A stretch of DNA of 64,000 bases. It comes from Verrucomicrobiales bacterium (GTDB lineage: Bacteria > Verrucomicrobiota > Verrucomicrobiia > Verrucomicrobiales > DEV007). Location of the stretch: assembly GCA_029213195.1 (NCBI GenBank), contig JARGNI010000009.1, forward strand, positions 89,768 through 153,767, in the 5' to 3' direction. Below the pieces are notes generated by a model. The model ran no database searches, had not been told where the DNA came from, and saw only the letters and a list, made by a program, of their open reading frames with translations. Below, piece after piece: positions 1 through 64,000 of this stretch (its first letter is position 1; each line of letters starts with the position of its first letter). The translations under genes and the position numbers were made by a program.

Positions 1-1565
1 GGTTGATCACAGATCTGGATCCCCATCGCGGTCGCGACGAGCAGCCAACCGTCCGCGCTCACCGCCATCCCATCGGCCTGGCTCCGCACATCGATCGAGG
101 CCGGTGGCAGATGCAGATGAAAGTAGGGTTGCACGAAGCGGAGCTTTCCATCCGGGGCTCGCTGACCGGACCAGACAAAACGCCCTCCGTAGTCCGCTGC
201 ATACACGAGCGATTGATCCGGACTCAGGATGACTCCGTTCACCCCACTGAATTGATCACTCGCGATCCTGGCCTCGCCATTTGGAGAAAGCATCCAGATC
301 GCCTTCTTTCGGGGTTCCGAAAAATAGACCGTTCCGTCATGGGCGACCACGACATCGTTCGGTCGCACATTCTCAACATGGACCTGCATTTCTCCCGTGG
401 TGATGTCCCAGGAAACGAGGCGACCGGGCTCCCGCTGGCAGCCGTAGAGGGTTTTCCCATCCGGAGCAAAGGCGAGGCCATTGGTTCCTCCGGTTTTCTC
501 CTGGAAGAGCCGGGGTGCTCCTGCTGGAGGAACATGCCAGATCTTGCTGCCCTCGAGATCGGTGAAGAAAAGATCGCCCCTTGCATTGATGGCAGGCCCT
601 TCGGTGAACTGATGCCCTTCGCTGACCAGTTCCCAATCCTCTCCTGCGACGAGGAAATCGTTGGCCTTGCTCTTGGAACGCTCCGGATGATTCCGGATCT
701 CGGGATCGGTGTCCCACCCCTCCCAGAGCCAACGCATCACGTCGGGAAAGATCGCGTTGCCATGCTTGCGATTGTGTCCGCCTTCCCCCCACTCGTGACT
801 CACTTCGTATCCGGCCCAGGTCAGCGAGGCGAGCATATCCTGGTTCGCGACCCACCAGCTCCCGCAGTAGAGATCGTTGTCGTTCTTTCCATCCTGGAGA
901 AAAATCCGCAGCGGCTTCGGTTCGGTTTTTCTGACGAGGACAGGCAACTCGTTCCCCCCTCGCAAACCGACATAGGTGCCGACCGTGGTGAAGACTCGAC
1001 GGAACTGATCGGGCCGCTCCCATGCCACCTGGAAGGCGGCGATCCCTCCGGAGCTGGAACCGCAGAGTCCTCGCAAGTTGGGATCGGAAGTCACCACCAG
1101 ATCCTCCAGCGCGAGGGGCAATAACTCTTCGAGAAGAAACTGCGCGTAGCGTCCGCTGACGGCATCATACTCAAAGGATCGATTGTACCGTGGCTGCGCC
1201 GCCTCGGAAGTGGCATCGACGACACCCGGATTGATGAAAACCGCGATTGTCACCGGCATGTCGCCAGCGTGAATGAGATTGTCAAAGGCCACCGGCACCG
1301 TCTTGAGATAGCTCATCCCATCCTGGAAGACCATGAGCGCGGCCGGGTTCTTCGCATCGTACTGAGCCGGAATATAGACGGCATAGTCCCGCTTCGTCCC
1401 GGGGAAAACCTCGCTCTTCTCGAACCGTCCCTTTCTCACCTCGCCCGAGGGAACGCCTTCCTTTTTCACCATATCGGGATGAACCGGATAGGACTCCTGG
1501 GCAGCCAACGGTCCCACCAGAAAAACCAAAACAGAATAAACGAAGACAGACCTGGGGATTCTCAT
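1..1565 (-). CDS. Exported esterase/SMP-30 (gluconolactonase-like) fusion, 3' end cut by window
   Basis: This frame is open from an ATG at 1565 to the window edge and is missing from the ORF track because it has no stop here. I translated it by hand. A signal peptide (hydrophobic core FVYSVLVFLVGPLAA) is followed by an esterase of the enterochelin-esterase/esterase-D type: nucleophile elbow GSSSGG near residue 170, a later acid region (QDGKNDNDLY) and a histidine-bearing GEGGHNRKHG. From about residue 310 the protein changes to an SMP-30/gluconolactonase beta-propeller (EGPAINARGDLFFTD, NGLAFAPDG, RPNDVVVAHDG). This esterase-propeller fusion is known in PVC bacteria. It probably hydrolyses an ester or lactone of a sugar acid or plant-type ester outside the cytoplasm; the substrate is not evident. 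The C-terminus lies outside the window. Confidence 0.85.
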   Translation of the reverse strand, partial: MRIPRSVFVYSVLVFLVGPLAAQESYPVHPDMVKKEGVPSGEVRKGRFEKSEVFPGTKRDYAVYIPAQYDAKNPAALMVFQDGMSYLKTVPVAFDNLIHAGDMPVTIAVFINPGVVDATSEAAQPRYNRSFEYDAVSGRYAQFLLEELLPLALEDLVVTSDPNLRGLCGSSSGGIAAFQVAWERPDQFRRVFTTVGTYVGLRGGNELPVLVRKTEPKPLRIFLQDGKNDNDLYCGSWWVANQDMLASLTWAGYEVSHEWGEGGHNRKHGNAIFPDVMRWLWEGWDTDPEIRNHPERSKSKANDFLVAGEDWELVSEGHQFTEGPAINARGDLFFTDLEGSKIWHVPPAGAPRLFQEKTGGTNGLAFAPDGKTLYGCQREPGRLVSWDITTGEMQVHVENVRPNDVVVAHDGTVYFSEPRKKAIWMLSPNGEARIASDQFSGVNGVILSPDQSLVYAADYGGRFVWSGQRAPDGKLRFVQPYFHLHLPPASIDVRSQADGMAVSADGWLLVATAMGIQICDQ

Positions 1566-1730
1566 TCTCGAAGATGCCGGAGAGCGATGGTTTTCAAAGA
1601 CACGGAAACGGGGAGTTGACTCGGTTCACTCGAGTAGCCTTAACCCAGAGAATTCGCCAAAGTATCACTTTCTCCCCGGCAGCATTCCACGTAGGCTTTC
1701 CCTGTTCGCATTGCCCGTCCCGCTCCCTCA

Positions 1731-2474
1731 ATGCCTCGATCCCATTCCGCCGGTCTTTTTCTGTGCCTCGCCTCGCTTTCCGTGATTTTTCTCACGGGAT
1801 GCGGAGGGGATCGTGCCGAGGTGTTCGGAATTCTCGAGAAAGCGGAATCGCTCCCTCTCTGGCAACGCATCGGCGCGATCGCCATCGCGACTTTGATCAG
1901 TGAAGACCTCGCCTGCATCGCCGCCGGCATGCTCGCGAGCGAAGCCGTCCTTTCGTTCGGTTGGGCGATCGCGGCCTCCTTTCTCGGAATCTACCTGGGA
2001 GATCTTCTGCTCTACTTCCTCGGAAGAATCGGAGGGATCGCGCTCCTGCGACGAGTCCCCTTTCGCTGGATGATCCGGGAAGACCAGATTCTCCAGGCGG
2101 AAACGCTCTTTCGCGAACATGGGGCCAAATTGATTTTCTCCTCCCGCTTGCTCCCGGGATCCCGTCTCCCGATCTATGCCGCAGCGGGGGTACTGGGCTA
2201 CCCTCTGTGGCGTTTTGCCCTGTTCATGGCCATCGCGGGAGCGCTTTCTGCCGTCATTCTCGTCTGGATCTCCTATCGACTTGGAGAAGTCGTCTTCGAT
2301 TGGCTCAAGGTCTATGAATCCTACGCTCTGCCCATCCTGATTGGGGCGGTGGTGTTGATCTGGATCGGGGTGAAGCTTTTTGAAATCCTCGCGACTCGGA
2401 GAAGTCGACTTGTCTTTCTCGCTCGATCGCGAAGACTGTATTTCCGACTCCGCGGAAAGCCTCCCCGTTCCTGA
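1731..2474 (+). CDS. DedA/VTT-family membrane protein
   Basis: The 247-residue product has several hydrophobic segments and the DedA/SNARE-associated (VTT) signature, a re-entrant region reading FSSRLLPGSRLPIYAAAG, plus a basic C-terminal tail. Members are linked to lipid carrier (undecaprenyl phosphate) or phospholipid translocation and to membrane homeostasis. An unusual N-terminal hydrophobic segment ends in LTGC, which resembles a lipobox; whether it is processed cannot be told. It opens a plus-strand run of five genes with short gaps. No in-frame ATG lies between residue 1 and the conserved domain, which supports this start. The specific substrate is unknown. Confidence 0.8.
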   Translation: MPRSHSAGLFLCLASLSVIFLTGCGGDRAEVFGILEKAESLPLWQRIGAIAIATLISEDLACIAAGMLASEAVLSFGWAIAASFLGIYLGDLLLYFLGRIGGIALLRRVPFRWMIREDQILQAETLFREHGAKLIFSSRLLPGSRLPIYAAAGVLGYPLWRFALFMAIAGALSAVILVWISYRLGEVVFDWLKVYESYALPILIGAVVLIWIGVKLFEILATRRSRLVFLARSRRLYFRLRGKPPRS

Positions 2475-2481
2475 TTCCCCG

Positions 2482-2832
2482 ATGCCCAAGACGATTTCCT
2501 GGTTCCTGATCTATGGCAAACTCCTGTGCGGCTTTTACGCACTCCTCGTCGTCGCCGGGATCTACTTTGTGATCCTGCCACATGGATCCCTCGGGGCTGA
2601 CCCCTATCTCGCCAGGATCATCGGTGCCGTCGCTATCATCCTCGGTGCGCTCTATTTCGGCGCGACCTACATCAGTCTCCACATGCCTCGACGCCCAGGA
2701 GCGTGGAACTACAATTTCGCCATCATCCTCCTCGGGTTTACCAGCGTCGTCTTTCTACCCTTCGGGGTTTTTCTCATGATCCGCTGGCAACGACCCGAAA
2801 TCCGCGAATACTATGGCGTAAATCCCTCTTGA
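2482..2832 (+). CDS. Small three-TM membrane protein, unknown function
   Basis: The track ORF starts at 2380 inside the previous gene; the ATG at 2482, 7 nt after the preceding stop, is a better start and gives 116 residues. Three hydrophobic segments are visible (around residues 6-28, 38-60 and 72-95), ending with a short charged tail (RWQRPEIREYYGVNPS). I recognise no family. Its tight spacing suggests cotranscription with the DedA-like gene and the downstream permease, so a role in the envelope is likely but unproven. Confidence 0.65.
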   Translation: MPKTISWFLIYGKLLCGFYALLVVAGIYFVILPHGSLGADPYLARIIGAVAIILGALYFGATYISLHMPRRPGAWNYNFAIILLGFTSVVFLPFGVFLMIRWQRPEIREYYGVNPS

Positions 2833-2902
2833 GCAGCCGACTATCTGCCTCTACACATTATCGGCTGCTCGTGATGATCAGCTGCACAACTCCTCCCCCA
2901 CC

Positions 2903-4147
2903 GTGAACTGGATTTCTCTCGCGCTTCGCAATCTTCTTCGGAATTCCCGGCGTTCGATCACCACGATCGGCGCGGTGGCGCTCGGCTATGCGGCAACAAA
3001 CATCTTTGCCGGATTTGCCGGGTACATGTTCGCCAGTATCCAGGAGGCACACATCTACGAGCAGATCAATGGACACGTCCAGATCTGGAAGAAAGGGGCT
3101 CGCGACTACGGGGGCTCCGATCCCGCAGCCTACATGATCTCAGCCGAGGAGTTGGAAACGATCCGTTCCATCACCGCGAAAGACGATCGAATCGATCTCG
3201 CGGCCGGGATGTTGCAGGTGCAGGGCAACCTCGATTTCGATGGAAATCCGGGATTCTTCATCGGCCAGGCGATGACGCCATCGCACAAGGAGAAAATTTT
3301 CTCCCGCTCGACCGCATTGAAAAGCGCGGATGGGGAAAACAAGGAAGGGAAACCCATTTCCGATGACACTCCTTTCGCGATCTCGGTCGCTCCCGGAATG
3401 GCCGAAAACCTCAGTCTCGAACTGGGCAGTGATGTCATCCTGATGGCCCCGACGATCCAGGGGCAGATGAATGCCGTCGACGCCCAGATCTTCCAGATTG
3501 CCGATGTCGCCTCCGAGGCGCTCAACAATCGCTACGTCTTTCTCCCCCTCGAACTCGCTCAAACTCTCTACGATACCGATGGAGTCACCGCGGTGCGTTT
3601 GCTCCTCGGAGAAGACGAGGACACGGATGCTGTCGCGGCCGCACTCCGCGAAGAGCTTCCGGAATCGGAATGGGAGGTCATCACTTGGTATGACATTTCC
3701 AAGCTCTACCTGCGAACGAAGCGGATGTTCGACATCATCTTTGGTCTCGTTTTCGTTATCATCGCCACCATCGTGATCATGTCGGTCCTCAACACGATCG
3801 GAATGGCCGTCGTCGAACGGACCCGCGAGATCGGAACTTTGCGGGCCATCGGTTTGAAACGACCCGGCGTCGTTCGCCTCTTCGGAATCGAGAGCGCCTT
3901 TCTCGGGATGATCGGTGCGCTCGTCGGCTTGATCATCACGGTCTCGTTTGCGCTCTTCATTGGAGCGATCAATCCGACCTGGGAACCACCGGTGACGGCT
4001 CGGGAGATCGTCTGGGAAATCCGCATCCTTCCTCACTACCTCCTCCTGACCTTCGTGCTGTTGGTCATTTTCACCTCTCTCGCTGCGATCGCCCCTGCTC
4101 GCCGTGCCGCAAAACAGAGTATTGTCGACTCGCTCGGACACGTGTAA
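2903..4147 (+). CDS. ABC transporter permease, FtsX/MacB type
   Basis: The product has 414 residues. An N-terminal TM segment (after MNWISLALRNLLRNSRRS) is followed by a large extracytoplasmic MacB-like region (about residues 45-260) and a C-terminal FtsX domain with three TM segments, including the typical NTIGMAVVERTREIGTLRAIG coupling stretch. This is the architecture of LolC/E and MacB-like mechanotransmission permeases that move lipoproteins or other substrates at the inner membrane. The start codon is GTG. The next gene (14 nt on) encodes a LolA-like protein, which fits lipoprotein handling. No ATPase gene is adjacent or anywhere in the window, so its partner must be encoded elsewhere. 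Confidence 0.88.
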   Translation: MNWISLALRNLLRNSRRSITTIGAVALGYAATNIFAGFAGYMFASIQEAHIYEQINGHVQIWKKGARDYGGSDPAAYMISAEELETIRSITAKDDRIDLAAGMLQVQGNLDFDGNPGFFIGQAMTPSHKEKIFSRSTALKSADGENKEGKPISDDTPFAISVAPGMAENLSLELGSDVILMAPTIQGQMNAVDAQIFQIADVASEALNNRYVFLPLELAQTLYDTDGVTAVRLLLGEDEDTDAVAAALREELPESEWEVITWYDISKLYLRTKRMFDIIFGLVFVIIATIVIMSVLNTIGMAVVERTREIGTLRAIGLKRPGVVRLFGIESAFLGMIGALVGLIITVSFALFIGAINPTWEPPVTAREIVWEIRILPHYLLLTFVLLVIFTSLAAIAPARRAAKQSIVDSLGHV

Positions 4148-4161
4148 TCTGCCATCTACGA

Positions 4162-4890
4162 ATGAAGACCTGCCTTTTTTTCCTCCTCAGCTTTTCCCTT
4201 TCCTCCAGTCTGCTCATCGCTGACGATGCCGCACTTCTTGCCGCCGAGAAGGCCCGCGGAGTCTTGACGGGAAATACCGGCGTCCAGTGGATCGTGTCGG
4301 TCACGGGTTCGAAAAACGCGAAATTTCTCGCAACCTCCCAGGATGGCAAGGTCTACGCGGAAGTGATCGAACCCGCGGATGCCAAGGGCAGGAAATACCT
4401 CGCGGAATCGAAAGGCAACATGTGGTTCTGGAAACCGGGCCTGAGCCGCCCGGTTTCGGTCTCGAAACGGCAACGACTCTCAGGCGATGCCGCGATCGGC
4501 GATATCGCTTCGACCAGTTTTGTCGAAGGCTACAAGCTGGTCGGGAAAGAAGATGGAGAGGTCGCCGGAGAAGCGGCCAGCGTCTACACTCTCAAGGCGA
4601 ACTCACTCAGCGACACCTACGCCCAGATCAAGTATTGGGTGACCAAGGACGGCAACCTCGGCAAGAAGGCGGAGTTCTACGCCAAATCCGGCAACCTGAT
4701 TCGTTCCTCGACGATGGACTACGGGAACACCGCAAATGGGAAACCTTTCCTTTCGAAGATGGTCATCGAGGATGGCGGCCAGAAAATCACCCTCGCCTTC
4801 TCCGATGTCCGCATCGGTCAGTATCCCGATCAAATGTTCACCCGCGACCACCTCACGGGGCGTCGAACTTCCACTCTACGCAAGAAGTAG
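4162..4890 (+). CDS. Periplasmic LolA-like outer-membrane lipoprotein-sorting protein
   Basis: The 242-residue exported protein has a clear signal peptide (FFLLSFSLSSSLLIADD). It has the features of the outer membrane lipoprotein-sorting protein group related to LolA: a stretch with GNMWFWKPGLSRPVSVSKR, then IASTSFVEGYK, then the paired strands YWVTKDGNLGKKAEFYAKSG and a late YPDQMFT. These proteins form a half-barrel that binds acyl chains and are often encoded beside MacB/FtsX-type or RND exporters, as here. The likely role is to carry a lipid or lipoprotein released by the neighbouring permease, an inference from family and context. Confidence 0.75.
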   Translation: MKTCLFFLLSFSLSSSLLIADDAALLAAEKARGVLTGNTGVQWIVSVTGSKNAKFLATSQDGKVYAEVIEPADAKGRKYLAESKGNMWFWKPGLSRPVSVSKRQRLSGDAAIGDIASTSFVEGYKLVGKEDGEVAGEAASVYTLKANSLSDTYAQIKYWVTKDGNLGKKAEFYAKSGNLIRSSTMDYGNTANGKPFLSKMVIEDGGQKITLAFSDVRIGQYPDQMFTRDHLTGRRTSTLRKK

Positions 4891-4920
4891 GTTCTACCGC
4901 TTACTCCTGCCGTCACCGAT

Positions 4921-6291
4921 ATGACCGAGTCGTCCTTCCCGGTGACCGAGCTGGAAGAGGCCGATACGCTTTTGCAGGAACTCCTGCGAATCGACACCTC
5001 CAATCCTCCCGGAGGAGAGAAGGAGGCCACCGATCGGGTCGCCCGTTTCTGTCGCGATCTCGGCCTCTCCCCCGAGATCTGTGGGGCTGATCCGGAACGT
5101 CCCAATCTCGTGGCGCGATGGAATGCCGATCCATCGCATCGCAAACATCGTCCTCTCGTATTGAGTTGCCACCTCGATGTGGTGCCCGCCGCAGCCGAGC
5201 AGTGGACCCATGATCCTTTCTCAGGACACCACGATGGGACGTTCATCTGGGGCCGAGGCGCGATCGATATGAAGGGATTTGCGGTCATGGCCCTTGCCGC
5301 ACTGGCTCGACTCCGCCAGGAAAACCTCCCCCTGACACGGGATGTCATCTTTGCCGCGGTTTGCGATGAAGAAGCCGGAACCCGCCTCGGATCACGCTGG
5401 CTCGTGGAAAATCGGCCCGACCTCCTCGGAGACAAACCGGAATACGTCATCAACGAAGTGGGTGGATTTTCCGTTCACCTCAAGGGCCGTCGCTTCTACC
5501 CCATCCAGGTGGCCGAAAAAGGAGTCGCCTGGTTGAGACTGGCCGTTTCGGGTCAGTCCGGACACAGTTCGCTACCCGCAAGAGACACGGCCGTCGAGCG
5601 GCTCGGAAGAGCGGTGACTTCCATTACCCGGACCCAGCTCCCCTGGCACCCCAGCGAGGAAGCCATCCAGTTCATTCGAGGTTTTGCAGCTCCTGATTCC
5701 TGGGTGGCTCGGAAGGTCGCTCCCCTGATCGCCCATCCGACGATCGGTCCCCGACTTCTTCCCCTGGCGGTCCCTTCGGGATCTCGTAGGCTCTCTCTGG
5801 AGGCCATTCTTCGCAATACGGCGAACCCAACCTGCCTGGTTTCCGACCCTGCGCTCAACGTGATGCCGGAAGAGGTTTCCGTCGATATCGACGGAAGACT
5901 TGCGATCGGTCAGACGGCCGAAGATCTCATCCGCGAGCTGGAGGACGTGCTACCTCGTGATCTTCGCTCTCATCTCGATTGGGAGATTCTCCATGAAGCC
6001 CCCGCGAGTAGCTTCTCGACAGATACGGAACTCTTTCGCGAGCTGAAAGCAGGAATCCAACGGTCCGATCCGGAAGGCCACATCGTCCCCTCGATCATCC
6101 CCGGATTCACCGACAGTCAGAATTACGCGAAGCTAGGGGCGCAGTGCTACGGATTCTATCCCGTCCAGTTGCCCGAAGAGCTCGACTTTGCCTCGCTCTT
6201 CCACGGTGTCGACGAGAGGATTCCGGTCGAGGGATTCCACTGGGGAATCCAGACCCTGACTGAAACCCTGCGTCGTTTCCTGGTTCGCTAG
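4921..6291 (+). CDS. M20-family metallopeptidase/deacylase (ArgE/DapE-like)
   Basis: The 456-residue protein shows the M20 zinc site in order: SCHLDVVPA near residue 82, WGRGAIDMKG near residue 112, the catalytic CDEEAGT near residue 150, and a late histidine region FHGVDERIPVEGFHWG. A dimerisation or lid insert lies around residues 195-330 (GQSGHSSLPARD). It has no signal peptide, so it is probably cytoplasmic. Members hydrolyse N-acyl amino acids or small peptides; the exact substrate cannot be assigned. It is the last gene of the five-gene plus-strand run and converges tightly on the giant gene that follows. Confidence 0.88.
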   Translation: MTESSFPVTELEEADTLLQELLRIDTSNPPGGEKEATDRVARFCRDLGLSPEICGADPERPNLVARWNADPSHRKHRPLVLSCHLDVVPAAAEQWTHDPFSGHHDGTFIWGRGAIDMKGFAVMALAALARLRQENLPLTRDVIFAAVCDEEAGTRLGSRWLVENRPDLLGDKPEYVINEVGGFSVHLKGRRFYPIQVAEKGVAWLRLAVSGQSGHSSLPARDTAVERLGRAVTSITRTQLPWHPSEEAIQFIRGFAAPDSWVARKVAPLIAHPTIGPRLLPLAVPSGSRRLSLEAILRNTANPTCLVSDPALNVMPEEVSVDIDGRLAIGQTAEDLIRELEDVLPRDLRSHLDWEILHEAPASSFSTDTELFRELKAGIQRSDPEGHIVPSIIPGFTDSQNYAKLGAQCYGFYPVQLPEELDFASLFHGVDERIPVEGFHWGIQTLTETLRRFLVR

Positions 6292-6309
6292 GACTGACTC
6301 ATCCGCGCC

Positions 6310-9300
6310 CTACTGCCGAGGCGGATCGGCCTCACGAACGAGGGCTCCGTGTTCTCGACTCATGACAAGGAGGCTAAACCTCTCCACGCCATCGAGTTCG
6401 TTGGTACTGAGCCCGACATAGTCGAACTTCCCTCTGAGATCGGTATACCCGTCCTTGTAGAATCGAACCGAGCCATCATTCATTCGCGCATAGACCTTCA
6501 CATAGGTCTTGGGCAAGGGGTTCCCTTCCTCTGAATGACGAACCTCGAGACGTCCATAGCGATCCGCCAGGTTTACCCGCAGTTGATTCGAATAGATCGG
6601 AACACTCTTCCGCTGACCGTCGGCGATGACTTCGAGGAGGATATTTCGACTCGCATACTTTTCGGGGAGCGCAATATCGATGGAATCGCCTCCTTCCGGC
6701 AATGGGATAGTCTGGGTCTGGTTGGGCTCGATGTAGCTGAACTGACTGCTGCCTCCGGAGACGAATGGCTCACTCGAGAAAAGAAACTCCAGATCCATTT
6801 CGTAGTAGTGAATCTGGGCTTCGTCGACCTCGTGATAATCCAAAGTCACCTTTCTGCCTTCCACGATCAGATCGATCCCAGCTTCGCGAGCGGATAGATC
6901 GTCGAGACGATCTTCTCGCTTCTCGTCGTCCTTCTCGACTTGCCCACCCTTGATCTCTTCGACCTGGCTCAGGACGTTTCCAAACTTCTCGCGCCAGCGG
7001 TCTACGGGAAACTCCTCGTAGGCGACGGCGATGTTCCGTGCCTGATCGACTTCCTCTCGATACAAGGCGATGTAGGCAGAGAGATAGTCATACTGCAACT
7101 GCTCATCGATCTCATCCCGAGATACCGACTCGTGCCATTCCAACGCTTCTTCGATCCGATCCTGGAGAAGCAGGTAAGCGGTCACCGAGAGCCGGTCTTC
7201 CGGGCTCAGTTCAGAACGATACTGCAGGACAGACAGCAGGGATTGATACTGCTGGAAAAACTGGTCATTGAGAATGTCCCGGTTCCGTCCCAGGCGATGA
7301 GAGCGAGCATTCACCAACGGCGAATACTCGAGGTGCTGATGCCAGTGCCTCTCCACCGGTTCGATGGAGACGAGGTCACAAGCCAACCAGTCGCCACACT
7401 TCTGCAGGAAACCTTCCTGGTGTTTCAGAAACTGACGAGCCTGATCCAACTCGCCATGAAAGAGTCCATAGCTCCACAAGGAGGGATCATAGCTCCTTCT
7501 CTGGTTGAGCACTCGCGTGACACGTCCGAAAAACTCCTTGTTCTCGCGAACCCTCCAAGCGATCCGACTCAAGTCGACAACCTGCAGATTCTTCTCGGCA
7601 AGAAACTGAATCACTTCCTCGTCACTTCCCTCCTGGGAAAGATACTCCCAAGACGCTTCGTCGACCTGACTCAGGGTTTCCACCACCCGGAAGGAGAATG
7701 GCTCTCCAGATGCGATCACTTTTTCCTCTTTCGCGACCTGCACCGGATAGATGGGAAATCCATCCTCTCCAGACGATTCCGGAAAATAGAAAGCGATCTC
7801 CTGCTGGCGTGTCGAAAACGGTTCCAAGAGGATCGGAAACGACTTGGTATAGTGACTCGCGGAAACTGGGACCGCTCCTTCTGGAACCTGGATCAGGAGT
7901 TCCAGTAAATGAGGACTGGAGCTTGGATTCGTGACCACGACCTGGCTGCCATAGACGACTCCGGTGAGGAACTCCTCGGTCACGAACTTGTCGCGACGCT
8001 GGCCCTGCTCCACTACATAGCGATCATCGAGGCGATAGAAATTCTGGCTCACGAGAACGGGACTCGCCTCCTCGGCTCTCGTCGCTTCTCGAATCTCCTC
8101 ATGGAAGACCACACTCGGGGACTTGGCGACAAAGGTGAGAAGGTTGTCGTCGACCGAAATCTCGGGATCCGCAGACTCGAAAGGCAAATCCAAAAGGCTG
8201 AGGACAAACATCATCTCCGTGAAATTTCGGGTCGCGACGGGAAACTCTCTCGAGTAGAAACCGCCTTCTCCATCCCAAGCCGCGAAGTCGGCCCAGAAGG
8301 CATTTGCGGTAACGAGCTCGCCCAACTGCTGCTCGATCGGGAGCTCGTAGTAGTTGTTCTCCGCCCACTCCCGAGTTGCTTCGAGCGCCTCGAACATGGC
8401 CACTTCCTTTCCCCGCTCCCGAACGATCGACAATCGTGCTCCCAACATGGCCTCTTCGTCGAGATCCTGGATCGCATCTGCCATCGCTGCCTGAGGCATC
8501 TCCATCTCGGATTCCTCGGCCAGCTTCATGCGAGTTCTCGCAGCCGAGTTGTATCGATCACTCGACTCGCCAGGGCTGGCGGGTGCGGCAAAGGCATCCG
8601 CCACTCCGCCTCCCCCCATACCTATGGCTCCACCGCTGCTGAAACCAGCCCCGAATTGGAGTCTCCCTCGCACCCCTTCGCTATCGGACCTGCGCCCGAG
8701 AAGAGCCTGCTTGAAAAAGAGGGACTTCTGCATCGGATCGGGTGGGATCAAGGTCAGTAAGTCCTGCAGGTAGCGCTCCGTTCTGCCCCGCTCGTCGCCT
8801 CCGAGCCGCTGACTCAAGAGGATTCTCTCCACGATATTGAGCCGACCGAACTCCCAGGGTTGCAAATAGATCGAAAGATCGGCATCGAGCAGGTAGTGAT
8901 CGAGAAAAGTCTTGTCCTTCTTGTTCCGTAGATACGGGGCGATGACCTTTGCAAAAAAGTCGGGATCCTTCCTCGAAAGGAAAAAACTCAGCTCGTGGCA
9001 GGCGTGCTTGGAGTAAAGGGACTGCTTGGCTGCCTCATCGAGACTGGGCCACGACCGAATAAAATGAAATTTTGTCAGGGTTTCGTTCGGCTGAATCGAC
9101 TGCAAGGTGGAAAAGATCTCTCCAATGGTGCTGTAGCTCTCGAGGCGAGTGGAGCGGAAATCATCAATCTCCAGTTTCTCATCAGAAAGCAAAAGCGTTA
9201 CATTTCGCTGCTGCGTGTAGGGCTTTTCGGCTTCAAGCCCCTCTGACAACGACAGATCCCGAATCGGAAGTTCCTTTTTCTCCGGAATCACTGCAAGACT

Positions 9301-12300
9301 TTGGTAGGCCACCTGGTCGCCATCTACCGCAAGCAGGTGAACATGCTGTCGATCAAGCAGGAGCTCGCGATCGATGCTGAGTTTCCCGTTCGCATCCGGC
9401 TCCAGGTTGACGAGGAAAACGGGCTGGGTGCCCAGAAAGGTCATCGAAGTTGAGACCGAGCCCGATCTGCCGAGCCTTCTCTTGGCTTCCGCCTTAGGCT
9501 CCGGGCTGCCCTTCCGCTTGGCGCTTTTGTTCATCCCGCTCTTCCTGAACTCATCGCCGATCTCGGCGAGCTCAAGATCCGTTTCCGTATCCTGCAGGGC
9601 CCAGGGATTCAGCAACACTCCGGGACGAGGCAACATGTTCCCGGGGAAGACTTTCGTGGTCCGTCTTTCGAGAATGTAGCGATACTCCTCGCCGATATCC
9701 CGGCCCGAAACATACAGAGATTCGAGATGTCTTCGCTCCCAGGAGAAGAGATTGTCGTGCATCGGGATGGACAACTTCTCGAAAGGAGAGAACTCGGGGA
9801 GAAACCGTGTCGCGAGCAGATGCACTCGACCCTTCTCGCTGAAGTTTCCGATCTCGAGATCGACCGACTCCTCTGCGACCTCCATGGTCCGGAAAAAAGG
9901 GATCTCCTGATTTCCGGTTTCCAGGAGCCGATCCCTGCCCAGGGCATATCCGAGCGATCGCGCCGTCGCCTCGACAACCCGGAGGGAAATCGTCTTTTCG
10001 GAATCTCGCAAGTGGAGGAGATAATCACCGGGATCGAGATTCTGCAATTTGAGATGTCCCTCTGCTTTCTCTACCTGAGGAAACCAGTCCTTCTTCAATG
10101 CACCCTCGCGAAGTTCAAAAAAAGCGAAATCGCTACGATCGACTTCACGCCCCAGAGTGCCAACCGGGATTTCGACGGATTCTCTCGAAGAAATTTGAAT
10201 CAAAGAGGGAAGACGGACGGCCTCGGCCTCGACGTTCCAGCTTCGTGAGTGAATGCCTTCGTGCGAGGCTTCGACCCGGGTGATGGAATCGAGATCACCC
10301 AAAAAGATTTTTCCCTCCGGATCCGACTTGAGATTGGTTGCAATCGGTTCCGTGAAGTCTTCGTGGTGAAGACGGACGTGGACGGAACGGTCCGCGAGAC
10401 ATTCCCCGGTCCTTCCCAGCACTTCAAGTTGATAGCCTTCCGTGGTTCGCGAAAAGTAGAGATCGCGGGTGAACGTCTCGCGATCGATGCCATTGACCTC
10501 GAACTCGTGAGTGGTGCTCACGACCTGCTCTCCAGAAGACTGGCTGATCAGGGAAATTTTTCCGGTCAATTCGACCCGGACCGATCGCAATCGGTCCGGC
10601 ACGAGGAACTCGTAGATTGATTCCTGATCGTCATGGAAAGGAAACTCTCGTTTTTCGCTGAGAGACTCGATGCCATCCTGGTCGACCAGCCGAACCGTCA
10701 GCTTGGGTTCTTCGATCAAGCCGGGATCCACTTCTTCTCCCCCCAGCGAAAGATGTGGCCGGATCGCGAGTGCGGCCTTCTGGCCCGGGATCAAGCTCTC
10801 CTGGCTCAGGAGAATGCCCGCATCAAAATCGTAGGTTTCCTGAGGAAGGTAGATCTCGGCGAGTGAACTCATTCCCGATCCAGTCAGGACGAGAGAGGCA
10901 TTTCTCTCTTTGGAAAATGGAAGCAGGATCAAGCCATTGTCATCTGGTCGATAGGAATTTCCCGCCAACCAGATCGACGGGTCCTCCGCCGGCTCATTGT
11001 CTTCGGTAAGGACGCGAACGATTTCTCCCCCTGCCGTGGGTTGCGATACATAGTGTAGCCCACCCTTCCGAATCAAGGCTCGCGAACTGATCCCGTTTCC
11101 GATGAATTCCGCGACCCATACGCCTCGTTGGCCTTCGAGACCTTCCAGCGAAATCACCTCCGTATGCCGTTGCATCGAGGTCTTGTCGTAGCGTAGCGAG
11201 AACTCCTTGTTGGCGGTGAGTCCATCGAGTTTCAAATCCGTGTCGATTTCCTCTCCCTCGTCTCGATAGAAATTGAACTCGTTGATGTGATACAACTTCA
11301 CGAGAAGCTCGGAAACGTTCTTGAGCTCCACCTGCAGCGAAACTTCCTCCTCCGGAGAATGCCGAGCCGGATTGGTCGGAAGGAGCGAGATCTCCACTCG
11401 GTTTCGGAGATCCTCCACGTGGGTGGGTGTCAGCATCGCATACCAGCGTTCGGCATCGCCGACTCCGTAGAGCAACTTGGTCGATGCGAAGACCGTCTTC
11501 AGATAGTTCTCCCGGATATAGGGTTGGTATTTCTGATAGGATTCCTCCGTTTGGAAATATTTCTCGAGGTAGGCCCGGACCAGTTCATCATCGGAACGGA
11601 TCGGCCGAATCCCGATGGGTCCGGAAAAATCGGCGGAAAGATCCGCAAGAGGTTCGCCTCGCATCTGCTTCTGCAAATACTTCGGTTCCACATAAAAACA
11701 CTGACGAGGCAGCTTCAGGTATTCGAGGAAGAGGTCCTCAGGGTATTCTCCGAGCCGGCGAGCGATATCGAGCCGACGATACAGCACCGAAGCCTTCTGC
11801 GAATTGAAGGCTGGTGCCAGTTCCTTGACGAAATCCCAGACCAGGGAGAGATACTCGGATTTCTCATCCAGCGAGAGCTCAGTCAGGTCCTCCACAGGCG
11901 GACGCATTCGGATGAGCCGCGCCGTGACATACTTCTGATCGTGAATCAATTCGGGTCGCAACCCCTGCAGCTCGATCAACTGATCTTCCGTCAGTTTGAG
12001 ATGAATCGGAAACTCGCCGAAACCCTTGCTCTCCTTCGTCCGCAGCTCGGCGGCAATGATCCCGACGAGACGATCATAATCCGGCAATGAAATCCGCTTG
12101 AGAAGGTCCCGGCGCTGAGCGGGATTGAGCACGACTTCGTTTCGCACGATGTAATCCAGCCCCTTGGCGGTAACTCGAGATAGATTCTGCTGATTCCCAT
12201 TTCGCTTGTAGTAGGACTCCCAGTTGATCTGACCGGGATCCAAACGAGTTGGGAAATCGGGAGCTTCTCGAAGTTGCTGCTTTTGGTGATCGAATCTCAA

Positions 12301-12654
12301 GCCCAGCTGCTTGCGGAGATATTCGATCGTCGCATCCGGAGAATCACGATAGGTCAACAAGACCTGCCGATGACGGATCTCCTGCAACTGTGGAGTTCGT
12401 CCATGCCGTTTCTCCCATTCTTCGAGGATTCCTTCGACATCGGCAAACCGCTCTTCCTGCTGGGCGAGGAGAGTATTGTAGAAATAGAATTCCGGAGTTC
12501 CAGGAACCAATTCTGCAATGGCCGCTTTACGATCCTCGGCGAGAGCAAATTCTTCGAGAAATCCGATTTCATTTGCTGTTGTCTTGGAGGAAAGCAGGGA
12601 CATGAGCAGAAGAAAGAAACAAGGGATCCAGAAGATCCGTGTTGGGGTTTTCAT
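6310..12654 (-). CDS. Giant exported protein (2114 aa), possibly alpha-2-macroglobulin-like
   Basis: The ATG at 12654 is preferred over the track start because it gives a clean signal peptide (FWIPCFFLLLMSLLSS). The mature protein is mostly beta-rich and charged. Residues roughly 430-650 (ELLVKLYHINEFNFYR, GVWVAEFIGNG, LIRKGGLHYV) resemble the MG1/MG2-type beta domains of bacterial alpha-2-macroglobulins, and a later segment (LLELLIQVPEGAVPVSASHY) resembles their late domains. I find no GCGEQ-type thioester. A Gly/Ala-rich linker (FSSGGAIGMGGGGVADAF) sits near residue 1390. The C-terminal third looks helical or repeat-like, followed by a beta-rich end. Function is unknown; protease trapping or a surface scaffold are possibilities, not conclusions. 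Confidence 0.75.
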   Translation of the reverse strand: MKTPTRIFWIPCFFLLLMSLLSSKTTANEIGFLEEFALAEDRKAAIAELVPGTPEFYFYNTLLAQQEERFADVEGILEEWEKRHGRTPQLQEIRHRQVLLTYRDSPDATIEYLRKQLGLRFDHQKQQLREAPDFPTRLDPGQINWESYYKRNGNQQNLSRVTAKGLDYIVRNEVVLNPAQRRDLLKRISLPDYDRLVGIIAAELRTKESKGFGEFPIHLKLTEDQLIELQGLRPELIHDQKYVTARLIRMRPPVEDLTELSLDEKSEYLSLVWDFVKELAPAFNSQKASVLYRRLDIARRLGEYPEDLFLEYLKLPRQCFYVEPKYLQKQMRGEPLADLSADFSGPIGIRPIRSDDELVRAYLEKYFQTEESYQKYQPYIRENYLKTVFASTKLLYGVGDAERWYAMLTPTHVEDLRNRVEISLLPTNPARHSPEEEVSLQVELKNVSELLVKLYHINEFNFYRDEGEEIDTDLKLDGLTANKEFSLRYDKTSMQRHTEVISLEGLEGQRGVWVAEFIGNGISSRALIRKGGLHYVSQPTAGGEIVRVLTEDNEPAEDPSIWLAGNSYRPDDNGLILLPFSKERNASLVLTGSGMSSLAEIYLPQETYDFDAGILLSQESLIPGQKAALAIRPHLSLGGEEVDPGLIEEPKLTVRLVDQDGIESLSEKREFPFHDDQESIYEFLVPDRLRSVRVELTGKISLISQSSGEQVVSTTHEFEVNGIDRETFTRDLYFSRTTEGYQLEVLGRTGECLADRSVHVRLHHEDFTEPIATNLKSDPEGKIFLGDLDSITRVEASHEGIHSRSWNVEAEAVRLPSLIQISSRESVEIPVGTLGREVDRSDFAFFELREGALKKDWFPQVEKAEGHLKLQNLDPGDYLLHLRDSEKTISLRVVEATARSLGYALGRDRLLETGNQEIPFFRTMEVAEESVDLEIGNFSEKGRVHLLATRFLPEFSPFEKLSIPMHDNLFSWERRHLESLYVSGRDIGEEYRYILERRTTKVFPGNMLPRPGVLLNPWALQDTETDLELAEIGDEFRKSGMNKSAKRKGSPEPKAEAKRRLGRSGSVSTSMTFLGTQPVFLVNLEPDANGKLSIDRELLLDRQHVHLLAVDGDQVAYQSLAVIPEKKELPIRDLSLSEGLEAEKPYTQQRNVTLLLSDEKLEIDDFRSTRLESYSTIGEIFSTLQSIQPNETLTKFHFIRSWPSLDEAAKQSLYSKHACHELSFFLSRKDPDFFAKVIAPYLRNKKDKTFLDHYLLDADLSIYLQPWEFGRLNIVERILLSQRLGGDERGRTERYLQDLLTLIPPDPMQKSLFFKQALLGRRSDSEGVRGRLQFGAGFSSGGAIGMGGGGVADAFAAPASPGESSDRYNSAARTRMKLAEESEMEMPQAAMADAIQDLDEEAMLGARLSIVRERGKEVAMFEALEATREWAENNYYELPIEQQLGELVTANAFWADFAAWDGEGGFYSREFPVATRNFTEMMFVLSLLDLPFESADPEISVDDNLLTFVAKSPSVVFHEEIREATRAEEASPVLVSQNFYRLDDRYVVEQGQRRDKFVTEEFLTGVVYGSQVVVTNPSSSPHLLELLIQVPEGAVPVSASHYTKSFPILLEPFSTRQQEIAFYFPESSGEDGFPIYPVQVAKEEKVIASGEPFSFRVVETLSQVDEASWEYLSQEGSDEEVIQFLAEKNLQVVDLSRIAWRVRENKEFFGRVTRVLNQRRSYDPSLWSYGLFHGELDQARQFLKHQEGFLQKCGDWLACDLVSIEPVERHWHQHLEYSPLVNARSHRLGRNRDILNDQFFQQYQSLLSVLQYRSELSPEDRLSVTAYLLLQDRIEEALEWHESVSRDEIDEQLQYDYLSAYIALYREEVDQARNIAVAYEEFPVDRWREKFGNVLSQVEEIKGGQVEKDDEKREDRLDDLSAREAGIDLIVEGRKVTLDYHEVDEAQIHYYEMDLEFLFSSEPFVSGGSSQFSYIEPNQTQTIPLPEGGDSIDIALPEKYASRNILLEVIADGQRKSVPIYSNQLRVNLADRYGRLEVRHSEEGNPLPKTYVKVYARMNDGSVRFYKDGYTDLRGKFDYVGLSTNELDGVERFSLLVMSREHGALVREADPPRQ

Positions 12655-12660
12655 GGCCCG

Positions 12661-12666
12661 GTTATA
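12661..12666 (-). promoter_or_regulatory. Possible -10 element for the giant gene
   Basis: On the minus strand the bases TATAAC (in GTTATAAC) lie 6 nt before the ATG at 12654 and downstream of the terminator of the upstream operon. No good -35 box is seen at normal spacing. If used, transcription would begin almost at the start codon, giving a leaderless mRNA. This is a weak call. Confidence 0.25.
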
Positions 12667-12727
12667 ACGCAACTGCCCTCCCACCGTAAGCCTCAAGTTG
12701 TAAAGAATTCACGAGCGACGTACGCAA

Positions 12728-12753
12728 AAAGCGACCCGATTGCGGGCCGCTTT
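12728..12753 (-). terminator. Rho-independent terminator of the DUF1501-PPC-PSD1 operon
   Basis: On the minus strand an 11-bp stem (AAAGCGGCCCG / CGGGTCGCTTT, with one G-U pair and a CAAT loop) is followed by further T residues. It lies 46 nt after the stop of the PSD1 gene and before the giant gene, so it separates the two transcription units. Confidence 0.8.
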
Positions 12754-12799
12754 CAAAAATAAGGAGAAGCTATTCCCCACCGAAGCGAGGACTTCTCCG

Positions 12800-15622
12800 T
12801 CAGTGATTGAACATGAATTCTTTCGAATTCAGGATCGCCCAGAAGACATCGTTGAGAACGAGTTCGACCTGCGCCTTGTCGTCACCGACGGCGGCGACCT
12901 GAGCCATGAGTTGCTTTCGTTCTTCATCGGTCGGCTTCCGCGTAAACGAGCGAACGTAAAGATCCTCGATGACCTGTTCAGGTGTCTTCCCAGCGGCAAG
13001 CAAGTTCTTGACGACATTTCCTTGCTCGATCTTGTTCGTGACGGTGGGACCATTGAGAAGGTGGAGCGCCTGCGAGAGGCTCGGATCCATCTTGACTTCA
13101 CAAGAGCATACCGTTTCGCGAGTCGCCCGTCCAAAGGTGGTCAGGAAGTAGTCCGTCGTAGCTCCGTCCGCGATCTGGACAGCACGAGCTCCCAGCGGCA
13201 ACCCACGGAACTTGTTCTTCGTTTCGGTGACCTGGGTAATCGTATCGAGCATGATCTCGGCCCGCTGACGTCGAACCCTCGCCTTGGCGAAGTTATTCAG
13301 ATCATCCTTGTTCGTCGGATTCGCTTCCGTTGAACGCTGGTAGGTCGCCGAATTGCAGATATCGCGCACCAGTTGCTTGAAGTCATAGCCATATTCCCCC
13401 TGAAACTTATCAGCGAGCGCGGTCAGCAATTCAGGATTGGAAGCAGGATTACTGACGCGGACGTCATCCACCGGATCGATGATTCCCACACCCAGGAAGT
13501 GGGACCAGACGATATTCACGACATTCCGTGCAAAGTAGGGATTGTCCGGAGAAGCCAACCAGTTGCCCATGACAGAACGTCGATCCTTCCCTTTCACATC
13601 CGGCACTTCCCCGCCAAGGAACTTGGGCTCCATCGTCCGCCCGCCGACGATGTGCTTCACCTCACCGCTACCGCGGTTGTAAATGATCTGCTCTCGCTGA
13701 TCGACACCCTGCTTCCTCCCGATCTGGGAGAAAAAGGCAGCCCAACTGTAGTAGTCATCCATCGTCCAACGATCGAAGGGGTGGTTGTGGCACTGAGCAC
13801 ACTGCAATCGCATGCCCATGAAAACCTGGGCCACATTTTCAGAAAGCTTCAAGGAATCACGCTCCACTTGGTAGAAGTTTGTCGCCGGGTTCGAGAACGT
13901 TCCTCCCTGAGAGCTGACCAACTCGATCACGAGCTCATTGAAAGGAGTATTGGAAGCGATCCTCTCCCGCAACCAGTTGTTGTAGAGCAGAGCTGACTTG
14001 TAGGAGATGCCCTGGGCAATGTTCCCGTTCGAGCGGATTTGCAGAAGCTCCGACCATTTCATCACCCACATCTCGGTGAACTCTTTTCTCTCGAGGAGCT
14101 GATCGATCACTTTCTCCCGCTTCTTCGGATCGGTATCCGCCACGAACTTCTCAAAATCCTCCACCGTAGGAAGCTGTCCAACCACGTCCAGGTAGACGCG
14201 TCGCAAAAACTCGTCGTCATCACAGAGCCCGGAAGGAATCACCCGCAGCTTGTGAAGCTTGTCGTGTACGAGACCGTCGATGTAATTGCTCTCCGTCATC
14301 TCCGGACGGGTATATTCGAGCCCTTCCGGGATCACAATGGTCTGGATCCCAACGGTCTTTGTCTCGAATCGAGCCATTACGAAAGCCTCGCCTCGCTTCC
14401 CAGCGGTCACTTTTCCATACTCATCCACTGCGGCGGTGGGCTCGTTGTTGGTAATGAACACCGCAAGGTGGGTGACATCACGATCGTGGCCGTCAGAGTA
14501 CTTTGCACGGACCGTCAGTTGCTGCTCCGCACCGGCTCCCTCGAGAACCAACTTGGGGGGATAGACTTCCAGTTCGGTCACGGTAGGCACGGTGCCGGGC
14601 TCGTCATTCTTCGCGCCGTCGGCAATCCATTCGACCATGGTGTTGTACCCGTGGCTTCCTTTCTCCATCAACTTTCCGCCCGTATGCGGAACGGCCTCAA
14701 TCGACTTCTCAACAAGGAGCGACTCTTCGGGAATCGCGAGATTCACCCGATACCCCGCAAGCTCGCGAGTCAGACGAAAATGGTCGCCATCCGGATCGTA
14801 TCCGAACAGGGAGAGCATGAAACCATCCTGGCCTCGAGCCGACCCATGACAGGCTCCCGTGTTGCATCCTTCACTCATGAAGACGGGCATCACATCGAGC
14901 CCAAAGCTGATGGGGCGATCCTTTTCTCCATCCGTAACTTTGACCGGAATCGTCGAGGAGTGCTCGGCGACTTTGACCGTCAGGGTGGTCTCCCCGTCCT
15001 TGACCGGTTCGAAATGGCTCCGAGTCCGAAGCTTCACCAGGCTCGGATCGGCAAATTCGAACGTCGCATTGGCAGTCACATCCCGCGTAGTATCATCTTC
15101 GTAGGTCGCCATGACGACGAGAGACTGGTGATCCCGCTGGGTCTCGAGAATCATGTCGCGAGGAAACACTTCGATCCTCTCGAGCTTTTTCCCATTGTCC
15201 ACGAGAGGCTCGGCTCCCTTGAAATCTTCCTCGTTGCGCGCGATGAGCGTCAACTCTTCAGGCCAATGAGCCCCTTCCTTGATCCACTGACGAAGTTTCG
15301 CAATCTCGTGGTCGTGGAGCTTCCTCCCCTCGGGCGGCATCACATCGATGTCATCTTCGGGAAGAGAAACCATCTCGATCATCAGCGACTGATCTGGCTC
15401 TCCTTTGACCAGGGCCGGACCTCCATCGCCACCTTCAAAGAAGAGATGAGCCTTATCGAAACGAAGCCCTCCCTTCACTTTCGCATCATTGTGACAGCTG
15501 ACACAATTGAACTCGAGGATGGGCTGAATATCCTTCACGAAGTCGATCTTCGACTCCTGCGCTTGCGTGGACGCCAGAGAGGCGATCCCAATCAACAGAG
15601 TGGTGAGTGCGGGAAGTTTCAT
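12800..15622 (-). CDS. PSCyt1/PSCyt2/PSD1 multi-domain cytochrome with Ig-like domains
   Basis: Starting at the ATG at 15622 (the track ORF runs into the upstream gene) gives 940 residues with a signal peptide. The order is PSCyt1 heme site CVSCH at residues 40-44, a Big-2/Ig-like domain, a second heme-like site CNTGACHG near residue 255, another Ig-like domain, then PSCyt2/DUF1549 with CAQCHNHPF near residue 610, and PSD1/DUF1553 at the C-terminus (ARVRRQRAEIMLDTITQVTETK). These large exported proteins are typical of Planctomycetes and Verrucomicrobia and are usually encoded next to DUF1501 proteins, as here. Their biochemical role is not established; c-type heme binding is inferred from the motifs. 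Confidence 0.92.
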   Translation of the reverse strand: MKLPALTTLLIGIASLASTQAQESKIDFVKDIQPILEFNCVSCHNDAKVKGGLRFDKAHLFFEGGDGGPALVKGEPDQSLMIEMVSLPEDDIDVMPPEGRKLHDHEIAKLRQWIKEGAHWPEELTLIARNEEDFKGAEPLVDNGKKLERIEVFPRDMILETQRDHQSLVVMATYEDDTTRDVTANATFEFADPSLVKLRTRSHFEPVKDGETTLTVKVAEHSSTIPVKVTDGEKDRPISFGLDVMPVFMSEGCNTGACHGSARGQDGFMLSLFGYDPDGDHFRLTRELAGYRVNLAIPEESLLVEKSIEAVPHTGGKLMEKGSHGYNTMVEWIADGAKNDEPGTVPTVTELEVYPPKLVLEGAGAEQQLTVRAKYSDGHDRDVTHLAVFITNNEPTAAVDEYGKVTAGKRGEAFVMARFETKTVGIQTIVIPEGLEYTRPEMTESNYIDGLVHDKLHKLRVIPSGLCDDDEFLRRVYLDVVGQLPTVEDFEKFVADTDPKKREKVIDQLLERKEFTEMWVMKWSELLQIRSNGNIAQGISYKSALLYNNWLRERIASNTPFNELVIELVSSQGGTFSNPATNFYQVERDSLKLSENVAQVFMGMRLQCAQCHNHPFDRWTMDDYYSWAAFFSQIGRKQGVDQREQIIYNRGSGEVKHIVGGRTMEPKFLGGEVPDVKGKDRRSVMGNWLASPDNPYFARNVVNIVWSHFLGVGIIDPVDDVRVSNPASNPELLTALADKFQGEYGYDFKQLVRDICNSATYQRSTEANPTNKDDLNNFAKARVRRQRAEIMLDTITQVTETKNKFRGLPLGARAVQIADGATTDYFLTTFGRATRETVCSCEVKMDPSLSQALHLLNGPTVTNKIEQGNVVKNLLAAGKTPEQVIEDLYVRSFTRKPTDEERKQLMAQVAAVGDDKAQVELVLNDVFWAILNSKEFMFNH

Positions 15623-15659
15623 GACAATTGAGGATTGGAAGAAGTTACGACGAATCAGG

Positions 15660-18158
15660 TTATTGGGCAGCGGCCTCTTTCTTGGCCTCAAGACGCAGCT
15701 GCTCGAGACGTGACAGGGGCTTTTCCTTGGGAGCGGTTTTGGCAACCACCTTCGTTTCAGCCGGTTTGGCCGGGGCTGCGACAGGTTCTTTCGGTTTCGG
15801 ATCGACACGGATGACCCCACCCATCCCGACCCGGTGCACGATCGGTTGACCTTCCTTGAGAACCGTGACCGTGCAGAACAAATTCTTGTGCTGGCCAACC
15901 GGAGTTTTTTCTGAAGTTTCGATGGGAAAGGAGAATCCTTCGCTCGATTGGTCGATCTTCACCACGGGCGTGGTGGCGTGGGCAGGAAGTCCGAAAAGTT
16001 GCACATCCGCCTTGCCTCCGAATTCACGGAGATTCTCGACCTCTGCAACCATCTCCGTGGGCAAACCCTGCTTCGTGGTCGCCATCGAGAGCTTCATGTT
16101 TACGAAAGGCTCTTCCACCGAAAGTTTGACGAAAGGTGACGCGGTTTTCATGAGCCCCTTACCTCCATCCGACTCGGCGAGAACCCCGATGTTCCAAGTA
16201 TTGACCTCAGCGCTGGAATTGGCGTTCAATTCGTACTCCAACTCGGTGTCTTTCTCTCCAAAGGTCATCGAGGCCGGCGTCGTAATCCCGGGAGGTTTCC
16301 AGAGCATGCGAACGATGATTCTCTTGTCGTAGCCTTCCTTCCGATGAGCTCGAACCTTGAGCTTCATCATGCCGTTCCGAACGATGGGAACTTTCGGCTG
16401 ATCCACGGTGATGCTGAATGGGAGTTCCTCGACAACCGCTACGGGGAGATCCTCATTGTAGCGGGTATAGTATTCCACCCCGTTCTGAGGACCGCGAACG
16501 AGATCCAGAGGCTGCTTGAAAGTTCCGGACAGTGGCTTTTCCGCATCGGTATTCTTCACGTGGAGAGAATAAAGCCCGCCTCCCAACGGTGCATCTGGAG
16601 CAGCCTTGAGGAGGATCGGAAACTGGCTGACCGACTTCGGGATAGTAGCGGACTCCCAGGTGACCCCGGCAGGCAGCTTAGGCATCTCAAATACGAGGTC
16701 GCCCGAGAAATCCCGACGTGTCGTGTTCACCGTCATAGCGTAGTAACCTCCGCGAGGAACGTTGAACTGCTTTCGATACTGGAGATCACGGCGCAGCATT
16801 TCGGGCATCGTGACGTCGAGCACAGGTTTCCGAACTTCACTTTCGATTCGGTAAACGAAATCAGGACCTCCACGGTTCAGCATATCCTTCACTCGGACGA
16901 GATACTCTCCGTCGGCAGGCACATTGAAATCGACTCGACTGTCCTTCGAACCATCGGCATCATCACTGCCACCGAGAGACTTCATCGTACTGTCATAGAG
17001 GTTTAGAACAGGATCCACCGGCGATCCGATCGTGTTCGCGTAGACCCGCATGCGGAATCGTTGCCCCTTTTTGGCCGAAAATCGGAAGTAATCGATATCC
17101 CCCTCGGACTCGAGGATCCCGTTGAAAGCCAGAGGCAAGGCAGGAGCCGCTACTTCTTTCATCTGGGTGCTTGAATTGTTGGGCTCTTGCTCGAGAACGT
17201 TGTCGAAATCACTGATTCGCACTCGATTCGGCGAAGGCGGAAACTGTCCTTCATGACCGGCAAGGACTCCAAAAGTCCCCTCGGGAGTCGATTGGGGCAG
17301 GGTCGCCTTGGTCTTGAAGGTTCCTTTCACATCACCCAGCATCGAGAATTCGACCTCGGTCCCCGCTTTTCCTCCAGCCGGAAAGATCGCGGTAGGTCGA
17401 GGAAACGTCCCAATATGCGCGCGATATCTTCCACGCCCCTGGTAGGCAGAATCTCGGACCTCGATTGTGTATTCCCCATCTTCGGGGATGATCACCGAAA
17501 CAATCGACTCCTGCTTGAGAAGAGCCGAACCATCAGCGGAAGCCAACTCGAAGCGATCCTTGTCCAGAATCGCCACAAACGGGTCGATCGCGATATTGTT
17601 TCGGACGTTGTTGATCCGCAAGCCCTCGATCTCCACGGAGAGACGCTGACCTTTTTTCGCGGTCACCTTGTAGTAGTCGGTCTCTTCCGGCTTGGCCTCC
17701 GCCTCGATCGTGACATTCAGGTCAATGGCCTGTGGAGCCTCGAAATCATCATTCGGCTCGACTTCCGCAACATTTGGAAACTGTGAGATCCAGAAGTTCC
17801 GCGCATAGCTGATTCCGCTTCGGCAACGGACACGAACGTGGTGCTCACCCAGTCGACAGTCGGGTGCGATCACGAAGGTCGCCTCCACTTTGCGGGTATC
17901 GATGACCTTGAGATCCTTGACTGAAATCCCCGGGGAATGGAAAAGCAGCTCTTCCGCGTCATCGAGACGGTTCCCCATCAGGGTCACTTTCACCTCGCTC
18001 CCACGCTGGCCACCCCGAGGGATGGTATTTTGCAAATCGGGAGAAGCAGCCAAAGCGTCAGCCCCTGGTAGCAGAAGTGCCGACAGCAGAATCGCTGACA
18101 GCACTCGCTTCAGGAACACCGCAGAAGCCGCACTCCGAGTCATCAGAACACGTTTCAT
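15660..18158 (-). CDS. Exported PPC-domain protein
   Basis: The ATG at 18158 avoids overlap with the upstream DUF1501 gene and leaves a signal peptide (VLSAILLSALLLPGADALA). The 832-residue product begins with an IPT/TIG-like strand region (IPRGGQRGSEVKVTLMG) and carries two bacterial pre-peptidase C-terminal (PPC) domains, marked by VEPNDDFEAPQ plus DYYKVTAKKGQRLSVEIEG and by LEQEPNN plus DYFRFSAKKGQRFRMRVYA. The C-terminus is Pro/Lys/Ala-rich and low-complexity. No protease domain is present. It lies between DUF1501 and PSD1 genes with gaps of 25 and 37 nt, so the three products probably act together at the cell surface; the exact role is unknown. Confidence 0.85.
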   Translation of the reverse strand: MKRVLMTRSAASAVFLKRVLSAILLSALLLPGADALAASPDLQNTIPRGGQRGSEVKVTLMGNRLDDAEELLFHSPGISVKDLKVIDTRKVEATFVIAPDCRLGEHHVRVRCRSGISYARNFWISQFPNVAEVEPNDDFEAPQAIDLNVTIEAEAKPEETDYYKVTAKKGQRLSVEIEGLRINNVRNNIAIDPFVAILDKDRFELASADGSALLKQESIVSVIIPEDGEYTIEVRDSAYQGRGRYRAHIGTFPRPTAIFPAGGKAGTEVEFSMLGDVKGTFKTKATLPQSTPEGTFGVLAGHEGQFPPSPNRVRISDFDNVLEQEPNNSSTQMKEVAAPALPLAFNGILESEGDIDYFRFSAKKGQRFRMRVYANTIGSPVDPVLNLYDSTMKSLGGSDDADGSKDSRVDFNVPADGEYLVRVKDMLNRGGPDFVYRIESEVRKPVLDVTMPEMLRRDLQYRKQFNVPRGGYYAMTVNTTRRDFSGDLVFEMPKLPAGVTWESATIPKSVSQFPILLKAAPDAPLGGGLYSLHVKNTDAEKPLSGTFKQPLDLVRGPQNGVEYYTRYNEDLPVAVVEELPFSITVDQPKVPIVRNGMMKLKVRAHRKEGYDKRIIVRMLWKPPGITTPASMTFGEKDTELEYELNANSSAEVNTWNIGVLAESDGGKGLMKTASPFVKLSVEEPFVNMKLSMATTKQGLPTEMVAEVENLREFGGKADVQLFGLPAHATTPVVKIDQSSEGFSFPIETSEKTPVGQHKNLFCTVTVLKEGQPIVHRVGMGGVIRVDPKPKEPVAAPAKPAETKVVAKTAPKEKPLSRLEQLRLEAKKEAAAQ

Positions 18159-18183
18159 AGGGTCGAGAGGGTTGAATCGAAAT

Positions 18184-19518
18184 TTAAACCGAGGCTTTTG
18201 CAATGATGTCTTCGATCACGGAGCCTCCGTCAACGATCTCCATTGGGCGTGGGCCAGGAGCAATGAGTTCCTTATCCGCATTGATACCCAACTGAGCGTA
18301 GACGGTCTTGGCGAAAGACTGAACGTCGACAGGGTTGGCGTCGGGCTCGGATGCCAGCGAATCAGATGTGCCGTAGACATAACCACGCTTGATTCCGCCA
18401 CCGGCCAGCATGGTCGAGAACACCTTGGGCCAGTGATCGCGACCATCGGTCTTGTTGATCTTCGGCGTACGTCCAAACTCGGAGGAGACCATGACAAGAG
18501 TGGAGTCGAGCAAACCTCGCTCATCCAGATCCGTCAACAGAGTGGCCAAAGCCTGGTCGAGAGGGGGAACCTGGCGACCAATATTGTCCTTGATCCTGTC
18601 GTGGTGATCCCAACCGCCATAAGTCATGGTCACAAGGCGCACCCCGGACTCAACGAGACGGCGAGAAAGAAGCATGCGCATCCCGGCCTGATTTTCCCCG
18701 TAGCGCTCCTTGGTCTTCTTATCCTCTTTCGAGAGATCGAAAGCTTCCCGAGCCTCAGCAGATCCGATGAGACCGTAGGCACGCTGATAGAAAGAATCCA
18801 TCGCTTCGATCGAATCCGCTTTCTCCATGTTGCGGAAATGACTGTCGACTGCTTCGAGGAGAGTCCGGCGGCGCTCGAAACGAGCGGCATCCACCCCGCC
18901 CGGAAGGGTAAGGTCTCGGACCTTGAAAGATTCTCCGCTCGCAGGATCACTACCCACGGAGAAAGGACCATACATGGAACTGAGGTAACCGGTCCCGGCG
19001 AATTCGTTCGGAACATTCGGAACGCAGACATACGGAGGAAGATTCTTCCGCGGTCCAAACTCGTGAGCAATCACCGACCCGAAGCTGGGGAAGTTGATCG
19101 CCGGGCTCGGACGATAGCCGGTGAACATATTGTGAGTTCCTCGCTCGTGAGCCGCCTCGCCGTGCGTCATCGAGCGGATCACGGTCATCTTGTCCGCGAC
19201 TTTCGCGAGGTTCTTAAAATTCTCGCTGAACTGCAATCCATCGACGTTGGTATTGATCGCCTTGTAAGGCCCGCGATACTCGGAGGGCGCGTAAGGCTTG
19301 GGATCCCAGGTCTCCTGGTGCGCCATTCCACCCGGCAGGTAGATATGGATGAGAGATTTGGCGACGCCCTCCTTGGACTCGTAAAATTTCGCCTGACCCC
19401 GGGCTTCTACTTTGAGAAGCTCCGGCAGGGAGAGACCAAGACCTCCAGCAAAACCGACTTGAAGAAATTCGCGGCGGTTCGCCATTCCAGATTGTAAGAA
19501 GCCTGTGCAGCCTTTCAT
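18184..19518 (-). CDS. DUF1501 protein, Tat-exported (sulfatase-fold relative)
   Basis: The family usually begins shortly before a twin-arginine segment. The ATG at 19518 gives MKGCTGFLQSGMANRREFLQVG and 444 residues; the ATG at 19485 is an alternative. Family marks are HIYLPGGMAHQETWDPKP, EHERGTHNMFTGYRPSPA-like text (HERGTHNMFTGYRPSPA), VTMTYGGWDHHDRI and VMVSSEFGRTPKINKTDGRDHWP, which recall the metal site of the alkaline phosphatase/sulfatase superfamily. It is first in a three-gene minus-strand operon with PPC and PSD1 proteins. Substrate is unknown. Confidence 0.9.
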   Translation of the reverse strand: MKGCTGFLQSGMANRREFLQVGFAGGLGLSLPELLKVEARGQAKFYESKEGVAKSLIHIYLPGGMAHQETWDPKPYAPSEYRGPYKAINTNVDGLQFSENFKNLAKVADKMTVIRSMTHGEAAHERGTHNMFTGYRPSPAINFPSFGSVIAHEFGPRKNLPPYVCVPNVPNEFAGTGYLSSMYGPFSVGSDPASGESFKVRDLTLPGGVDAARFERRRTLLEAVDSHFRNMEKADSIEAMDSFYQRAYGLIGSAEAREAFDLSKEDKKTKERYGENQAGMRMLLSRRLVESGVRLVTMTYGGWDHHDRIKDNIGRQVPPLDQALATLLTDLDERGLLDSTLVMVSSEFGRTPKINKTDGRDHWPKVFSTMLAGGGIKRGYVYGTSDSLASEPDANPVDVQSFAKTVYAQLGINADKELIAPGPRPMEIVDGGSVIEDIIAKASV

Positions 19519-19569
19519 ATGATGGATATAAGTGTGGTTGGAGTAACATGTCACATACGTCCTCGAATC

Positions 19570-19604
19570 CCCCTGTCTCAAGGGGCGTCTTTACGTAGAG
19601 ACGC
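19570..19604. promoter_or_regulatory. Two adjacent inverted repeats in a divergent promoter region
   Basis: The 257-nt gap between the DUF1501 start (19518) and the cytochrome/WD40 start (19776) must hold promoters for both directions. Two abutting hairpins are visible: CCCCT-gtctca-AGGGG at 19570-19585 and GCGTCT-ttacgtag-AGACGC at 19585-19604. They could be operators or leader structures. The rest of the gap is AT-richer and has no clear promoter I would defend. Confidence 0.3.
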
Positions 19605-19775
19605 GATAAGGGCAGGATCTCTAGCCATTTGAGAAAGGATGAGAAAATTCCGCATTTTCGCCATACTTTTCAGCGCGACCCGTGCCAAATATACCGTAAC
19701 ATGGTAAGATTACGTTGTTTTTTCACAATGGAGCCATGCTCCACCCCCAACCCCTGCGTAGAAAACCTTAGCGTT

Positions 19776-22700
19776 ATGAAGAAGATCTCTACCGTCTCCC
19801 TGACCCTCGCCCTCTCAGGATACATCCTCACCGCGACCGCCGACCCCTCGAACAAGGTCACCTTTGTCGATGATGTTCTGCCCATCCTCGAGAACAAGTG
19901 CGTCAACTGTCACAATGCCGACGAAGCAAAGGGTGGTCTGAATCTAGCCACCTACTCGGCCACCCTCACTGGAGGTTCCGGTGGAGAGGTGGTCGTGTCC
20001 CAGGACCCCGGCTCCTCCCGACTCTACACGCTCTCAGCCCACACCGAAGAGCCTTTCATGCCGCCAAAGGGAACCAAAGCGAATGAAAAAGAACTGAAAG
20101 TCCTCTCGGACTGGATCGCAGGCGGACTTCTCGAAACGGCAAACAGCAAAGCTCGCAAATCCGACAAGCCAAAGATCGACTTCGACTCCATTACTTCCAC
20201 CGGGAAGCCCGAAGGTCCCCCGGCCATGCCCGAGCATCTGCTCCTCGAGCCGGAAGTCATCACCGAGCGTCCCAACGCCGTTCCCGCGATGGCTCACAGT
20301 CCCTGGGCGCCCATTCTCGCGGTCGCCGGTCAGAAGCAAGTGCTTCTCTATCACTCCAGCGACTTTGATCTCCTTGGAGTCCTCCCCTATCCCGAGGGAT
20401 TCCCCCAGACACTCTCCTTCAGCCCGAACGGCGCCTATCTTGCCTGCGGAGGCGGGCGTGCCGGTAAATCCGGGAACGTCGTCGCCTGGGACATCAAGAC
20501 CGGCGAGCGAATCCTCGATGTTGGCAAGGAATACGACATTGTTCTCGGTGCCGATGTCTCCCCCGATCTCAAGAATGCCGTTCTTGGAGGCCCCAAGCGA
20601 AACATCAAGCTCTGGGACACGGTTGCTGGCGAGCAGCTCAACAGCATCAAGAAACACCCCGACTGGCTCCTGACCGCAGCCTACAGCCCTGACGGCGTCA
20701 TTTTCGCCACCGGAGGCAGAAACGGAGGTCTCTACGTCTGGGAAGCCGCGACCGGATATGAGTTTTACACCCTGAAAGGACACACCAAGGCCGTAACCGA
20801 TATTTCATGGAGAATGGATGGAAACGTCCTCGCTTCCTGTTCCGAGGACGGGCAGATCATTCTCTGGGAAATGCTGGAAGGAAAACAGGTGAAGAAATGG
20901 AACGCTCATGGCGGCGGCGCTCTCGCCGTAACATTTTCGCCGGACGGTAAACTGGCCTCAGTCGGTCGGGATAAGACCGTGAAGATCTGGGAAGGTGACG
21001 GAAAGCAGATCCGATCGATCCCTGCCTCGGACGACATCGTCCTGAGTGTTGCCTTCAGTCACGACAACCAGCGAGTTTTCTCGGGAGACTGGCACGGCGT
21101 TGTGAAAGTCTGGGACGTCGCAAGCGGCGCCGAGCTTGCCAAGATCGAACCCAATCCTCCCACGATCGAGCAGCAACTCGCCTACTCCGAAAAGCGGATT
21201 GGAGAACTCACCGGATCAATTCCCGCTCTTGAAAAAGGGGTCGAAGTCGTTTCCAAAGAGCTCACCGATGCGAGAAACCAGGCCGCCGCGATTGCGAAGA
21301 CGATCCAGGAAGCGACGAAGTCGAGAGATGCTGCGAAAGCCGAAGCCACCAAGTTCACGAACTCGGTCAAGACGTTGACAGCCCAGCTTGAGCAAGCGAA
21401 GGCGCTGGTTACAATCCGCCACGGTGAGACGAAAAAGCAGACCGACGCCCTCGCCGCAGGCAAGCAAGCCCTCCAAACCACGGAAGCTCAGTTCGCCAAG
21501 GAAGACGCGAGTCTAGCCACGAGCACAACAGCATTGGCACAAGCAAAGACTGCCCTCGACAAGGTCACCGCCGATTCCAAGATTCCGGCCCTGAACGCAG
21601 AGCAGAAAAAGAAATTCGACGAGCTCGCGGCTTCCCGCAACGCAATTGCGGCCCAGAAGCAGAAGATCGATGCCTCTCTCACCGAGAAGACCAAGCAGCT
21701 TGATCCGGCCAAGCAAGCCCTCGCCGCTGCGGAAGAGGCGCTGAAAAAGGCCAAGGACGCCAGTGCCTCGAACGAACAGAACTGGAAGGCAAAGGATGCG
21801 GCCCTCGCGGCGAGCCGACAGGCTCTCCAGGCCGCGGAAGCCGCCCTGGCCGAAGCACTGAAGCAAAATCCCACGCCACCGAAGGAATTGGTCGACCGGA
21901 AGAACCAGGCTGCTCAGGCGGTCGCTGCTGCCGTCGCCGCGAAGGCCGAAGCAGAAAAGGCTCTCAATCAGTCCGTCGCGGCTGTGCCACCAACAACCAC
22001 CAAGCGGAATGAGGCGGCCGCTCGCAAGTCCATGGTCGAGAATGAACTGAATGTTCTCCGCAAATCGCAAGCCGATCTCGGAACCAAACTGGCAGCTGCC
22101 GATGCCGCCTGGGAACCCCTCAAGGATGCCCTTGCCGCTGGAGAGTCTCGCGTCGCGAAGACGAAGCAGGCACTTGCAGCAGCAACTGCAAATCACCAGA
22201 AGGCGGCTCAAGCGGTTCAAACCACAAAGGCGGCTCGGGACAAAACCGCCCAGATCGTTGCCGCCACCAAGACCAAGGTGACCCAGATCGAGGGTGCTGT
22301 CGCCAAGGCCACCGAAGAGCAGAACAAGGCCCAGACCGCTCTCGCCGCCAAGCAAAATGAGCTCAATGCCGCGAACACACAGCTCGCCGCCGCTAACGCC
22401 ACCCTCAAGAAATCCGAGGAATCGCTCGTTGCCGCCACCAATCAGCAGGAAGCCGCCAAAGCCAAGGTGGACGCGATCGTGAAGAAGGAGTCGGAAACGA
22501 AGGCTAAGATCGAGATTGCGAAGAAGGAACTCGATCAGTCCAAGTTCCTTGCCAAGAAGTGGCAGGCCGCCGCAATCAATCTCAGCGCCCACAAGGAATC
22601 CGAAGAACTCGATGACATGGCCCTCGAACTCGAGGACATGATGGAAGAAGAGAAGGAAGCAAAGACGGAGGTTGCGGAAGCATCCCAGGCTCGCGCCGAA

Positions 22701-23342
22701 GCGGAGAAGACTCTTGCCGAAGCCAAGTCCACCGTGTCTGAGGGAACGAAGAAGCTCATGGAAAAATCGACCTCGGTCCTGGAACGTGCGCTCCAGCTCG
22801 TATCGAGCCGAGCCGTTGCCGAACTGAGGGAAGAAGCCGTCCAACTCCAGCCGATCCTCACGGAAGCGGACTCGGAAAAAACTCTTATATCCGTTCAGTC
22901 CGATCCCGTCACCACCGACCTTGTCGATACCCGAATCCCGGTCGATGCCATTGTCACCGAAGGTCTCGAAGAGGAGGCCGCGGAAGAGCAGAAAGTCATC
23001 GAGACGGTGGCCGCCAAGGCGCTCTCCTACAAATCACCGGACGAGATCAACAGCGAAGTCGAATCACTCCGCAAACGTCTCTCGGATATCGAGAAGTTTC
23101 TCGCCAACACCTACACCGAAGCGGATCGCACCAAGGAAACGATCGAAAAGGCGAACGAGGTGGCCCAGAAGACCCCTGAACTCGTCGCAGAACGTTCCAA
23201 GGCAGAGCAAGCCGCAGCTCGTGAACTTGCGGAAGCCGAAGCCGAAAGGAAACGCCAGGAGGAAGCCCTCAACGCTCAGAAAAAGCGGATCGAAGAGCTG
23301 CGCGCGAAGTATCTCGCCACTCTTCCGGAAAGGAAAGAATAA
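19776..23342 (+). CDS. c-type cytochrome / WD40 propeller / long coiled-coil protein
   Basis: The ATG at 19776 gives a signal peptide and 1188 residues. A planctomycete-type cytochrome domain has CVNCH at residues 42-46 and a distal MPPKGTKANEKELKVLSDWI. A WD40 propeller follows (about residues 165-455; for example TAAYSPDGVIFATGGRNGGLYVW and DISWRMDGNVLASCSEDGQIILW). From about residue 460 to the end the protein is an Ala/Lys/Glu-rich heptad-like coiled coil of roughly 700 residues. It is divergent from the DUF1501-PPC-PSD1 operon. The layout suggests a periplasmic or surface heme protein with a propeller adaptor on a long rod; partners are unknown. Confidence 0.9.
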   Translation: MKKISTVSLTLALSGYILTATADPSNKVTFVDDVLPILENKCVNCHNADEAKGGLNLATYSATLTGGSGGEVVVSQDPGSSRLYTLSAHTEEPFMPPKGTKANEKELKVLSDWIAGGLLETANSKARKSDKPKIDFDSITSTGKPEGPPAMPEHLLLEPEVITERPNAVPAMAHSPWAPILAVAGQKQVLLYHSSDFDLLGVLPYPEGFPQTLSFSPNGAYLACGGGRAGKSGNVVAWDIKTGERILDVGKEYDIVLGADVSPDLKNAVLGGPKRNIKLWDTVAGEQLNSIKKHPDWLLTAAYSPDGVIFATGGRNGGLYVWEAATGYEFYTLKGHTKAVTDISWRMDGNVLASCSEDGQIILWEMLEGKQVKKWNAHGGGALAVTFSPDGKLASVGRDKTVKIWEGDGKQIRSIPASDDIVLSVAFSHDNQRVFSGDWHGVVKVWDVASGAELAKIEPNPPTIEQQLAYSEKRIGELTGSIPALEKGVEVVSKELTDARNQAAAIAKTIQEATKSRDAAKAEATKFTNSVKTLTAQLEQAKALVTIRHGETKKQTDALAAGKQALQTTEAQFAKEDASLATSTTALAQAKTALDKVTADSKIPALNAEQKKKFDELAASRNAIAAQKQKIDASLTEKTKQLDPAKQALAAAEEALKKAKDASASNEQNWKAKDAALAASRQALQAAEAALAEALKQNPTPPKELVDRKNQAAQAVAAAVAAKAEAEKALNQSVAAVPPTTTKRNEAAARKSMVENELNVLRKSQADLGTKLAAADAAWEPLKDALAAGESRVAKTKQALAAATANHQKAAQAVQTTKAARDKTAQIVAATKTKVTQIEGAVAKATEEQNKAQTALAAKQNELNAANTQLAAANATLKKSEESLVAATNQQEAAKAKVDAIVKKESETKAKIEIAKKELDQSKFLAKKWQAAAINLSAHKESEELDDMALELEDMMEEEKEAKTEVAEASQARAEAEKTLAEAKSTVSEGTKKLMEKSTSVLERALQLVSSRAVAELREEAVQLQPILTEADSEKTLISVQSDPVTTDLVDTRIPVDAIVTEGLEEEAAEEQKVIETVAAKALSYKSPDEINSEVESLRKRLSDIEKFLANTYTEADRTKETIEKANEVAQKTPELVAERSKAEQAAARELAEAEAERKRQEEALNAQKKRIEELRAKYLATLPERKE

Positions 23343-23381
23343 GCCCTGCCCACCCTGTCGCGGGCGCCCCCCCCTGTCGCC

Positions 23382-23738
23382 TCATCCTTCGAAGGGATGG
23401 GGCCGACTCAACTCGCCCCCACACATCAGGCAGTGGCTGCGACGCGTGTTGGTCTTGCGCCCGCAATGCGGACAGTCGGTGATTTGACGGGAAATTTTTC
23501 CGTCCACCCTGCCGTCGCGGCTGTCGACCTCGAGGATCTTGAGATCGAGTTCTTCTTCGGTGAGTTCGGTCTTCTCCCGAACCAGTTCCCACATCGATTG
23601 ACAAGCCAGGGAAAGCCGATCGAGGTGCCGCTGCATTTCATGGATTTCTGCATCGACCCGATCTACCTTGTTCCCCGCCTTCCGTGCCGATTCATTGGCT
23701 CGATGAATTTTCGCCTGCTGATGGAATTCCCAGATCAT
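23382..23738 (-). CDS. Zinc-ribbon protein with N-terminal coiled coil
   Basis: The 118-residue product (ATG at 23738; 23759 is a longer alternative) begins MIWEFHQQAKIHRA and has a helical, probably coiled-coil region (about residues 8-75). Its C-terminus has two CxxC pairs, CPHCG and CLMCGG, typical of a zinc ribbon. It has no signal peptide. Such short proteins recur in PVC genomes without a known role. It probably shares a minus-strand transcript with the gene upstream at 23848-24603. Confidence 0.7.
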   Translation of the reverse strand: MIWEFHQQAKIHRANESARKAGNKVDRVDAEIHEMQRHLDRLSLACQSMWELVREKTELTEEELDLKILEVDSRDGRVDGKISRQITDCPHCGRKTNTRRSHCLMCGGELSRPHPFEG

Positions 23739-23847
23739 AGTGATTTGCTTGGTTCGCAATCATCGAAGCGCTTTCACTCTCATTCATCGAGTGCAATCTG
23801 AATCGATTTTTGGAATGACGAGGCAGACGAGCAATTGCACTACACCT

Positions 23848-24603
23848 CTACGGAATCTCCTCGATGAGGATGGGCCTCCCCTTGTATTGCTGGACTTCCA
23901 ACCCTGCTTCGCGGAGCGCAGCCCGCGCATTCCCGAGCTTGGCCGCTCTCGTAGCATCGTAGGCATACAGGGTGAAAATGGGCACTGCAGTAAACCACTC
24001 GCTCCGCCGCATCACCAATTCTCGAGAAGAATCTGGCTTCAACCCCATGACCAGGGTGCGGTGAGAAAACCGCTTGCTCACGGCATCGGGGACCGGTTCG
24101 AGGCGTTTGAGAAAAGTTCGGAGTGCCGCAGGAAGATCCAAGTTCGGATCGCGATTCCGCATCGCAATCCCCTCTCCAAACAGCGCGCCGAGAGCATTGC
24201 TGGGCAAGTCATCAGGGTGCGCTTCCGGAGGGAAAGTGCGGGAGCGGCCCGCCTCGAAATCCATCCCGCCTTCCAGTTCCCATTGTTGATGCAATGCCTC
24301 GGCCCTCCCCTTCTCTCCTGAGGCTACGCGAGCTGCCAGGGCGAGGAAATGGACAAGGTCGATCGGACCTCCCAGTGCGGTGATCAAATAGCGATCGGAC
24401 ACGGGATCGGAGACCGTATCCTGCTCCAGTGCCACCTCTCGCAGCACCATCATCTTTCTCGATGCGGCCCCTGCTTCTTTCCATTCCTCCGAAGCAACCG
24501 CTTCGAGAAGGAGACGCTCAAAGGAGCCCGGCAACTTTTCCTCGCCTGCGAAAGAAAGGCACAACAACCCTGGCAAAAATCCGAACCACCATCTTGCCAG
24601 CAT
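23848..24603 (-). CDS. Hypothetical exported protein
   Basis: The track ORF begins at 24690; the ATG at 24603 gives a standard signal peptide (WWFGFLPGLLCLSFAGEE) and 251 residues, though 24690 or 24657 cannot be excluded. The mature part is helical and charged, with no catalytic motif or repeat that I recognise (for example SFERLLLEAVASEEWKEAG and a C-terminal GLEVQQYKGRPILIEEIP). The divergent neighbour is an SHD1/propeller protein. Function unknown. Confidence 0.6.
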   Translation of the reverse strand: MLARWWFGFLPGLLCLSFAGEEKLPGSFERLLLEAVASEEWKEAGAASRKMMVLREVALEQDTVSDPVSDRYLITALGGPIDLVHFLALAARVASGEKGRAEALHQQWELEGGMDFEAGRSRTFPPEAHPDDLPSNALGALFGEGIAMRNRDPNLDLPAALRTFLKRLEPVPDAVSKRFSHRTLVMGLKPDSSRELVMRRSEWFTAVPIFTLYAYDATRAAKLGNARAALREAGLEVQQYKGRPILIEEIP

Positions 24604-24717
24604 TCTCCAAGAATAGCCGAAAAACCTTGCCGAGGACAAGAACAAGAGGGGCATCATCTGCTTGAGCAATACCTCGATTCCTGTTCTCATTCTTCGAAAT
24701 ACTCCCCTAGCCCCAAC

Positions 24718-25899
24718 ATGAGACCGATCCTCTTTCTTCTGCCCCTCCTACTCTCTGACCTCGTGTTCGCCGAGCCTCGGACCTGGACCAACACCAAGGG
24801 AACGGAGATCGAGGCAGAGCTCATCAGTCGAGACGAAAACTCGATTACGATTCGCAGGACAGCCGACGGGAAACGCTTCGAAGTTCCTATCGAATCGTTG
24901 AGTGCTTCCGACCGGGAATGGCTCAAAGCAAATGCGAAAGGCACCGGGAAAGGCGGAAACGGCATCTACATCGCCGTCGGAAATGGGGCTCACCGCATGT
25001 CATCTCTCGATGGAGTTGATTGGACTCACCACGTCTATCTCGACAAACCAGCTCACGACCAGAATGACCTCAAAGCCATCGACGTAGGAAACGGAACCTG
25101 TGTCGCTGTCGGGGGATTCTCCAAATCAAATATCTTCACGACGACCGACGGAGTGAGTTGGGATAAAAACCCCTTCAACATCGGAGTCCTCAGCGGCGTT
25201 CTCTTTGTCGACGACCGGTTCCTCGTCTTTGGAGAAGGGGGGCGGGTCGCCGCCTCGAAAGATGGGGTGAGTTGGGAACAGATCGGCGATGCCAAGCTGC
25301 GAGACCACCAGAAGGCGGAAGCCGAGAATCTCGGACTCGACGAAGTCATCAAATCCAACATCCGCCGCTGGCGCCATGCGAACGGCGTTTTCGTAGGTGC
25401 TGGCGACAACTGCATTCTTGTCTCCACCAAGGATTTCGAGAAGTGGACTTTTGCCGAGCGCTTGGAACCAAAGTCTCGTCTGTTTATCGAGTCGGACGGA
25501 AATGGATTCGTCGTTCGAGGAGACCGCACCCTTCACGTTTCGACGGATGGAATCGAATGGAGCGAAGTCACCCCTGAACTCGATGAGAAAACGAAACTCC
25601 ACAGCCTCGTTCATGATGGCGAGCGCTATCTCGTCAACGACCGCTCCGGCAAGGCTTGGGAGTCATCCGATGGGAGCGAGTGGACGGAGATCGACGATGC
25701 CACCTTTCCCGGAACCCTCGCGACTCTTCGTCCCGATCTCTACTACTCTTTCGAAACCTATTGGAAGTACACCGAGGATCTGAAGATCTCGCGCGACGGC
25801 GGAAGATCCTGGGAGAGTTGCACGCTTCCTGAACCCGCCGGAGTGACCAATATCATCTTTGCCGAGGGATTCCCCGCCTTCGCTCCTGTAGCGGAATAG
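24718..25899 (+). CDS. Exported SHD1-domain protein with sialidase-like propeller repeats
   Basis: The ATG at 24718 is chosen over the track start because it begins a clear signal peptide (PILFLLPLLLSDLVFAEP). Residues about 20-70 form an SHD1 (SLA1 homology) domain: RTWTNTKGTEIEAELISRD, then RTADGKRFEVPIESLSASDREWL. The rest of the 393 residues holds repeated strands such as TTDGVSWD, SKDGVSWEQI, STDGIEWSEV and SSDGSEWTEI, which look like BNR/sialidase-type propeller blades, but no sialidase active site is visible. It is likely a periplasmic binding or surface protein. SHD1 at the N-terminus of exported proteins is a PVC-group habit. Confidence 0.8.
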   Translation: MRPILFLLPLLLSDLVFAEPRTWTNTKGTEIEAELISRDENSITIRRTADGKRFEVPIESLSASDREWLKANAKGTGKGGNGIYIAVGNGAHRMSSLDGVDWTHHVYLDKPAHDQNDLKAIDVGNGTCVAVGGFSKSNIFTTTDGVSWDKNPFNIGVLSGVLFVDDRFLVFGEGGRVAASKDGVSWEQIGDAKLRDHQKAEAENLGLDEVIKSNIRRWRHANGVFVGAGDNCILVSTKDFEKWTFAERLEPKSRLFIESDGNGFVVRGDRTLHVSTDGIEWSEVTPELDEKTKLHSLVHDGERYLVNDRSGKAWESSDGSEWTEIDDATFPGTLATLRPDLYYSFETYWKYTEDLKISRDGGRSWESCTLPEPAGVTNIIFAEGFPAFAPVAE

Positions 25900-25906
25900 G
25901 CCGCGA

Positions 25907-26560
25907 CTAGGATTCCACCAGGCGATAGCTGACCATCTCTCCGTCCCCCAGATACATCATCAGGATCGCATCTCCGGATGCGACGGACTGGAACAGGTCC
26001 ATCATTATCTGCTCCTGGTCGGGCCACGGATAGACAAAGAAAAGGTCCACCTCTGCCGGATCCAGTTCGTCATAGATCGCAGGCGAAGAATCGGCGCCCC
26101 CGGAAACCGCATCTCCCGGCAGAAGCAGGTCCTTTCCGCCAATACCCTCGGTTTCTTCAAAACCCGGGGGCAGGTAGCTGGTTTCGAGGATCTCCACCTC
26201 CAGTCCAAGGTCCTTGATCAGCTCCCTAGACTTGGTCACGAGGATCTCTTCCTTTTCCATTCCGACCGCTTCGAAGCCCAACAGGCTCGCGATTCCGGAA
26301 GCCATTCCAAAGCCGGAGCCCCATTCGCAGAAGAGCCCACCCGAGAGTTCCCCGGTCTCGAGGAGTTCCGAAATCCCGGCATGGATCAGGAGTGGATCAC
26401 AAGGGACAAAATTTCGATAGCGGACGCCATGACCATCGTCGTAGAAGCGGTCGATCCTCTCTGTACCGATCTCGATCAGTCTCCGAATCGGCTCGGCAGG
26501 AGTTCGTGGAGCATACTCCAGGGCGATCTCCTCGAGCATCCATCGCTCCGAATCGATCAC
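25907..26560 (-). CDS. Class I SAM-dependent methyltransferase-like protein
   Basis: The start is set at a GTG at 26560, which overlaps the upstream stop by 4 nt (GTGA); the track ORF starts inside the upstream gene. The 217-residue product has the Rossmann motif I region GGLFCEWGSGFGMASGIASLLG, then an acidic strand end GMEKEE and a later LDPAEVDLFFVYPWPDQE. These suggest a SAM-binding methyltransferase fold, but substrate is not evident and the motif is atypical (EWGSGFG). It is translationally coupled to the propeller protein upstream. Confidence 0.65.
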   Translation of the reverse strand: MIDSERWMLEEIALEYAPRTPAEPIRRLIEIGTERIDRFYDDGHGVRYRNFVPCDPLLIHAGISELLETGELSGGLFCEWGSGFGMASGIASLLGFEAVGMEKEEILVTKSRELIKDLGLEVEILETSYLPPGFEETEGIGGKDLLLPGDAVSGGADSSPAIYDELDPAEVDLFFVYPWPDQEQIMMDLFQSVASGDAILMMYLGDGEMVSYRLVES

Positions 26561-27498
26561 TGGCCCAATTCTCCCAGTTTCTTTTTCATCATGGCGGACT
26601 GATCGGGATCGAGGATCTGCCAGCAAGCGAGACCATTTCCCACGAGATCCCATTCATCGAACTGCCAGATGAGATTTCGTTCCGAATCGAGTGCAAAGAT
26701 CTGGGGGTCGTCATCGCCCGCGTGACAATTCCCGATCACGAGACTCCCATTGTCCAACTCCTGCACCGTCGTCATCCATCCCAGTTCGATATCCGAGCTG
26801 GGAACCTTCTTTGAAATCTCCCACACCACCTTCTTCTCGGGAGAAACCTCGACGACGCTGTTTCCTCCACCAGATGCGATCAGCGTGTTTCCATTCTTCA
26901 GGCGAATCGCTCCATAGACGCGAGTACCGATCTCGTATTCCCAGACGATGTTGCCCTCGCCATCGTATTCGGTCACCACACCAGGCTGCTCGGCACAGGC
27001 AAGGTAGTTCCCATTCTCGAGAATCCGCATGAGCCTCGTCTTCTTCCGCCCGCCTTCTCCCAGTGGAACCGATTTCACCAGCTTTCCTTCCTCATCGACA
27101 TGAATGATCCGACCAACTGTGCTCTCAACGATCACGGTTTCTCCATTCGGCAAACGTGCGAAAGCATGGACATCGACCTTCTTTCCTTCGTTTCCATTTT
27201 GAGTCGCGCTGTCGTATTCCCAGACGATCTCCTTCTCGAGGTTGATCTCCTTGATCTTGGTCCAGGAATCGTGAAAGAGAATGTTTCCATTGGGAAGGAG
27301 TTGGACATCGTGATGGCCGGCGTGGCCCTTCTTCGGTCCCTCGGTTCGAAACTGCCAGAGCACCTTTCCGTCGGCATCGCAGATCGCGAGCACGTTCTTC
27401 CCATACGAAGCCCCCACGAGGACAAGACGATCCTCAAGCCCTTGAGAGGGAGTCGCGAAAATCAGGGAAAGCAGCAGAGGAAAGAGAAAAGGGCGCAT
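26557..27498 (-). CDS. Exported PQQ/ASST-like beta-propeller protein
   Basis: The ATG at 27498 gives a signal peptide (PFLFPLLLSLIFATPSQG) and 313 residues. Repeated strands of the type GKVLWQF, KEIVWEYD, NIVWEYEIG, KKVVWEISK and NLIWQFDEW form a propeller of the PQQ-enzyme-repeat or arylsulfotransferase-like type. HAGHHDVQLLPNGNILFHD carries paired histidines, as in ASST-like proteins. It probably acts in the periplasm as a binding protein or enzyme; I cannot decide which. The stop overlaps the GTG of the methyltransferase-like gene. Confidence 0.75.
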   Translation of the reverse strand: MRPFLFPLLLSLIFATPSQGLEDRLVLVGASYGKNVLAICDADGKVLWQFRTEGPKKGHAGHHDVQLLPNGNILFHDSWTKIKEINLEKEIVWEYDSATQNGNEGKKVDVHAFARLPNGETVIVESTVGRIIHVDEEGKLVKSVPLGEGGRKKTRLMRILENGNYLACAEQPGVVTEYDGEGNIVWEYEIGTRVYGAIRLKNGNTLIASGGGNSVVEVSPEKKVVWEISKKVPSSDIELGWMTTVQELDNGSLVIGNCHAGDDDPQIFALDSERNLIWQFDEWDLVGNGLACWQILDPDQSAMMKKKLGELGQ

Positions 27499-27597
27499 GG
27501 GTGAATCAGTCTTTCCAAAAGCATAGAAGATCGCGAGCACTCATCAAGACCCGAATCCAGGTGAAGGAATACGCCGACCGATTCCGTCCCGTCGAGC

Positions 27598-28095
27598 TCA
27601 GTGAATCTCGACATGCTCCCCTATCGCCGACTCGTAAGTCTGGTGGAGCAGGAACATTTGCTGGGCACCCAGCTTTTGCCCGAACTGAGCAACGATGTAG
27701 AGAATCGCAATTCCGCCAAGAGCTCCTCCCAGTCCCCACATCCAGGTCAGTTCGGATCCGATGATCCACTGGGCAAGGACGAGAGCACCCGCAATCAGCC
27801 CGAGGAAACCAAGAATCAGGTAGCTGAAAAGAAACAACGACCAGGCATTGGCATTCGGGCCATAGATCCCGTGGATCGTCGTCTTTCCGCCCTCTTCTTC
27901 CAGGCTCAGGTTCAATCGTGGGGACCAGAAATGCCGATCCCGTTCCGAAATCCGAAGGCAGAAAAAATCGGGGAACTCTTTGACCTCGAACTGATCTCCG
28001 ATCGGCGCGACTGATTCCCGAAGGATCTCCTGCACCTCATTGGCACTTCTCTTCACCACCTGGGAAAAACGAGGGCGAATATGAAAGCTACTCAT
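27598..28095 (-). CDS. Membrane protein of unknown function
   Basis: The ATG at 28095 (MSSFHIRPRFSQVV) is preferred to the track start at 28242, which overlaps the upstream gene. The 165 residues comprise a soluble N-terminal domain (about 1-80; VAPIGDQFEVKEFPDFFCLRI) and two TM helices near residues 85-108 and 115-138, then a short C-terminal helix. The N-terminal part could be a small beta domain similar to others found before paired TM helices, but I recognise no named family. It follows the gene at 28131-28712 by 35 nt, so they are probably cotranscribed. Confidence 0.65.
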   Translation of the reverse strand: MSSFHIRPRFSQVVKRSANEVQEILRESVAPIGDQFEVKEFPDFFCLRISERDRHFWSPRLNLSLEEEGGKTTIHGIYGPNANAWSLFLFSYLILGFLGLIAGALVLAQWIIGSELTWMWGLGGALGGIAILYIVAQFGQKLGAQQMFLLHQTYESAIGEHVEIH

Positions 28096-28130
28096 GACAT
28101 CCCAAGGATGCCCGAGAATCGGTCCAAAAG

Positions 28131-28712
28131 TCAATCCGCAGGAAAGACAAATCCACCGGGCACTTTTTCGATGGATGCATAAGCCTCCAGGTCGACAAGA
28201 GGGGCAACCGCTTCCTGAATCAAATCCGGATCTCCCTGGCAACGCTTCTCCAGGCTCGTGGCGATCTGGAGAGGATCGATCTCGAGGGCGAGCGAAAATG
28301 ACATCTCGATTTGCTCAAGATCATCCCGGTCCGCTTCCATTTCGAAGTCGACCTCAGTTTCGAAGGAGACTTGGATCTTTCCATCCTCGATCGAGCCGAA
28401 CTGGATCGCGGTCACATCCGCCGGATTGTGCTCTCCGAAAAGCAGCATCGCTGCCTCGACCGATCCAGGTTTGGGTGCCCAGGGGAACTCGAAATTCTGC
28501 AACTCGAGTCCACGGCAGCTTTTCACTGGCACCTCGATCGAGTCCACCCGGAACAGCGGAGTCAGCGTTTCGCCCTCATACTCAAACGGAGCGAAACCAA
28601 GCTCGATGAAAAATCGCAGGCTCGGCTCCTGCCCCTCTCCCGGATTCTCCGAAATTCTCTGCCCGAGTTTTCCGGACCTGGGTTGAAAAGCACCTTCTGG
28701 AAGTTCACTCAT
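28131..28712 (-). CDS. Hypothetical acidic protein
   Basis: The 193-residue product (ATG at 28712, or 28718 two codons earlier) has no signal peptide or TM segment. It is acidic and beta-rich, with a central FEFPWAPKPGSVEAAMLLFGEHN and a conserved-looking end ALEIDPLQIATSLEKRC. I recognise no domain. Cytoplasmic location is inferred from the lack of a signal. It is the first gene of a two-gene minus-strand unit. Confidence 0.6.
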   Translation of the reverse strand: MSELPEGAFQPRSGKLGQRISENPGEGQEPSLRFFIELGFAPFEYEGETLTPLFRVDSIEVPVKSCRGLELQNFEFPWAPKPGSVEAAMLLFGEHNPADVTAIQFGSIEDGKIQVSFETEVDFEMEADRDDLEQIEMSFSLALEIDPLQIATSLEKRCQGDPDLIQEAVAPLVDLEAYASIEKVPGGFVFPAD

Positions 28713-28855
28713 GGGCATCGTTAGGACGGATGAGGGAATCGCTCAACCGTTGATTCGCAGTTTTCCCTACGGAAAAACGCGCCTCATCGCGACAAGGAAA
28801 ATCTTTCCTTTCGCCCCGTTTCAGAAGATGATTTCTCCGCCTCATTGATTGAATC

Positions 28856-29755
28856 ATGCAAACAACCCGTCCTCTCTCTCGTCGTCATTTCCTCGCTCAA
28901 TCCAGCCTCTCCGCCGGAGCCCTTGCCATGTCCTCTTCTCTCTCCGCTGCCGAAGAACCACTCTTCAAAATCTCTCTAGCGCAGTGGACGATCAATCCAG
29001 AACTGAAATCGGGAAAGGTCGACAACCTCGACTTCGCCAAGGTCGCCAGCGATCACGGGATCATGGCGATCGAATACGTAAACCAGTTCTTCATGGATAA
29101 GGCCAAGGACACCGCCTATCTCGGAGAGATGAAAAAACGGGCCGCGGATCTTGGGGTAAAAAGCCTTCTCATCATGTGTGATCGCGAGGGAAACATCGGC
29201 GACCCTGACGAGAAGAAGCGGAACCAGACGGTCGACAATCACCGCAAGTGGCTCGACGCCGCCAAGTTTCTGGGCTGTCACTCCATACGGGTCAACGCGG
29301 GCAGTTCGGGAACCTGGGAGGAACAGGTGAAGCTCGCCACCGATGGCCTCTCCAAGCTCACCACGTTTGGTGCCGAGCAGGGTCTCAATGTCATCGTCGA
29401 AAATCACGGGGGCCTCTCCAGCAACGCGGACTGGCTTGCCGAGGTGATTACTGCAGTCGATCATGAGCGCTGCGGAACGCTACCCGACTTTGGAAACTTC
29501 CGGATCAAGCAGGGAGAAAGCTACGATTCCTACAAGGGCGTCAAGAAACTGATGCCGTGGGCGAAGGGAGTTTCCGTGAAAGACCGTGTCTGGGACAGCG
29601 ACCACAACGCCTCCGACCTGGACTACGACCGCATGCTGAAAATCGTTCTCGATACCGGCTTTCGCGGTTACTGCGGAATCGAACACGGGGGTTTTGCTGG
29701 ACTCAACGCTTCCCGTGAGAAGCTCGAGCAGGCCCGTGAGCGTCTTGCTGGATGA
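28856..29755 (+). CDS. Tat-exported sugar isomerase/epimerase-like TIM-barrel protein
   Basis: The 299-residue protein opens with a twin-arginine signal (SRRHFLAQSSLSAGALA) and has the xylose-isomerase-like AP2 TIM barrel: VIVENHGG near residue 182, TLPDFGNFR near residue 208, SVKDRVWD and YCGIEHGG, which are the usual metal-binding Glu/Asp/His/Glu positions. Such hydroxypyruvate isomerase-like or 3-keto-sugar-processing proteins are common and often exported in PVC bacteria. Its stop overlaps the start of the uronate dehydrogenase-like gene by 4 nt (ATGA), so the two are coupled although one is exported and the other is not. The substrate is unknown. Confidence 0.85.
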   Translation: MQTTRPLSRRHFLAQSSLSAGALAMSSSLSAAEEPLFKISLAQWTINPELKSGKVDNLDFAKVASDHGIMAIEYVNQFFMDKAKDTAYLGEMKKRAADLGVKSLLIMCDREGNIGDPDEKKRNQTVDNHRKWLDAAKFLGCHSIRVNAGSSGTWEEQVKLATDGLSKLTTFGAEQGLNVIVENHGGLSSNADWLAEVITAVDHERCGTLPDFGNFRIKQGESYDSYKGVKKLMPWAKGVSVKDRVWDSDHNASDLDYDRMLKIVLDTGFRGYCGIEHGGFAGLNASREKLEQARERLAG

Positions 29756-30552
29756 GACGCCTCCTTCTGACCGGGGCTGCTGGAATCGTAGGGAACGCTC
29801 TCCGTCCCCTTCTCCGTGACCACCATGAACAGGTCGTCCTCACGGATCTCTTGGAGATCCCGGGCGACGAACTGGCGGAGAACGAAACATTCCTCCGCGG
29901 TGACCTCACCGATGCGCCGTTCGTCGAATCCCTCGCCGAGGACATTGATGGCATCGTCCATCTCGGCGGCCTCGTCGGCCCCGACTTCACCTTCGATGAA
30001 GTCATGGGAGCCAACATCGCCGGAACCAGAAACGTCTTCGAGGCGGCACGGATCCATGACGTTCCCCGAGTGGTCTACGCAAGCAGCCATCATGCCCTCG
30101 GCTTTCTCGAGAGAACCGACCCCATCGATACGACCACTGCCCCCCGCCCCGACAGCTTCTATGGCTGGAGCAAGGCGGCTGGTGAATCTCTTGGCGCTTA
30201 CTACGCCGACAAGTTCGGACTGAAAGTTCTTTCGATTCGGATCGGCTTCGTCGGCGACTCCGTCATCGACGAACGCAGGCTTCATACCTGGATCAGCGCT
30301 CAGGATCTCTTTCAACTGGTGGAAATCGGTCTCACCCATCCTGATCTTTCCTACGATATCGTCTATGGGGCTTCCGACAACCCGGCCCCCTTTTTTGACA
30401 ACGAGAATGCAGAACGTCTCGGCTACGAACCCCGCGACCGTTCGATCGATCACCTCGCCGACCCTGCCCTTCTCACCACTCCTCCTGCGGAGGGACCCGA
30501 GGGCAAATATATCGGGGGACACTTCGCCACCCGCACCCGGGAAATCGACTGA
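29752..30552 (+). CDS. udh: NAD-dependent epimerase-family dehydrogenase, probable uronate dehydrogenase
   Basis: The 266-residue cytoplasmic protein is a short extended SDR: NAD site LLLTGAAGIVGNALR at residues 4-18, acidic end of the second strand LTDL, active-site serine region VVYASSHHALG and catalytic Tyr/Lys in FYGWSKAAGE. Length and the SSHHA and SFYGWSKA text match uronate dehydrogenases, which oxidise glucuronate or galacturonate to the aldarolactone (EC 1.1.1.203). It lies between an isomerase-like gene (4-nt overlap) and an enolase-superfamily gene (1-nt gap), which fits an oxidative uronate route. A generic sugar dehydrogenase or epimerase remains possible. Confidence 0.75.
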   Translation: MRRLLLTGAAGIVGNALRPLLRDHHEQVVLTDLLEIPGDELAENETFLRGDLTDAPFVESLAEDIDGIVHLGGLVGPDFTFDEVMGANIAGTRNVFEAARIHDVPRVVYASSHHALGFLERTDPIDTTTAPRPDSFYGWSKAAGESLGAYYADKFGLKVLSIRIGFVGDSVIDERRLHTWISAQDLFQLVEIGLTHPDLSYDIVYGASDNPAPFFDNENAERLGYEPRDRSIDHLADPALLTTPPAEGPEGKYIGGHFATRTREID

Positions 30553-30553
30553 T

Positions 30554-31645
30554 ATGAAAATCACCTCTGTCGCCCCCATCGTCCTCTCGATCCCTTTCGA
30601 AGCCGGCGGCTCCGGCGAAGGTATCATGCCGACGAAATGGGAAACCCTCGATTTCTGTCTTGTCCGCATCGACACCGATAGCGGCCTCACCGGGTGGGGA
30701 GAGGCCTTCGGCTACTTCTGCAGCCGCTCGGTCGCCGCTCTCATCGAGCGTTCCCTCGCCCCCCTCCTGGTCGGAAGAGATGTTCCTGATCCTCGAAAAT
30801 TCTCGGAAGAAGCCCAACGAAAACTCGTGCTCCAGGGAAGATACGGACTGACCATTTTCGCTCTTTCCGGGATCGACCTTGCGCTTTGGGACCTCCGTGC
30901 CAAAGCAGAGGGCGTCGCCCTCGCAGAGCTCCTCGGGGGACGTTCACGCCACTCAGTCCCCGCCTACGCCAGCCTGGTTCGGTATGGCGACCGCGATCTG
31001 GTCCGAGCCAAATCGGAACAGGCCGCATCCGAAGGTTACAAGGAGATCAAGCTCCACGAAATCACGATACCGGAGATTCGAATTTGTCGCGAGGCCATTG
31101 GCCCTGACACTCGCATGACCGTCGATGTGAACTGCAACTGGTCCCTCGAATTCACTCGGGAAGTCATCCCCGAGTTGAAGGACCTCGATACCCGCTGGCT
31201 CGAGGAACCGATCTTTCCGCCCGAAGATTTTCGAACTCTCGCCGAGCTTCGCAAGACCGGCATGGCCATCGCCACCGGAGAGAATGCCTGCACGGCATTC
31301 CAGTTCGAAGAGATGTGCCGTCTCGGAGCGACCGACTTCCTCCAACCCAGCATCACCAAGGTCGGAGGCGTCAGTGAATTCCTCAAGATCACAAACCGGA
31401 ATCGAGAGGAGTGGAAACTTCCCATGATGCCCCACTCGCCCTACTTTGGTCCGGGGTATTTCACGACGCTGCAGATGGCGGCGATCGAACCTTCCTTCGA
31501 ACAATTCGAGTATCTCTATATCGAGCCGGAGGCTTGGCTCTATCGCGAGATGCCGCTTCCGGAGAACGGTATGATTTCGATCCCAGCAGGAGACGGCCTT
31601 GGGATGGAACCGGATCTGGATCGGATCGAGAGATTTGCGGTTTGA
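30554..31645 (+). CDS. Enolase-superfamily (mandelate racemase/muconate lactonizing) enzyme
   Basis: The ATG at 30554 follows the upstream stop by 1 nt and gives 363 residues, normal for the family. The barrel shows YKEIKLHE (catalytic Lys strand), TVDVNCNWSLE, WLEEPIFPPED and IATGENA (the three metal ligands), then DFLQPSITKVGGVSE and a histidine in MMPHSPYFGPGY. Next to a uronate dehydrogenase the likely reaction is aldarolactone cycloisomerisation or aldarate dehydration; this is inference. Where the mandelate racemase subgroup often has Asp (QPDxxKxGG) this protein has Ser (QPSITKVGG), so the chemistry may differ. Confidence 0.82.
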   Translation: MKITSVAPIVLSIPFEAGGSGEGIMPTKWETLDFCLVRIDTDSGLTGWGEAFGYFCSRSVAALIERSLAPLLVGRDVPDPRKFSEEAQRKLVLQGRYGLTIFALSGIDLALWDLRAKAEGVALAELLGGRSRHSVPAYASLVRYGDRDLVRAKSEQAASEGYKEIKLHEITIPEIRICREAIGPDTRMTVDVNCNWSLEFTREVIPELKDLDTRWLEEPIFPPEDFRTLAELRKTGMAIATGENACTAFQFEEMCRLGATDFLQPSITKVGGVSEFLKITNRNREEWKLPMMPHSPYFGPGYFTTLQMAAIEPSFEQFEYLYIEPEAWLYREMPLPENGMISIPAGDGLGMEPDLDRIERFAV

Positions 31646-31969
31646 GCTGGATGTCTTTACTTCGAGCACATCCGAGACAAGAAGACCGCCGCGCCTGTCG
31701 GCACTCTTGCGAGTGCCGCTACATTCGAGGTTCGCAGTGGCAGAGAGATGCAGACGATGAGATCTGTGTTCATTCCAAAAACCTCTGTGGATCATCTGTG
31801 AAAAAGATCGTTCCGGCAGCTACGCGCCGAACTTTCTAGCAATCAGGACGCATCAGTTCTTACCGACAACTCATCCCCCGCAGATCAACCACAGACAACG
31901 AGGACGTTGTCCCTCCCTTCCCTTAGCGAACACCAAACCGCCGCCCTGTTCTTCACGTATCCGGCAAAC
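31646..31969. repeat. Intergenic region with REP-like palindromes between convergent genes
   Basis: No gene is visible in these 324 nt. Two perfect palindromic hairpins occur: CGGCACTC-TTGC-GAGTGCCG at 31699-31718 and GACAACG-AGGA-CGTTGTC at 31894-31911. Between them lies text with repeated CTGTG words (gatctgtgttcatt, cctctgtgg, catctgtg) that looks like decayed dispersed-repeat sequence. Both hairpins resemble short dispersed palindromes common between genes in bacteria; copy number in this genome cannot be judged here. Neither has a T-tract, so they are not classical terminators. Confidence 0.55.
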
Positions 31970-32746
31970 TCACTTCAGAAACTCGATCACCAATCTTCCA
32001 AACTTCCCCGCCTCTTCGACACAGGCGAGATGAGCCGCATCAAATTGCTCGAGTTTCGCACCAGGGACCTTCTCGGCGATCGCCTCTCCCCATGCGGGTG
32101 GCGTCGCGAGATCCCCCGAACTGGTCACGACCAGAGTGGGAACCTCGATGGCTGACAATTTGGAACGAAGATCCAGACCACAAACCGCCTCGCTCGTTCT
32201 TGCATATGCTTCCGATGAGGTGGCCCGCAAGGTGTTTCGAAAGTGATCGATCACCTCCGGTCTGGCCCGGTGAAACTTCGGCGTAAACCATTTCTCGAGA
32301 ACATCTTCGGAGATCGCCTCTACACCCTCCGAACGAACGAGAGCGATTCTTCTTTCCAGGAGACTTGGGTCCTCAGTGTAGGCACTGGTATTGGCCGCAA
32401 TCAATCGCTTCAACCGCGAAGGGTGATGCTGCGCGACCCACAGCCCCACCATCCCTCCTAACGAAACCCCACAAAGCGAAGCCTCGTCGAGACCGATCCC
32501 ATCGAGAAGGCGGATCAGATCGTTTCCAAAATCCTCGATCACCCAATCTCCTCCTGGATGTCCCGAACGTCCGTGCCCCCGATGATCATACCGCAGAATA
32601 CGAAACTCGGTTTCCCAGGCGGGGAGGTTCCATTTCCAGAGAGAAAGGTCCGAGCCAAGCGAATGCGAAAGAACAAGTACCGATCCCGACTCCTGGCCCG
32701 ACCATTCGTAGTGGATTCGATCTTCCCCTTCTCCTATACTCGGCAT
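31970..32746 (-). CDS. Alpha/beta hydrolase, 3-oxoadipate enol-lactonase-like
   Basis: The ATG at 32746, one nucleotide after the upstream stop, gives 258 residues, the usual length for PcaD-like enzymes. Motifs are the oxyanion region LSHSLGSDLSLW, YDHRGHGRSG, the nucleophile elbow CGVSLGGMVG, the acid in TSSGDLATPP and the histidine in FDAAHLACVEE. There is no signal peptide. It is the last gene of a minus-strand unit after the broken aldolase. In this context it may open a sugar-acid lactone rather than enol-lactone; that is inference. Confidence 0.82.
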   Translation of the reverse strand: MPSIGEGEDRIHYEWSGQESGSVLVLSHSLGSDLSLWKWNLPAWETEFRILRYDHRGHGRSGHPGGDWVIEDFGNDLIRLLDGIGLDEASLCGVSLGGMVGLWVAQHHPSRLKRLIAANTSAYTEDPSLLERRIALVRSEGVEAISEDVLEKWFTPKFHRARPEVIDHFRNTLRATSSEAYARTSEAVCGLDLRSKLSAIEVPTLVVTSSGDLATPPAWGEAIAEKVPGAKLEQFDAAHLACVEEAGKFGRLVIEFLK

Positions 32747-32747
32747 G

Positions 32748-33550
32748 TCAGTATCCGCCCGAGGCGTCGTTCCCGGCCTCACTTTCCCGAAACTCGGACA
32801 CGACCGCAGCCGCTCCCGCAATCATGAGACGGAGATCCGAACCCACACTCACGAAATCCGCCCCCAGGTCCGTCATGCGCCGGGCATACGCTACCGTCGC
32901 GTTGTGAACCCCGACCCACTTTCCTTTCTCCTTCGCCCTGGAAACGACCCTTTCGATCGCCTCGACGACAGGTTTTTCTTCCTGGTCGAACTTCGGGGTG
33001 CACCCGAGGGCGAGCGATAAATCGGCGGGACCGATGTAGATCGCCTTCAACTCTTCAACTCTTCAACATCAAGAATGGCATCGAGATTGTCGAGAGCCTG
33101 CCGGGTCTCGATCATTCCGATGGGAAGCACTTCTTCGTTAGCATTCGTGTAATAGTCGGGACCGGCATACGTTCCGACACGGATCGGTCCGAAGCTGCGA
33201 TTTCCTTCCGGAGCATAGAGGCAGGCCCTGGCAAAACGACGCGCGTCATCCGCCGTGTTGATCATCGGACAAATGATCCCGTAGCATCCGGCATCGAGCA
33301 TCCGCATGATGATGCCCTCGTCCAACCAGGGCACCCGAGCCATCGCGACCGTTTTCGTCGTCGAGATCGCGGTCAGCATCCCAAGGGCCGAGGCATAGTC
33401 GCTCAGCCCGTGCTGCATATCGATGGTCAGGGAATCCCATCCCTGGTGAGCCATTACCTCGGCAGTGGAGACACTTGGAATCGCGAGCCATCCATTCAAC
33501 GTGGACTGCCCCTGCTTCCAGGATTCGAGGAGAGAATTGTGAGCGGCCAT
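32748..33550 (-). pseudogene. HpcH/HpaI-family aldolase interrupted by a frameshift
   Basis: Two ORFs (33047-33550 and 32748-33050) together encode one HpcH/HpaI aldolase. The first has SLTIDMQHGLSDY, MARVPW and PIGMIET, the second IYIGPADLSLALG, so all usual catalytic and metal residues are present but split between frames. The break is at 33045-33067, where an 8-bp unit is repeated almost three times; removing one unit restores a single 264-residue protein of normal family length. Family members cleave 2-keto-3-deoxy or 5-keto-4-deoxy sugar acids to pyruvate and an aldehyde. It may be a true mutation, a phase-variable state or a sequencing or assembly error. It lies between DUF1552 and lactonase-like genes. 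Confidence 0.85.
33045..33067. repeat. 8-bp tandem repeat (cttcaact, 2.9 copies) inside the aldolase gene
   Basis: The sequence is cttcaact-cttcaact-cttcaac. On the coding strand this is GTTGAAGA repeated, read as VEELKS then TGA. Because the unit is not a multiple of three, gain or loss of one copy shifts the reading frame; two copies would be in frame. Confidence 0.95.
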
Positions 33551-33565
33551 GCGTGTCCCACCGAT

Positions 33566-34828
33566 TTACGCCCACGCGTCAATCCTCGTCATGGTGCCTT
33601 TGCCAGAGGAGAATTCGCCCACCTCCAGTCCGAGGTGCTGAAGATAGGAAACGAAGAGATTGCAGAGCGGCGGCGTGTGATCTTCGCCATACGCCAGGTA
33701 TTGCCCGTGGTGAAAATGCCCTCCGGCGGCCACGATGGGGAGATTGGTATTGTTGTGACTGGAAGCATTTCCGAGGTTCGATCCGAGCAGGATGGCAGTT
33801 TGATCGAGCAGGGTGTGCTCGCCTTCCTTGGCCTCGTCGAGGCGCTTGAGAAAGTCTCCGAACAAACGCATCTCTTCCTTCTCGATGATGCTGAGTTGGT
33901 GAATCTTTTCCTCATCCTTGCCATGGTGACTCAAGTTGTGCCAGCCATCATCGACGCCCTTAAGCGTGACCACTTCATTTCCGCCAGCGCCGGCAAGAGT
34001 AAAGAGTCGGGTCGAATCGCTCTGGATCGCGAGAAACATGAGGTCATACATCAACTGCATCTGGTCGGAAAAGTCGGCGCGCTCCTTCACATCCGAGGGC
34101 GGCTCCGCATCGACTTCTGGCTTGGGTCGCTTCGCCCATTCCTCCGCAGACTGCAGTCGCAATTCCACTTCGCGGACCCCGGTGAAATATTGATCCAGGG
34201 TTTCGTTGTCCTCCCGCCCTGTCTTTTTCATGAGACCTCGTGTCTGGTCGAGAACGAGATCCATGATGCTCTGACCGTCCTTGATTTTCCGCATCTGGGC
34301 CGCCTTCTCCTCCTCGGACCCTTCAAGAAACAAGCGCTTGAAAACCTGGGAAGGACTTTTCTCGGCGGGAATTTGCACCCCGGAGCGAGTGTAGGAAATG
34401 CCGTTGTTGTTGGCGGACAGAGAAAGAAAGGGAAAGCGGGTGAGGTGTCCAATCTGCTCGGCAGCGTACTGATCGACGGAAATCGAGTTCCGGAAGCTCG
34501 GCTGTCCCGGGTGCGCTGCGCCGGTGAGGAAACTCCGCTCGGCGCTGTGTCCTCCATCGACCATGGGATGCATCAACCCGGAAGCGACGGTGAATTTCTC
34601 GCGCACTTCCTGCAGCGGCTCGAGGTAGGGTGTCACCTCGTAGTCTTTGCCCGGCGTCTGGGGAAAGAGATAGGGAGTGTGGATCCCCAGCGGAGAATTG
34701 ATCGCCACCATTCGACGAATATCTCCGGTCGCTTGGTCGGCCCGAGCCGTCGACTCGCCCAGGCTCGATAGGACAGGGACCGTCAGAGAGACGCCACTGG
34801 TGCGGAGGAAGGTTCTGCGATTCATCAT
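33566..34828 (-). CDS. DUF1552 protein, Tat-exported
   Basis: The ATG at 34828 (MMNRRTFLRTSG) gives 420 residues and a twin-arginine leader, 20 nt after the stop of the DUF1592-family gene; the longer track start has no support. Family text includes INSPLGIHTPYLFPQTPGKDYEVTPYL, SGLMHPMVDGGHSAERSFLTG and GGHFHHGQYLAYGEDHTPPLCNLF. DUF1552 proteins are related in role and probably in fold to DUF1501 proteins and are regularly encoded with DUF1592/1588/1585 cytochromes, as here. Biochemical function is unknown. Confidence 0.9.
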   Translation of the reverse strand: MMNRRTFLRTSGVSLTVPVLSSLGESTARADQATGDIRRMVAINSPLGIHTPYLFPQTPGKDYEVTPYLEPLQEVREKFTVASGLMHPMVDGGHSAERSFLTGAAHPGQPSFRNSISVDQYAAEQIGHLTRFPFLSLSANNNGISYTRSGVQIPAEKSPSQVFKRLFLEGSEEEKAAQMRKIKDGQSIMDLVLDQTRGLMKKTGREDNETLDQYFTGVREVELRLQSAEEWAKRPKPEVDAEPPSDVKERADFSDQMQLMYDLMFLAIQSDSTRLFTLAGAGGNEVVTLKGVDDGWHNLSHHGKDEEKIHQLSIIEKEEMRLFGDFLKRLDEAKEGEHTLLDQTAILLGSNLGNASSHNNTNLPIVAAGGHFHHGQYLAYGEDHTPPLCNLFVSYLQHLGLEVGEFSSGKGTMTRIDAWA

Positions 34829-34848
34829 CTTGAGAAAAGGTAGATCAT

Positions 34849-37227
34849 TCAGGGAAGATAGAAAAACTCGGATTCGACAACGGCATGAATCAGGGAGACC
34901 AGCCCGGACCCGGATTTCATCGTTTCTTCGACAACGGTATCGACCGCTGCCTGGTCCGCAGCGGTGACGGGACGCCCCGTGCCGTAAACCATCATTTTTT
35001 CGGCGAGGGAACGAACGATCAACTCGGGACGATCGAGAAGCTGAGCCCGAAACTGCCGAAAGTCGGCAAAGGAAGTGCCATCCGGCCATTGATCGCCCTT
35101 CTGCACGGGCTGCCCCTTGCGATACGATTTGATATTTCCGACCCGTTCACCTTCCCCGAGAGATCGATACCATTCGCGATGTCCCCCGATCGCATTGAAC
35201 TCTTCGAGGGCAAACCCCGGCGGATCGATCCTGACATGACACCGAGCACAGGACTCCTCTTCGCGATGTTTCTCCAGTTGATCGCGGATATTGATTGCCC
35301 CTCGGATGTCTGGCTCGACCGCAGGAACTCCCGGCGGAGGAGGCGGAGCGGGCTGTCCGAGGATCCGGTCGAGAATCCAGATCCCTCGCAGAATAGGTGA
35401 GGTGCTCGTGCCATTGGCTGTCACCTTGAGAACCGACCCCTGCGTGAGAACTCCACCCCGCACACTGTCTTCGTCGAGTTCGACCAGGCGAAACTCCTCG
35501 TGCCCGCGGATTCCGGGAATCCCGTAGTGTTCGGCAAGGCGCTGATTGAGAACCGCAAAATCCGAGTCGATGAAATTCATCACACTCAAATTCTCATCGA
35601 GAATATGGGCAAAGAACCCCCTCGTCTCGGCGAGCATGGACCGCATCAACAGCTCATCGTATTCGGGGAACAGGTTTTTGTCCGGCGTGGTGAAATCGAT
35701 CTCCCGGAGGTCGAGCCATTGACCCGTGAAATTCTCAACGAATCGCTGCCGCTTGGGATCCTGGAGCATGCGATCGACCTGCTGACGACGAACTGCCGGA
35801 TTGCTGAGCTCGCCCTTTTCCGCAAGGGCGAGCAATTCTTCGTCGGGCATCGAAGACCAGAGGAAATACGAAAGCCGGGAAGCGATCTCGAAATCGTCCA
35901 CCTCCGGTTCCCGATGCAGCATGAGAAAGTGCGGCGAACAGAGAACCGCGACAAATCCGGCGCGGGCCGCCTGCTCAAAAGTATTCCCGGCATCGAGACG
36001 AGCCAGGGCCAGATCAACGAACGGCTGCACCAATTCCTCGTCCACCGGACGACGAAAGGCACGAGGCACGAGTCGACGGATCATTCGCTCGAGATCCTCT
36101 CGCGGAGCACTGGAATCGATGTAGTGAGAGAGAACACCCCGCCGATGTCGCAGGTAGTAGGAGGCACCCTCCTCAAGGGAAAGCGTCTCGGACTCCCCAA
36201 AAAGATCGATCTGCGCCTGCGATGGGAAATCCTGGTCCAACGGCCCATGGGTTTCCACCCACAGGGTGCCGACTCCCGGGCGCTTCTCGTGCTTGTCACG
36301 CCAGGTCACATGTTCGGGGTAGACCCAGGGGAGCACATGCAGGGTGTGTCCTGCCTCGAGATGTGAGGTGAACTCGATGATCCGCGGATTCTCCGAAGTT
36401 CCGGTAGCATCAAACATCCCCATGAACCGACGTTTCCCATCCCCAAAAAGAGGGCCCGCAAAGACCGCTACGGTGAGTGTCCGGTGCTCACCCGGATCGT
36501 GAGGAAATACGGCAATGCGACACCGATAGGTTCCGGGCTCGATGGGATGGGCTTCATCGACCCGAGCTGGAGGCCATCCGGGTGTGAAATCGACAAAGGC
36601 TCCGTCCACGGAGATGACACCGCCCTTCTTCCCCGCTACCGAATCCTGGTTCTCTTTTTTCTCCATGAGAACGGCGCGACGGGTCGAAGGCTCGAGCGGC
36701 TCAATCCGGCGAAAGACTCCTTCAAAGGCGACGTCGGCGGCGTCGAGATACTTCTCGAGGAGAACGGAAGAAATCCCGAGCCCGGTCGCAACGTTGTCAA
36801 ATCCCTGCACTTCGCTGTCCTCGGGGAGAAGTTCCGCCAGCGGAGTATCGATCCCGAGAAGATCGTGCACCGTGTTCTCGTACTCCTCGCGATTCATTCT
36901 CCGCAACCCCGGGATGGGTTCGAGCGCCGCCGCGAGCTGAGCCTGCACCCAGTCCACCGCTTTCTCGGTTTCGACCGCATCGGGCTGAGGCTCCTTTCTC
37001 GGTGGCATATCTCCCGTCTCGATCGCATCGGCAATGAGGGACCAGGCATCCGCCTCGGCAACGCCCGCAGTCGGAGGCCCCAGGGTATCCAGCCGCAGGT
37101 CGCCCTTTTGTTTCTCCGGGCCGTGACACTTGATGCAGTGAGCCTCGGCAAAAGCAGCAAATTCAAAGCTGTATCCCAGGGGGAAAATCAGGATCGTAAC
37201 GACAAAAATGAGGGAGAGACACTTCAC
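34849..37227 (-). CDS. DUF1587/1592/1588/1585 planctomycete-type cytochrome
   Basis: The track start at 37470 would overlap a divergent gene; a GTG at 37227 begins a good signal peptide (KCLSLIFVVTILIFPLG) and gives 792 residues. The N-terminal heme site is CIKCHG at residues 31-36. Then follow DUF1587 (RRMNREEYENTVHDLLGID), a carbohydrate-binding-like insert, DUF1595 (RRLVPRAFRRPVDEELV), DUF1592 (FEIASRLSYFLWSSMPDEELL), DUF1588 (LKVTANGTSTSPILRGIW and a second heme-like CARCHVRIDPPGFALE near residue 660) and DUF1585 (LAEKMMVYGTGRPV). It forms a two-gene unit with the DUF1552 gene. Role is unknown beyond likely heme binding outside the cytoplasm. Confidence 0.88.
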   Translation of the reverse strand: MKCLSLIFVVTILIFPLGYSFEFAAFAEAHCIKCHGPEKQKGDLRLDTLGPPTAGVAEADAWSLIADAIETGDMPPRKEPQPDAVETEKAVDWVQAQLAAALEPIPGLRRMNREEYENTVHDLLGIDTPLAELLPEDSEVQGFDNVATGLGISSVLLEKYLDAADVAFEGVFRRIEPLEPSTRRAVLMEKKENQDSVAGKKGGVISVDGAFVDFTPGWPPARVDEAHPIEPGTYRCRIAVFPHDPGEHRTLTVAVFAGPLFGDGKRRFMGMFDATGTSENPRIIEFTSHLEAGHTLHVLPWVYPEHVTWRDKHEKRPGVGTLWVETHGPLDQDFPSQAQIDLFGESETLSLEEGASYYLRHRRGVLSHYIDSSAPREDLERMIRRLVPRAFRRPVDEELVQPFVDLALARLDAGNTFEQAARAGFVAVLCSPHFLMLHREPEVDDFEIASRLSYFLWSSMPDEELLALAEKGELSNPAVRRQQVDRMLQDPKRQRFVENFTGQWLDLREIDFTTPDKNLFPEYDELLMRSMLAETRGFFAHILDENLSVMNFIDSDFAVLNQRLAEHYGIPGIRGHEEFRLVELDEDSVRGGVLTQGSVLKVTANGTSTSPILRGIWILDRILGQPAPPPPPGVPAVEPDIRGAINIRDQLEKHREEESCARCHVRIDPPGFALEEFNAIGGHREWYRSLGEGERVGNIKSYRKGQPVQKGDQWPDGTSFADFRQFRAQLLDRPELIVRSLAEKMMVYGTGRPVTAADQAAVDTVVEETMKSGSGLVSLIHAVVESEFFYLP

Positions 37228-37339
37228 CGCGCGAGGATGAAACTTCCCCGAGGAAAAGGCAATAGCACGAACAGGCCTCAGGCAAATTCGAGGCGGGTAG
37301 GGTTTGCAGGATCTTCCAAAACCCGCTTCACTTTCTCCC

Positions 37340-38572
37340 ATGCAAATCCTTCGAGTCACGATCCTTCTTCTCCTGATCTCCTTGCTTCGCGAACCAGTTT
37401 GCGCCGAAGAATCGGCGAACCGCACCATGGCAAACGATCTTTCCTCCGAGATCAGCCTGCGGGTGGACAAACTCGTCGATCAAGGAAAAATCGCCGGAGC
37501 CGTGACCCTCGTTTCCCAAAACGGCAAAACGATTCACTTCACGGCAGAAGGGTCACGAGACGTCAACACCGACGAAGCGATGACTCCCGAAACAATTTTT
37601 CGGATCTACTCGATGACGAAACCGATCACCACGGCAGCCACCATGCAACTCGTCGAGCAGGGAAAGCTCGCTCTCGAAGATCCAGTCTCGCGTCACCTTC
37701 CCGAACTCGCGAATCCCGTCGTCTTCCGCAAAGGAGGCGAACCCACTCCGGCAAAACGAGAACCCACCATTGCCGACCTGATGCGTCATACCTCCGGTTA
37801 TAGCTATGGCTTTGTCGGAGGCGAAGTCGCGAAAATGTATCGGGAGGTGGATATCCTCGCTCGAGATTCCTCCATGGAGGAAATGGTAAAGAAGCTCGCC
37901 AGGATTCCTCTCCAGGAGAATCCCGGTACCCAGTGGCGATACAGCATCTCGATTGATGTGCTCGGTGCGGTCATCGAAGCTGCCTCTGGCGAGAAGCTGG
38001 AACACTACCTGGCGGACCACCTCTTCGAGCCACTCGGCATGGTCGACACGGCCTTTTTTGTGCCCGAAGAGAAATGGGAACGATTTGCGAGTCAGCACGG
38101 AAGAGGACTGACTGGGAAACTCCGGGTCTCGGAAGCCGCGGAAAAGAGCAAGTTTCTCACGCCTCCGGGACTCCCCTCAGGTGGAGGCGGTCTTTGTTCC
38201 ACGGCAACCGACTACCTTCGGTTCTGCGAAATGATCCTCAACCAGGGCAACTTTGACGGAAACCAGATCCTGAAACCCGAGTCTGTCGCCCTCATGATTC
38301 GGAATCAACTTCCCGAATCGATTTCCCACATCGGGATCGGAGACGAAAGGACCGGGGTCGGCTTTGGATACGGATTTTCGGTTCGAACCAGAGAAACCGA
38401 CTGGGGATTTGGCGGAAAAGTCGGAGAAATCGGATGGGGAGGAGCCGCCAGCACCCATTTCTGGATGCTCCCTTCCGAGAATCTTGCCGTCATCACCCTC
38501 CGCAATTTCATGCCCTACCAATGGACCTTGGAGGCGGAGTTGAAGAATTTGATCTACGACTCGATCAAATAA
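37340..38572 (+). CDS. Exported serine hydrolase, class C beta-lactamase/EstB family
   Basis: The ATG at 37340 gives a signal peptide (LRVTILLLLISLLREPVCAEE) and 410 residues. The nucleophile motif is SMTK (SxxK) near residue 92, the second motif is YSIS in WRYSISIDVLG near residue 197, and the third block is GEIGWGGAAST. These fit the EstB-like esterase branch of the beta-lactamase fold more than a true beta-lactamase, because the canonical KTG triad is replaced by WGG. It probably hydrolyses small esters or peptides in the periplasm. It is divergent from the DUF1592 gene and ends before a terminator-like hairpin. Confidence 0.87.
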   Translation: MQILRVTILLLLISLLREPVCAEESANRTMANDLSSEISLRVDKLVDQGKIAGAVTLVSQNGKTIHFTAEGSRDVNTDEAMTPETIFRIYSMTKPITTAATMQLVEQGKLALEDPVSRHLPELANPVVFRKGGEPTPAKREPTIADLMRHTSGYSYGFVGGEVAKMYREVDILARDSSMEEMVKKLARIPLQENPGTQWRYSISIDVLGAVIEAASGEKLEHYLADHLFEPLGMVDTAFFVPEEKWERFASQHGRGLTGKLRVSEAAEKSKFLTPPGLPSGGGGLCSTATDYLRFCEMILNQGNFDGNQILKPESVALMIRNQLPESISHIGIGDERTGVGFGYGFSVRTRETDWGFGGKVGEIGWGGAASTHFWMLPSENLAVITLRNFMPYQWTLEAELKNLIYDSIK

Positions 38573-38691
38573 TCTCACTCTTTTACCGGCACAGCTCTTC
38601 ACCTTGCCATTCCCGGCGCGGGTCCCGATGACGCAAAAATGTCTGGATTTTGTGAGAGATTTTTCGCGATGCGGACATAAACTCTTATCCG

Positions 38692-38715
38692 TCCGACCCC
38701 TCTGGGTCGGATTTT
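38692..38715 (+). terminator. Terminator-like hairpin immediately upstream of the 1400-aa gene
   Basis: TCCGACCC-CTCT-GGGTCGGA is a perfect 8-bp stem followed by TTTT. It is 120 nt after the serine hydrolase stop and only 19 nt before the ATG at 38735. It may end the serine hydrolase transcript or act as an attenuator in the leader of the next gene, since there is little room for a promoter between it and the ATG. Confidence 0.75.
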
Positions 38716-38734
38716 ACATCTACAGCTGTTCTCT

Positions 38735-41700
38735 ATGACTCGAAAACCCCACTCCTATCCGTTGCTCGCGGCGGCGATACTCTTATCCGTCCTGCTGGGC
38801 CTCTTCACTGCCCCTCTCACGCTGCAGGCGAACTCACCCGACTCCGATCACCTCGTCTTCGAAGGGGGAGACGGTCCCGGAAAAGGAAAACACGTCGTCT
38901 TTCTCTCGGGAGATGAAGAATACCGCTCCGAAGAAGCCCTCCCCATGCTCGCAACGATCCTTTCGAAAGAAGGTTTCAAATGCACCGTTCTCTTTTCTCT
39001 CGATCCCGACGGCACGGTGAATCCCGATAATGGAGGCAACCTGAGCCATCCCGAAGCACTCGACACGGCTGACGCTATCGTAATGAGTCTCCGCTTCCGT
39101 CACTGGGACGACAAGGCGATGGAGCACTTCGAGAAGGCCTTCGAACGCGGAGTCCCAGTCGTCGCGCTGCGGACCTCGACCCACGCATTCAATTTCCCCA
39201 AGGAGAGCAAGTGGCAGAAATACAGCTGGCGCGCCCCCAAGGATTTGGGATGGGAGAAAGGCTTCGGTCGTCAAGTCCTCGGAGAGACCTGGGTCAATCA
39301 CCATGGGAAACACAAGGTCGAAGGCCTGCGCTCCCAGGTCGAGGAAGAGAACAAGGATCACCCCATCCTAAACGGGGTCGGAACGATCTTCGTACCTTCC
39401 GATGTCTACGGAGCGAATCCTCTCCAACCTTCCACAATTCTGCTCCGTGGAGCGGTCACGGAAACCCTCGAGCCAGACTCCAAGGAAGTCGCTGCAAAGA
39501 ATAACCCCATGCAGCCTGCTGCGTGGACTCGTGATTACAAGCACGAGGACGGAACCGTGAACAAGATCTTCACGACGACGATGGGAGCTTCCAACGACCT
39601 CCTCGATGCAAACCTCCGTCGTCTCGTCCTCAATGGAGTCTACTGGGGACTGGGACTCGACGTTCCTGAAAAACTCGATGTTACCCCGCCCGAGGGATAC
39701 GCCCCCTCGATGTTCTCTTTCAAAGGATACAAGGCAGGTCTCCGACCAGTCGATTTCATTCCCGGAGCCGAAGCTTACAAAAACGCCAAGACTCGTCAGC
39801 AGCTGAACGACGAAGGGAAAAAAGGAGCTCAGGCAGCCCCTGCTCCCGCCAAGAAAAAACAAGCTCCGAAAAAACTCGTCGTCAACAAAGGGGACAACAT
39901 CCTCCTTGTCGGAGCCGGCATGGCTTCGCGCATGCACCACTTCGGGCACTTCGAGACCGAGCTCTTCCTCCGTTTTCCCGACAAGGATCTGACGATTCGA
40001 AATATGGGTGATGAGGGAAATACTCCTGGCTTCCGTCCCCATCCTGGTCGGGGATACGAAGAACAGTTTGCCTTCCCCGGCGCCAAGGAGCTGGTCAAGA
40101 AAGACTACCAGGTCAATACCAAGCCCCAAGGTCACTTCGAGACCCCCGACCAGTGGCTGACCCGTCTCGAGGCAGACACCATCCTCGCCTTCTTCGGGTT
40201 CAACTCCTCCTTCGACGGTCCTGCGGAGTTGGAGCGCTACAAGAAGGAACTCGACGCCTTTCTCAAGCACACGCTCGCTCAGAAATACAATGGCAAAGCC
40301 GCTCCCCAGGTCGCTTTGATCTCCCCCACTGCCTTTGAAAATCTTTCGGCAAAGTATGGCTCCCCGGACGGAGCGGCAGCGAACCAGAATCTCAAGCTCT
40401 ACACCGAAGCTTCCAGCGAGGTCGCCGCGGCCAACGGAGTTCTCTTTATCGACGCCTTCTCCGCTTCGCAGGAGTGGATCGGAGGAGACGAGGATCTCAC
40501 CGTCGATGGAGCCCTGCTCAGCGACGCGGGCTACCAGAAGCTCGCCCCTTTTCTCGCCGAGCAGATTTTCGGCAAAACCAAGGTCGACGACTCCAAACGT
40601 TCCGGAATCCACGCCGCGGTGATGGAGAAGAACTGGTTCTGGCACAATGATTTCAAGATTCCGAACGGAGTCCACGTCTACGGTCGTCGCTACAACCCCT
40701 TCGGTCCGGACAACTATCCTCACGAACTTCGCAAAACGCGCGAGATGACCGCGATTCGCGATCAGGCGATCTGGGCCGCCCTCAAGGGAGAGAACTTCGA
40801 TGTCGCCGCCGCAGACGCCAAGACCTACAAGCTTCCACCGGTCGAGACCAATTACCAGCCGAGCAAGAAGAATGGAACGATCGATTACCGCCCCGGCGAG
40901 GTCGTCGAATCCAAGATCGACACTGCCGAAGGATACGAAATCAAGCTCTTTGCCTCGGAGGCAGAATTCCCCTATCTCGCGAATCCTGTTCAACTGTCCT
41001 TTGACAACAAGGGACGCCTCTGGGTCGCCACGATGGAGAGCTACCCCCACTACCGGATCGGTGATCCCCGCCCCGAGGATAAGCTCCTCATTCTCGAAGA
41101 CACCGACAACGACGGTCGTGCCGACAAGGAGACAGTCTTTGCCGGAGATCTTCACATCCCCATCGGATTCGAAATCGCACACGATGGCGTCTACGTCTCG
41201 CAGAGTGAAAGCCTCGTCTTCCTCAGAGACACGAATGGCGATGACCAATATGACCTCAAGGAAGTCATCCTGAGCGGCTTCGACGATCACGACACTCACC
41301 ATGCGATCTCCGCTTTCGTTGCGGATCCCAGTGGAGCCATCCTCATGGGTGAAGGCGTTTTCCTGCACACCAATGTGGAGACCGCCTATGGTCCCGAGCG
41401 TGGAACCAACGGAGGATTTTTCCGCTACTCCCCGCAGCGCAAGCAACTGACACGTCATGCACAATACAGCATTCCCAATCCCTGGGGAATCGCCTTCGAT
41501 GACTACGGACAGGACTTTTTCCTCCACACATCTGGAACCAAGCTCTCCTGGATGACCCCAGGGTCCCTCAAGTCCCTCTACGGAGTCAATCTGCAAGCAC
41601 CTGACCTCATCACCTCGCAGTCGGTTCGTCCGACTTCCGGTCTGGAATTTGTTTCCAGCCGCCACTTCCCAGACGAAGTGCAGGGAGACATTGTCTTCAA

Positions 41701-42937
41701 CAACGCCATTGGCTTCCTCGGAGCCAAGCAGCACGAGGTCATCGAGGACGGCACCGGTTTCACAACAAAATTCCGGCACGACCTCTTCGTCTCTTCCGAT
41801 CTGAACTTCCGCCCTGTTGACCTCGAGTTCGCACCCGATGGTTCTCTCTATGTCGTCGACTGGCACAATGCGCTCATCGGTCACATGCAGCACAGCGCGC
41901 GCGACCCGAACCGGGACAAGACGCACGGGCGGATCTACCGAGTCACCTACCCCTCACGCCCTCTCGTCAAGCCAGCCGAGATCGCTGGAGCCTCCCTCGA
42001 GACTTTGTTCGAGAACCTGAAGCTCCCCGAGTATCGCAGTCGCTACCGCACCAAGCGCGAACTCCGTGGCCGCAATGCCGAGGAAGTGATCCCCGCCATC
42101 AAGAAGTGGGCGGCTGACCAGGACGACGAACATGCCAAACTCGAGGCTCTCTGGGTCACCTGGGGATACAACCAGGTCGATCCCGATCTTCTCGCGGAAC
42201 TCGTCAAGTCGGATGACCATCGTATCCGATCCGCGGCCGTTCGCGTCGCCCGATACAATGGCCATGCCATCGACAACCAGCATGAGATTCTTCTCGCAGC
42301 CGCCGCCGACCCCCATGGGCGCGTCCGCATGGAAGCCATCAACGCCTCGACTTATCTCGCGAAAGATCAGGCGACGCCTGTTCTCGCAGCCGCAGAAGCC
42401 GTCGGAATCGACAAGCACATGGAGCAAACCTTCAAGGCAGCCAAAGCGGTTCAATCGGGAGAGAAGTTGGTGGACCCCGACAAGAATCTTCGGATCCGTG
42501 CCCCCAGACATCTCAAGGGCAAGGATTCCAAACTCTATATCACGGGAGCTGAAATTTATGCCCGCGAAGCCCACTGCGGTACCTGCCACCAGGCCAACGG
42601 AAAGGGACTGTCTGCAGCAGGATTCCCCCCTCTCGACGGATCGCTCTGGGTCACCGGATCAAAGGACCGCCTTATCAAGCTTTCTCTCAAGGGCCTGATG
42701 GGACCCATCGAAGTCAAGGGAGTCAAGTATCCCGGAGTCGTTCCGATGACCGCGTTCGAGCACATCCTCAACGACGAAGAGCTCGCCGCTACCCTGACCT
42801 ATGTCCGCAACTCCTGGGGCAACAAGGCAGGAGCGGTTCAGCCTGCCGAAGTCAAAGCGATCCGTGAAGCGGTGAAGAGCTTCCCCGGACTCTATCGTCC
42901 GGAAGACCTCCTCAAGGAGCACCCTATGGAGAAATAG
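38735..42937 (+). CDS. ThuA / SGNH-like / PVC heme-dehydrogenase / cytochrome c fusion (1400 aa)
   Basis: After a signal peptide (residues 1-32) there is a ThuA-like domain (about 50-310; HVVFLSGDEEYRSEEALPML, VVALRTSTHAF). A degenerate SGNH-like domain follows (about 380-620): the GDS block reads VGAGMASRM, the third block GFNSSF and the last block DGALLSDAGY, so the usual catalytic residues appear to be lost. Next is a PVC-type membrane-bound dehydrogenase propeller (about 715-1070; NPVQLSFDNKGRLWVATMES, LEFAPDGSLYVVDWHN), HEAT-like helices, and a C-terminal cytochrome c with CGTCHQ near residue 1280 and a distal VVPMTAF. It is probably a periplasmic oxidoreductase acting on sugars; the substrate is unknown. 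A terminator follows. Confidence 0.9.
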   Translation: MTRKPHSYPLLAAAILLSVLLGLFTAPLTLQANSPDSDHLVFEGGDGPGKGKHVVFLSGDEEYRSEEALPMLATILSKEGFKCTVLFSLDPDGTVNPDNGGNLSHPEALDTADAIVMSLRFRHWDDKAMEHFEKAFERGVPVVALRTSTHAFNFPKESKWQKYSWRAPKDLGWEKGFGRQVLGETWVNHHGKHKVEGLRSQVEEENKDHPILNGVGTIFVPSDVYGANPLQPSTILLRGAVTETLEPDSKEVAAKNNPMQPAAWTRDYKHEDGTVNKIFTTTMGASNDLLDANLRRLVLNGVYWGLGLDVPEKLDVTPPEGYAPSMFSFKGYKAGLRPVDFIPGAEAYKNAKTRQQLNDEGKKGAQAAPAPAKKKQAPKKLVVNKGDNILLVGAGMASRMHHFGHFETELFLRFPDKDLTIRNMGDEGNTPGFRPHPGRGYEEQFAFPGAKELVKKDYQVNTKPQGHFETPDQWLTRLEADTILAFFGFNSSFDGPAELERYKKELDAFLKHTLAQKYNGKAAPQVALISPTAFENLSAKYGSPDGAAANQNLKLYTEASSEVAAANGVLFIDAFSASQEWIGGDEDLTVDGALLSDAGYQKLAPFLAEQIFGKTKVDDSKRSGIHAAVMEKNWFWHNDFKIPNGVHVYGRRYNPFGPDNYPHELRKTREMTAIRDQAIWAALKGENFDVAAADAKTYKLPPVETNYQPSKKNGTIDYRPGEVVESKIDTAEGYEIKLFASEAEFPYLANPVQLSFDNKGRLWVATMESYPHYRIGDPRPEDKLLILEDTDNDGRADKETVFAGDLHIPIGFEIAHDGVYVSQSESLVFLRDTNGDDQYDLKEVILSGFDDHDTHHAISAFVADPSGAILMGEGVFLHTNVETAYGPERGTNGGFFRYSPQRKQLTRHAQYSIPNPWGIAFDDYGQDFFLHTSGTKLSWMTPGSLKSLYGVNLQAPDLITSQSVRPTSGLEFVSSRHFPDEVQGDIVFNNAIGFLGAKQHEVIEDGTGFTTKFRHDLFVSSDLNFRPVDLEFAPDGSLYVVDWHNALIGHMQHSARDPNRDKTHGRIYRVTYPSRPLVKPAEIAGASLETLFENLKLPEYRSRYRTKRELRGRNAEEVIPAIKKWAADQDDEHAKLEALWVTWGYNQVDPDLLAELVKSDDHRIRSAAVRVARYNGHAIDNQHEILLAAAADPHGRVRMEAINASTYLAKDQATPVLAAAEAVGIDKHMEQTFKAAKAVQSGEKLVDPDKNLRIRAPRHLKGKDSKLYITGAEIYAREAHCGTCHQANGKGLSAAGFPPLDGSLWVTGSKDRLIKLSLKGLMGPIEVKGVKYPGVVPMTAFEHILNDEELAATLTYVRNSWGNKAGAVQPAEVKAIREAVKSFPGLYRPEDLLKEHPMEK

Positions 42938-43010
42938 AGTTCTCGTGACATCGCGTGCTGCACTCTTTGGATAGCACAACTCGTCGCGATCAACGCGTCC
43001 CTTTTGATAG

Positions 43011-43041
43011 GCCTCACCCGTGAATTCGGGTGAGGCTTTTT
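43011..43041 (+). terminator. Rho-independent terminator after the 1400-aa fusion gene
   Basis: GCCTCACCCG-TGAATT-CGGGTGAGGC is a perfect 10-bp stem followed by TTTTT. It is 73 nt after the stop codon and is the strongest terminator in the window. Confidence 0.93.
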
Positions 43042-43042
43042 C

Positions 43043-43210
43043 ATGAAGAATCTTTGCATCGCCCTCATTTTCCTCGAGCACGGCTGGCTCGCCTTTTCGG
43101 AGGAGGCGCACTACGATGCAGTCATCCCCGCACACGAGGGTAAGGATGCCGAGGGATGGCATGGAATTCCCCACGCCCTCATCGTGGTGCCCGGTACGGT
43201 CAAAAGTTGA
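43043..43210 (+). CDS. Doubtful small ORF (55 aa) with hydrophobic N-terminus
   Basis: An ATG directly after the terminator opens a 55-codon frame beginning MKNLCIALIFLEHGWLAF, which looks like a signal peptide, and ending with VPGTVKS at a TGA that overlaps the end of the convergent gene by 11 nt. I recognise no family. It may be the decayed 5' end of a lost exported-protein gene or chance. No promoter or ribosome site is evident. Confidence 0.2.
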   Translation: MKNLCIALIFLEHGWLAFSEEAHYDAVIPAHEGKDAEGWHGIPHALIVVPGTVKS

Positions 43211-44777
43211 AGCGTTTGCCCGGGATCGGTTTCCCATCCTGCAACAACCATTGATCCTGGGCATCGAGGAAGTGGTGTTCCATTTCGATGGCGTAGACCT
43301 TGGCTTGTCGGAACTCCAGCTCCAGTCGCAGCGGTTTCCCACGAATCGAAGAAACATCGCCCCCCTTCCATCGCAAGGGAAGCGAGACCCCCTCCTCTCC
43401 TCGCAAGGGAATGGCATCTTCGAAAGAAAAGCCTTCGACCGGGACACTCTTCACATCGGTGATCTGGGCGCGCAATTCGCCATAGGTCGCATCGACATTC
43501 ACATGGATGGCGTCTCCCTGCAGGACGAAAGGCTTGGTCTGCATACTGGCCCAGTCGCCTTCGGGTTCGACGAACATCCACCCATCCTCACGCAAGCGGT
43601 GGAGCAACAGCGTCGCGTGCTGCTCCCCGGGGTTTGTCCGTTGCTCTGACTTCTCTCGTCCATGGGCACCCAGATTCCCCTGGGAGTAGAGGAAAAACTC
43701 ATTCCCGACGGGAAGAATCGAGCTGGGACGCACCTGGATGCAACCCGGCTTCGGAATGGGATTCCTCTCGAGAAATGGTTTCCGCAATCCTCGAAAGAAC
43801 CGATCTCCATCGTAGCTGTAGACCAGTTGGGCATCCATCGGACCAAAGAACTGATTGAAGCTCCCGACCGGTCGACTGCTCGAATTGCGAAACGTCCATA
43901 ACAAGCCCACAAATCCAGCCCCGTTCCCGACTGGTTCGACCGGCAGCCCGTAGAATGCAACTGGGGCCGTCGTATCGAGAGAGTCTGGTTGAAAGAGAAG
44001 CTCGGGATCCGTCCAAGTCTTGAGATCTTTGCTCTCCCGAATGACCTGCCGACGATCACCCCAGCCGGGTCGCGCCATCATGACATGGACCTGCTTCTTC
44101 TCGTTCCAGAAAGCAAACACCGGGGGTTCGGGGAACCAGTCATCAGCGAGCCAGTCCCAATGTCCTCCTGTCTTCACTTCCCATTGCAATCCGTCACGGG
44201 AAACCAGCGTCACCCCCTCCCCCATGTAGCGCTTGGGGCCTTCCTCTTTCGCGATCTGGTGCCAGCGATGAGAAGAGTCTTCGAGGGCCCGCTCGTAGAC
44301 GGCCTCTCCATCGAGTCGACCAAAGATCCGAAATCGATACCCGTCCGTTCTCTGTGGATCTTCGTAGATCGCCCCTCCCGATCCCCCTTCGAGGGTGAGA
44401 ACATGATGAGGGGCCAGCTTCTCAGCATCATGAGGAGTGACTCCCTCAACCGGAAGCGGTTCCCACGAAATTCCGTCTTCGCTTCTCGCCGCCATCAGGG
44501 TCAAAGGCGACCACTTGAGCGAGTAGATCATGCGAAACTCCCCCGAGTCTTCTCTCCATACCGAAGGCGCATAAAGACGTTCTCCTGGAAAGGAAGGGTC
44601 GGAATACTCGCAGGCCGGCACCCACTCCGATTCTCCCTGACAAAGCTTCACATTCTCCCAGTGATCGAACTTCCAAAGATCGAAGAAGAGAATCTTCCTC
44701 TCCTCGGCCGTTCCCGTAGAAATCGCCAGACAGGCTCCCAACGCGACGAGAAGAACCGCTGCTGTCCTCAGTCTCAT
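43200..44777 (-). CDS. Exported beta-propeller protein, glycoside-hydrolase-like
   Basis: The 525-residue protein has a signal peptide (LRTAAVLLVALGACLAIS). Repeated strands of the form LYAPSVWREDSGEFRMIYSL, GVTLVSRDGLQWEV, DWFPEPPVFAFW and QVIRESKDLKTW suggest a five-bladed propeller of the GH32/43/117-like type. The C-terminal 150 residues look like a beta-sandwich (LRLELEFRQAKVYAIEMEHH), as appended in GH32-type enzymes. I cannot identify the catalytic acids with certainty. It follows a sulfatase gene by 27 nt on the same strand, so a role in removing sugars from sulfated glycans is plausible. Confidence 0.7.
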   Translation of the reverse strand: MRLRTAAVLLVALGACLAISTGTAEERKILFFDLWKFDHWENVKLCQGESEWVPACEYSDPSFPGERLYAPSVWREDSGEFRMIYSLKWSPLTLMAARSEDGISWEPLPVEGVTPHDAEKLAPHHVLTLEGGSGGAIYEDPQRTDGYRFRIFGRLDGEAVYERALEDSSHRWHQIAKEEGPKRYMGEGVTLVSRDGLQWEVKTGGHWDWLADDWFPEPPVFAFWNEKKQVHVMMARPGWGDRRQVIRESKDLKTWTDPELLFQPDSLDTTAPVAFYGLPVEPVGNGAGFVGLLWTFRNSSSRPVGSFNQFFGPMDAQLVYSYDGDRFFRGLRKPFLERNPIPKPGCIQVRPSSILPVGNEFFLYSQGNLGAHGREKSEQRTNPGEQHATLLLHRLREDGWMFVEPEGDWASMQTKPFVLQGDAIHVNVDATYGELRAQITDVKSVPVEGFSFEDAIPLRGEEGVSLPLRWKGGDVSSIRGKPLRLELEFRQAKVYAIEMEHHFLDAQDQWLLQDGKPIPGKRFNF

Positions 44778-44804
44778 CAGTCAAAGAGTTCCGTTCGATT
44801 GCCT

Positions 44805-46259
44805 CTACTTCTTCTCGAGGAGATGGCGGACGCGGTCATACTCGGGATTGACACATTTGTCTCCCCACCGCTTCAACGCACTGAGCAGTCCGATCTCGGA
44901 CTCGGGCGCCTGCCCCTGGTCACCGGTTTCCTCGATCCATTCCGCGAGATAGGCGCGGTGGTGGTCGAGTTCCTCTGCAAAATGAGGATCTTCCGCGAGG
45001 TTGTAGAGCTCGTGAGGATCATTCTCGAGATCGTAGAATTCCTCGGGAACCCGATCCGGACCAAAGAAGATGAGCTGATTCTCGTTCATCTCGCCTTTCG
45101 CCATCATGTCGCGGAACTTCTTCGTGACTTCCCAACCGTCCTTGTAGGTCGGCTGCATGTAAGGTCGATCGGTGAGGTAGTTGCGCAGATACTTGAACCG
45201 CGGAGTCACGACGGCGCGGATTTTCTCGATCGTGTAGTCGCATCGATCGCGAGCGGCTACGAGATACTTGCGAGGCTCGTAGTCTTCGGCAAAAAAATCT
45301 CGGCCCTCCATCGTATCGGGAACCCCGATCCCTCCTGCCGCAAGCGAGGCCGCCGAGATATCGATCCCACTGACAAGATCATCACGCACTTGTCCTGCCG
45401 GAATCCCGGGGCCGACGACAATACAGGGCATGTGAATACCGCCCTCGTAGAGCATCTGCTTGTGACGATGAAGTTTCATCCCGTGATCACTGAAGAGAAA
45501 AATCATGGTGTTCTCGTAGAGACCATCCTCCTTGAGCTTGGCAATGACCTGTCCGACCTGCCGATCCGTCTCAAGAAGGCAGTCGTAGTGATGCGCAATC
45601 TCTTCCCTAACGATAGGGACGTCCGGGTAGTAGGGAGGTACCGGGACATCGGCAGGATCGATCACCTTTTTCGCACGTTTCCCCAGCTTTCCGCCTCCGA
45701 GCTGAATCTGTCCGAAGAACGGCTTTTTCTTCTCGTTGCCTTTCAGACAATCCCCGGCAAGAAAGGACTTTGGCCCCCAGCCTCCTTTGCTCCGCTCGAA
45801 GTCGTAGAACTTCTTCCCATCCCACTCGAAGTTGTAGTCGTCCTTTCCTCCTTCGTTGAAGGTCCAGAATCCAGCCTTGCGAAATCGGATCGGAAGCGGC
45901 GTGGCATGCTCGGGTAGAACATTCTTGTCATACTCTCCCATCGACTTGCCCCGGAACTCGGCCCGGCAACTGCGGTGGTTGTGAGCTCCGATCGAAGTTT
46001 GCATCATCCCGGTCACGATCGCGGAGCGAGTGGCCGAGCAAACTCCCGCCGGGGTGTAGAATCGGGTGAACTTCGTCCCTGCATCGGCAAGCGCATCGAT
46101 ATGGGGGGTCTCGATGACCTCGTCCCCATAACAACTGAACCAGCCGCTGACATCCTCGAGGTAAATCCAGAGCACATGGGGTGGATCTTCGGTTTTCCCC
46201 TTGGTGGGGACGGCAAATAGAAACAAGGCCAAAAGGAAATGGGGGAAGAGACATCTCAT
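44805..46259 (-). CDS. Exported sulfatase with CSATR formylglycine motif
   Basis: The ATG at 46259 gives a signal peptide (FPHFLLALFLFAVPTKG) and 484 residues. The formylglycine site is AGVCSATRSAIVTG near residue 75 (C-S-A-x-R, the serine/alanine type rather than CxPxR). The first metal motif is IYLEDVSGWFSCYGD, with Glu-Asp where many sulfatases have Asp-Asp, as in some sulfamidase-like groups. Later marks are FLFSDHGMKLHRHKQMLYEGGIHMP and EEFYDLENDPHELYNL. It requires a sulfatase-maturating enzyme, which is not in this window. It is first in a two-gene unit with the propeller glycosidase-like gene and is divergent from a second sulfatase. Confidence 0.9.
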   Translation of the reverse strand: MRCLFPHFLLALFLFAVPTKGKTEDPPHVLWIYLEDVSGWFSCYGDEVIETPHIDALADAGTKFTRFYTPAGVCSATRSAIVTGMMQTSIGAHNHRSCRAEFRGKSMGEYDKNVLPEHATPLPIRFRKAGFWTFNEGGKDDYNFEWDGKKFYDFERSKGGWGPKSFLAGDCLKGNEKKKPFFGQIQLGGGKLGKRAKKVIDPADVPVPPYYPDVPIVREEIAHHYDCLLETDRQVGQVIAKLKEDGLYENTMIFLFSDHGMKLHRHKQMLYEGGIHMPCIVVGPGIPAGQVRDDLVSGIDISAASLAAGGIGVPDTMEGRDFFAEDYEPRKYLVAARDRCDYTIEKIRAVVTPRFKYLRNYLTDRPYMQPTYKDGWEVTKKFRDMMAKGEMNENQLIFFGPDRVPEEFYDLENDPHELYNLAEDPHFAEELDHHRAYLAEWIEETGDQGQAPESEIGLLSALKRWGDKCVNPEYDRVRHLLEKK

Positions 46260-46384
46260 GCTCGTATTGGAACATGAACCGCAAGGATTGCGAACCCGCG
46301 AGTCGGACGGATTTACGCTTCTTTGCCAGAGCGACAAGAATCAGGCTTTTCAACTCCACGCCCATCGCGGAAGATCAGGCCTTC

Positions 46385-48007
46385 ATGAAGCCCTTCCCAC
46401 TTCTCCTCGTCCTGAAATTCGCGTTTCTCTGTCTCGGCTATTCCGAAGAACGTCCCAACGGTGACCGTCCCAACGGTGACCGTCCCAACGATGATCGTCC
46501 CGACGGTGACCGCCCCAGCATCATCATTATTCTTGTCGATGACATGGGCTTCTCGGACCTGGGTTGCTACGGTGGGGAAATTCCGACTCCGCACATTGAC
46601 TCACTCGCGGAGAATGGGCTGCGATTTTCCCAATTCTACAACACGGGACGCTGCTGTCCGACCCGAGCCAGCCTTCTCACTGGGTTGTACTCCCACAGGG
46701 CCGGAGTGGGCCACATGACCAACGCCCGCAAAGCTCGTGGCTACATCGGACGACTCAATGAAGAGTGCACCACGATTGGTCAATTGGCCTCCGATGCAGG
46801 TTACCTTTCTGCGGTATCGGGGAAGTGGCATGTGGGAAGTGGAAAAAGAGCGTGGTGGCCCCTTGCCAGAGGATTTGATCGTTTCTACGGCTGCCCGGAA
46901 GGAGGAGGTTTCTATCATCGTCCCAAGGATGGCCGAACCATCGTCCTGAACGAAGACGTCATCCTCGATCATAAATCCGAGATTCCGGATGACTGGTATT
47001 GCACCGACTCCTTCACCGAAAACGGTCTTCGTTTCGTCGACGAAGCGATCGAGAAAGACCAACCCTTCTTTCTCTACCTCGCGCACATCGCCCCCCACTT
47101 TCCTCTCCAGGCGGATGAAGCGGACATTGCAAAATACCGCGGTAAGTTTCTCGCGGGATGGGACAAGCTCTCGCAAGAACGTCACCAAAGACAGATCGAG
47201 CTTGGCTTCATCGATCCGGCCTGGGAGAAGATGCCGCGTCCCAAGGAAGTCCCGGCCTGGGATTCCCTGAACAAAAAACAGCAGGACCGGCTCGATCATC
47301 TTTTCGCGACCTACGCGGCGACGATGGATCGACTCGATCGCTCCATCGGAAACCTCATCGATGGTCTCAAGGAACGAGACCAGTTCGACAACACCCTCAT
47401 CCTCTTTCTCAGCGACAACGGCGCCAGTGCCGAGGGAGGCACTCTCGGACGCACCGATGGTGATCCCACCGAAGCCAACTCGAACTGGTGGGCGGGCAAA
47501 GCCTGGGCCTGGCATTCCAACACGCCATTCCGTCGCTACAAGAAAGCCAACGAAGAAGGCGGAATCGCGACCCCACTCATCGCCCACTGGCCCGCCGGCA
47601 TTTCCGATCCGGGGACCTGGCGGGAAGATCCCTTTCACGTCATCGATATTCTTCCCACCATCCTCGATCTCACCGAAGCCTCCTATCCGGAAGAAGTTCA
47701 AGGAAACCAGATCGCCCCTTTCCAGGGACAGAGCTTCGCGTTTGCCCTGAAAGGGATCACCTCAAAACCCCGAAAGGTGAACTACTTCTGGGAGCATGAA
47801 GGCAATGCCGCCGTCCGTGACGGTGACTGGAAACTGGTCCGAGTCGGTGGAAAAGGAAAATGGGAACTCTACGATCTCAAGGCCGACCGGACCGAACAGA
47901 ACAACCTCGCCTCGACCCATGCTGACCAAGTCACCGAAATGACAAGCCAGTGGGAAGAATGGGCGAAACACAACTTCGTCGCTCCCAGGGGAAATACTGG
48001 GAAATAG
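46385..48007 (+). CDS. Exported arylsulfatase with CCPTRAS motif and N-terminal repeat linker
   Basis: The ATG at 46385 gives a signal peptide (FPLLLVLKFAFLCLG) and 540 residues. A linker of four NGDRP-type units (15-bp DNA repeat) separates the signal from the catalytic domain. That domain has IIIILVDDMGFSDLGCYGG, the formylglycine site RCCPTRASLLTG, KWHVGSGK, AHIAPHFPL, LFLSDNGASAEGG and WKLVRVGGKGKWELYDL, the standard order for S1 arylsulfatases of the AtsA kind. It probably removes sulfate esters from polysaccharides in the periplasm. It is divergent from the 44805-46259 sulfatase, with 125 nt between starts. Confidence 0.93.
   Translation: MKPFPLLLVLKFAFLCLGYSEERPNGDRPNGDRPNDDRPDGDRPSIIIILVDDMGFSDLGCYGGEIPTPHIDSLAENGLRFSQFYNTGRCCPTRASLLTGLYSHRAGVGHMTNARKARGYIGRLNEECTTIGQLASDAGYLSAVSGKWHVGSGKRAWWPLARGFDRFYGCPEGGGFYHRPKDGRTIVLNEDVILDHKSEIPDDWYCTDSFTENGLRFVDEAIEKDQPFFLYLAHIAPHFPLQADEADIAKYRGKFLAGWDKLSQERHQRQIELGFIDPAWEKMPRPKEVPAWDSLNKKQQDRLDHLFATYAATMDRLDRSIGNLIDGLKERDQFDNTLILFLSDNGASAEGGTLGRTDGDPTEANSNWWAGKAWAWHSNTPFRRYKKANEEGGIATPLIAHWPAGISDPGTWREDPFHVIDILPTILDLTEASYPEEVQGNQIAPFQGQSFAFALKGITSKPRKVNYFWEHEGNAAVRDGDWKLVRVGGKGKWELYDLKADRTEQNNLASTHADQVTEMTSQWEEWAKHNFVAPRGNTGK
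46451..46510 (+). repeat. 15-bp tandem repeat encoding (RPNGD)4 in the sulfatase linker
   Basis: Four copies of cgtcccaacggtgac are present; the first two are identical, the third and fourth have two and one changes. The unit is in frame, so copy changes alter linker length but not the reading frame. Confidence 0.95.
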
Positions 48008-48031
48008 TCTAGAGACCTGGTGGGGTCGATC

Positions 48032-49315
48032 CTACCCGAACAACTTCGCGATCGGCTTGCCGCCGTCCGTAATCGGGACAGGACGATTCCCGTCGGTCAG
48101 TTCGTGAGACGGGTCGATTCCGAGCGCGGCGTGGATCGTCGCGTGGTAGTCGGCGAGAGGAACGGGATTCTCCACGATCTCCTTGCTGAGTTCGTCGGTC
48201 ACGCCATAGGCCCCCTGGTGATTCAATCCTCCTCCGGCGAGGACGAGACTGAAGCAACTGCCCTGGTGACCGCGGCCTCCACGCCCGTCGTATCCGGCGG
48301 GACGTCCAAACTCGGTTCCGAGAGCGATGAGGGTCTTGTCGAGCATTCCCTTGTTCTCGAGGTCACGCATCAGGGCGGACATCGCGACATCGAGTTCCTT
48401 GATCAGGAGATGCTGGTTTTGCTGCCCTTCGTTGTGGGTATCCCATCCCGTGCCGTTCATGAAGTTGAGGTTGTGAGAGACCTCGATGAAACGGACGCCC
48501 GACTGGCAGAGTCGACGCGAGAGGAGAAGGCGCTGTCCGAACTCTCCGCCATACTCATTGCGGAGATCAGCGGATTCATCGGAAAGATCGAAATGCCACA
48601 TGAAGTCCGGACCGGCGAGTCGCAGGGCTTCCTCCTGCGCGTCGCGATAGCGACCGACGAGAGATTTTTCTGGAACTTGCTCCATCAGCGGATCGAGAAG
48701 AGCACGACGTCGGTCGGCTCGTGACTCGTTGATTCCGTCCGGACGGGTGAAGCCGGCAGGCCCACTCTCGGTGTCGGTCAGGTAGACGAAATTCCCCTTG
48801 GCTCCCAGAAATCCGGGTCCACGGCTGACGTTGGGGTAGCCGATCAGCATGTAGGCCGGCACCTTCGGATTCAGCGCCCCCTTCTGCGCGCCCACGATGG
48901 AGCCGATCGAGGGATAGGTGATGCTGCCGGAAGTGGGGCGACCTGTATGCACCAAATTCGTCGCGACGGCGTGCTCGTCGATCGCATTGTGGTTCACGGT
49001 ACGGACCACAGTGAGCTGCTCGGCCAAGCTCCCCAACTGCGGGAGGTGCTCGCAGAATTCGATTCCCGGAACAGCCGTTTCGATCTTGTCATACTCCGAG
49101 CCGGACTTTTTCGGACTCGCCTTGGAGTCGCCTTTCCGCTTGGGATCGAAGGTGTCGATCTGGGCCATTCCGCCGCCGAGCCAGATGAAGATACAATGCT
49201 CGGCTTTCCCTTTCGGCATGTGCACCGTGGAGGAGGCAGCGGCAAGACCGGGAGCACCGGTCGCGGCTCCAGCGAGAAGAGCGGAATTCTTGAGAAACTG
49301 ACGACGACTTTTCAT
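48032..49315 (-). CDS. DUF1501 protein, Tat-exported
   Basis: The 427-residue protein starts MKSRRQFLKNSALLAGAA, a twin-arginine leader. Family text includes CIFIWLGGGMAQIDTFDPKRKG, VVRTVNHNAIDEHAVATNLVHTGRP, GWDTHNEGQQNQH, LIALGTEFGRPAGYDGRGGRGHQG and a late NRPVPITDGGKPI. It follows the LamG/PSD1 gene by 72 nt on the same strand, the usual DUF1501-PSD1 pairing. Compared with the DUF1501 at 18184 it is shorter and clearly a different subgroup. Role is unknown. Confidence 0.92.
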   Translation of the reverse strand: MKSRRQFLKNSALLAGAATGAPGLAAASSTVHMPKGKAEHCIFIWLGGGMAQIDTFDPKRKGDSKASPKKSGSEYDKIETAVPGIEFCEHLPQLGSLAEQLTVVRTVNHNAIDEHAVATNLVHTGRPTSGSITYPSIGSIVGAQKGALNPKVPAYMLIGYPNVSRGPGFLGAKGNFVYLTDTESGPAGFTRPDGINESRADRRRALLDPLMEQVPEKSLVGRYRDAQEEALRLAGPDFMWHFDLSDESADLRNEYGGEFGQRLLLSRRLCQSGVRFIEVSHNLNFMNGTGWDTHNEGQQNQHLLIKELDVAMSALMRDLENKGMLDKTLIALGTEFGRPAGYDGRGGRGHQGSCFSLVLAGGGLNHQGAYGVTDELSKEIVENPVPLADYHATIHAALGIDPSHELTDGNRPVPITDGGKPIAKLFG

Positions 49316-49387
49316 GAGTTCGTAGGGGATGTTAAATAAAAGATACGGTGAGAGAATGGATTTGAGAAGGGGAAGACGGCGGCGTCA

Positions 49388-52300
49388 TCAGGGAGTGTAG
49401 ATCCACTCCGGTGAATTGAGCATCGCCCAGATGACATCGGTCATCCGAAGACGCCAGTCTTCGCGGAGCGCGTTGGTGGGAGAGTCGCCGGCACGGGCTT
49501 CCTCCTCCTTGATGACCGCGAGCTCATTGGCAGCAGGGTCGAGATGGTTCGACCAGCTCACATAGCGCTCGGGCTCACGCTTTCCAGGTTTCTCAACGAC
49601 CCGCTCTCCCGGGGGAACGACACGGTCGTCATACCCTTCCGAGAGAAAGGCGACATACTTGTCTTTCTCGGACTGCGAAGGCTTCCGGGTGAGGAGTCGC
49701 AGGTAGAGTCGATCGACCAGCTCCTCGACCGACTGGTCCTCGAGGGCGAGCTGAGTGAGGCCATGGTCATCGCTGAGCTGAGTCAGCCAGACTCCCATGG
49801 TGCCATTTGCAAGAATCGCGGGCTGGAGAACGTTCTCCTCCGTGTCACGCATGCTGATGGGATCCTGACGGGCACCCCGCCAGCCGAAGGTTTCCATGAT
49901 GCTCGCAACCGCCTGGATCCGAGGGAGTGAAAGACTGGGGCGATCCCGCTCGTTCGAGGTCGAGGCGAGCATCCAGGCACGCCGCGGTTTCCCGAGAGTG
50001 ATGGATTGATTCAAGGTTCGTCCGCTGTCGAGATCGAGACTGACTTCTTCCACATTGAAAGGCTTGCCCGTCGCACTGAATAGACTGTCGATGATCTGCT
50101 CGGCCTGGAGGCGACGCGGAGCCGGGGAAATATAAAGCGGGCTGGTCTTCTGCAGGGTGGGATCGGTCGCACGCTGATAGGCATGAGACTCGAAGATGAC
50201 CCGAGCCACTTCCTTGAGATCATAGTCCGAGGCAACCAGCTTTCTTCCCAGCCAGCGAAGCAATTCCGGATGAGAGGCATTCCCCTTCTCCCAATCGTGC
50301 ACGGTCTCGATGATCCCGCGTCCCATGATGCGCTGCCAGACCCGGTTCGCCATGACCTGGGCAAAACGCTCGTTCGCCGGAGCGGTGATGAGGGCAGCGA
50401 GACGATCTCGCTGGCTGTTGGGGTTCTGGACGAGACCGGCAGCGTCTTCGACGGAGACGAATTGCTCGAAGGGCCAGTCCGGAGCGACCGTCGTGCCCGG
50501 CTTCAAGGTCACTTGAATGAGAGGCTTTCTCGCTCGCTCATGAAGCTTGTCCATGGGGACACTGCTGCTCATCGGCAACTTGACCGGCTTTTCTCCAAGC
50601 ATGGCTGCGAGTTCGAAAAGGTCTTCCTGCATCCATTCGTGTCCTGGCGCATCATGACACCGCGCACACTTCATCTCGACTCCGAGAAACGCGGAGCTGA
50701 CGACGATGCCTTTCGCCGCCATCGGCACATCGTTTCCGGAAGCGGTTCCAAACCCTCTCGGACCGCCAAACCTCTCGCTGCCTTCCATCCGAATGAGCTC
50801 GGTGACGAAGAGATCGATCGGCTTGTTGTCGACAAGAGATTCGTGAATCCACCAACGGAAGGGTCCCGTGTTGTTCAAGGTCGGGTTGATGATGTTGGGA
50901 TTCTCCGCGAGAACATCCTGCCAGTATCCCATCCACTTGTCGGCCCAGCGCTCGTCCGCGAGATAGCGATCGATCGCAAGCTTGCGGCGGTTCTCTTCCG
51001 GATCGGAGAGAAACTGATCGATCTCGGCCTCCGAGGGAGGAACCCCAATCGTGTCGAGTGCAAGGCGACGCAGGAAGGTGAGGTCATCGGTCAGGGGATT
51101 CGGTTCAAAAGTATCGACATCGAATTGCGGCCAGGAAGCGCCTTCCTTGACCCATTGCTCGAGCATCGCGATTTCTTCCTCGGAGAGCGGATCGCCTTTG
51201 GGAGGCATGATGTCGTCGCCGGCGTCATGGCGAATCCGCCAGATCAGCGAGCTGTCATCCACTTTTCCCGGAGTCACGGCAGGGCCGTCGTATTCGCCGC
51301 CGGCGAGCGCCGCTTCGCGCGTATCGAGGCGAAGTTCCCCCTTGATCTTGCTACCCTGGTGACAGTCGTAGCACTTTGCTTCGAGCAGGGGCTTGACCTG
51401 CTCGAAATAATCGATACCGCCCTCCGCCGAAGGCTTCGATTCCGCCGCGACCTTGACGATCTGTGACCCGATGAAGTGATCGATCTCATTGTGAGCCGGC
51501 ATTCCCTCGGGCAGTTCCGGAATCGGAACGGCTTCCTGCGAAGCGAGCCAGCTCTGAACAGCCTTCCGTCGCATCGTCCAGAAGTCGGCGTGCTCGGCCC
51601 GCTTCTCGGCACGACGTCTCGTGTTCTCTTCCTCGATCCACTGGCGTGACTTTTCTTCATACACGGCCCACTCCTGGTCATTGTAGCCGATCTTTTCTTC
51701 TCCCGGGCTGAAAACCTGCCAGGTCTCGCTGCCTTCGAGCGAAATGGCTGCGACAGTCTCGCCAAACTCGGGCCGACGACGATTGCTACCTGCGACACCA
51801 CCGATCATGGACTCGAGGATGACGAAGTGCTCGCCGCCTTCGGATTCAAACTCGACCCACTTCTCATTGTTCCCCGGAGGAGAAAACCGAAAGTCCGGTC
51901 CGAGATCGAGATACTTGTCCTGCAAAGCCAACTTGTTGTGTCCACCCGAGGTACGGGTCGAAGAAATCTCGAGCACCTTCTTCTCATCGATGAAGAGACG
52001 CGACATGCCCCGTCCCCGAAGGAGGAGTCGATGTTTCCCTGCAGGGATCCGGACTAGGGCAGCAGCCCGAAAATGAGCAGGATTGGCACGGTCGGCACGG
52101 ACTCCGGTGCTGATGTACTTCTGCGGCCAGTCGACGAAGCCCAGTGCCTCGGCGGAGTAGGATTCCGTCACTTCCGGATAGTGGGGCCAGGTATTGGACG
52201 CGGGCACCCCTCGTTCGCTGATCTGCACGAGCACCTCGTCTTCTTTCAGCATCTTCCGGGTGATCGGCGGTGGCGGCGGAGTGAAGGTGAACCGGTCGAG

Positions 52301-53032
52301 CAACACCTTTTCCGGAAGGGCCTCTCGATAGATGCGCACATTGTCGAGCCAGCCATTGAAGGTCTGGGAGCCTCCCTGGAGATATCCCGTCCCGATGATC
52401 AGGTCGGAGGCATCACTGACCGGAGCGCGATTCGTCTTTCCCCCCATGTCCCAGGTGCCGTCGGTGCGCTGTCCATCGATGTAAGCGCGAAGACTGTCGC
52501 CGTCACCGAAGGTGTAGACGATGGCAACGTGATGCCACTCTCCCCGCGGAAGGGTCATCGAACTCCACCAGCGGTGCCATTCGTTTCCGCCCTTGCTTGC
52601 AGAGTCATTCTCCGGTGCGGTGCTGGCAAAAAGAAAACCGAGACGCACGCCGTATTCGTCCGCCTTGAGACGCATCGCGTAGTTCTGATCGATCCCGCTG
52701 CCATGACGACCTTTACCGATCAGGTAGGGCATCGATCCCGAACCGAGCGAGCCGACCTTGACCCAGGCTTCCATGGTGATGGAATCTCCCTTCGTGAACT
52801 CCACCGCTTTGGAACTCTCGACGATGATCGCGTCGTTCTTGTTCTGGAAGCGCTTCGCGACATTGTCACCCGTCTGCTCGGGATACTGAGGGGATCGCGG
52901 ACCGACTTCCTTGGAATCGTCGAACAAGTATTCGAGCACTGGCTGCGCCTTATCATCCTGGGCGGAGGCTGGGACAAAGGGGAAAACGAGCGAAACCAAC
53001 GCTGCTGTGAAAACAAAGGATCGGGGGATCAT
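49388..53032 (-). CDS. LamG / PSCyt1 / PSCyt2 / PSD1 multi-domain cytochrome
   Basis: The ATG at 53032 gives a signal peptide (SFVFTAALVSLVFPFVPASA) and 1214 residues. A LamG/concanavalin-like domain lies near residues 45-250 (TMEAWVKVGSL, GEWHHVAIVYTFGDGD, GWLDNVRIYREAL), then a beta-rich region with RLFIDEKKVLE, a PSCyt1 heme site CYDCHQ near residue 554 with IMPPKGDPLSEEE, PSCyt2/DUF1549 with CARCHDAPGHEW near residue 790, and PSD1/DUF1553. The LamG part suggests binding to a glycan. It heads a two-gene unit with a DUF1501 gene and is divergent from the halogenase gene. Confidence 0.92.
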   Translation of the reverse strand: MIPRSFVFTAALVSLVFPFVPASAQDDKAQPVLEYLFDDSKEVGPRSPQYPEQTGDNVAKRFQNKNDAIIVESSKAVEFTKGDSITMEAWVKVGSLGSGSMPYLIGKGRHGSGIDQNYAMRLKADEYGVRLGFLFASTAPENDSASKGGNEWHRWWSSMTLPRGEWHHVAIVYTFGDGDSLRAYIDGQRTDGTWDMGGKTNRAPVSDASDLIIGTGYLQGGSQTFNGWLDNVRIYREALPEKVLLDRFTFTPPPPPITRKMLKEDEVLVQISERGVPASNTWPHYPEVTESYSAEALGFVDWPQKYISTGVRADRANPAHFRAAALVRIPAGKHRLLLRGRGMSRLFIDEKKVLEISSTRTSGGHNKLALQDKYLDLGPDFRFSPPGNNEKWVEFESEGGEHFVILESMIGGVAGSNRRRPEFGETVAAISLEGSETWQVFSPGEEKIGYNDQEWAVYEEKSRQWIEEENTRRRAEKRAEHADFWTMRRKAVQSWLASQEAVPIPELPEGMPAHNEIDHFIGSQIVKVAAESKPSAEGGIDYFEQVKPLLEAKCYDCHQGSKIKGELRLDTREAALAGGEYDGPAVTPGKVDDSSLIWRIRHDAGDDIMPPKGDPLSEEEIAMLEQWVKEGASWPQFDVDTFEPNPLTDDLTFLRRLALDTIGVPPSEAEIDQFLSDPEENRRKLAIDRYLADERWADKWMGYWQDVLAENPNIINPTLNNTGPFRWWIHESLVDNKPIDLFVTELIRMEGSERFGGPRGFGTASGNDVPMAAKGIVVSSAFLGVEMKCARCHDAPGHEWMQEDLFELAAMLGEKPVKLPMSSSVPMDKLHERARKPLIQVTLKPGTTVAPDWPFEQFVSVEDAAGLVQNPNSQRDRLAALITAPANERFAQVMANRVWQRIMGRGIIETVHDWEKGNASHPELLRWLGRKLVASDYDLKEVARVIFESHAYQRATDPTLQKTSPLYISPAPRRLQAEQIIDSLFSATGKPFNVEEVSLDLDSGRTLNQSITLGKPRRAWMLASTSNERDRPSLSLPRIQAVASIMETFGWRGARQDPISMRDTEENVLQPAILANGTMGVWLTQLSDDHGLTQLALEDQSVEELVDRLYLRLLTRKPSQSEKDKYVAFLSEGYDDRVVPPGERVVEKPGKREPERYVSWSNHLDPAANELAVIKEEEARAGDSPTNALREDWRLRMTDVIWAMLNSPEWIYTP

Positions 53033-53198
53033 AGGCAACAGTATGAGCGAAGGGGCGGAAAAATGCACGCCTTCCCCACTACCACTTTCGGGGGGGCCTC
53101 TTTGCGGTAGGCCGATCGTTCCGAAACCCCGCAATCGTCTTCATTCTCCTGTTTTTGGGATTTCCAGATCTCGTTTTCCCCCGTAAGGTCTCCGTTCC

Positions 53199-54722
53199 AT
53201 GGCATCCTCCTTGAAAAAATCGATCACCGTCGTCGGAGGCGGCAGCGCGGGATTCCTCGCCGCTATCACCCTCAAAGCCCGAATGCCCGTTCTCGACGTC
53301 ACCGTCGTGCACTCCTCCGATATTCCGATCATCGGGGTCGGTGAGGGCAGTACTCTGACCATGCCGATCTACCTCCACGGCTATCTCGGAATCGACCCCA
53401 CTCGTTTTCACAAGGAAGTGGAGCCGACCTACAAGCTCGGAATTCGCTTCCTCTGGGGTCCTCGAGAACGGTTTCACTACACTTTCTCAAGCCAGCTCGA
53501 CAAGTTCCTCCCCGGGATGCCTCGACCCAACGGGTATTTCGCCTATGAAGACTTCGACTATGCCGATGTCGCGGGAGCGCTTGCCGCCCACGACAAGGCA
53601 TTTCTCAAGCAAAAGGAGGGAGGCGGACCGGTAGTCAATACCGACGTCGCCTATCACCTCGAGAATGTTCCCTTCGTCCGATTCCTTGAGAAGTATGCTG
53701 CCGAAATCGGAATCGAGATCGTCGACGATCGTGTGGACGAAGTGGAGCAGAGCGAAGCCGGCATCAAGGCCCTGCATCTTGAATCGGGGCGGATCCAGAC
53801 CGCGGACCTGTTTGTCGACTGTTCCGGGTTTTCCTCCCTCCTTCTCGGAGAAGCCCTGGAGGAATCCCTCCAGTCCTTCGACTCCAGTCTCTTCTGCGAC
53901 CGGGCCGTCGCCGGCGGATGGGACCGCGAGGAGGAAACCCTTCTCCCCTACACCACCGCGGAGACGATGAATGCCGGGTGGGCCTGGCAGATCGAGCACG
54001 ATGACCACATCAATCGAGGCTACGTCTACAGCTCTCCCTTCATCAGTGATGACGAGGCGGAGAAAGAATTTCGCGAGAAGAACCCGAAGGTGAAGGACAC
54101 CCGCATCATCAAGTTCTCCTCGGGTGCCCGAAAGCGAACCTGGGTCAAGAATGTAGTCGCCCTCGGCAACTCGGCCGGCTTCGTGGAACCCCTCGAGGCC
54201 ACCGCTCTCGCCGTGATCTGCGATCATGCCGCCAAGCTGATCCATTGTCTCGCCGACTCCTATCTGGAAATCGATCCCACTTCGCGGAAATACTACAACG
54301 ATTACTGCTGGGACACGTGGGAGAACATTCGTCGCTTTCTCGCGATGCACTACAAGTTCAACTCTCGCCTTGATACCAAGTTCTGGGAAGCCGCACAGAA
54401 CGATACGGACATGTCGGGAGCCGAGGAGATCATGGAATACTACGAGGCATGCGGCCCCGCTACACTCTGGGCGGGGAAGGCCATGGGCCCGAACGATCCA
54501 TTTTCCTGGGAAGGATATCTCGTCATGCTGGTGGGTCAGAAAGTGCCCTTCCGTCGATCATTTCAATCCACGGAAGCAGAGAAGGCGAATTGGAAACGCT
54601 ACCACGAAGACCTCAAGAAAACCGTAAGTGATGCCCTGACGATGCGTGAAAGCCTCGACATGATCCGGTCCGACCAGTGGGGCTGGCATCCCGATTTCTA
54701 TCGGAGCGCTTCCCGTTGGTAG
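53199..54722 (+). CDS. Flavin-dependent halogenase of the tryptophan-halogenase family
   Basis: The 507-residue protein has the FAD site VVGGGSAGF, a Lys at residue 79 in EPTYKLGIRF (the position of the chloramine-forming Lys in PrnA-type enzymes) and Glu in FVEPLEATA near residue 333. Two signatures are altered: WxWxIP reads WAWQIE and FxxPxxSxG reads FxxPxxAxA. Family members use reduced FAD and oxygen to chlorinate or brominate indoles or other aromatics and need a separate flavin reductase, which I do not see nearby. No natural-product genes flank it; neighbours are PSD1, ThuA and heme-dehydrogenase genes. Halogenation activity is therefore likely by family but unproven. Confidence 0.85.
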   Translation: MASSLKKSITVVGGGSAGFLAAITLKARMPVLDVTVVHSSDIPIIGVGEGSTLTMPIYLHGYLGIDPTRFHKEVEPTYKLGIRFLWGPRERFHYTFSSQLDKFLPGMPRPNGYFAYEDFDYADVAGALAAHDKAFLKQKEGGGPVVNTDVAYHLENVPFVRFLEKYAAEIGIEIVDDRVDEVEQSEAGIKALHLESGRIQTADLFVDCSGFSSLLLGEALEESLQSFDSSLFCDRAVAGGWDREEETLLPYTTAETMNAGWAWQIEHDDHINRGYVYSSPFISDDEAEKEFREKNPKVKDTRIIKFSSGARKRTWVKNVVALGNSAGFVEPLEATALAVICDHAAKLIHCLADSYLEIDPTSRKYYNDYCWDTWENIRRFLAMHYKFNSRLDTKFWEAAQNDTDMSGAEEIMEYYEACGPATLWAGKAMGPNDPFSWEGYLVMLVGQKVPFRRSFQSTEAEKANWKRYHEDLKKTVSDALTMRESLDMIRSDQWGWHPDFYRSASRW

Positions 54723-54785
54723 CCCTGCGGACCCCACGTGAGCACCCCATTCTCTTTCCGAAACCAAGACCTCGGGACGCATCCC

Positions 54786-55544
54786 ATGAAACGCATTACC
54801 CTTCTCCTGACCGCCCTCTCGATCGCAGGTCTCCTGCCTCCCCTCGCTGCTGAACCCCATCTCGTCTTCCTGCTCGGGGAGAAGGAATACAAGACCCTCG
54901 AGACCGTCCCCGAGTTTTTCGAGTCGGAGTTGAAACCCCGGGGATACACCGCGACCTTCATCACCGCCCCTCCGGAAGAGGGAAAACGGGACGATTTCTC
55001 CGGTCTCGCCGAGGCCCTGCAGAAGGCCGATCTCTGCGTTATCAGCGTGCGCAGACGCGCCCCGGCCATCAAGGACATGCAGGCCCTGAAAAACTTCGTC
55101 GCCGAAGGTAACCCGATCGTCGCGATCCGCACCTCGAGCCACGCCTTTCATCTCCGGGGAAAGAAAGCACCCGAAGGTCGAGAACTCTGGGAAGCGTTTG
55201 ATCGAGAGATTCTCGGAGGGAACTACCACGGTCACTATGGGAATGAGTTGGTGGAAATCTCAGTAGATCCCGAAGCTAAAGAGCACCCCATCCTCAAAGG
55301 CGTTGAGAAACTTCCCCCGTCCGACAAACTCTACGAGCCTCGTCCCCTCACAAAATCCACGACTCCCCTCCTTTATGGAAACCTTCCCGGAAAGAACCCG
55401 GAGCCTGTCGCCTGGACCAACCGGGCCGGCGAGAAAAGAGCGAAAGTGTTCTACACTTCCCTCGGACAAAAATCGGACTTCGAGGACGCGGCCTTTCGCA
55501 AATTCCTGGCGAATGCGATCGAGTGGGCTCTCGACGAAACCTGA
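54786..55544 (+). CDS. Exported ThuA-domain protein
   Basis: The ATG at 54786 gives a signal peptide (RITLLLTALSIAGLLPPLAAE) and 252 residues. ThuA text is HLVFLLGEKEYKTLETVPEF, VISVRRRAPAIKDMQALKNFV, IVAIRTSSHAF and KVFYTSLGQKSDFEDAAFRKFLANAIEW. ThuA-like proteins are class-I-glutamine-amidotransferase-fold proteins linked to sugar (trehalose, glucoside) processing; no catalytic nucleophile Cys is obvious here. It stands 63 nt after the halogenase and 210 nt before a heme dehydrogenase, the same two partners that are fused in the 38735-42937 gene. Confidence 0.88.
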   Translation: MKRITLLLTALSIAGLLPPLAAEPHLVFLLGEKEYKTLETVPEFFESELKPRGYTATFITAPPEEGKRDDFSGLAEALQKADLCVISVRRRAPAIKDMQALKNFVAEGNPIVAIRTSSHAFHLRGKKAPEGRELWEAFDREILGGNYHGHYGNELVEISVDPEAKEHPILKGVEKLPPSDKLYEPRPLTKSTTPLLYGNLPGKNPEPVAWTNRAGEKRAKVFYTSLGQKSDFEDAAFRKFLANAIEWALDET

Positions 55545-55754
55545 AACCACGAGGAGACAAGCCTCGATCGAGATCAGCCTTCCATCCCCAGGGCAACCCA
55601 TTTTGCGCGCCGAAGCGGACGCATTGGCGGAAAAGCGAAAACTGGCGATTTTGCGCAGATCGTCTTTATTGCTGGTTCGCAGCCCTCCTCCCCTTTGACT
55701 CGTTCTCGAGTCTCCCTGGGCCGATCCCCAACGTAAAATCCCAAAAGTATTTTC

Positions 55755-57872
55755 ATGAAAAGCATCCTCCTGGCCATCACCCTGGGAACGTCTCTTCTTC
55801 TGCCCTCCTCTGGATGGACGCAGAGTGGTGACAAAAAGGAAAAGAACAAGGACCTCCTTGATTCCACCAACTGGAGAAAATGGGCACCGGATCCGGTTCC
55901 CTACCTCAATGCGGAGGAAACGCTCGACACATTCAAGATCGCTCCCGGCTTTCGTATCGAACTGGTAGCCGAGGCCCCTATGATCAAGGATCCGGTCTTT
56001 GCCGAGTTCGATCTCAAGGGTCGTCTCTGGGTCTGCGAATTTCAGACCTACATGAAGGACCTCGACGGTTCCGATGAAAATGTCGCCGACAGTCGCGTCA
56101 TGGTTCTCGAAGATACCAATGGAGACGGCAAGATGGACAAGTCGACCGTCTTTCTCGACGACGTGATCAACCCCCGGGGACTGACCATCGTCGAGGGCGG
56201 AGCCCTCGTAGCCACGGGAGACGGGCAACTTCTCTTCTGCGAAGACACCGATGGAGATTTGAAGGCGGACAAGAGAACGCCGGTCCTCGAATACGCGACC
56301 GCCGCCTCAGGGAACATCGAGCATGCTGAAAACGGCCTGCACTATGCCATCGACAACTGGATGTACAACTCCAAGTCGAACCGCCGCCTCCAGTGGAAGG
56401 ATGGGACCATCCTCGCCACGGATACCAAGAGTCGGGGTCAATGGGGAATGAGCACCGACGCCTATGGTCGGCTCTACTACAACACCAACAGTGCCTGGTT
56501 CTACACCGACTCCGAGATCTACGATCGGCAATACGGAGACCCCAGGGCCAAGAGCGGTCTCGTCCGAGGAATTCGGACGAATACGGCAATGAACCGGGCC
56601 TACAACCCCGGCATGATCAAGGAGGACGGTCGGATCGATCGAGTCACTTCCGTCAGTGGACTCGCCGTTCACAGTCACGGAGCCTTCGGTGAAGAGTGGG
56701 AAGGAACCATCTTCAGTTTCAGCCCAGGCACAAATACCGTCGCGGCCTTCAAACCCGACAAGCCCATGCCCGAGACCAAGGGATTCAACCAGGTGCACTA
56801 CCCCGACGAGAAGTGGTCGCAGCGTGAATTTCTCGCCAGCACGGACGAGCGTTTCCGCCCCGTCAACGGTTCCTTCGGCCCCGACGGCTGTCTCTACATC
56901 GTCGATCTCAATCGTGGTGTCATCCAACACAAGAAATTCCTCACCAGCTACCTCCGACGGCAGTCGGCGGAGCGCGAACTCGACAAGCACATCGGGAAAG
57001 GTCGCATCTGGCGGGTCGTGCCCGAGAAATTCGAGAAGGTGCCAGCGCCAACAGATCTCGTCGAGGGACTGAATCACCCCTACCTCTGGTGGCGCCTCAA
57101 CTGCCAGAAGCGCATCGTCGAGCAGCATCGCAAGGACCTGGCTACCAAGATTACGGAGGTGGCCATGAACGGAACCGACCCAGGGCAGGCCCACGCCATG
57201 TGGACCCTCGCCGGTATCGGGGCTCTCTCCAAGGAGGTCGTGAGCAAAAATCTCGAAGACGACGGATGGTTCGTCCGGATGACGGCTCTTCGGCTTGCCG
57301 GGGAATCCACTCCGCTCCCTCACATCTTTCCCGCGGACTACGTCTCCCATGCCAAGGCCATCGGTGACAGCAACACCCCGGTCCTCTCCGAGTATGCGAA
57401 CCTTCTCGCAACGAAAGGATATCCAAATCGATTTGCCTCGATCTACAAGGACAAGGAGCCGGGCTGGATCAAGAAGGACAAAGATCTGCACGATTCCTAC
57501 CAGCGCGGTCTCACTACCTACTCGCAATACTGTGCGGCCTGTCACCAGCCTCACGGAAAAGGGCTCACGAACCTCGCGCCAAGCCTCGTCAAGAGTGACT
57601 GGGTCAGCGATAACCCCCATGTCCTCATCGGAGTGGCGATGAACGGTCTCAGCGGCCCCATCTCCGTGAACGGCAAGCCAGTCACCGACGTGCCCCCCAT
57701 CATGCCACCCCACAACTTCCTGACTGATCAACAAATGGCCGACACCCTCACCTACGTTCGCAACGCGTGGGGAAACAAGTCGGACAAGATCACACCCGCC
57801 CAGATCAAGGAGTATCGGGAGGCGCACAAAGAGCGTCCTGCTCCCTGGACCGAAGCCGAGTTGCGGAAGTAA
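55755..57872 (+). CDS. PVC-type heme-binding dehydrogenase with C-terminal cytochrome c
   Basis: The 705-residue protein has a signal peptide (MKSILLAITLGTSLLLPSSGW), a membrane-bound-dehydrogenase-type propeller (KDPVFAEFDLKGRLWVCEFQ, LEDTNGDGKMDKSTVFLDDV, SFGPDGCLYIVDLNR), HEAT-like helices (AMWTLAGIGALSKEVV) and a cytochrome c with CAACHQPHGKGL near residue 592 and IMPPHNFLTDQQMADTLTYVRNAWGN. It probably oxidises a sugar in the periplasm and passes electrons through its heme. It follows a ThuA gene. The 209-nt gap upstream shows no clear regulatory signal. Confidence 0.9.
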   Translation: MKSILLAITLGTSLLLPSSGWTQSGDKKEKNKDLLDSTNWRKWAPDPVPYLNAEETLDTFKIAPGFRIELVAEAPMIKDPVFAEFDLKGRLWVCEFQTYMKDLDGSDENVADSRVMVLEDTNGDGKMDKSTVFLDDVINPRGLTIVEGGALVATGDGQLLFCEDTDGDLKADKRTPVLEYATAASGNIEHAENGLHYAIDNWMYNSKSNRRLQWKDGTILATDTKSRGQWGMSTDAYGRLYYNTNSAWFYTDSEIYDRQYGDPRAKSGLVRGIRTNTAMNRAYNPGMIKEDGRIDRVTSVSGLAVHSHGAFGEEWEGTIFSFSPGTNTVAAFKPDKPMPETKGFNQVHYPDEKWSQREFLASTDERFRPVNGSFGPDGCLYIVDLNRGVIQHKKFLTSYLRRQSAERELDKHIGKGRIWRVVPEKFEKVPAPTDLVEGLNHPYLWWRLNCQKRIVEQHRKDLATKITEVAMNGTDPGQAHAMWTLAGIGALSKEVVSKNLEDDGWFVRMTALRLAGESTPLPHIFPADYVSHAKAIGDSNTPVLSEYANLLATKGYPNRFASIYKDKEPGWIKKDKDLHDSYQRGLTTYSQYCAACHQPHGKGLTNLAPSLVKSDWVSDNPHVLIGVAMNGLSGPISVNGKPVTDVPPIMPPHNFLTDQQMADTLTYVRNAWGNKSDKITPAQIKEYREAHKERPAPWTEAELRK

Positions 57873-58189
57873 TTCCCTGGCTCGTTCTCTCGCTCGATTG
57901 GGAATACTGCAGCAATCGACTCGCAGGGGAGTTCATACGGACTCCTCGCCTGGGGCCGGGATCGCACTTGGGCCGTGAGCAACACGGCCTTCACTCCCAA
58001 GGGTTCCAAATATGCCGAGAGGGGCGACAACCCGGGAACGTTTTGAAAGCGTCTCCCCGAACGAGACGCCACCTTGGTTCGCAAGCTCTATCTCGTGAGC
58101 CCGTTTCTTCTCTTCGTCCCTCTGTCACCTCGGCAAGGGAAACGCGACCGCGCCAATTCATGGTCCCGCACGAAACTCTTTGGAGAAGA
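57873..58189. other. Hairpin-rich intergenic region between convergent genes
   Basis: No convincing gene lies in these 317 nt. Three hairpins are visible: GGAGT-tcatacgg-ACTCC at 57928-57945, extended by CAGG/CCTG; GGCCGTG-agcaa-CACGGCC at 57971-57989, which can extend with CTTGG/CCAAG; and GCGTCT-ccccgaacg-AGACGC at 58049-58069. It could be a structured RNA, a dispersed repeat copy or remains of a gene. No T-tract follows any stem. Confidence 0.35.
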
Positions 58190-59701
58190 TCAACCTTCCC
58201 TGGTCCACTCATCGAGCGGTCCGATCGGAAAGGTCTCTGAAACGGTTCGCTCGCTTCGCATCAGCTTCTCGATCTCCTTGAGAACTTCAGGATGCTCCGC
58301 CGCCACATCCTTCGACTCGGATGGATCGTTCTCGAGATCGAACAACTCAATCTTGAGTGGGTCGGGATTCTTCTTCACGAGCATGTCCGTCCGAATGCCC
58401 TTCCACCGATTTCCCAGCCAGATCGACTGCTGTCCACGATAGCCCTGGAACTCTCGATAGAGAAAAGGGCGCTCGCCCTGGTCTTCGCCAAGCAGTGTAT
58501 CGGCAATACTGATTCCATTGATCTCCCCAGGTGCTTCGGATTTCGCCCCCACCAACTCCAGCAGGGTCGGGAGCCAGTCTTCAAAACCGGTGACAAAATT
58601 CGTGACACTCCCCGCCTCCACCTTGCCGGGCCATTTCACGATTTGGGGAACACGGATTCCTCCCTCGTAGAGTTGCCCCTTCAACCCACGCAACTCCCCG
58701 ACGCTGGAGAAGAAATCGTAGTCGACCTCATCCTTGAGGTGGGTCGTTCCATTGTCCGAAGTGAAAACTACGATCGTGTTTTCGGCCAACCCCAATTCTT
58801 CGACGAGATCGAGAACCTTCCCGACATAGGTGTCGAGACGAGTGATCATGGCCGCGTAGGCCGCCCTAGGGGTGAAATGAGGAGTGTAGCCGTAGCCCCC
58901 CTCCCGGGTGAAAGGCGGATCACTCCATTTCTCGGCCAGGTAAGGATCGAGATCCTCATCCGGAACATGGAGCGCGACATGCGGAATCAGGCTGGGATAG
59001 TAGAGAAAGAAAGGACGATCCTGGTTGTCGCGAATGAACTGCAGAGCCTGATCGTTGATCCGATCCGAGGAATAGTCCTGTCCCTTGAAAACGTCGTAAC
59101 TCCGCGGATCTGATGGGTCCGCTCCTTTCGGAAGCGAAGCGTGCCCCGGGACAGGCGGATCATTCTTCAGCGGAAACTTCTCATCATTACTCCAGAGCGT
59201 CGCCGGGTAGTAGGAATGAGCATGAGCCTGGCAATTGTATCCGAAGAATCGGTCAAACCCCTGCTTCAACGGATTTCCATCCGACCAGGTATTTCCCAGG
59301 CCCCATTTGCCAAACGAACCGCAGGCATAGCCTTCCGCCGACAGCAACTCGGCGATCGTCACCTCCTCAGCCTCGATGGGAAATTGTCCCTCCGGCTTGA
59401 TCGCCTTGTTGTTTCGCACCGTAGCGAAGCCCGGATGCTTCCCCGTCATGAGAACGCATCGCGAGGGCGCACAGACAGCGTTGCCCGAATAGGCCCGCGT
59501 AAACCGCATTCCCTCGCCTGCCAACTGGTCGATCCGAGGCGTCTTGATCTTTTCCTGCCCATAACAACCCAACTCTCGGAATCCGAGGTCGTCGGCGAGG
59601 ATGAAGATGACGTTGGGCTTCCGATCCAGCGCGAACGCGGACGCAACCAGAGAGAAACTTAGAACGGCGAAAAAAAGAAGGACAGGAATACGACTTGTCA
59701 T
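58190..59701 (-). CDS. Exported arylsulfatase with CAPSR motif
   Basis: The 503-residue protein has a signal peptide (RIPVLLFFAVLSFSLVASAFA) and the S1 sulfatase order: VIFILADDLGFRELGCYGQ, the formylglycine site AVCAPSRCVLMTG near residue 78, KWGLGN, YYPSLIPHVALH, VVFTSDNGTTHL, YEGGIRVPQIVKWPG and a C-terminal KIELFDLENDPSESKDVA. It is most similar in layout to the arylsulfatase A-like group. It probably acts in the periplasm on sulfated polysaccharide. It stands alone on the minus strand, convergent with the heme dehydrogenase gene. Confidence 0.93.
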   Translation of the reverse strand: MTSRIPVLLFFAVLSFSLVASAFALDRKPNVIFILADDLGFRELGCYGQEKIKTPRIDQLAGEGMRFTRAYSGNAVCAPSRCVLMTGKHPGFATVRNNKAIKPEGQFPIEAEEVTIAELLSAEGYACGSFGKWGLGNTWSDGNPLKQGFDRFFGYNCQAHAHSYYPATLWSNDEKFPLKNDPPVPGHASLPKGADPSDPRSYDVFKGQDYSSDRINDQALQFIRDNQDRPFFLYYPSLIPHVALHVPDEDLDPYLAEKWSDPPFTREGGYGYTPHFTPRAAYAAMITRLDTYVGKVLDLVEELGLAENTIVVFTSDNGTTHLKDEVDYDFFSSVGELRGLKGQLYEGGIRVPQIVKWPGKVEAGSVTNFVTGFEDWLPTLLELVGAKSEAPGEINGISIADTLLGEDQGERPFLYREFQGYRGQQSIWLGNRWKGIRTDMLVKKNPDPLKIELFDLENDPSESKDVAAEHPEVLKEIEKLMRSERTVSETFPIGPLDEWTREG

Positions 59702-59825
59702 AGAGCACTATGCAACCCTTTTGCCGTCCCTGCGTAAAGACTTGATGCCCCGGGAAAACGCCACCGGCCCCTCGCAGAAATGCTTCACACCGATCCCTAT
59801 CAAAAGCACAACAAAGAAACTCGAA

Positions 59826-62800
59826 TCAGGGTTGCGCCACAAGTCCCTGCGGCTCCTTTGTCATTTCCTGGCGCACGAATCCCTGGATCATGATGCGCTC
59901 GTCCGGGGAAAGGCGACCGCATTTCCCCACGCTCTCCTGCATCAGGAATTGGATCGTTTCCCGATCTCCGCTTCGCAAGGCCGCAGAGAGAAAGGTTCTC
60001 ACCCAATAGGGCTCCTGCAGAATCTCTGGCGACGCCTTCTTCACCGCATCGGAAAGGATCGCGGCAGCCTGATCGAGATTCCCGACCGCAAGGTGCTCGA
60101 GAAGGTGGAATCGCTTCACCATTTCACCTGGGACGACTCCGCGATCGATGGCCTTGCGCAGCTTCTCGACATGCCTTTCTTCCAGCCACCACTTGGTGCC
60201 ACGAGAACGAACGGTCGCAGTGAGCAGTAGCTGCTCGATGTGAACCCAGTCTGCGTTCTTGTCAGGATCCGCAAGAAGACCGTCGAGACGCTTCTCGGTC
60301 TGACTCGGTTCCTCCTGCCTGCCGGCATCGGCACGCGCCCTCTCGAGCGCCACTCTCATCTCTCTCGCTTGCCGCGCCCGTCCCGGCTCCATGATGTCGG
60401 TATATCCGTGAAAGGCATCCTGAAGCGCAGAGGGAAGCTGGACCCGGTTCGAGGTGAAAAAGGCCGTCTCGGCGTGCTGCTCGACATACGGAAAGTAGTC
60501 CGAATTGGTGAGCGCTCGAAATTCATCCAGGTTCGGACGCAAGGTCTTGCAGGAGACAAGGAAGTTCCCCGGACCAAACAGCTCGATCTCTCTCCCCAGG
60601 TAGGCGAGATCCTCATCGAGCTTCGACTTCGCGGCCAACTCCATGGCATCGATGAAATTGAATTCTCCATCCCCGGCGACGACGATGAAATCCCCGTCGT
60701 TTTCAGGCACCTGGTAGACTTCAAAGTTCTCGAAAGTATCGAGGGCAGAAAAGATCGAGATCATGAGATCATCGCGAAATTCATACCCGTGCACCCACTG
60801 AACAAGAACTCCACCCGGCTTGAGGAAGTGTCGCAGGTGTTCATAGAACTCCTTCGTGAAGAGCCCGGAAACTCCGGAAACCCAGGGGTTGGACGGTTCG
60901 GAAATGATCACGTCGTATTGTTTCCGGTTGGCATAGAAGTGCCGCTTGGCATCGTCCACCACGATGGAGAGCCGATCATCATTCCAGAGGCGTTCGTTCC
61001 GCGGACGGAAGTGCTGCGCGAGATCGATCACCGCGTCCTCGATCTCGATCAGGTCGAGAGAGCGAAGGCGGGAATCGGAGAGCAGGTAATGTCCCGTCAT
61101 CCCCGTGCCCATGCCAATGAGAGCCGCATCGTATTCTGTATCCCGGGTCAACATGGGGAGCGCGGCCAACATCGCCACGGTCCCTTCGTCACTGAGTTTC
61201 TCCCACGAGAAGCTCCCCTCTTCGCCCATCCAGATGGCCCCGTCTGATTTTCCGTTGGTGGCGATGAATCGGTTCGGCCCGGACTGTCCCACCGAGATCG
61301 TCGCGGTTTTCCCATGACGAACCTCCACGATGTCCGATGATGAAGCCGTCGCTCTCCGGTATTTTCCGCTGCAAAGAACGGAAGGATCGAAATCCGTGAA
61401 GAATGCCGGAAGCAGGGCTGCAGCCATCAGCGCACACGCTCCGACGCGCAACCCGTTCATTCCCCAGACCGATCTCGCGACCCGGCTCCTGGCCCGCCAC
61501 GACGATGTCCCCACGGTGAGCAGAGCAATACCGAGAGCGATGTCGAGAGCAGCTCCGGTGAAGATCGTCCATTTCAGTTGCAGAAGGGGCATCAGGACGA
61601 GCCCAGCGACCGCGGCACCGAGAATCGAACCAATCGTATTCCATCCGTAGACGAGCCCCGTAAAGGTTTCCCGTCCTGTCTCGCGGACGAGCCGCCAGGT
61701 GATCAACGGTAGAGTCATCCCGGCACAGAATGCAGCCGGAAACATCAGCGCGAGACAGAGAAGATACTTGAAGACTGCGTGCAGGGGAAACGCCGCCTCC
61801 GTCTTCGCGAAAAGACTGTGCGAAGCCTGCACCATATCGAAGAACGGTCGGTAAAGATACAGGCTGAGTGCGGCAAACACTCCCATCAGAACCTGGATCG
61901 TGCCGAGAACCGGCGCGAGATCTCCGTTGAAGCGATTGAGAATGCGGCGCACAAACAGCCCTCCAAAAGCCAAGCCCAGGATGAAGGCCGAAATCATCGC
62001 ATCGAAGGAGTGGGTCGACGATCCGAGAATCAGACTGAGGAGACGGATCCAACCGACCTCATAGATGAACGAAGCCAGTCCAGTGCCGGCAGCGACCATC
62101 AACCAGAGCGCGACCCGCGGTGGAGACTTTGGTGAAAGATCCGAAGACGGAATCGAAGGTTCCTCCGTCTTGGCCTCGCTCGAGACGACAAAGCTGGATC
62201 CCACCCCGGCGCGATGAAGACCAAAGAATCCGATCGCCACGACAAGATTTCCGAGCGACGCGATCTGCAAGGCCCCGATCGTACCGAAGGCAGAGATGAG
62301 ATAATAGGAACAACAGAGAATACCAGCGGCTCCGCCCAGCGAATTCGCAAAGTAGAGCATGGGAAGAGATCGTTTTCCACCATCGGGAAATCCACGGATC
62401 ATCCCGGCGGCAAGAAGAGGAAAGGTGGTCCCCAGCAGGGTTGCGAAAGGCAGCGTCAAGAGCAGGCAGATCCCAATCTGCACGATGTCCGCAAGCATCG
62501 GGCTGGCGCCCTGCAGCATGGCGGCCTGCTCGAAAAACCAGCCTGTCATCAACTCATAGGCGGCATGAAATCCAAATCCGAAAATCGCTGCGACAACCTC
62601 GATCCGGGCGTAGGTCAGAAACGGATTTTTGACTTTCCGGAGATACCGCGCGGCAAGAAAGGATCCCAATCCGATCCCGCCCATAAACATGATCAAGGTC
62701 ACGATCTGCCCATAGGACGAATGCCCGAGGAAAAGCTTCAGATAACGGGACCAGAGTGATTCGTAGATCAAGGCGACCGAACCGGAGAGGGTGAAAAAGA

Positions 62801-62831
62801 AGTAAATCAGGAAGCGAGCCAGCTGGATCAA
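59826..62831 (-). CDS. Multi-TM spermidine-synthase-like membrane protein
   Basis: The 1001-residue protein starts at a TTG (62831); an in-frame stop lies four codons upstream and the first TM helix begins at once, so no ATG start is available. About 12-14 TM helices (residues 1-480) precede a spermidine-synthase-like SAM domain (about 500-760): YDAALIGMGTGMTGHYLL, LDLIEIEDAVIDLAQHF, VVDDAKRHFY and DVIISEPSNPWVSGVSGLFT. A helical, TPR-like C-terminus follows. Such fused MFS/spermidine-synthase proteins are widespread but their reaction is not settled; a membrane-linked aminopropyl or methyl transfer is possible. It is divergent from the phosphoesterase gene. Confidence 0.85.
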   Translation of the reverse strand: MIQLARFLIYFFFTLSGSVALIYESLWSRYLKLFLGHSSYGQIVTLIMFMGGIGLGSFLAARYLRKVKNPFLTYARIEVVAAIFGFGFHAAYELMTGWFFEQAAMLQGASPMLADIVQIGICLLLTLPFATLLGTTFPLLAAGMIRGFPDGGKRSLPMLYFANSLGGAAGILCCSYYLISAFGTIGALQIASLGNLVVAIGFFGLHRAGVGSSFVVSSEAKTEEPSIPSSDLSPKSPPRVALWLMVAAGTGLASFIYEVGWIRLLSLILGSSTHSFDAMISAFILGLAFGGLFVRRILNRFNGDLAPVLGTIQVLMGVFAALSLYLYRPFFDMVQASHSLFAKTEAAFPLHAVFKYLLCLALMFPAAFCAGMTLPLITWRLVRETGRETFTGLVYGWNTIGSILGAAVAGLVLMPLLQLKWTIFTGAALDIALGIALLTVGTSSWRARSRVARSVWGMNGLRVGACALMAAALLPAFFTDFDPSVLCSGKYRRATASSSDIVEVRHGKTATISVGQSGPNRFIATNGKSDGAIWMGEEGSFSWEKLSDEGTVAMLAALPMLTRDTEYDAALIGMGTGMTGHYLLSDSRLRSLDLIEIEDAVIDLAQHFRPRNERLWNDDRLSIVVDDAKRHFYANRKQYDVIISEPSNPWVSGVSGLFTKEFYEHLRHFLKPGGVLVQWVHGYEFRDDLMISIFSALDTFENFEVYQVPENDGDFIVVAGDGEFNFIDAMELAAKSKLDEDLAYLGREIELFGPGNFLVSCKTLRPNLDEFRALTNSDYFPYVEQHAETAFFTSNRVQLPSALQDAFHGYTDIMEPGRARQAREMRVALERARADAGRQEEPSQTEKRLDGLLADPDKNADWVHIEQLLLTATVRSRGTKWWLEERHVEKLRKAIDRGVVPGEMVKRFHLLEHLAVGNLDQAAAILSDAVKKASPEILQEPYWVRTFLSAALRSGDRETIQFLMQESVGKCGRLSPDERIMIQGFVRQEMTKEPQGLVAQP

Positions 62832-62875
62832 TTGATATAATTTTCATAATTTATGTCTTTTTGATAATTCAGCAA

Positions 62876-62896
62876 CCTGAAATATCATTCTTCAGG
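62876..62896. promoter_or_regulatory. Inverted repeat in AT-rich divergent promoter region
   Basis: CCTGAA-atatcattc-TTCAGG is a 6-bp inverted repeat in the 159-nt gap between the starts at 62831 and 62991. The gap is much more AT-rich than its surroundings near 62832-62895. It could be an operator; I see no clear -35/-10 pair. Confidence 0.3.
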
Positions 62897-62990
62897 ATTT
62901 CTCCCGATGGAGGCTCCTCCACGATGAAAGGAGACAAAATCGTGACGCTTCTGTCTTTCCGGCCGCCGTGTGATTCGTCACAATCGCGCC

Positions 62991-63917
62991 ATGCCCATCC
63001 ATCTCGATCCCCGCTCTCGTCGGCGCTTCTTTCGCGACAGTGCCATTCTCACCCTTGCCCCCTCTGCTCTCGTCACCGGTCAGGCCCAGGCGGCAACCAC
63101 ATCTACCTGGGCACTCCTCGCGGACACCCACATCGCCGCCGATCCGGAGTTTCGTGCGCGCGACACACACCTGGCAGATAATCTTCGGGCCGTCGTCACC
63201 GACCTTCTCAAGGAGAAAGAGTCCTTGTCCGGAGTCCTCATCGATGGCGACTGCGCCTACAACGACGGGCAACCCGGAGACTACACCACCCTCGCCGCGA
63301 TTCTCCAACCCCTGGCCGATGCGAAGATCCCCATCCACTTCACCCTCGGAAACCACGACAATCGAGAAACGTTCTACGAGGCCTTCGAAGGCCACACCGA
63401 ATCCTCCGCCCTCGAAAGCAAGCACTGCAGCGTCATCGAGACGCCTCAAGCCGATTGGATCCTCCTCGACACGCTGCGCTTCGTGAACAAGGTCGAGGGA
63501 GAACTCGGGACAGAACAGCGAGAATGGCTGAGAGAGCGTCTCCGGAAAAACCCTGAAAAGCCTGCCCTCCTCGTAGGCCATCACTATCCCCAGGTCGTTC
63601 GCGAAGACGTGATTCCCTCCGAGAAAAAGATCAAGATCGCAGGACTCATCGATAGTCGCGAATTTCTCGATACTCTAACCGAGAACCCAGCAGCAAAGGC
63701 CTACATCTATGGGCATAGTCACAGCTGGAACCTCAAAAAAGAACCGAGTGGCGTCCATCTCGTCAATCTGCCTCCAACTGCCTATGTTTTCAAAGATGGC
63801 CGCCCCAACGGCTGGGTTCGCGCGACGCTCTCCCCGAAAGGAATGCAATTGGAACTCCGCTGCATCAATCAGGACCACCCCTTGCACGGCGAACTGAAAG
63901 AACTGAGTTGGAGGTAG
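62991..63917 (+). CDS. Tat-exported metallophosphoesterase
   Basis: The ATG at 62991 gives 308 residues with a twin-arginine leader (RSRRRFFRDSAIL). Calcineurin-type motifs are in order: ALLADTHIA (metal Asp and His), LIDGDCAYNDGQ, FTLGNHDNRETF (GNHD block), VGHHYPQ and YIYGHSHSWNL. It should hydrolyse a phosphomonoester or diester outside the cytoplasm; the substrate is unknown. It stands alone at the right end of the window, followed by an AT-rich 80-nt tail. Confidence 0.9.
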   Translation: MPIHLDPRSRRRFFRDSAILTLAPSALVTGQAQAATTSTWALLADTHIAADPEFRARDTHLADNLRAVVTDLLKEKESLSGVLIDGDCAYNDGQPGDYTTLAAILQPLADAKIPIHFTLGNHDNRETFYEAFEGHTESSALESKHCSVIETPQADWILLDTLRFVNKVEGELGTEQREWLRERLRKNPEKPALLVGHHYPQVVREDVIPSEKKIKIAGLIDSREFLDTLTENPAAKAYIYGHSHSWNLKKEPSGVHLVNLPPTAYVFKDGRPNGWVRATLSPKGMQLELRCINQDHPLHGELKELSWR

Positions 63918-64000
63918 AGACAATACCAATCTCCGTTTTCTACTCGTTGTTTGAAAAATAGATCAACTTCCTTCCGTTTCTTCTTGCTAGAGATTTTTTT

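Follow-up and report, generated by a model that had tools for sequence, protein, structure and literature searches.

Sequence databases contain many flavin-dependent halogenases that lack a natural-product context, and for most of them the substrate is not known. Among the characterised enzymes, MibH (PDB 5UAO) is the tryptophan-5 halogenase of the lanthipeptide NAI-107 and chlorinates tryptophan, its substrate being a small modified RiPP. ChlH, the chlorolassin halogenase, is 58% identical to MibH and chlorinates tryptophan in peptides as well as in an unrelated protein of 1054 aa (PMC12518702), while SrpI and MppI are RiPP tryptophan brominases that are guided by a leader to their peptidyl tryptophan, SrpI having been discovered with MibH as query (PMC12615548, PMC11791876). 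Other relatives follow a different pattern, as BrvH (6FRL) brominates free indole and not tryptophan (PMC5945002). The natural substrates of BrvH and of Xcc4156 (6Y1W), both of which belong to PF04820, are uncertain. QhpG (7CTQ), a flavoprotein of related fold which is structurally closest to CmlS, dihydroxylates tryptophan within a protein (PMC7876137).

The window enzyme and its closest relatives

The window, that is, the whole stretch of 64,000 nucleotides from a Verrucomicrobiales bacterium that was analysed, carries on its + strand an intact open reading frame (53199..54722) for a 507-aa protein of the flavin-dependent halogenase type, residues 9-454 of which match positions 2-449 of the 458 in the PF04820 profile (346.7 bits where the cut-off is 21; E 2.8e-103). 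Its GxGxxG FAD-binding motif, found both in the sequence and by alignment, reads GGGSAG (residues 13-18; 53235..53252, + strand), and Lys79 (53433..53435, + strand) aligns with the catalytic lysine K79 of PrnA and RebH, this residue being invariant across an 8-row alignment and in 65/65 full-length members of the clade described below. The segment FVEPLEATA (residues 328-336; 54180..54206, + strand), identified in the sequence and by alignment, contains Glu333, the equivalent of the catalytic Glu346 of PrnA. The strict WxWxIP motif was not encountered in the 507-aa protein; alignment places at this point WAWQIEH (residues 261-267; 53979..53999, + strand), of which residues 261-266 retain both tryptophans and the isoleucine with a change of proline to glutamate, a histidine following, and shortly thereafter NRGYVYS (residues 272-278; 54012..54032, + strand), whose xRGYV stands where most of the compared enzymes have a GxGYV-type segment. 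An earlier note on this DNA had reported that the catalytic lysine and glutamate equivalents are kept, that WxWxIP reads WAWQIE and that FxxPxxSxG reads FxxPxxAxA, and all of these readings agree with the alignment; what did not survive is the treatment of the last of them as an oddity, since the same positions vary inside the clade (Ser/Ala and Gly/Ala/Ser, respectively) and the final glycine is also missing from BrvH and Xcc4156. On the sequences compared, the departure from FxxPxxSxG is often met elsewhere and is unremarkable.

The failure to match strict WxWxIP weakens the label of canonical halogenase rather than the case that the enzyme may work like a halogenase. From the conserved Lys79 and Glu333 we infer that the protein halogenates, and its sequence supports halogenase chemistry. 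An AlphaFold model computed from an 8-sequence alignment was poor (mean pLDDT 54), and the structure of the altered loop was unreadable from it. No signal peptide is evident on the window enzyme.

In a single-sequence search the best match of known structure was MibH, with 305 bits as compared to 198 for the next, and a profile search gave the same order with 379 bits against 273. The nearest reference group to the clade in our phylogenetic tree likewise consists of MibH and a Streptomyces relative, and by sequence MibH, a peptide-tryptophan halogenase, is the closest characterised relative of the window enzyme among the references used, the sequences of ChlH, SrpI and MppI being absent from the tree. 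The two proteins align nearly end to end at about 38% identity and have the GxGxxG motif, the catalytic lysine and the glutamate in common; MibH, however, keeps both WxWxIP and FVEPLESSG. Compared by description only, ChlH resembles the window enzyme as a relative of MibH that acts on peptidyl tryptophan but differs in sitting in a RiPP gene cluster, and SrpI and MppI, again by description only, are likewise flavin-dependent and modify peptidyl tryptophan, but do so on small precursor peptides. The kinship with MibH supports, at the level of sequence, a peptidyl substrate. BrvH and Xcc4156, which resemble the window enzyme in their PF04820 membership, their uncertain natural substrates and the lack of the final glycine of FxxPxxSxG, differ in that WxWxIP is kept and in that they form a separate branch in the tree. 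Kinship with the cyanophage halogenase VirX1 was rejected as an explanation, as this enzyme falls on a separate branch and its score of 176 bits lies well below the 305 of MibH.

A clade with an altered WxWxIP motif

The altered motif is well supported by the sequences as a property of a distinct clade to which the window gene belongs, and not as a quirk of a single gene. Phylogenetic analysis of 78 sequences gave the clade, with degenerate tandem partners included, a support of 100/98, and the hosts of the clade are Verrucomicrobiota together with one Phycisphaerae MAG. The signature WxW[QRK]I[ED]...xRGYV is present in 65/65 full-length members, with histidine after the Glu/Asp in 64 of these, and as the position of the WxWxIP proline is occupied by Glu or Asp in all 65, and by proline in 8/8 outside enzymes (MibH, PyrH, LooH, BrvH, Xcc4156, VirX1, the PDB 9LUQ enzyme and the Streptomyces sequence, taken from printed alignments with partial ends), we regard the change as a fixed signature of the clade. 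The PDB 9LUQ enzyme carries only the database name 'Tryptophan halogenase' and is labelled 'XszFHal' in our alignment. The xRGYV segment, too, is found in 65/65 members, the sequence of the outside enzymes compared being different there. The GxGxxG motif is likewise conserved in the clade. Verrucomicrobiota MAGs contain orthologues that are 61-73% identical to the window enzyme, one of which is partial, and the Phycisphaerae relative is 47% identical. By profile search, 54 of the 369 genomes of the order carry the clade family, as do two genomes from elsewhere in the class, while viral contigs yielded one distant relative only.

The earlier note had proposed a clade with an unusual substrate, perhaps a glycan-linked phenol or a surface component, and had asked for a phylogeny with characterised halogenases. 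In our tree the clade lies outside the compared tryptophan, indole and phage halogenases, and among the sequences searched no established clade was encountered that shares the motif changes and has a known substrate. The clade is thus distinct and strongly supported, as had been suggested, and the surface component gains indirect support through the clade-wide gene associations described below; nothing was found to indicate a glycan-linked phenol. By sequence, it is an uncharacterised clade related to peptide halogenases and marked by the altered motif, which would also offer a test of what WxWxIP does.

Surface-protein genes beside clade halogenases

A large, repeat-rich surface-type protein is the immediate neighbour in 25 of 66 clade loci, and when proteins ending in a PEP-CTERM signal are counted as well, such a neighbour accompanies 32/66 clade halogenase genes; large surface-type proteins were defined, by a composition rule of our own that was set once the pattern had been noticed, as having at least 600 aa, being rich in G/S/T/N/A/V/D and poor in Lys/Arg/Glu, and having at most few membrane helices. 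By the same rule the neighbour was found for 20/249 random genes, drawn from 20 regions in few genomes of one neighbouring family, and for 8/228 genes at least four positions away in the same loci, the genes of the clade loci having been called by a script trained on those loci. Surface-protein neighbours are therefore about six times as frequent beside clade halogenases as at random (Fisher p 1e-12, a value which overstates the independence of related loci and is indicative only), and after clustering of the halogenases at 70% identity the association stands at 16.3/35. Among the neighbours sampled were LEPR-XLL giants with beta-helix, PATR/autotransporter-repeat proteins and PEP-CTERM proteins, and because these types differ, the association is not readily ascribed to one inherited synteny. 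About half of the clade loci are without it, and a subclade (L055, L057, L115, L123, L125, L131) instead adjoins a cation/proton antiporter gene, most of its loci having other FAD enzymes upstream. Taken together, the clade neighbourhoods support surface proteins as substrate.

In the window's own genus, the LEPR giants lie directly downstream of the halogenase in three genomes (G006, G621, G616) and divergently from it in two related ones (G643, G646), and are not its neighbours in the window genome, G618 and G620; several LEPR matches are away from any halogenase. Contig C57 of the window genome carries two open frames of the LEPR type, 18,544 and 16,801 aa in length (L164 and L165; 111564 and 167706), whose N-terminal family is the same as that of the giants beside halogenases in related genomes. 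This family occurs in 6/6 halogenase-bearing genomes of the window genus as compared to 5/28 others (p 3e-4), with two of the six matches being weak and several genomes incomplete. The two giants on C57 are the first candidate substrates of the window enzyme. In a neighbouring family of the order, autotransporter-like proteins are marked by the N-terminus TRASL.ATA..N.RWF, and of the 369 genomes of the order, 11 have the TRASL...RWF N-terminal family. A clade halogenase is present in each of these 11 genomes, which are related and do not represent 11 independent events. Several of the 26 TRASL matches lie beside a halogenase and others do not. 'RWF' is common to the N-termini of the LEPR and TRASL proteins; as the modified residue it was set aside as a lead only, other neighbours being without RWF.

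The window enzyme itself is not adjacent to a surface giant. Its divergent neighbour (49388..53032, - strand) is a secreted LamG/PSCyt1/DUF1549/DUF1553 protein, a ThuA-family gene (54786..55544, + strand) begins 64 bp downstream, and a DUF7133 and cytochrome c protein (55755..57872, + strand) follows; these three assignments are profile matches and serve as context only, and sulfatases are also among the neighbours. This confirms the earlier description of surface cytochromes and ThuA/heme-dehydrogenase genes in place of biosynthetic enzymes, as no biosynthetic genes were seen among the window proteins scanned, which represent part of the window ORFs. In the same set no RiPP precursor or other RiPP enzyme was recognised, small ORFs lying outside a systematic precursor search. 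The window genome holds 20 ThuA and about 41 DUF7133 matches, and because these families are so abundant the window's own neighbours say little on the substrate; deducing the substrate from them was rejected as uninformative. A second clade copy in the same genome, on contig C57, has no surface-type immediate neighbour. At L071:686-11008, DUF1553-like, DUF1501-like, ThuA, DUF7133 and clade halogenase genes stand consecutively on one strand, a content which resembles that of the window locus.

Proposed function and competing readings

We tentatively favour, at somewhat less than even confidence, a MibH-like enzyme that halogenates aromatic residues, most likely tryptophan, of secreted surface proteins before their export. 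Such an enzyme would use FADH2 supplied by a reductase, O2 and chloride or bromide to form HOX, which would pass through a tunnel to Lys79 and, with the assistance of Glu333, halogenate an aromatic side chain, most likely of tryptophan, in LEPR giants, autotransporter-repeat or PEP-CTERM proteins, the reaction taking place in the cytosol ahead of export. What was directly observed is the fold family, the conservation of the catalytic residues, a clade with its own signature, the kinship with MibH and the clade-wide genetic association, whereas halogenation, a protein as substrate, the residue and the timing would follow from them by inference. A surface-protein substrate is accordingly best described as a hypothesis that has support, more so for the clade at large than for the copy in the window. 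In the literature accessible without subscription, preprints aside, no paper was found tying halogenases to Verrucomicrobiota surface proteins.

That the enzyme is an ordinary small-molecule halogenase, with free tryptophan, indole or another metabolite as its substrate and a surface-gene neighbourhood that would mark where such genes accumulate and not the substrate, is in our judgement rather unlikely, but deserves to be taken seriously. Small molecules are the substrates of most characterised relatives, an NRPS gene adjoins the gene of a Streptomyces plasmid relative (36% identity) which groups with MibH, and the antiporter-linked subclade, mostly accompanied by other FAD enzymes, is where such a function is possible in particular. 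On the other hand, the nearest characterised relative modifies a peptide, the proteins scanned at the window locus included none of biosynthetic type, and the roughly sixfold excess of surface-protein neighbours involves differing neighbour families. The change of proline to glutamate in WxWxIP raises the question of a flavin monooxygenase that hydroxylates tryptophan or tyrosine of surface proteins, in the manner of QhpG in the formation of tryptophylquinone. This is conceivable because a role in preventing monooxygenase activity has been suggested for WxWxIP (PMC5945002) and because QhpG, of related fold, provides a precedent for hydroxylation of peptidyl tryptophan (PMC7876137). QhpG is also the best NCBIfam match of the window enzyme, with LodB and GoxB listed as well, but at E 3e-9 and 36.3 bits the match is weak and far below the family cut-off of 240; moreover Lys79 and Glu333, which are required for halogenation, are kept in the clade and both tryptophans of WxW are intact, so that we consider a hydroxylase improbable. 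A joint role of the enzyme with the secreted DUF1501/DUF1553, ThuA, DUF7133 and sulfatase proteins encoded next to it, directed at a glycan-linked phenol, is very improbable. The proximity of ThuA on the same strand and the occurrence of the same gene families upstream of a 42%-identical halogenase from another family of the class (L071) would fit such a role, but these families abound in the genome, the combination of ThuA and DUF7133 was found at 2/66 loci, which by our estimate is not above chance, and the neighbours look exported while the halogenase has no evident signal peptide.

Halogenation of surface proteins, the reading preferred here, may extend to a second gene in part of the clade. 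In 13 genomes of one neighbouring genus (L060, L061, L064, L066, L167-L175) a clade halogenase that is intact or nearly so is followed immediately downstream by a second PF04820-related gene, and in 13/13 of these paralogues the catalytic lysine is replaced by Cys, Leu, Asn, Thr or Ser, GxGxxG is altered and the catalytic glutamate is replaced, yet the WxWx.[ED]H segment is kept (with His or Arg following in one case). Because a paralogue devoid of catalytic residues retains this segment, its sequence suggests that it is a partner with no catalytic role, and gives a hint that binding or structure, and not catalysis, is what the altered motif is for. A broader and still more tentative proposal is that of a dedicated protein-halogenase family which would chlorinate or brominate aromatic residues in giant and autotransporter-like surface proteins before export, with the degenerate paralogue as partner subunit in one genus, and thereby halogenate ordinary, non-RiPP surface proteins. 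Through its repeated neighbourhoods and co-occurrences the clade offers a testable substrate class, namely secreted surface proteins. If the proposal is true, structural proteins of the bacterial surface would be modified by enzymatic halogenation, and the clade would provide enzymes acting on large proteins, which are wanted for protein labelling.

Further genes of the window and its genome were recorded in passing. At 6310-12696 of the window (- strand) is a gene for a protein of 2,127 aa that has an apparent signal peptide and matched no Pfam family at E 0.001, and a PSCyt1 cytochrome fused to WD40 repeats is encoded at 19629-23342. The window genome also contains a third PF04820 gene (L025:2021-3520, on contig C56), which keeps WxWxIP and groups with the cyanophage VirX1 on a long branch; the other genes of this 11.6-kb contig look phage-like, and it is possibly a viral contig in the bin.
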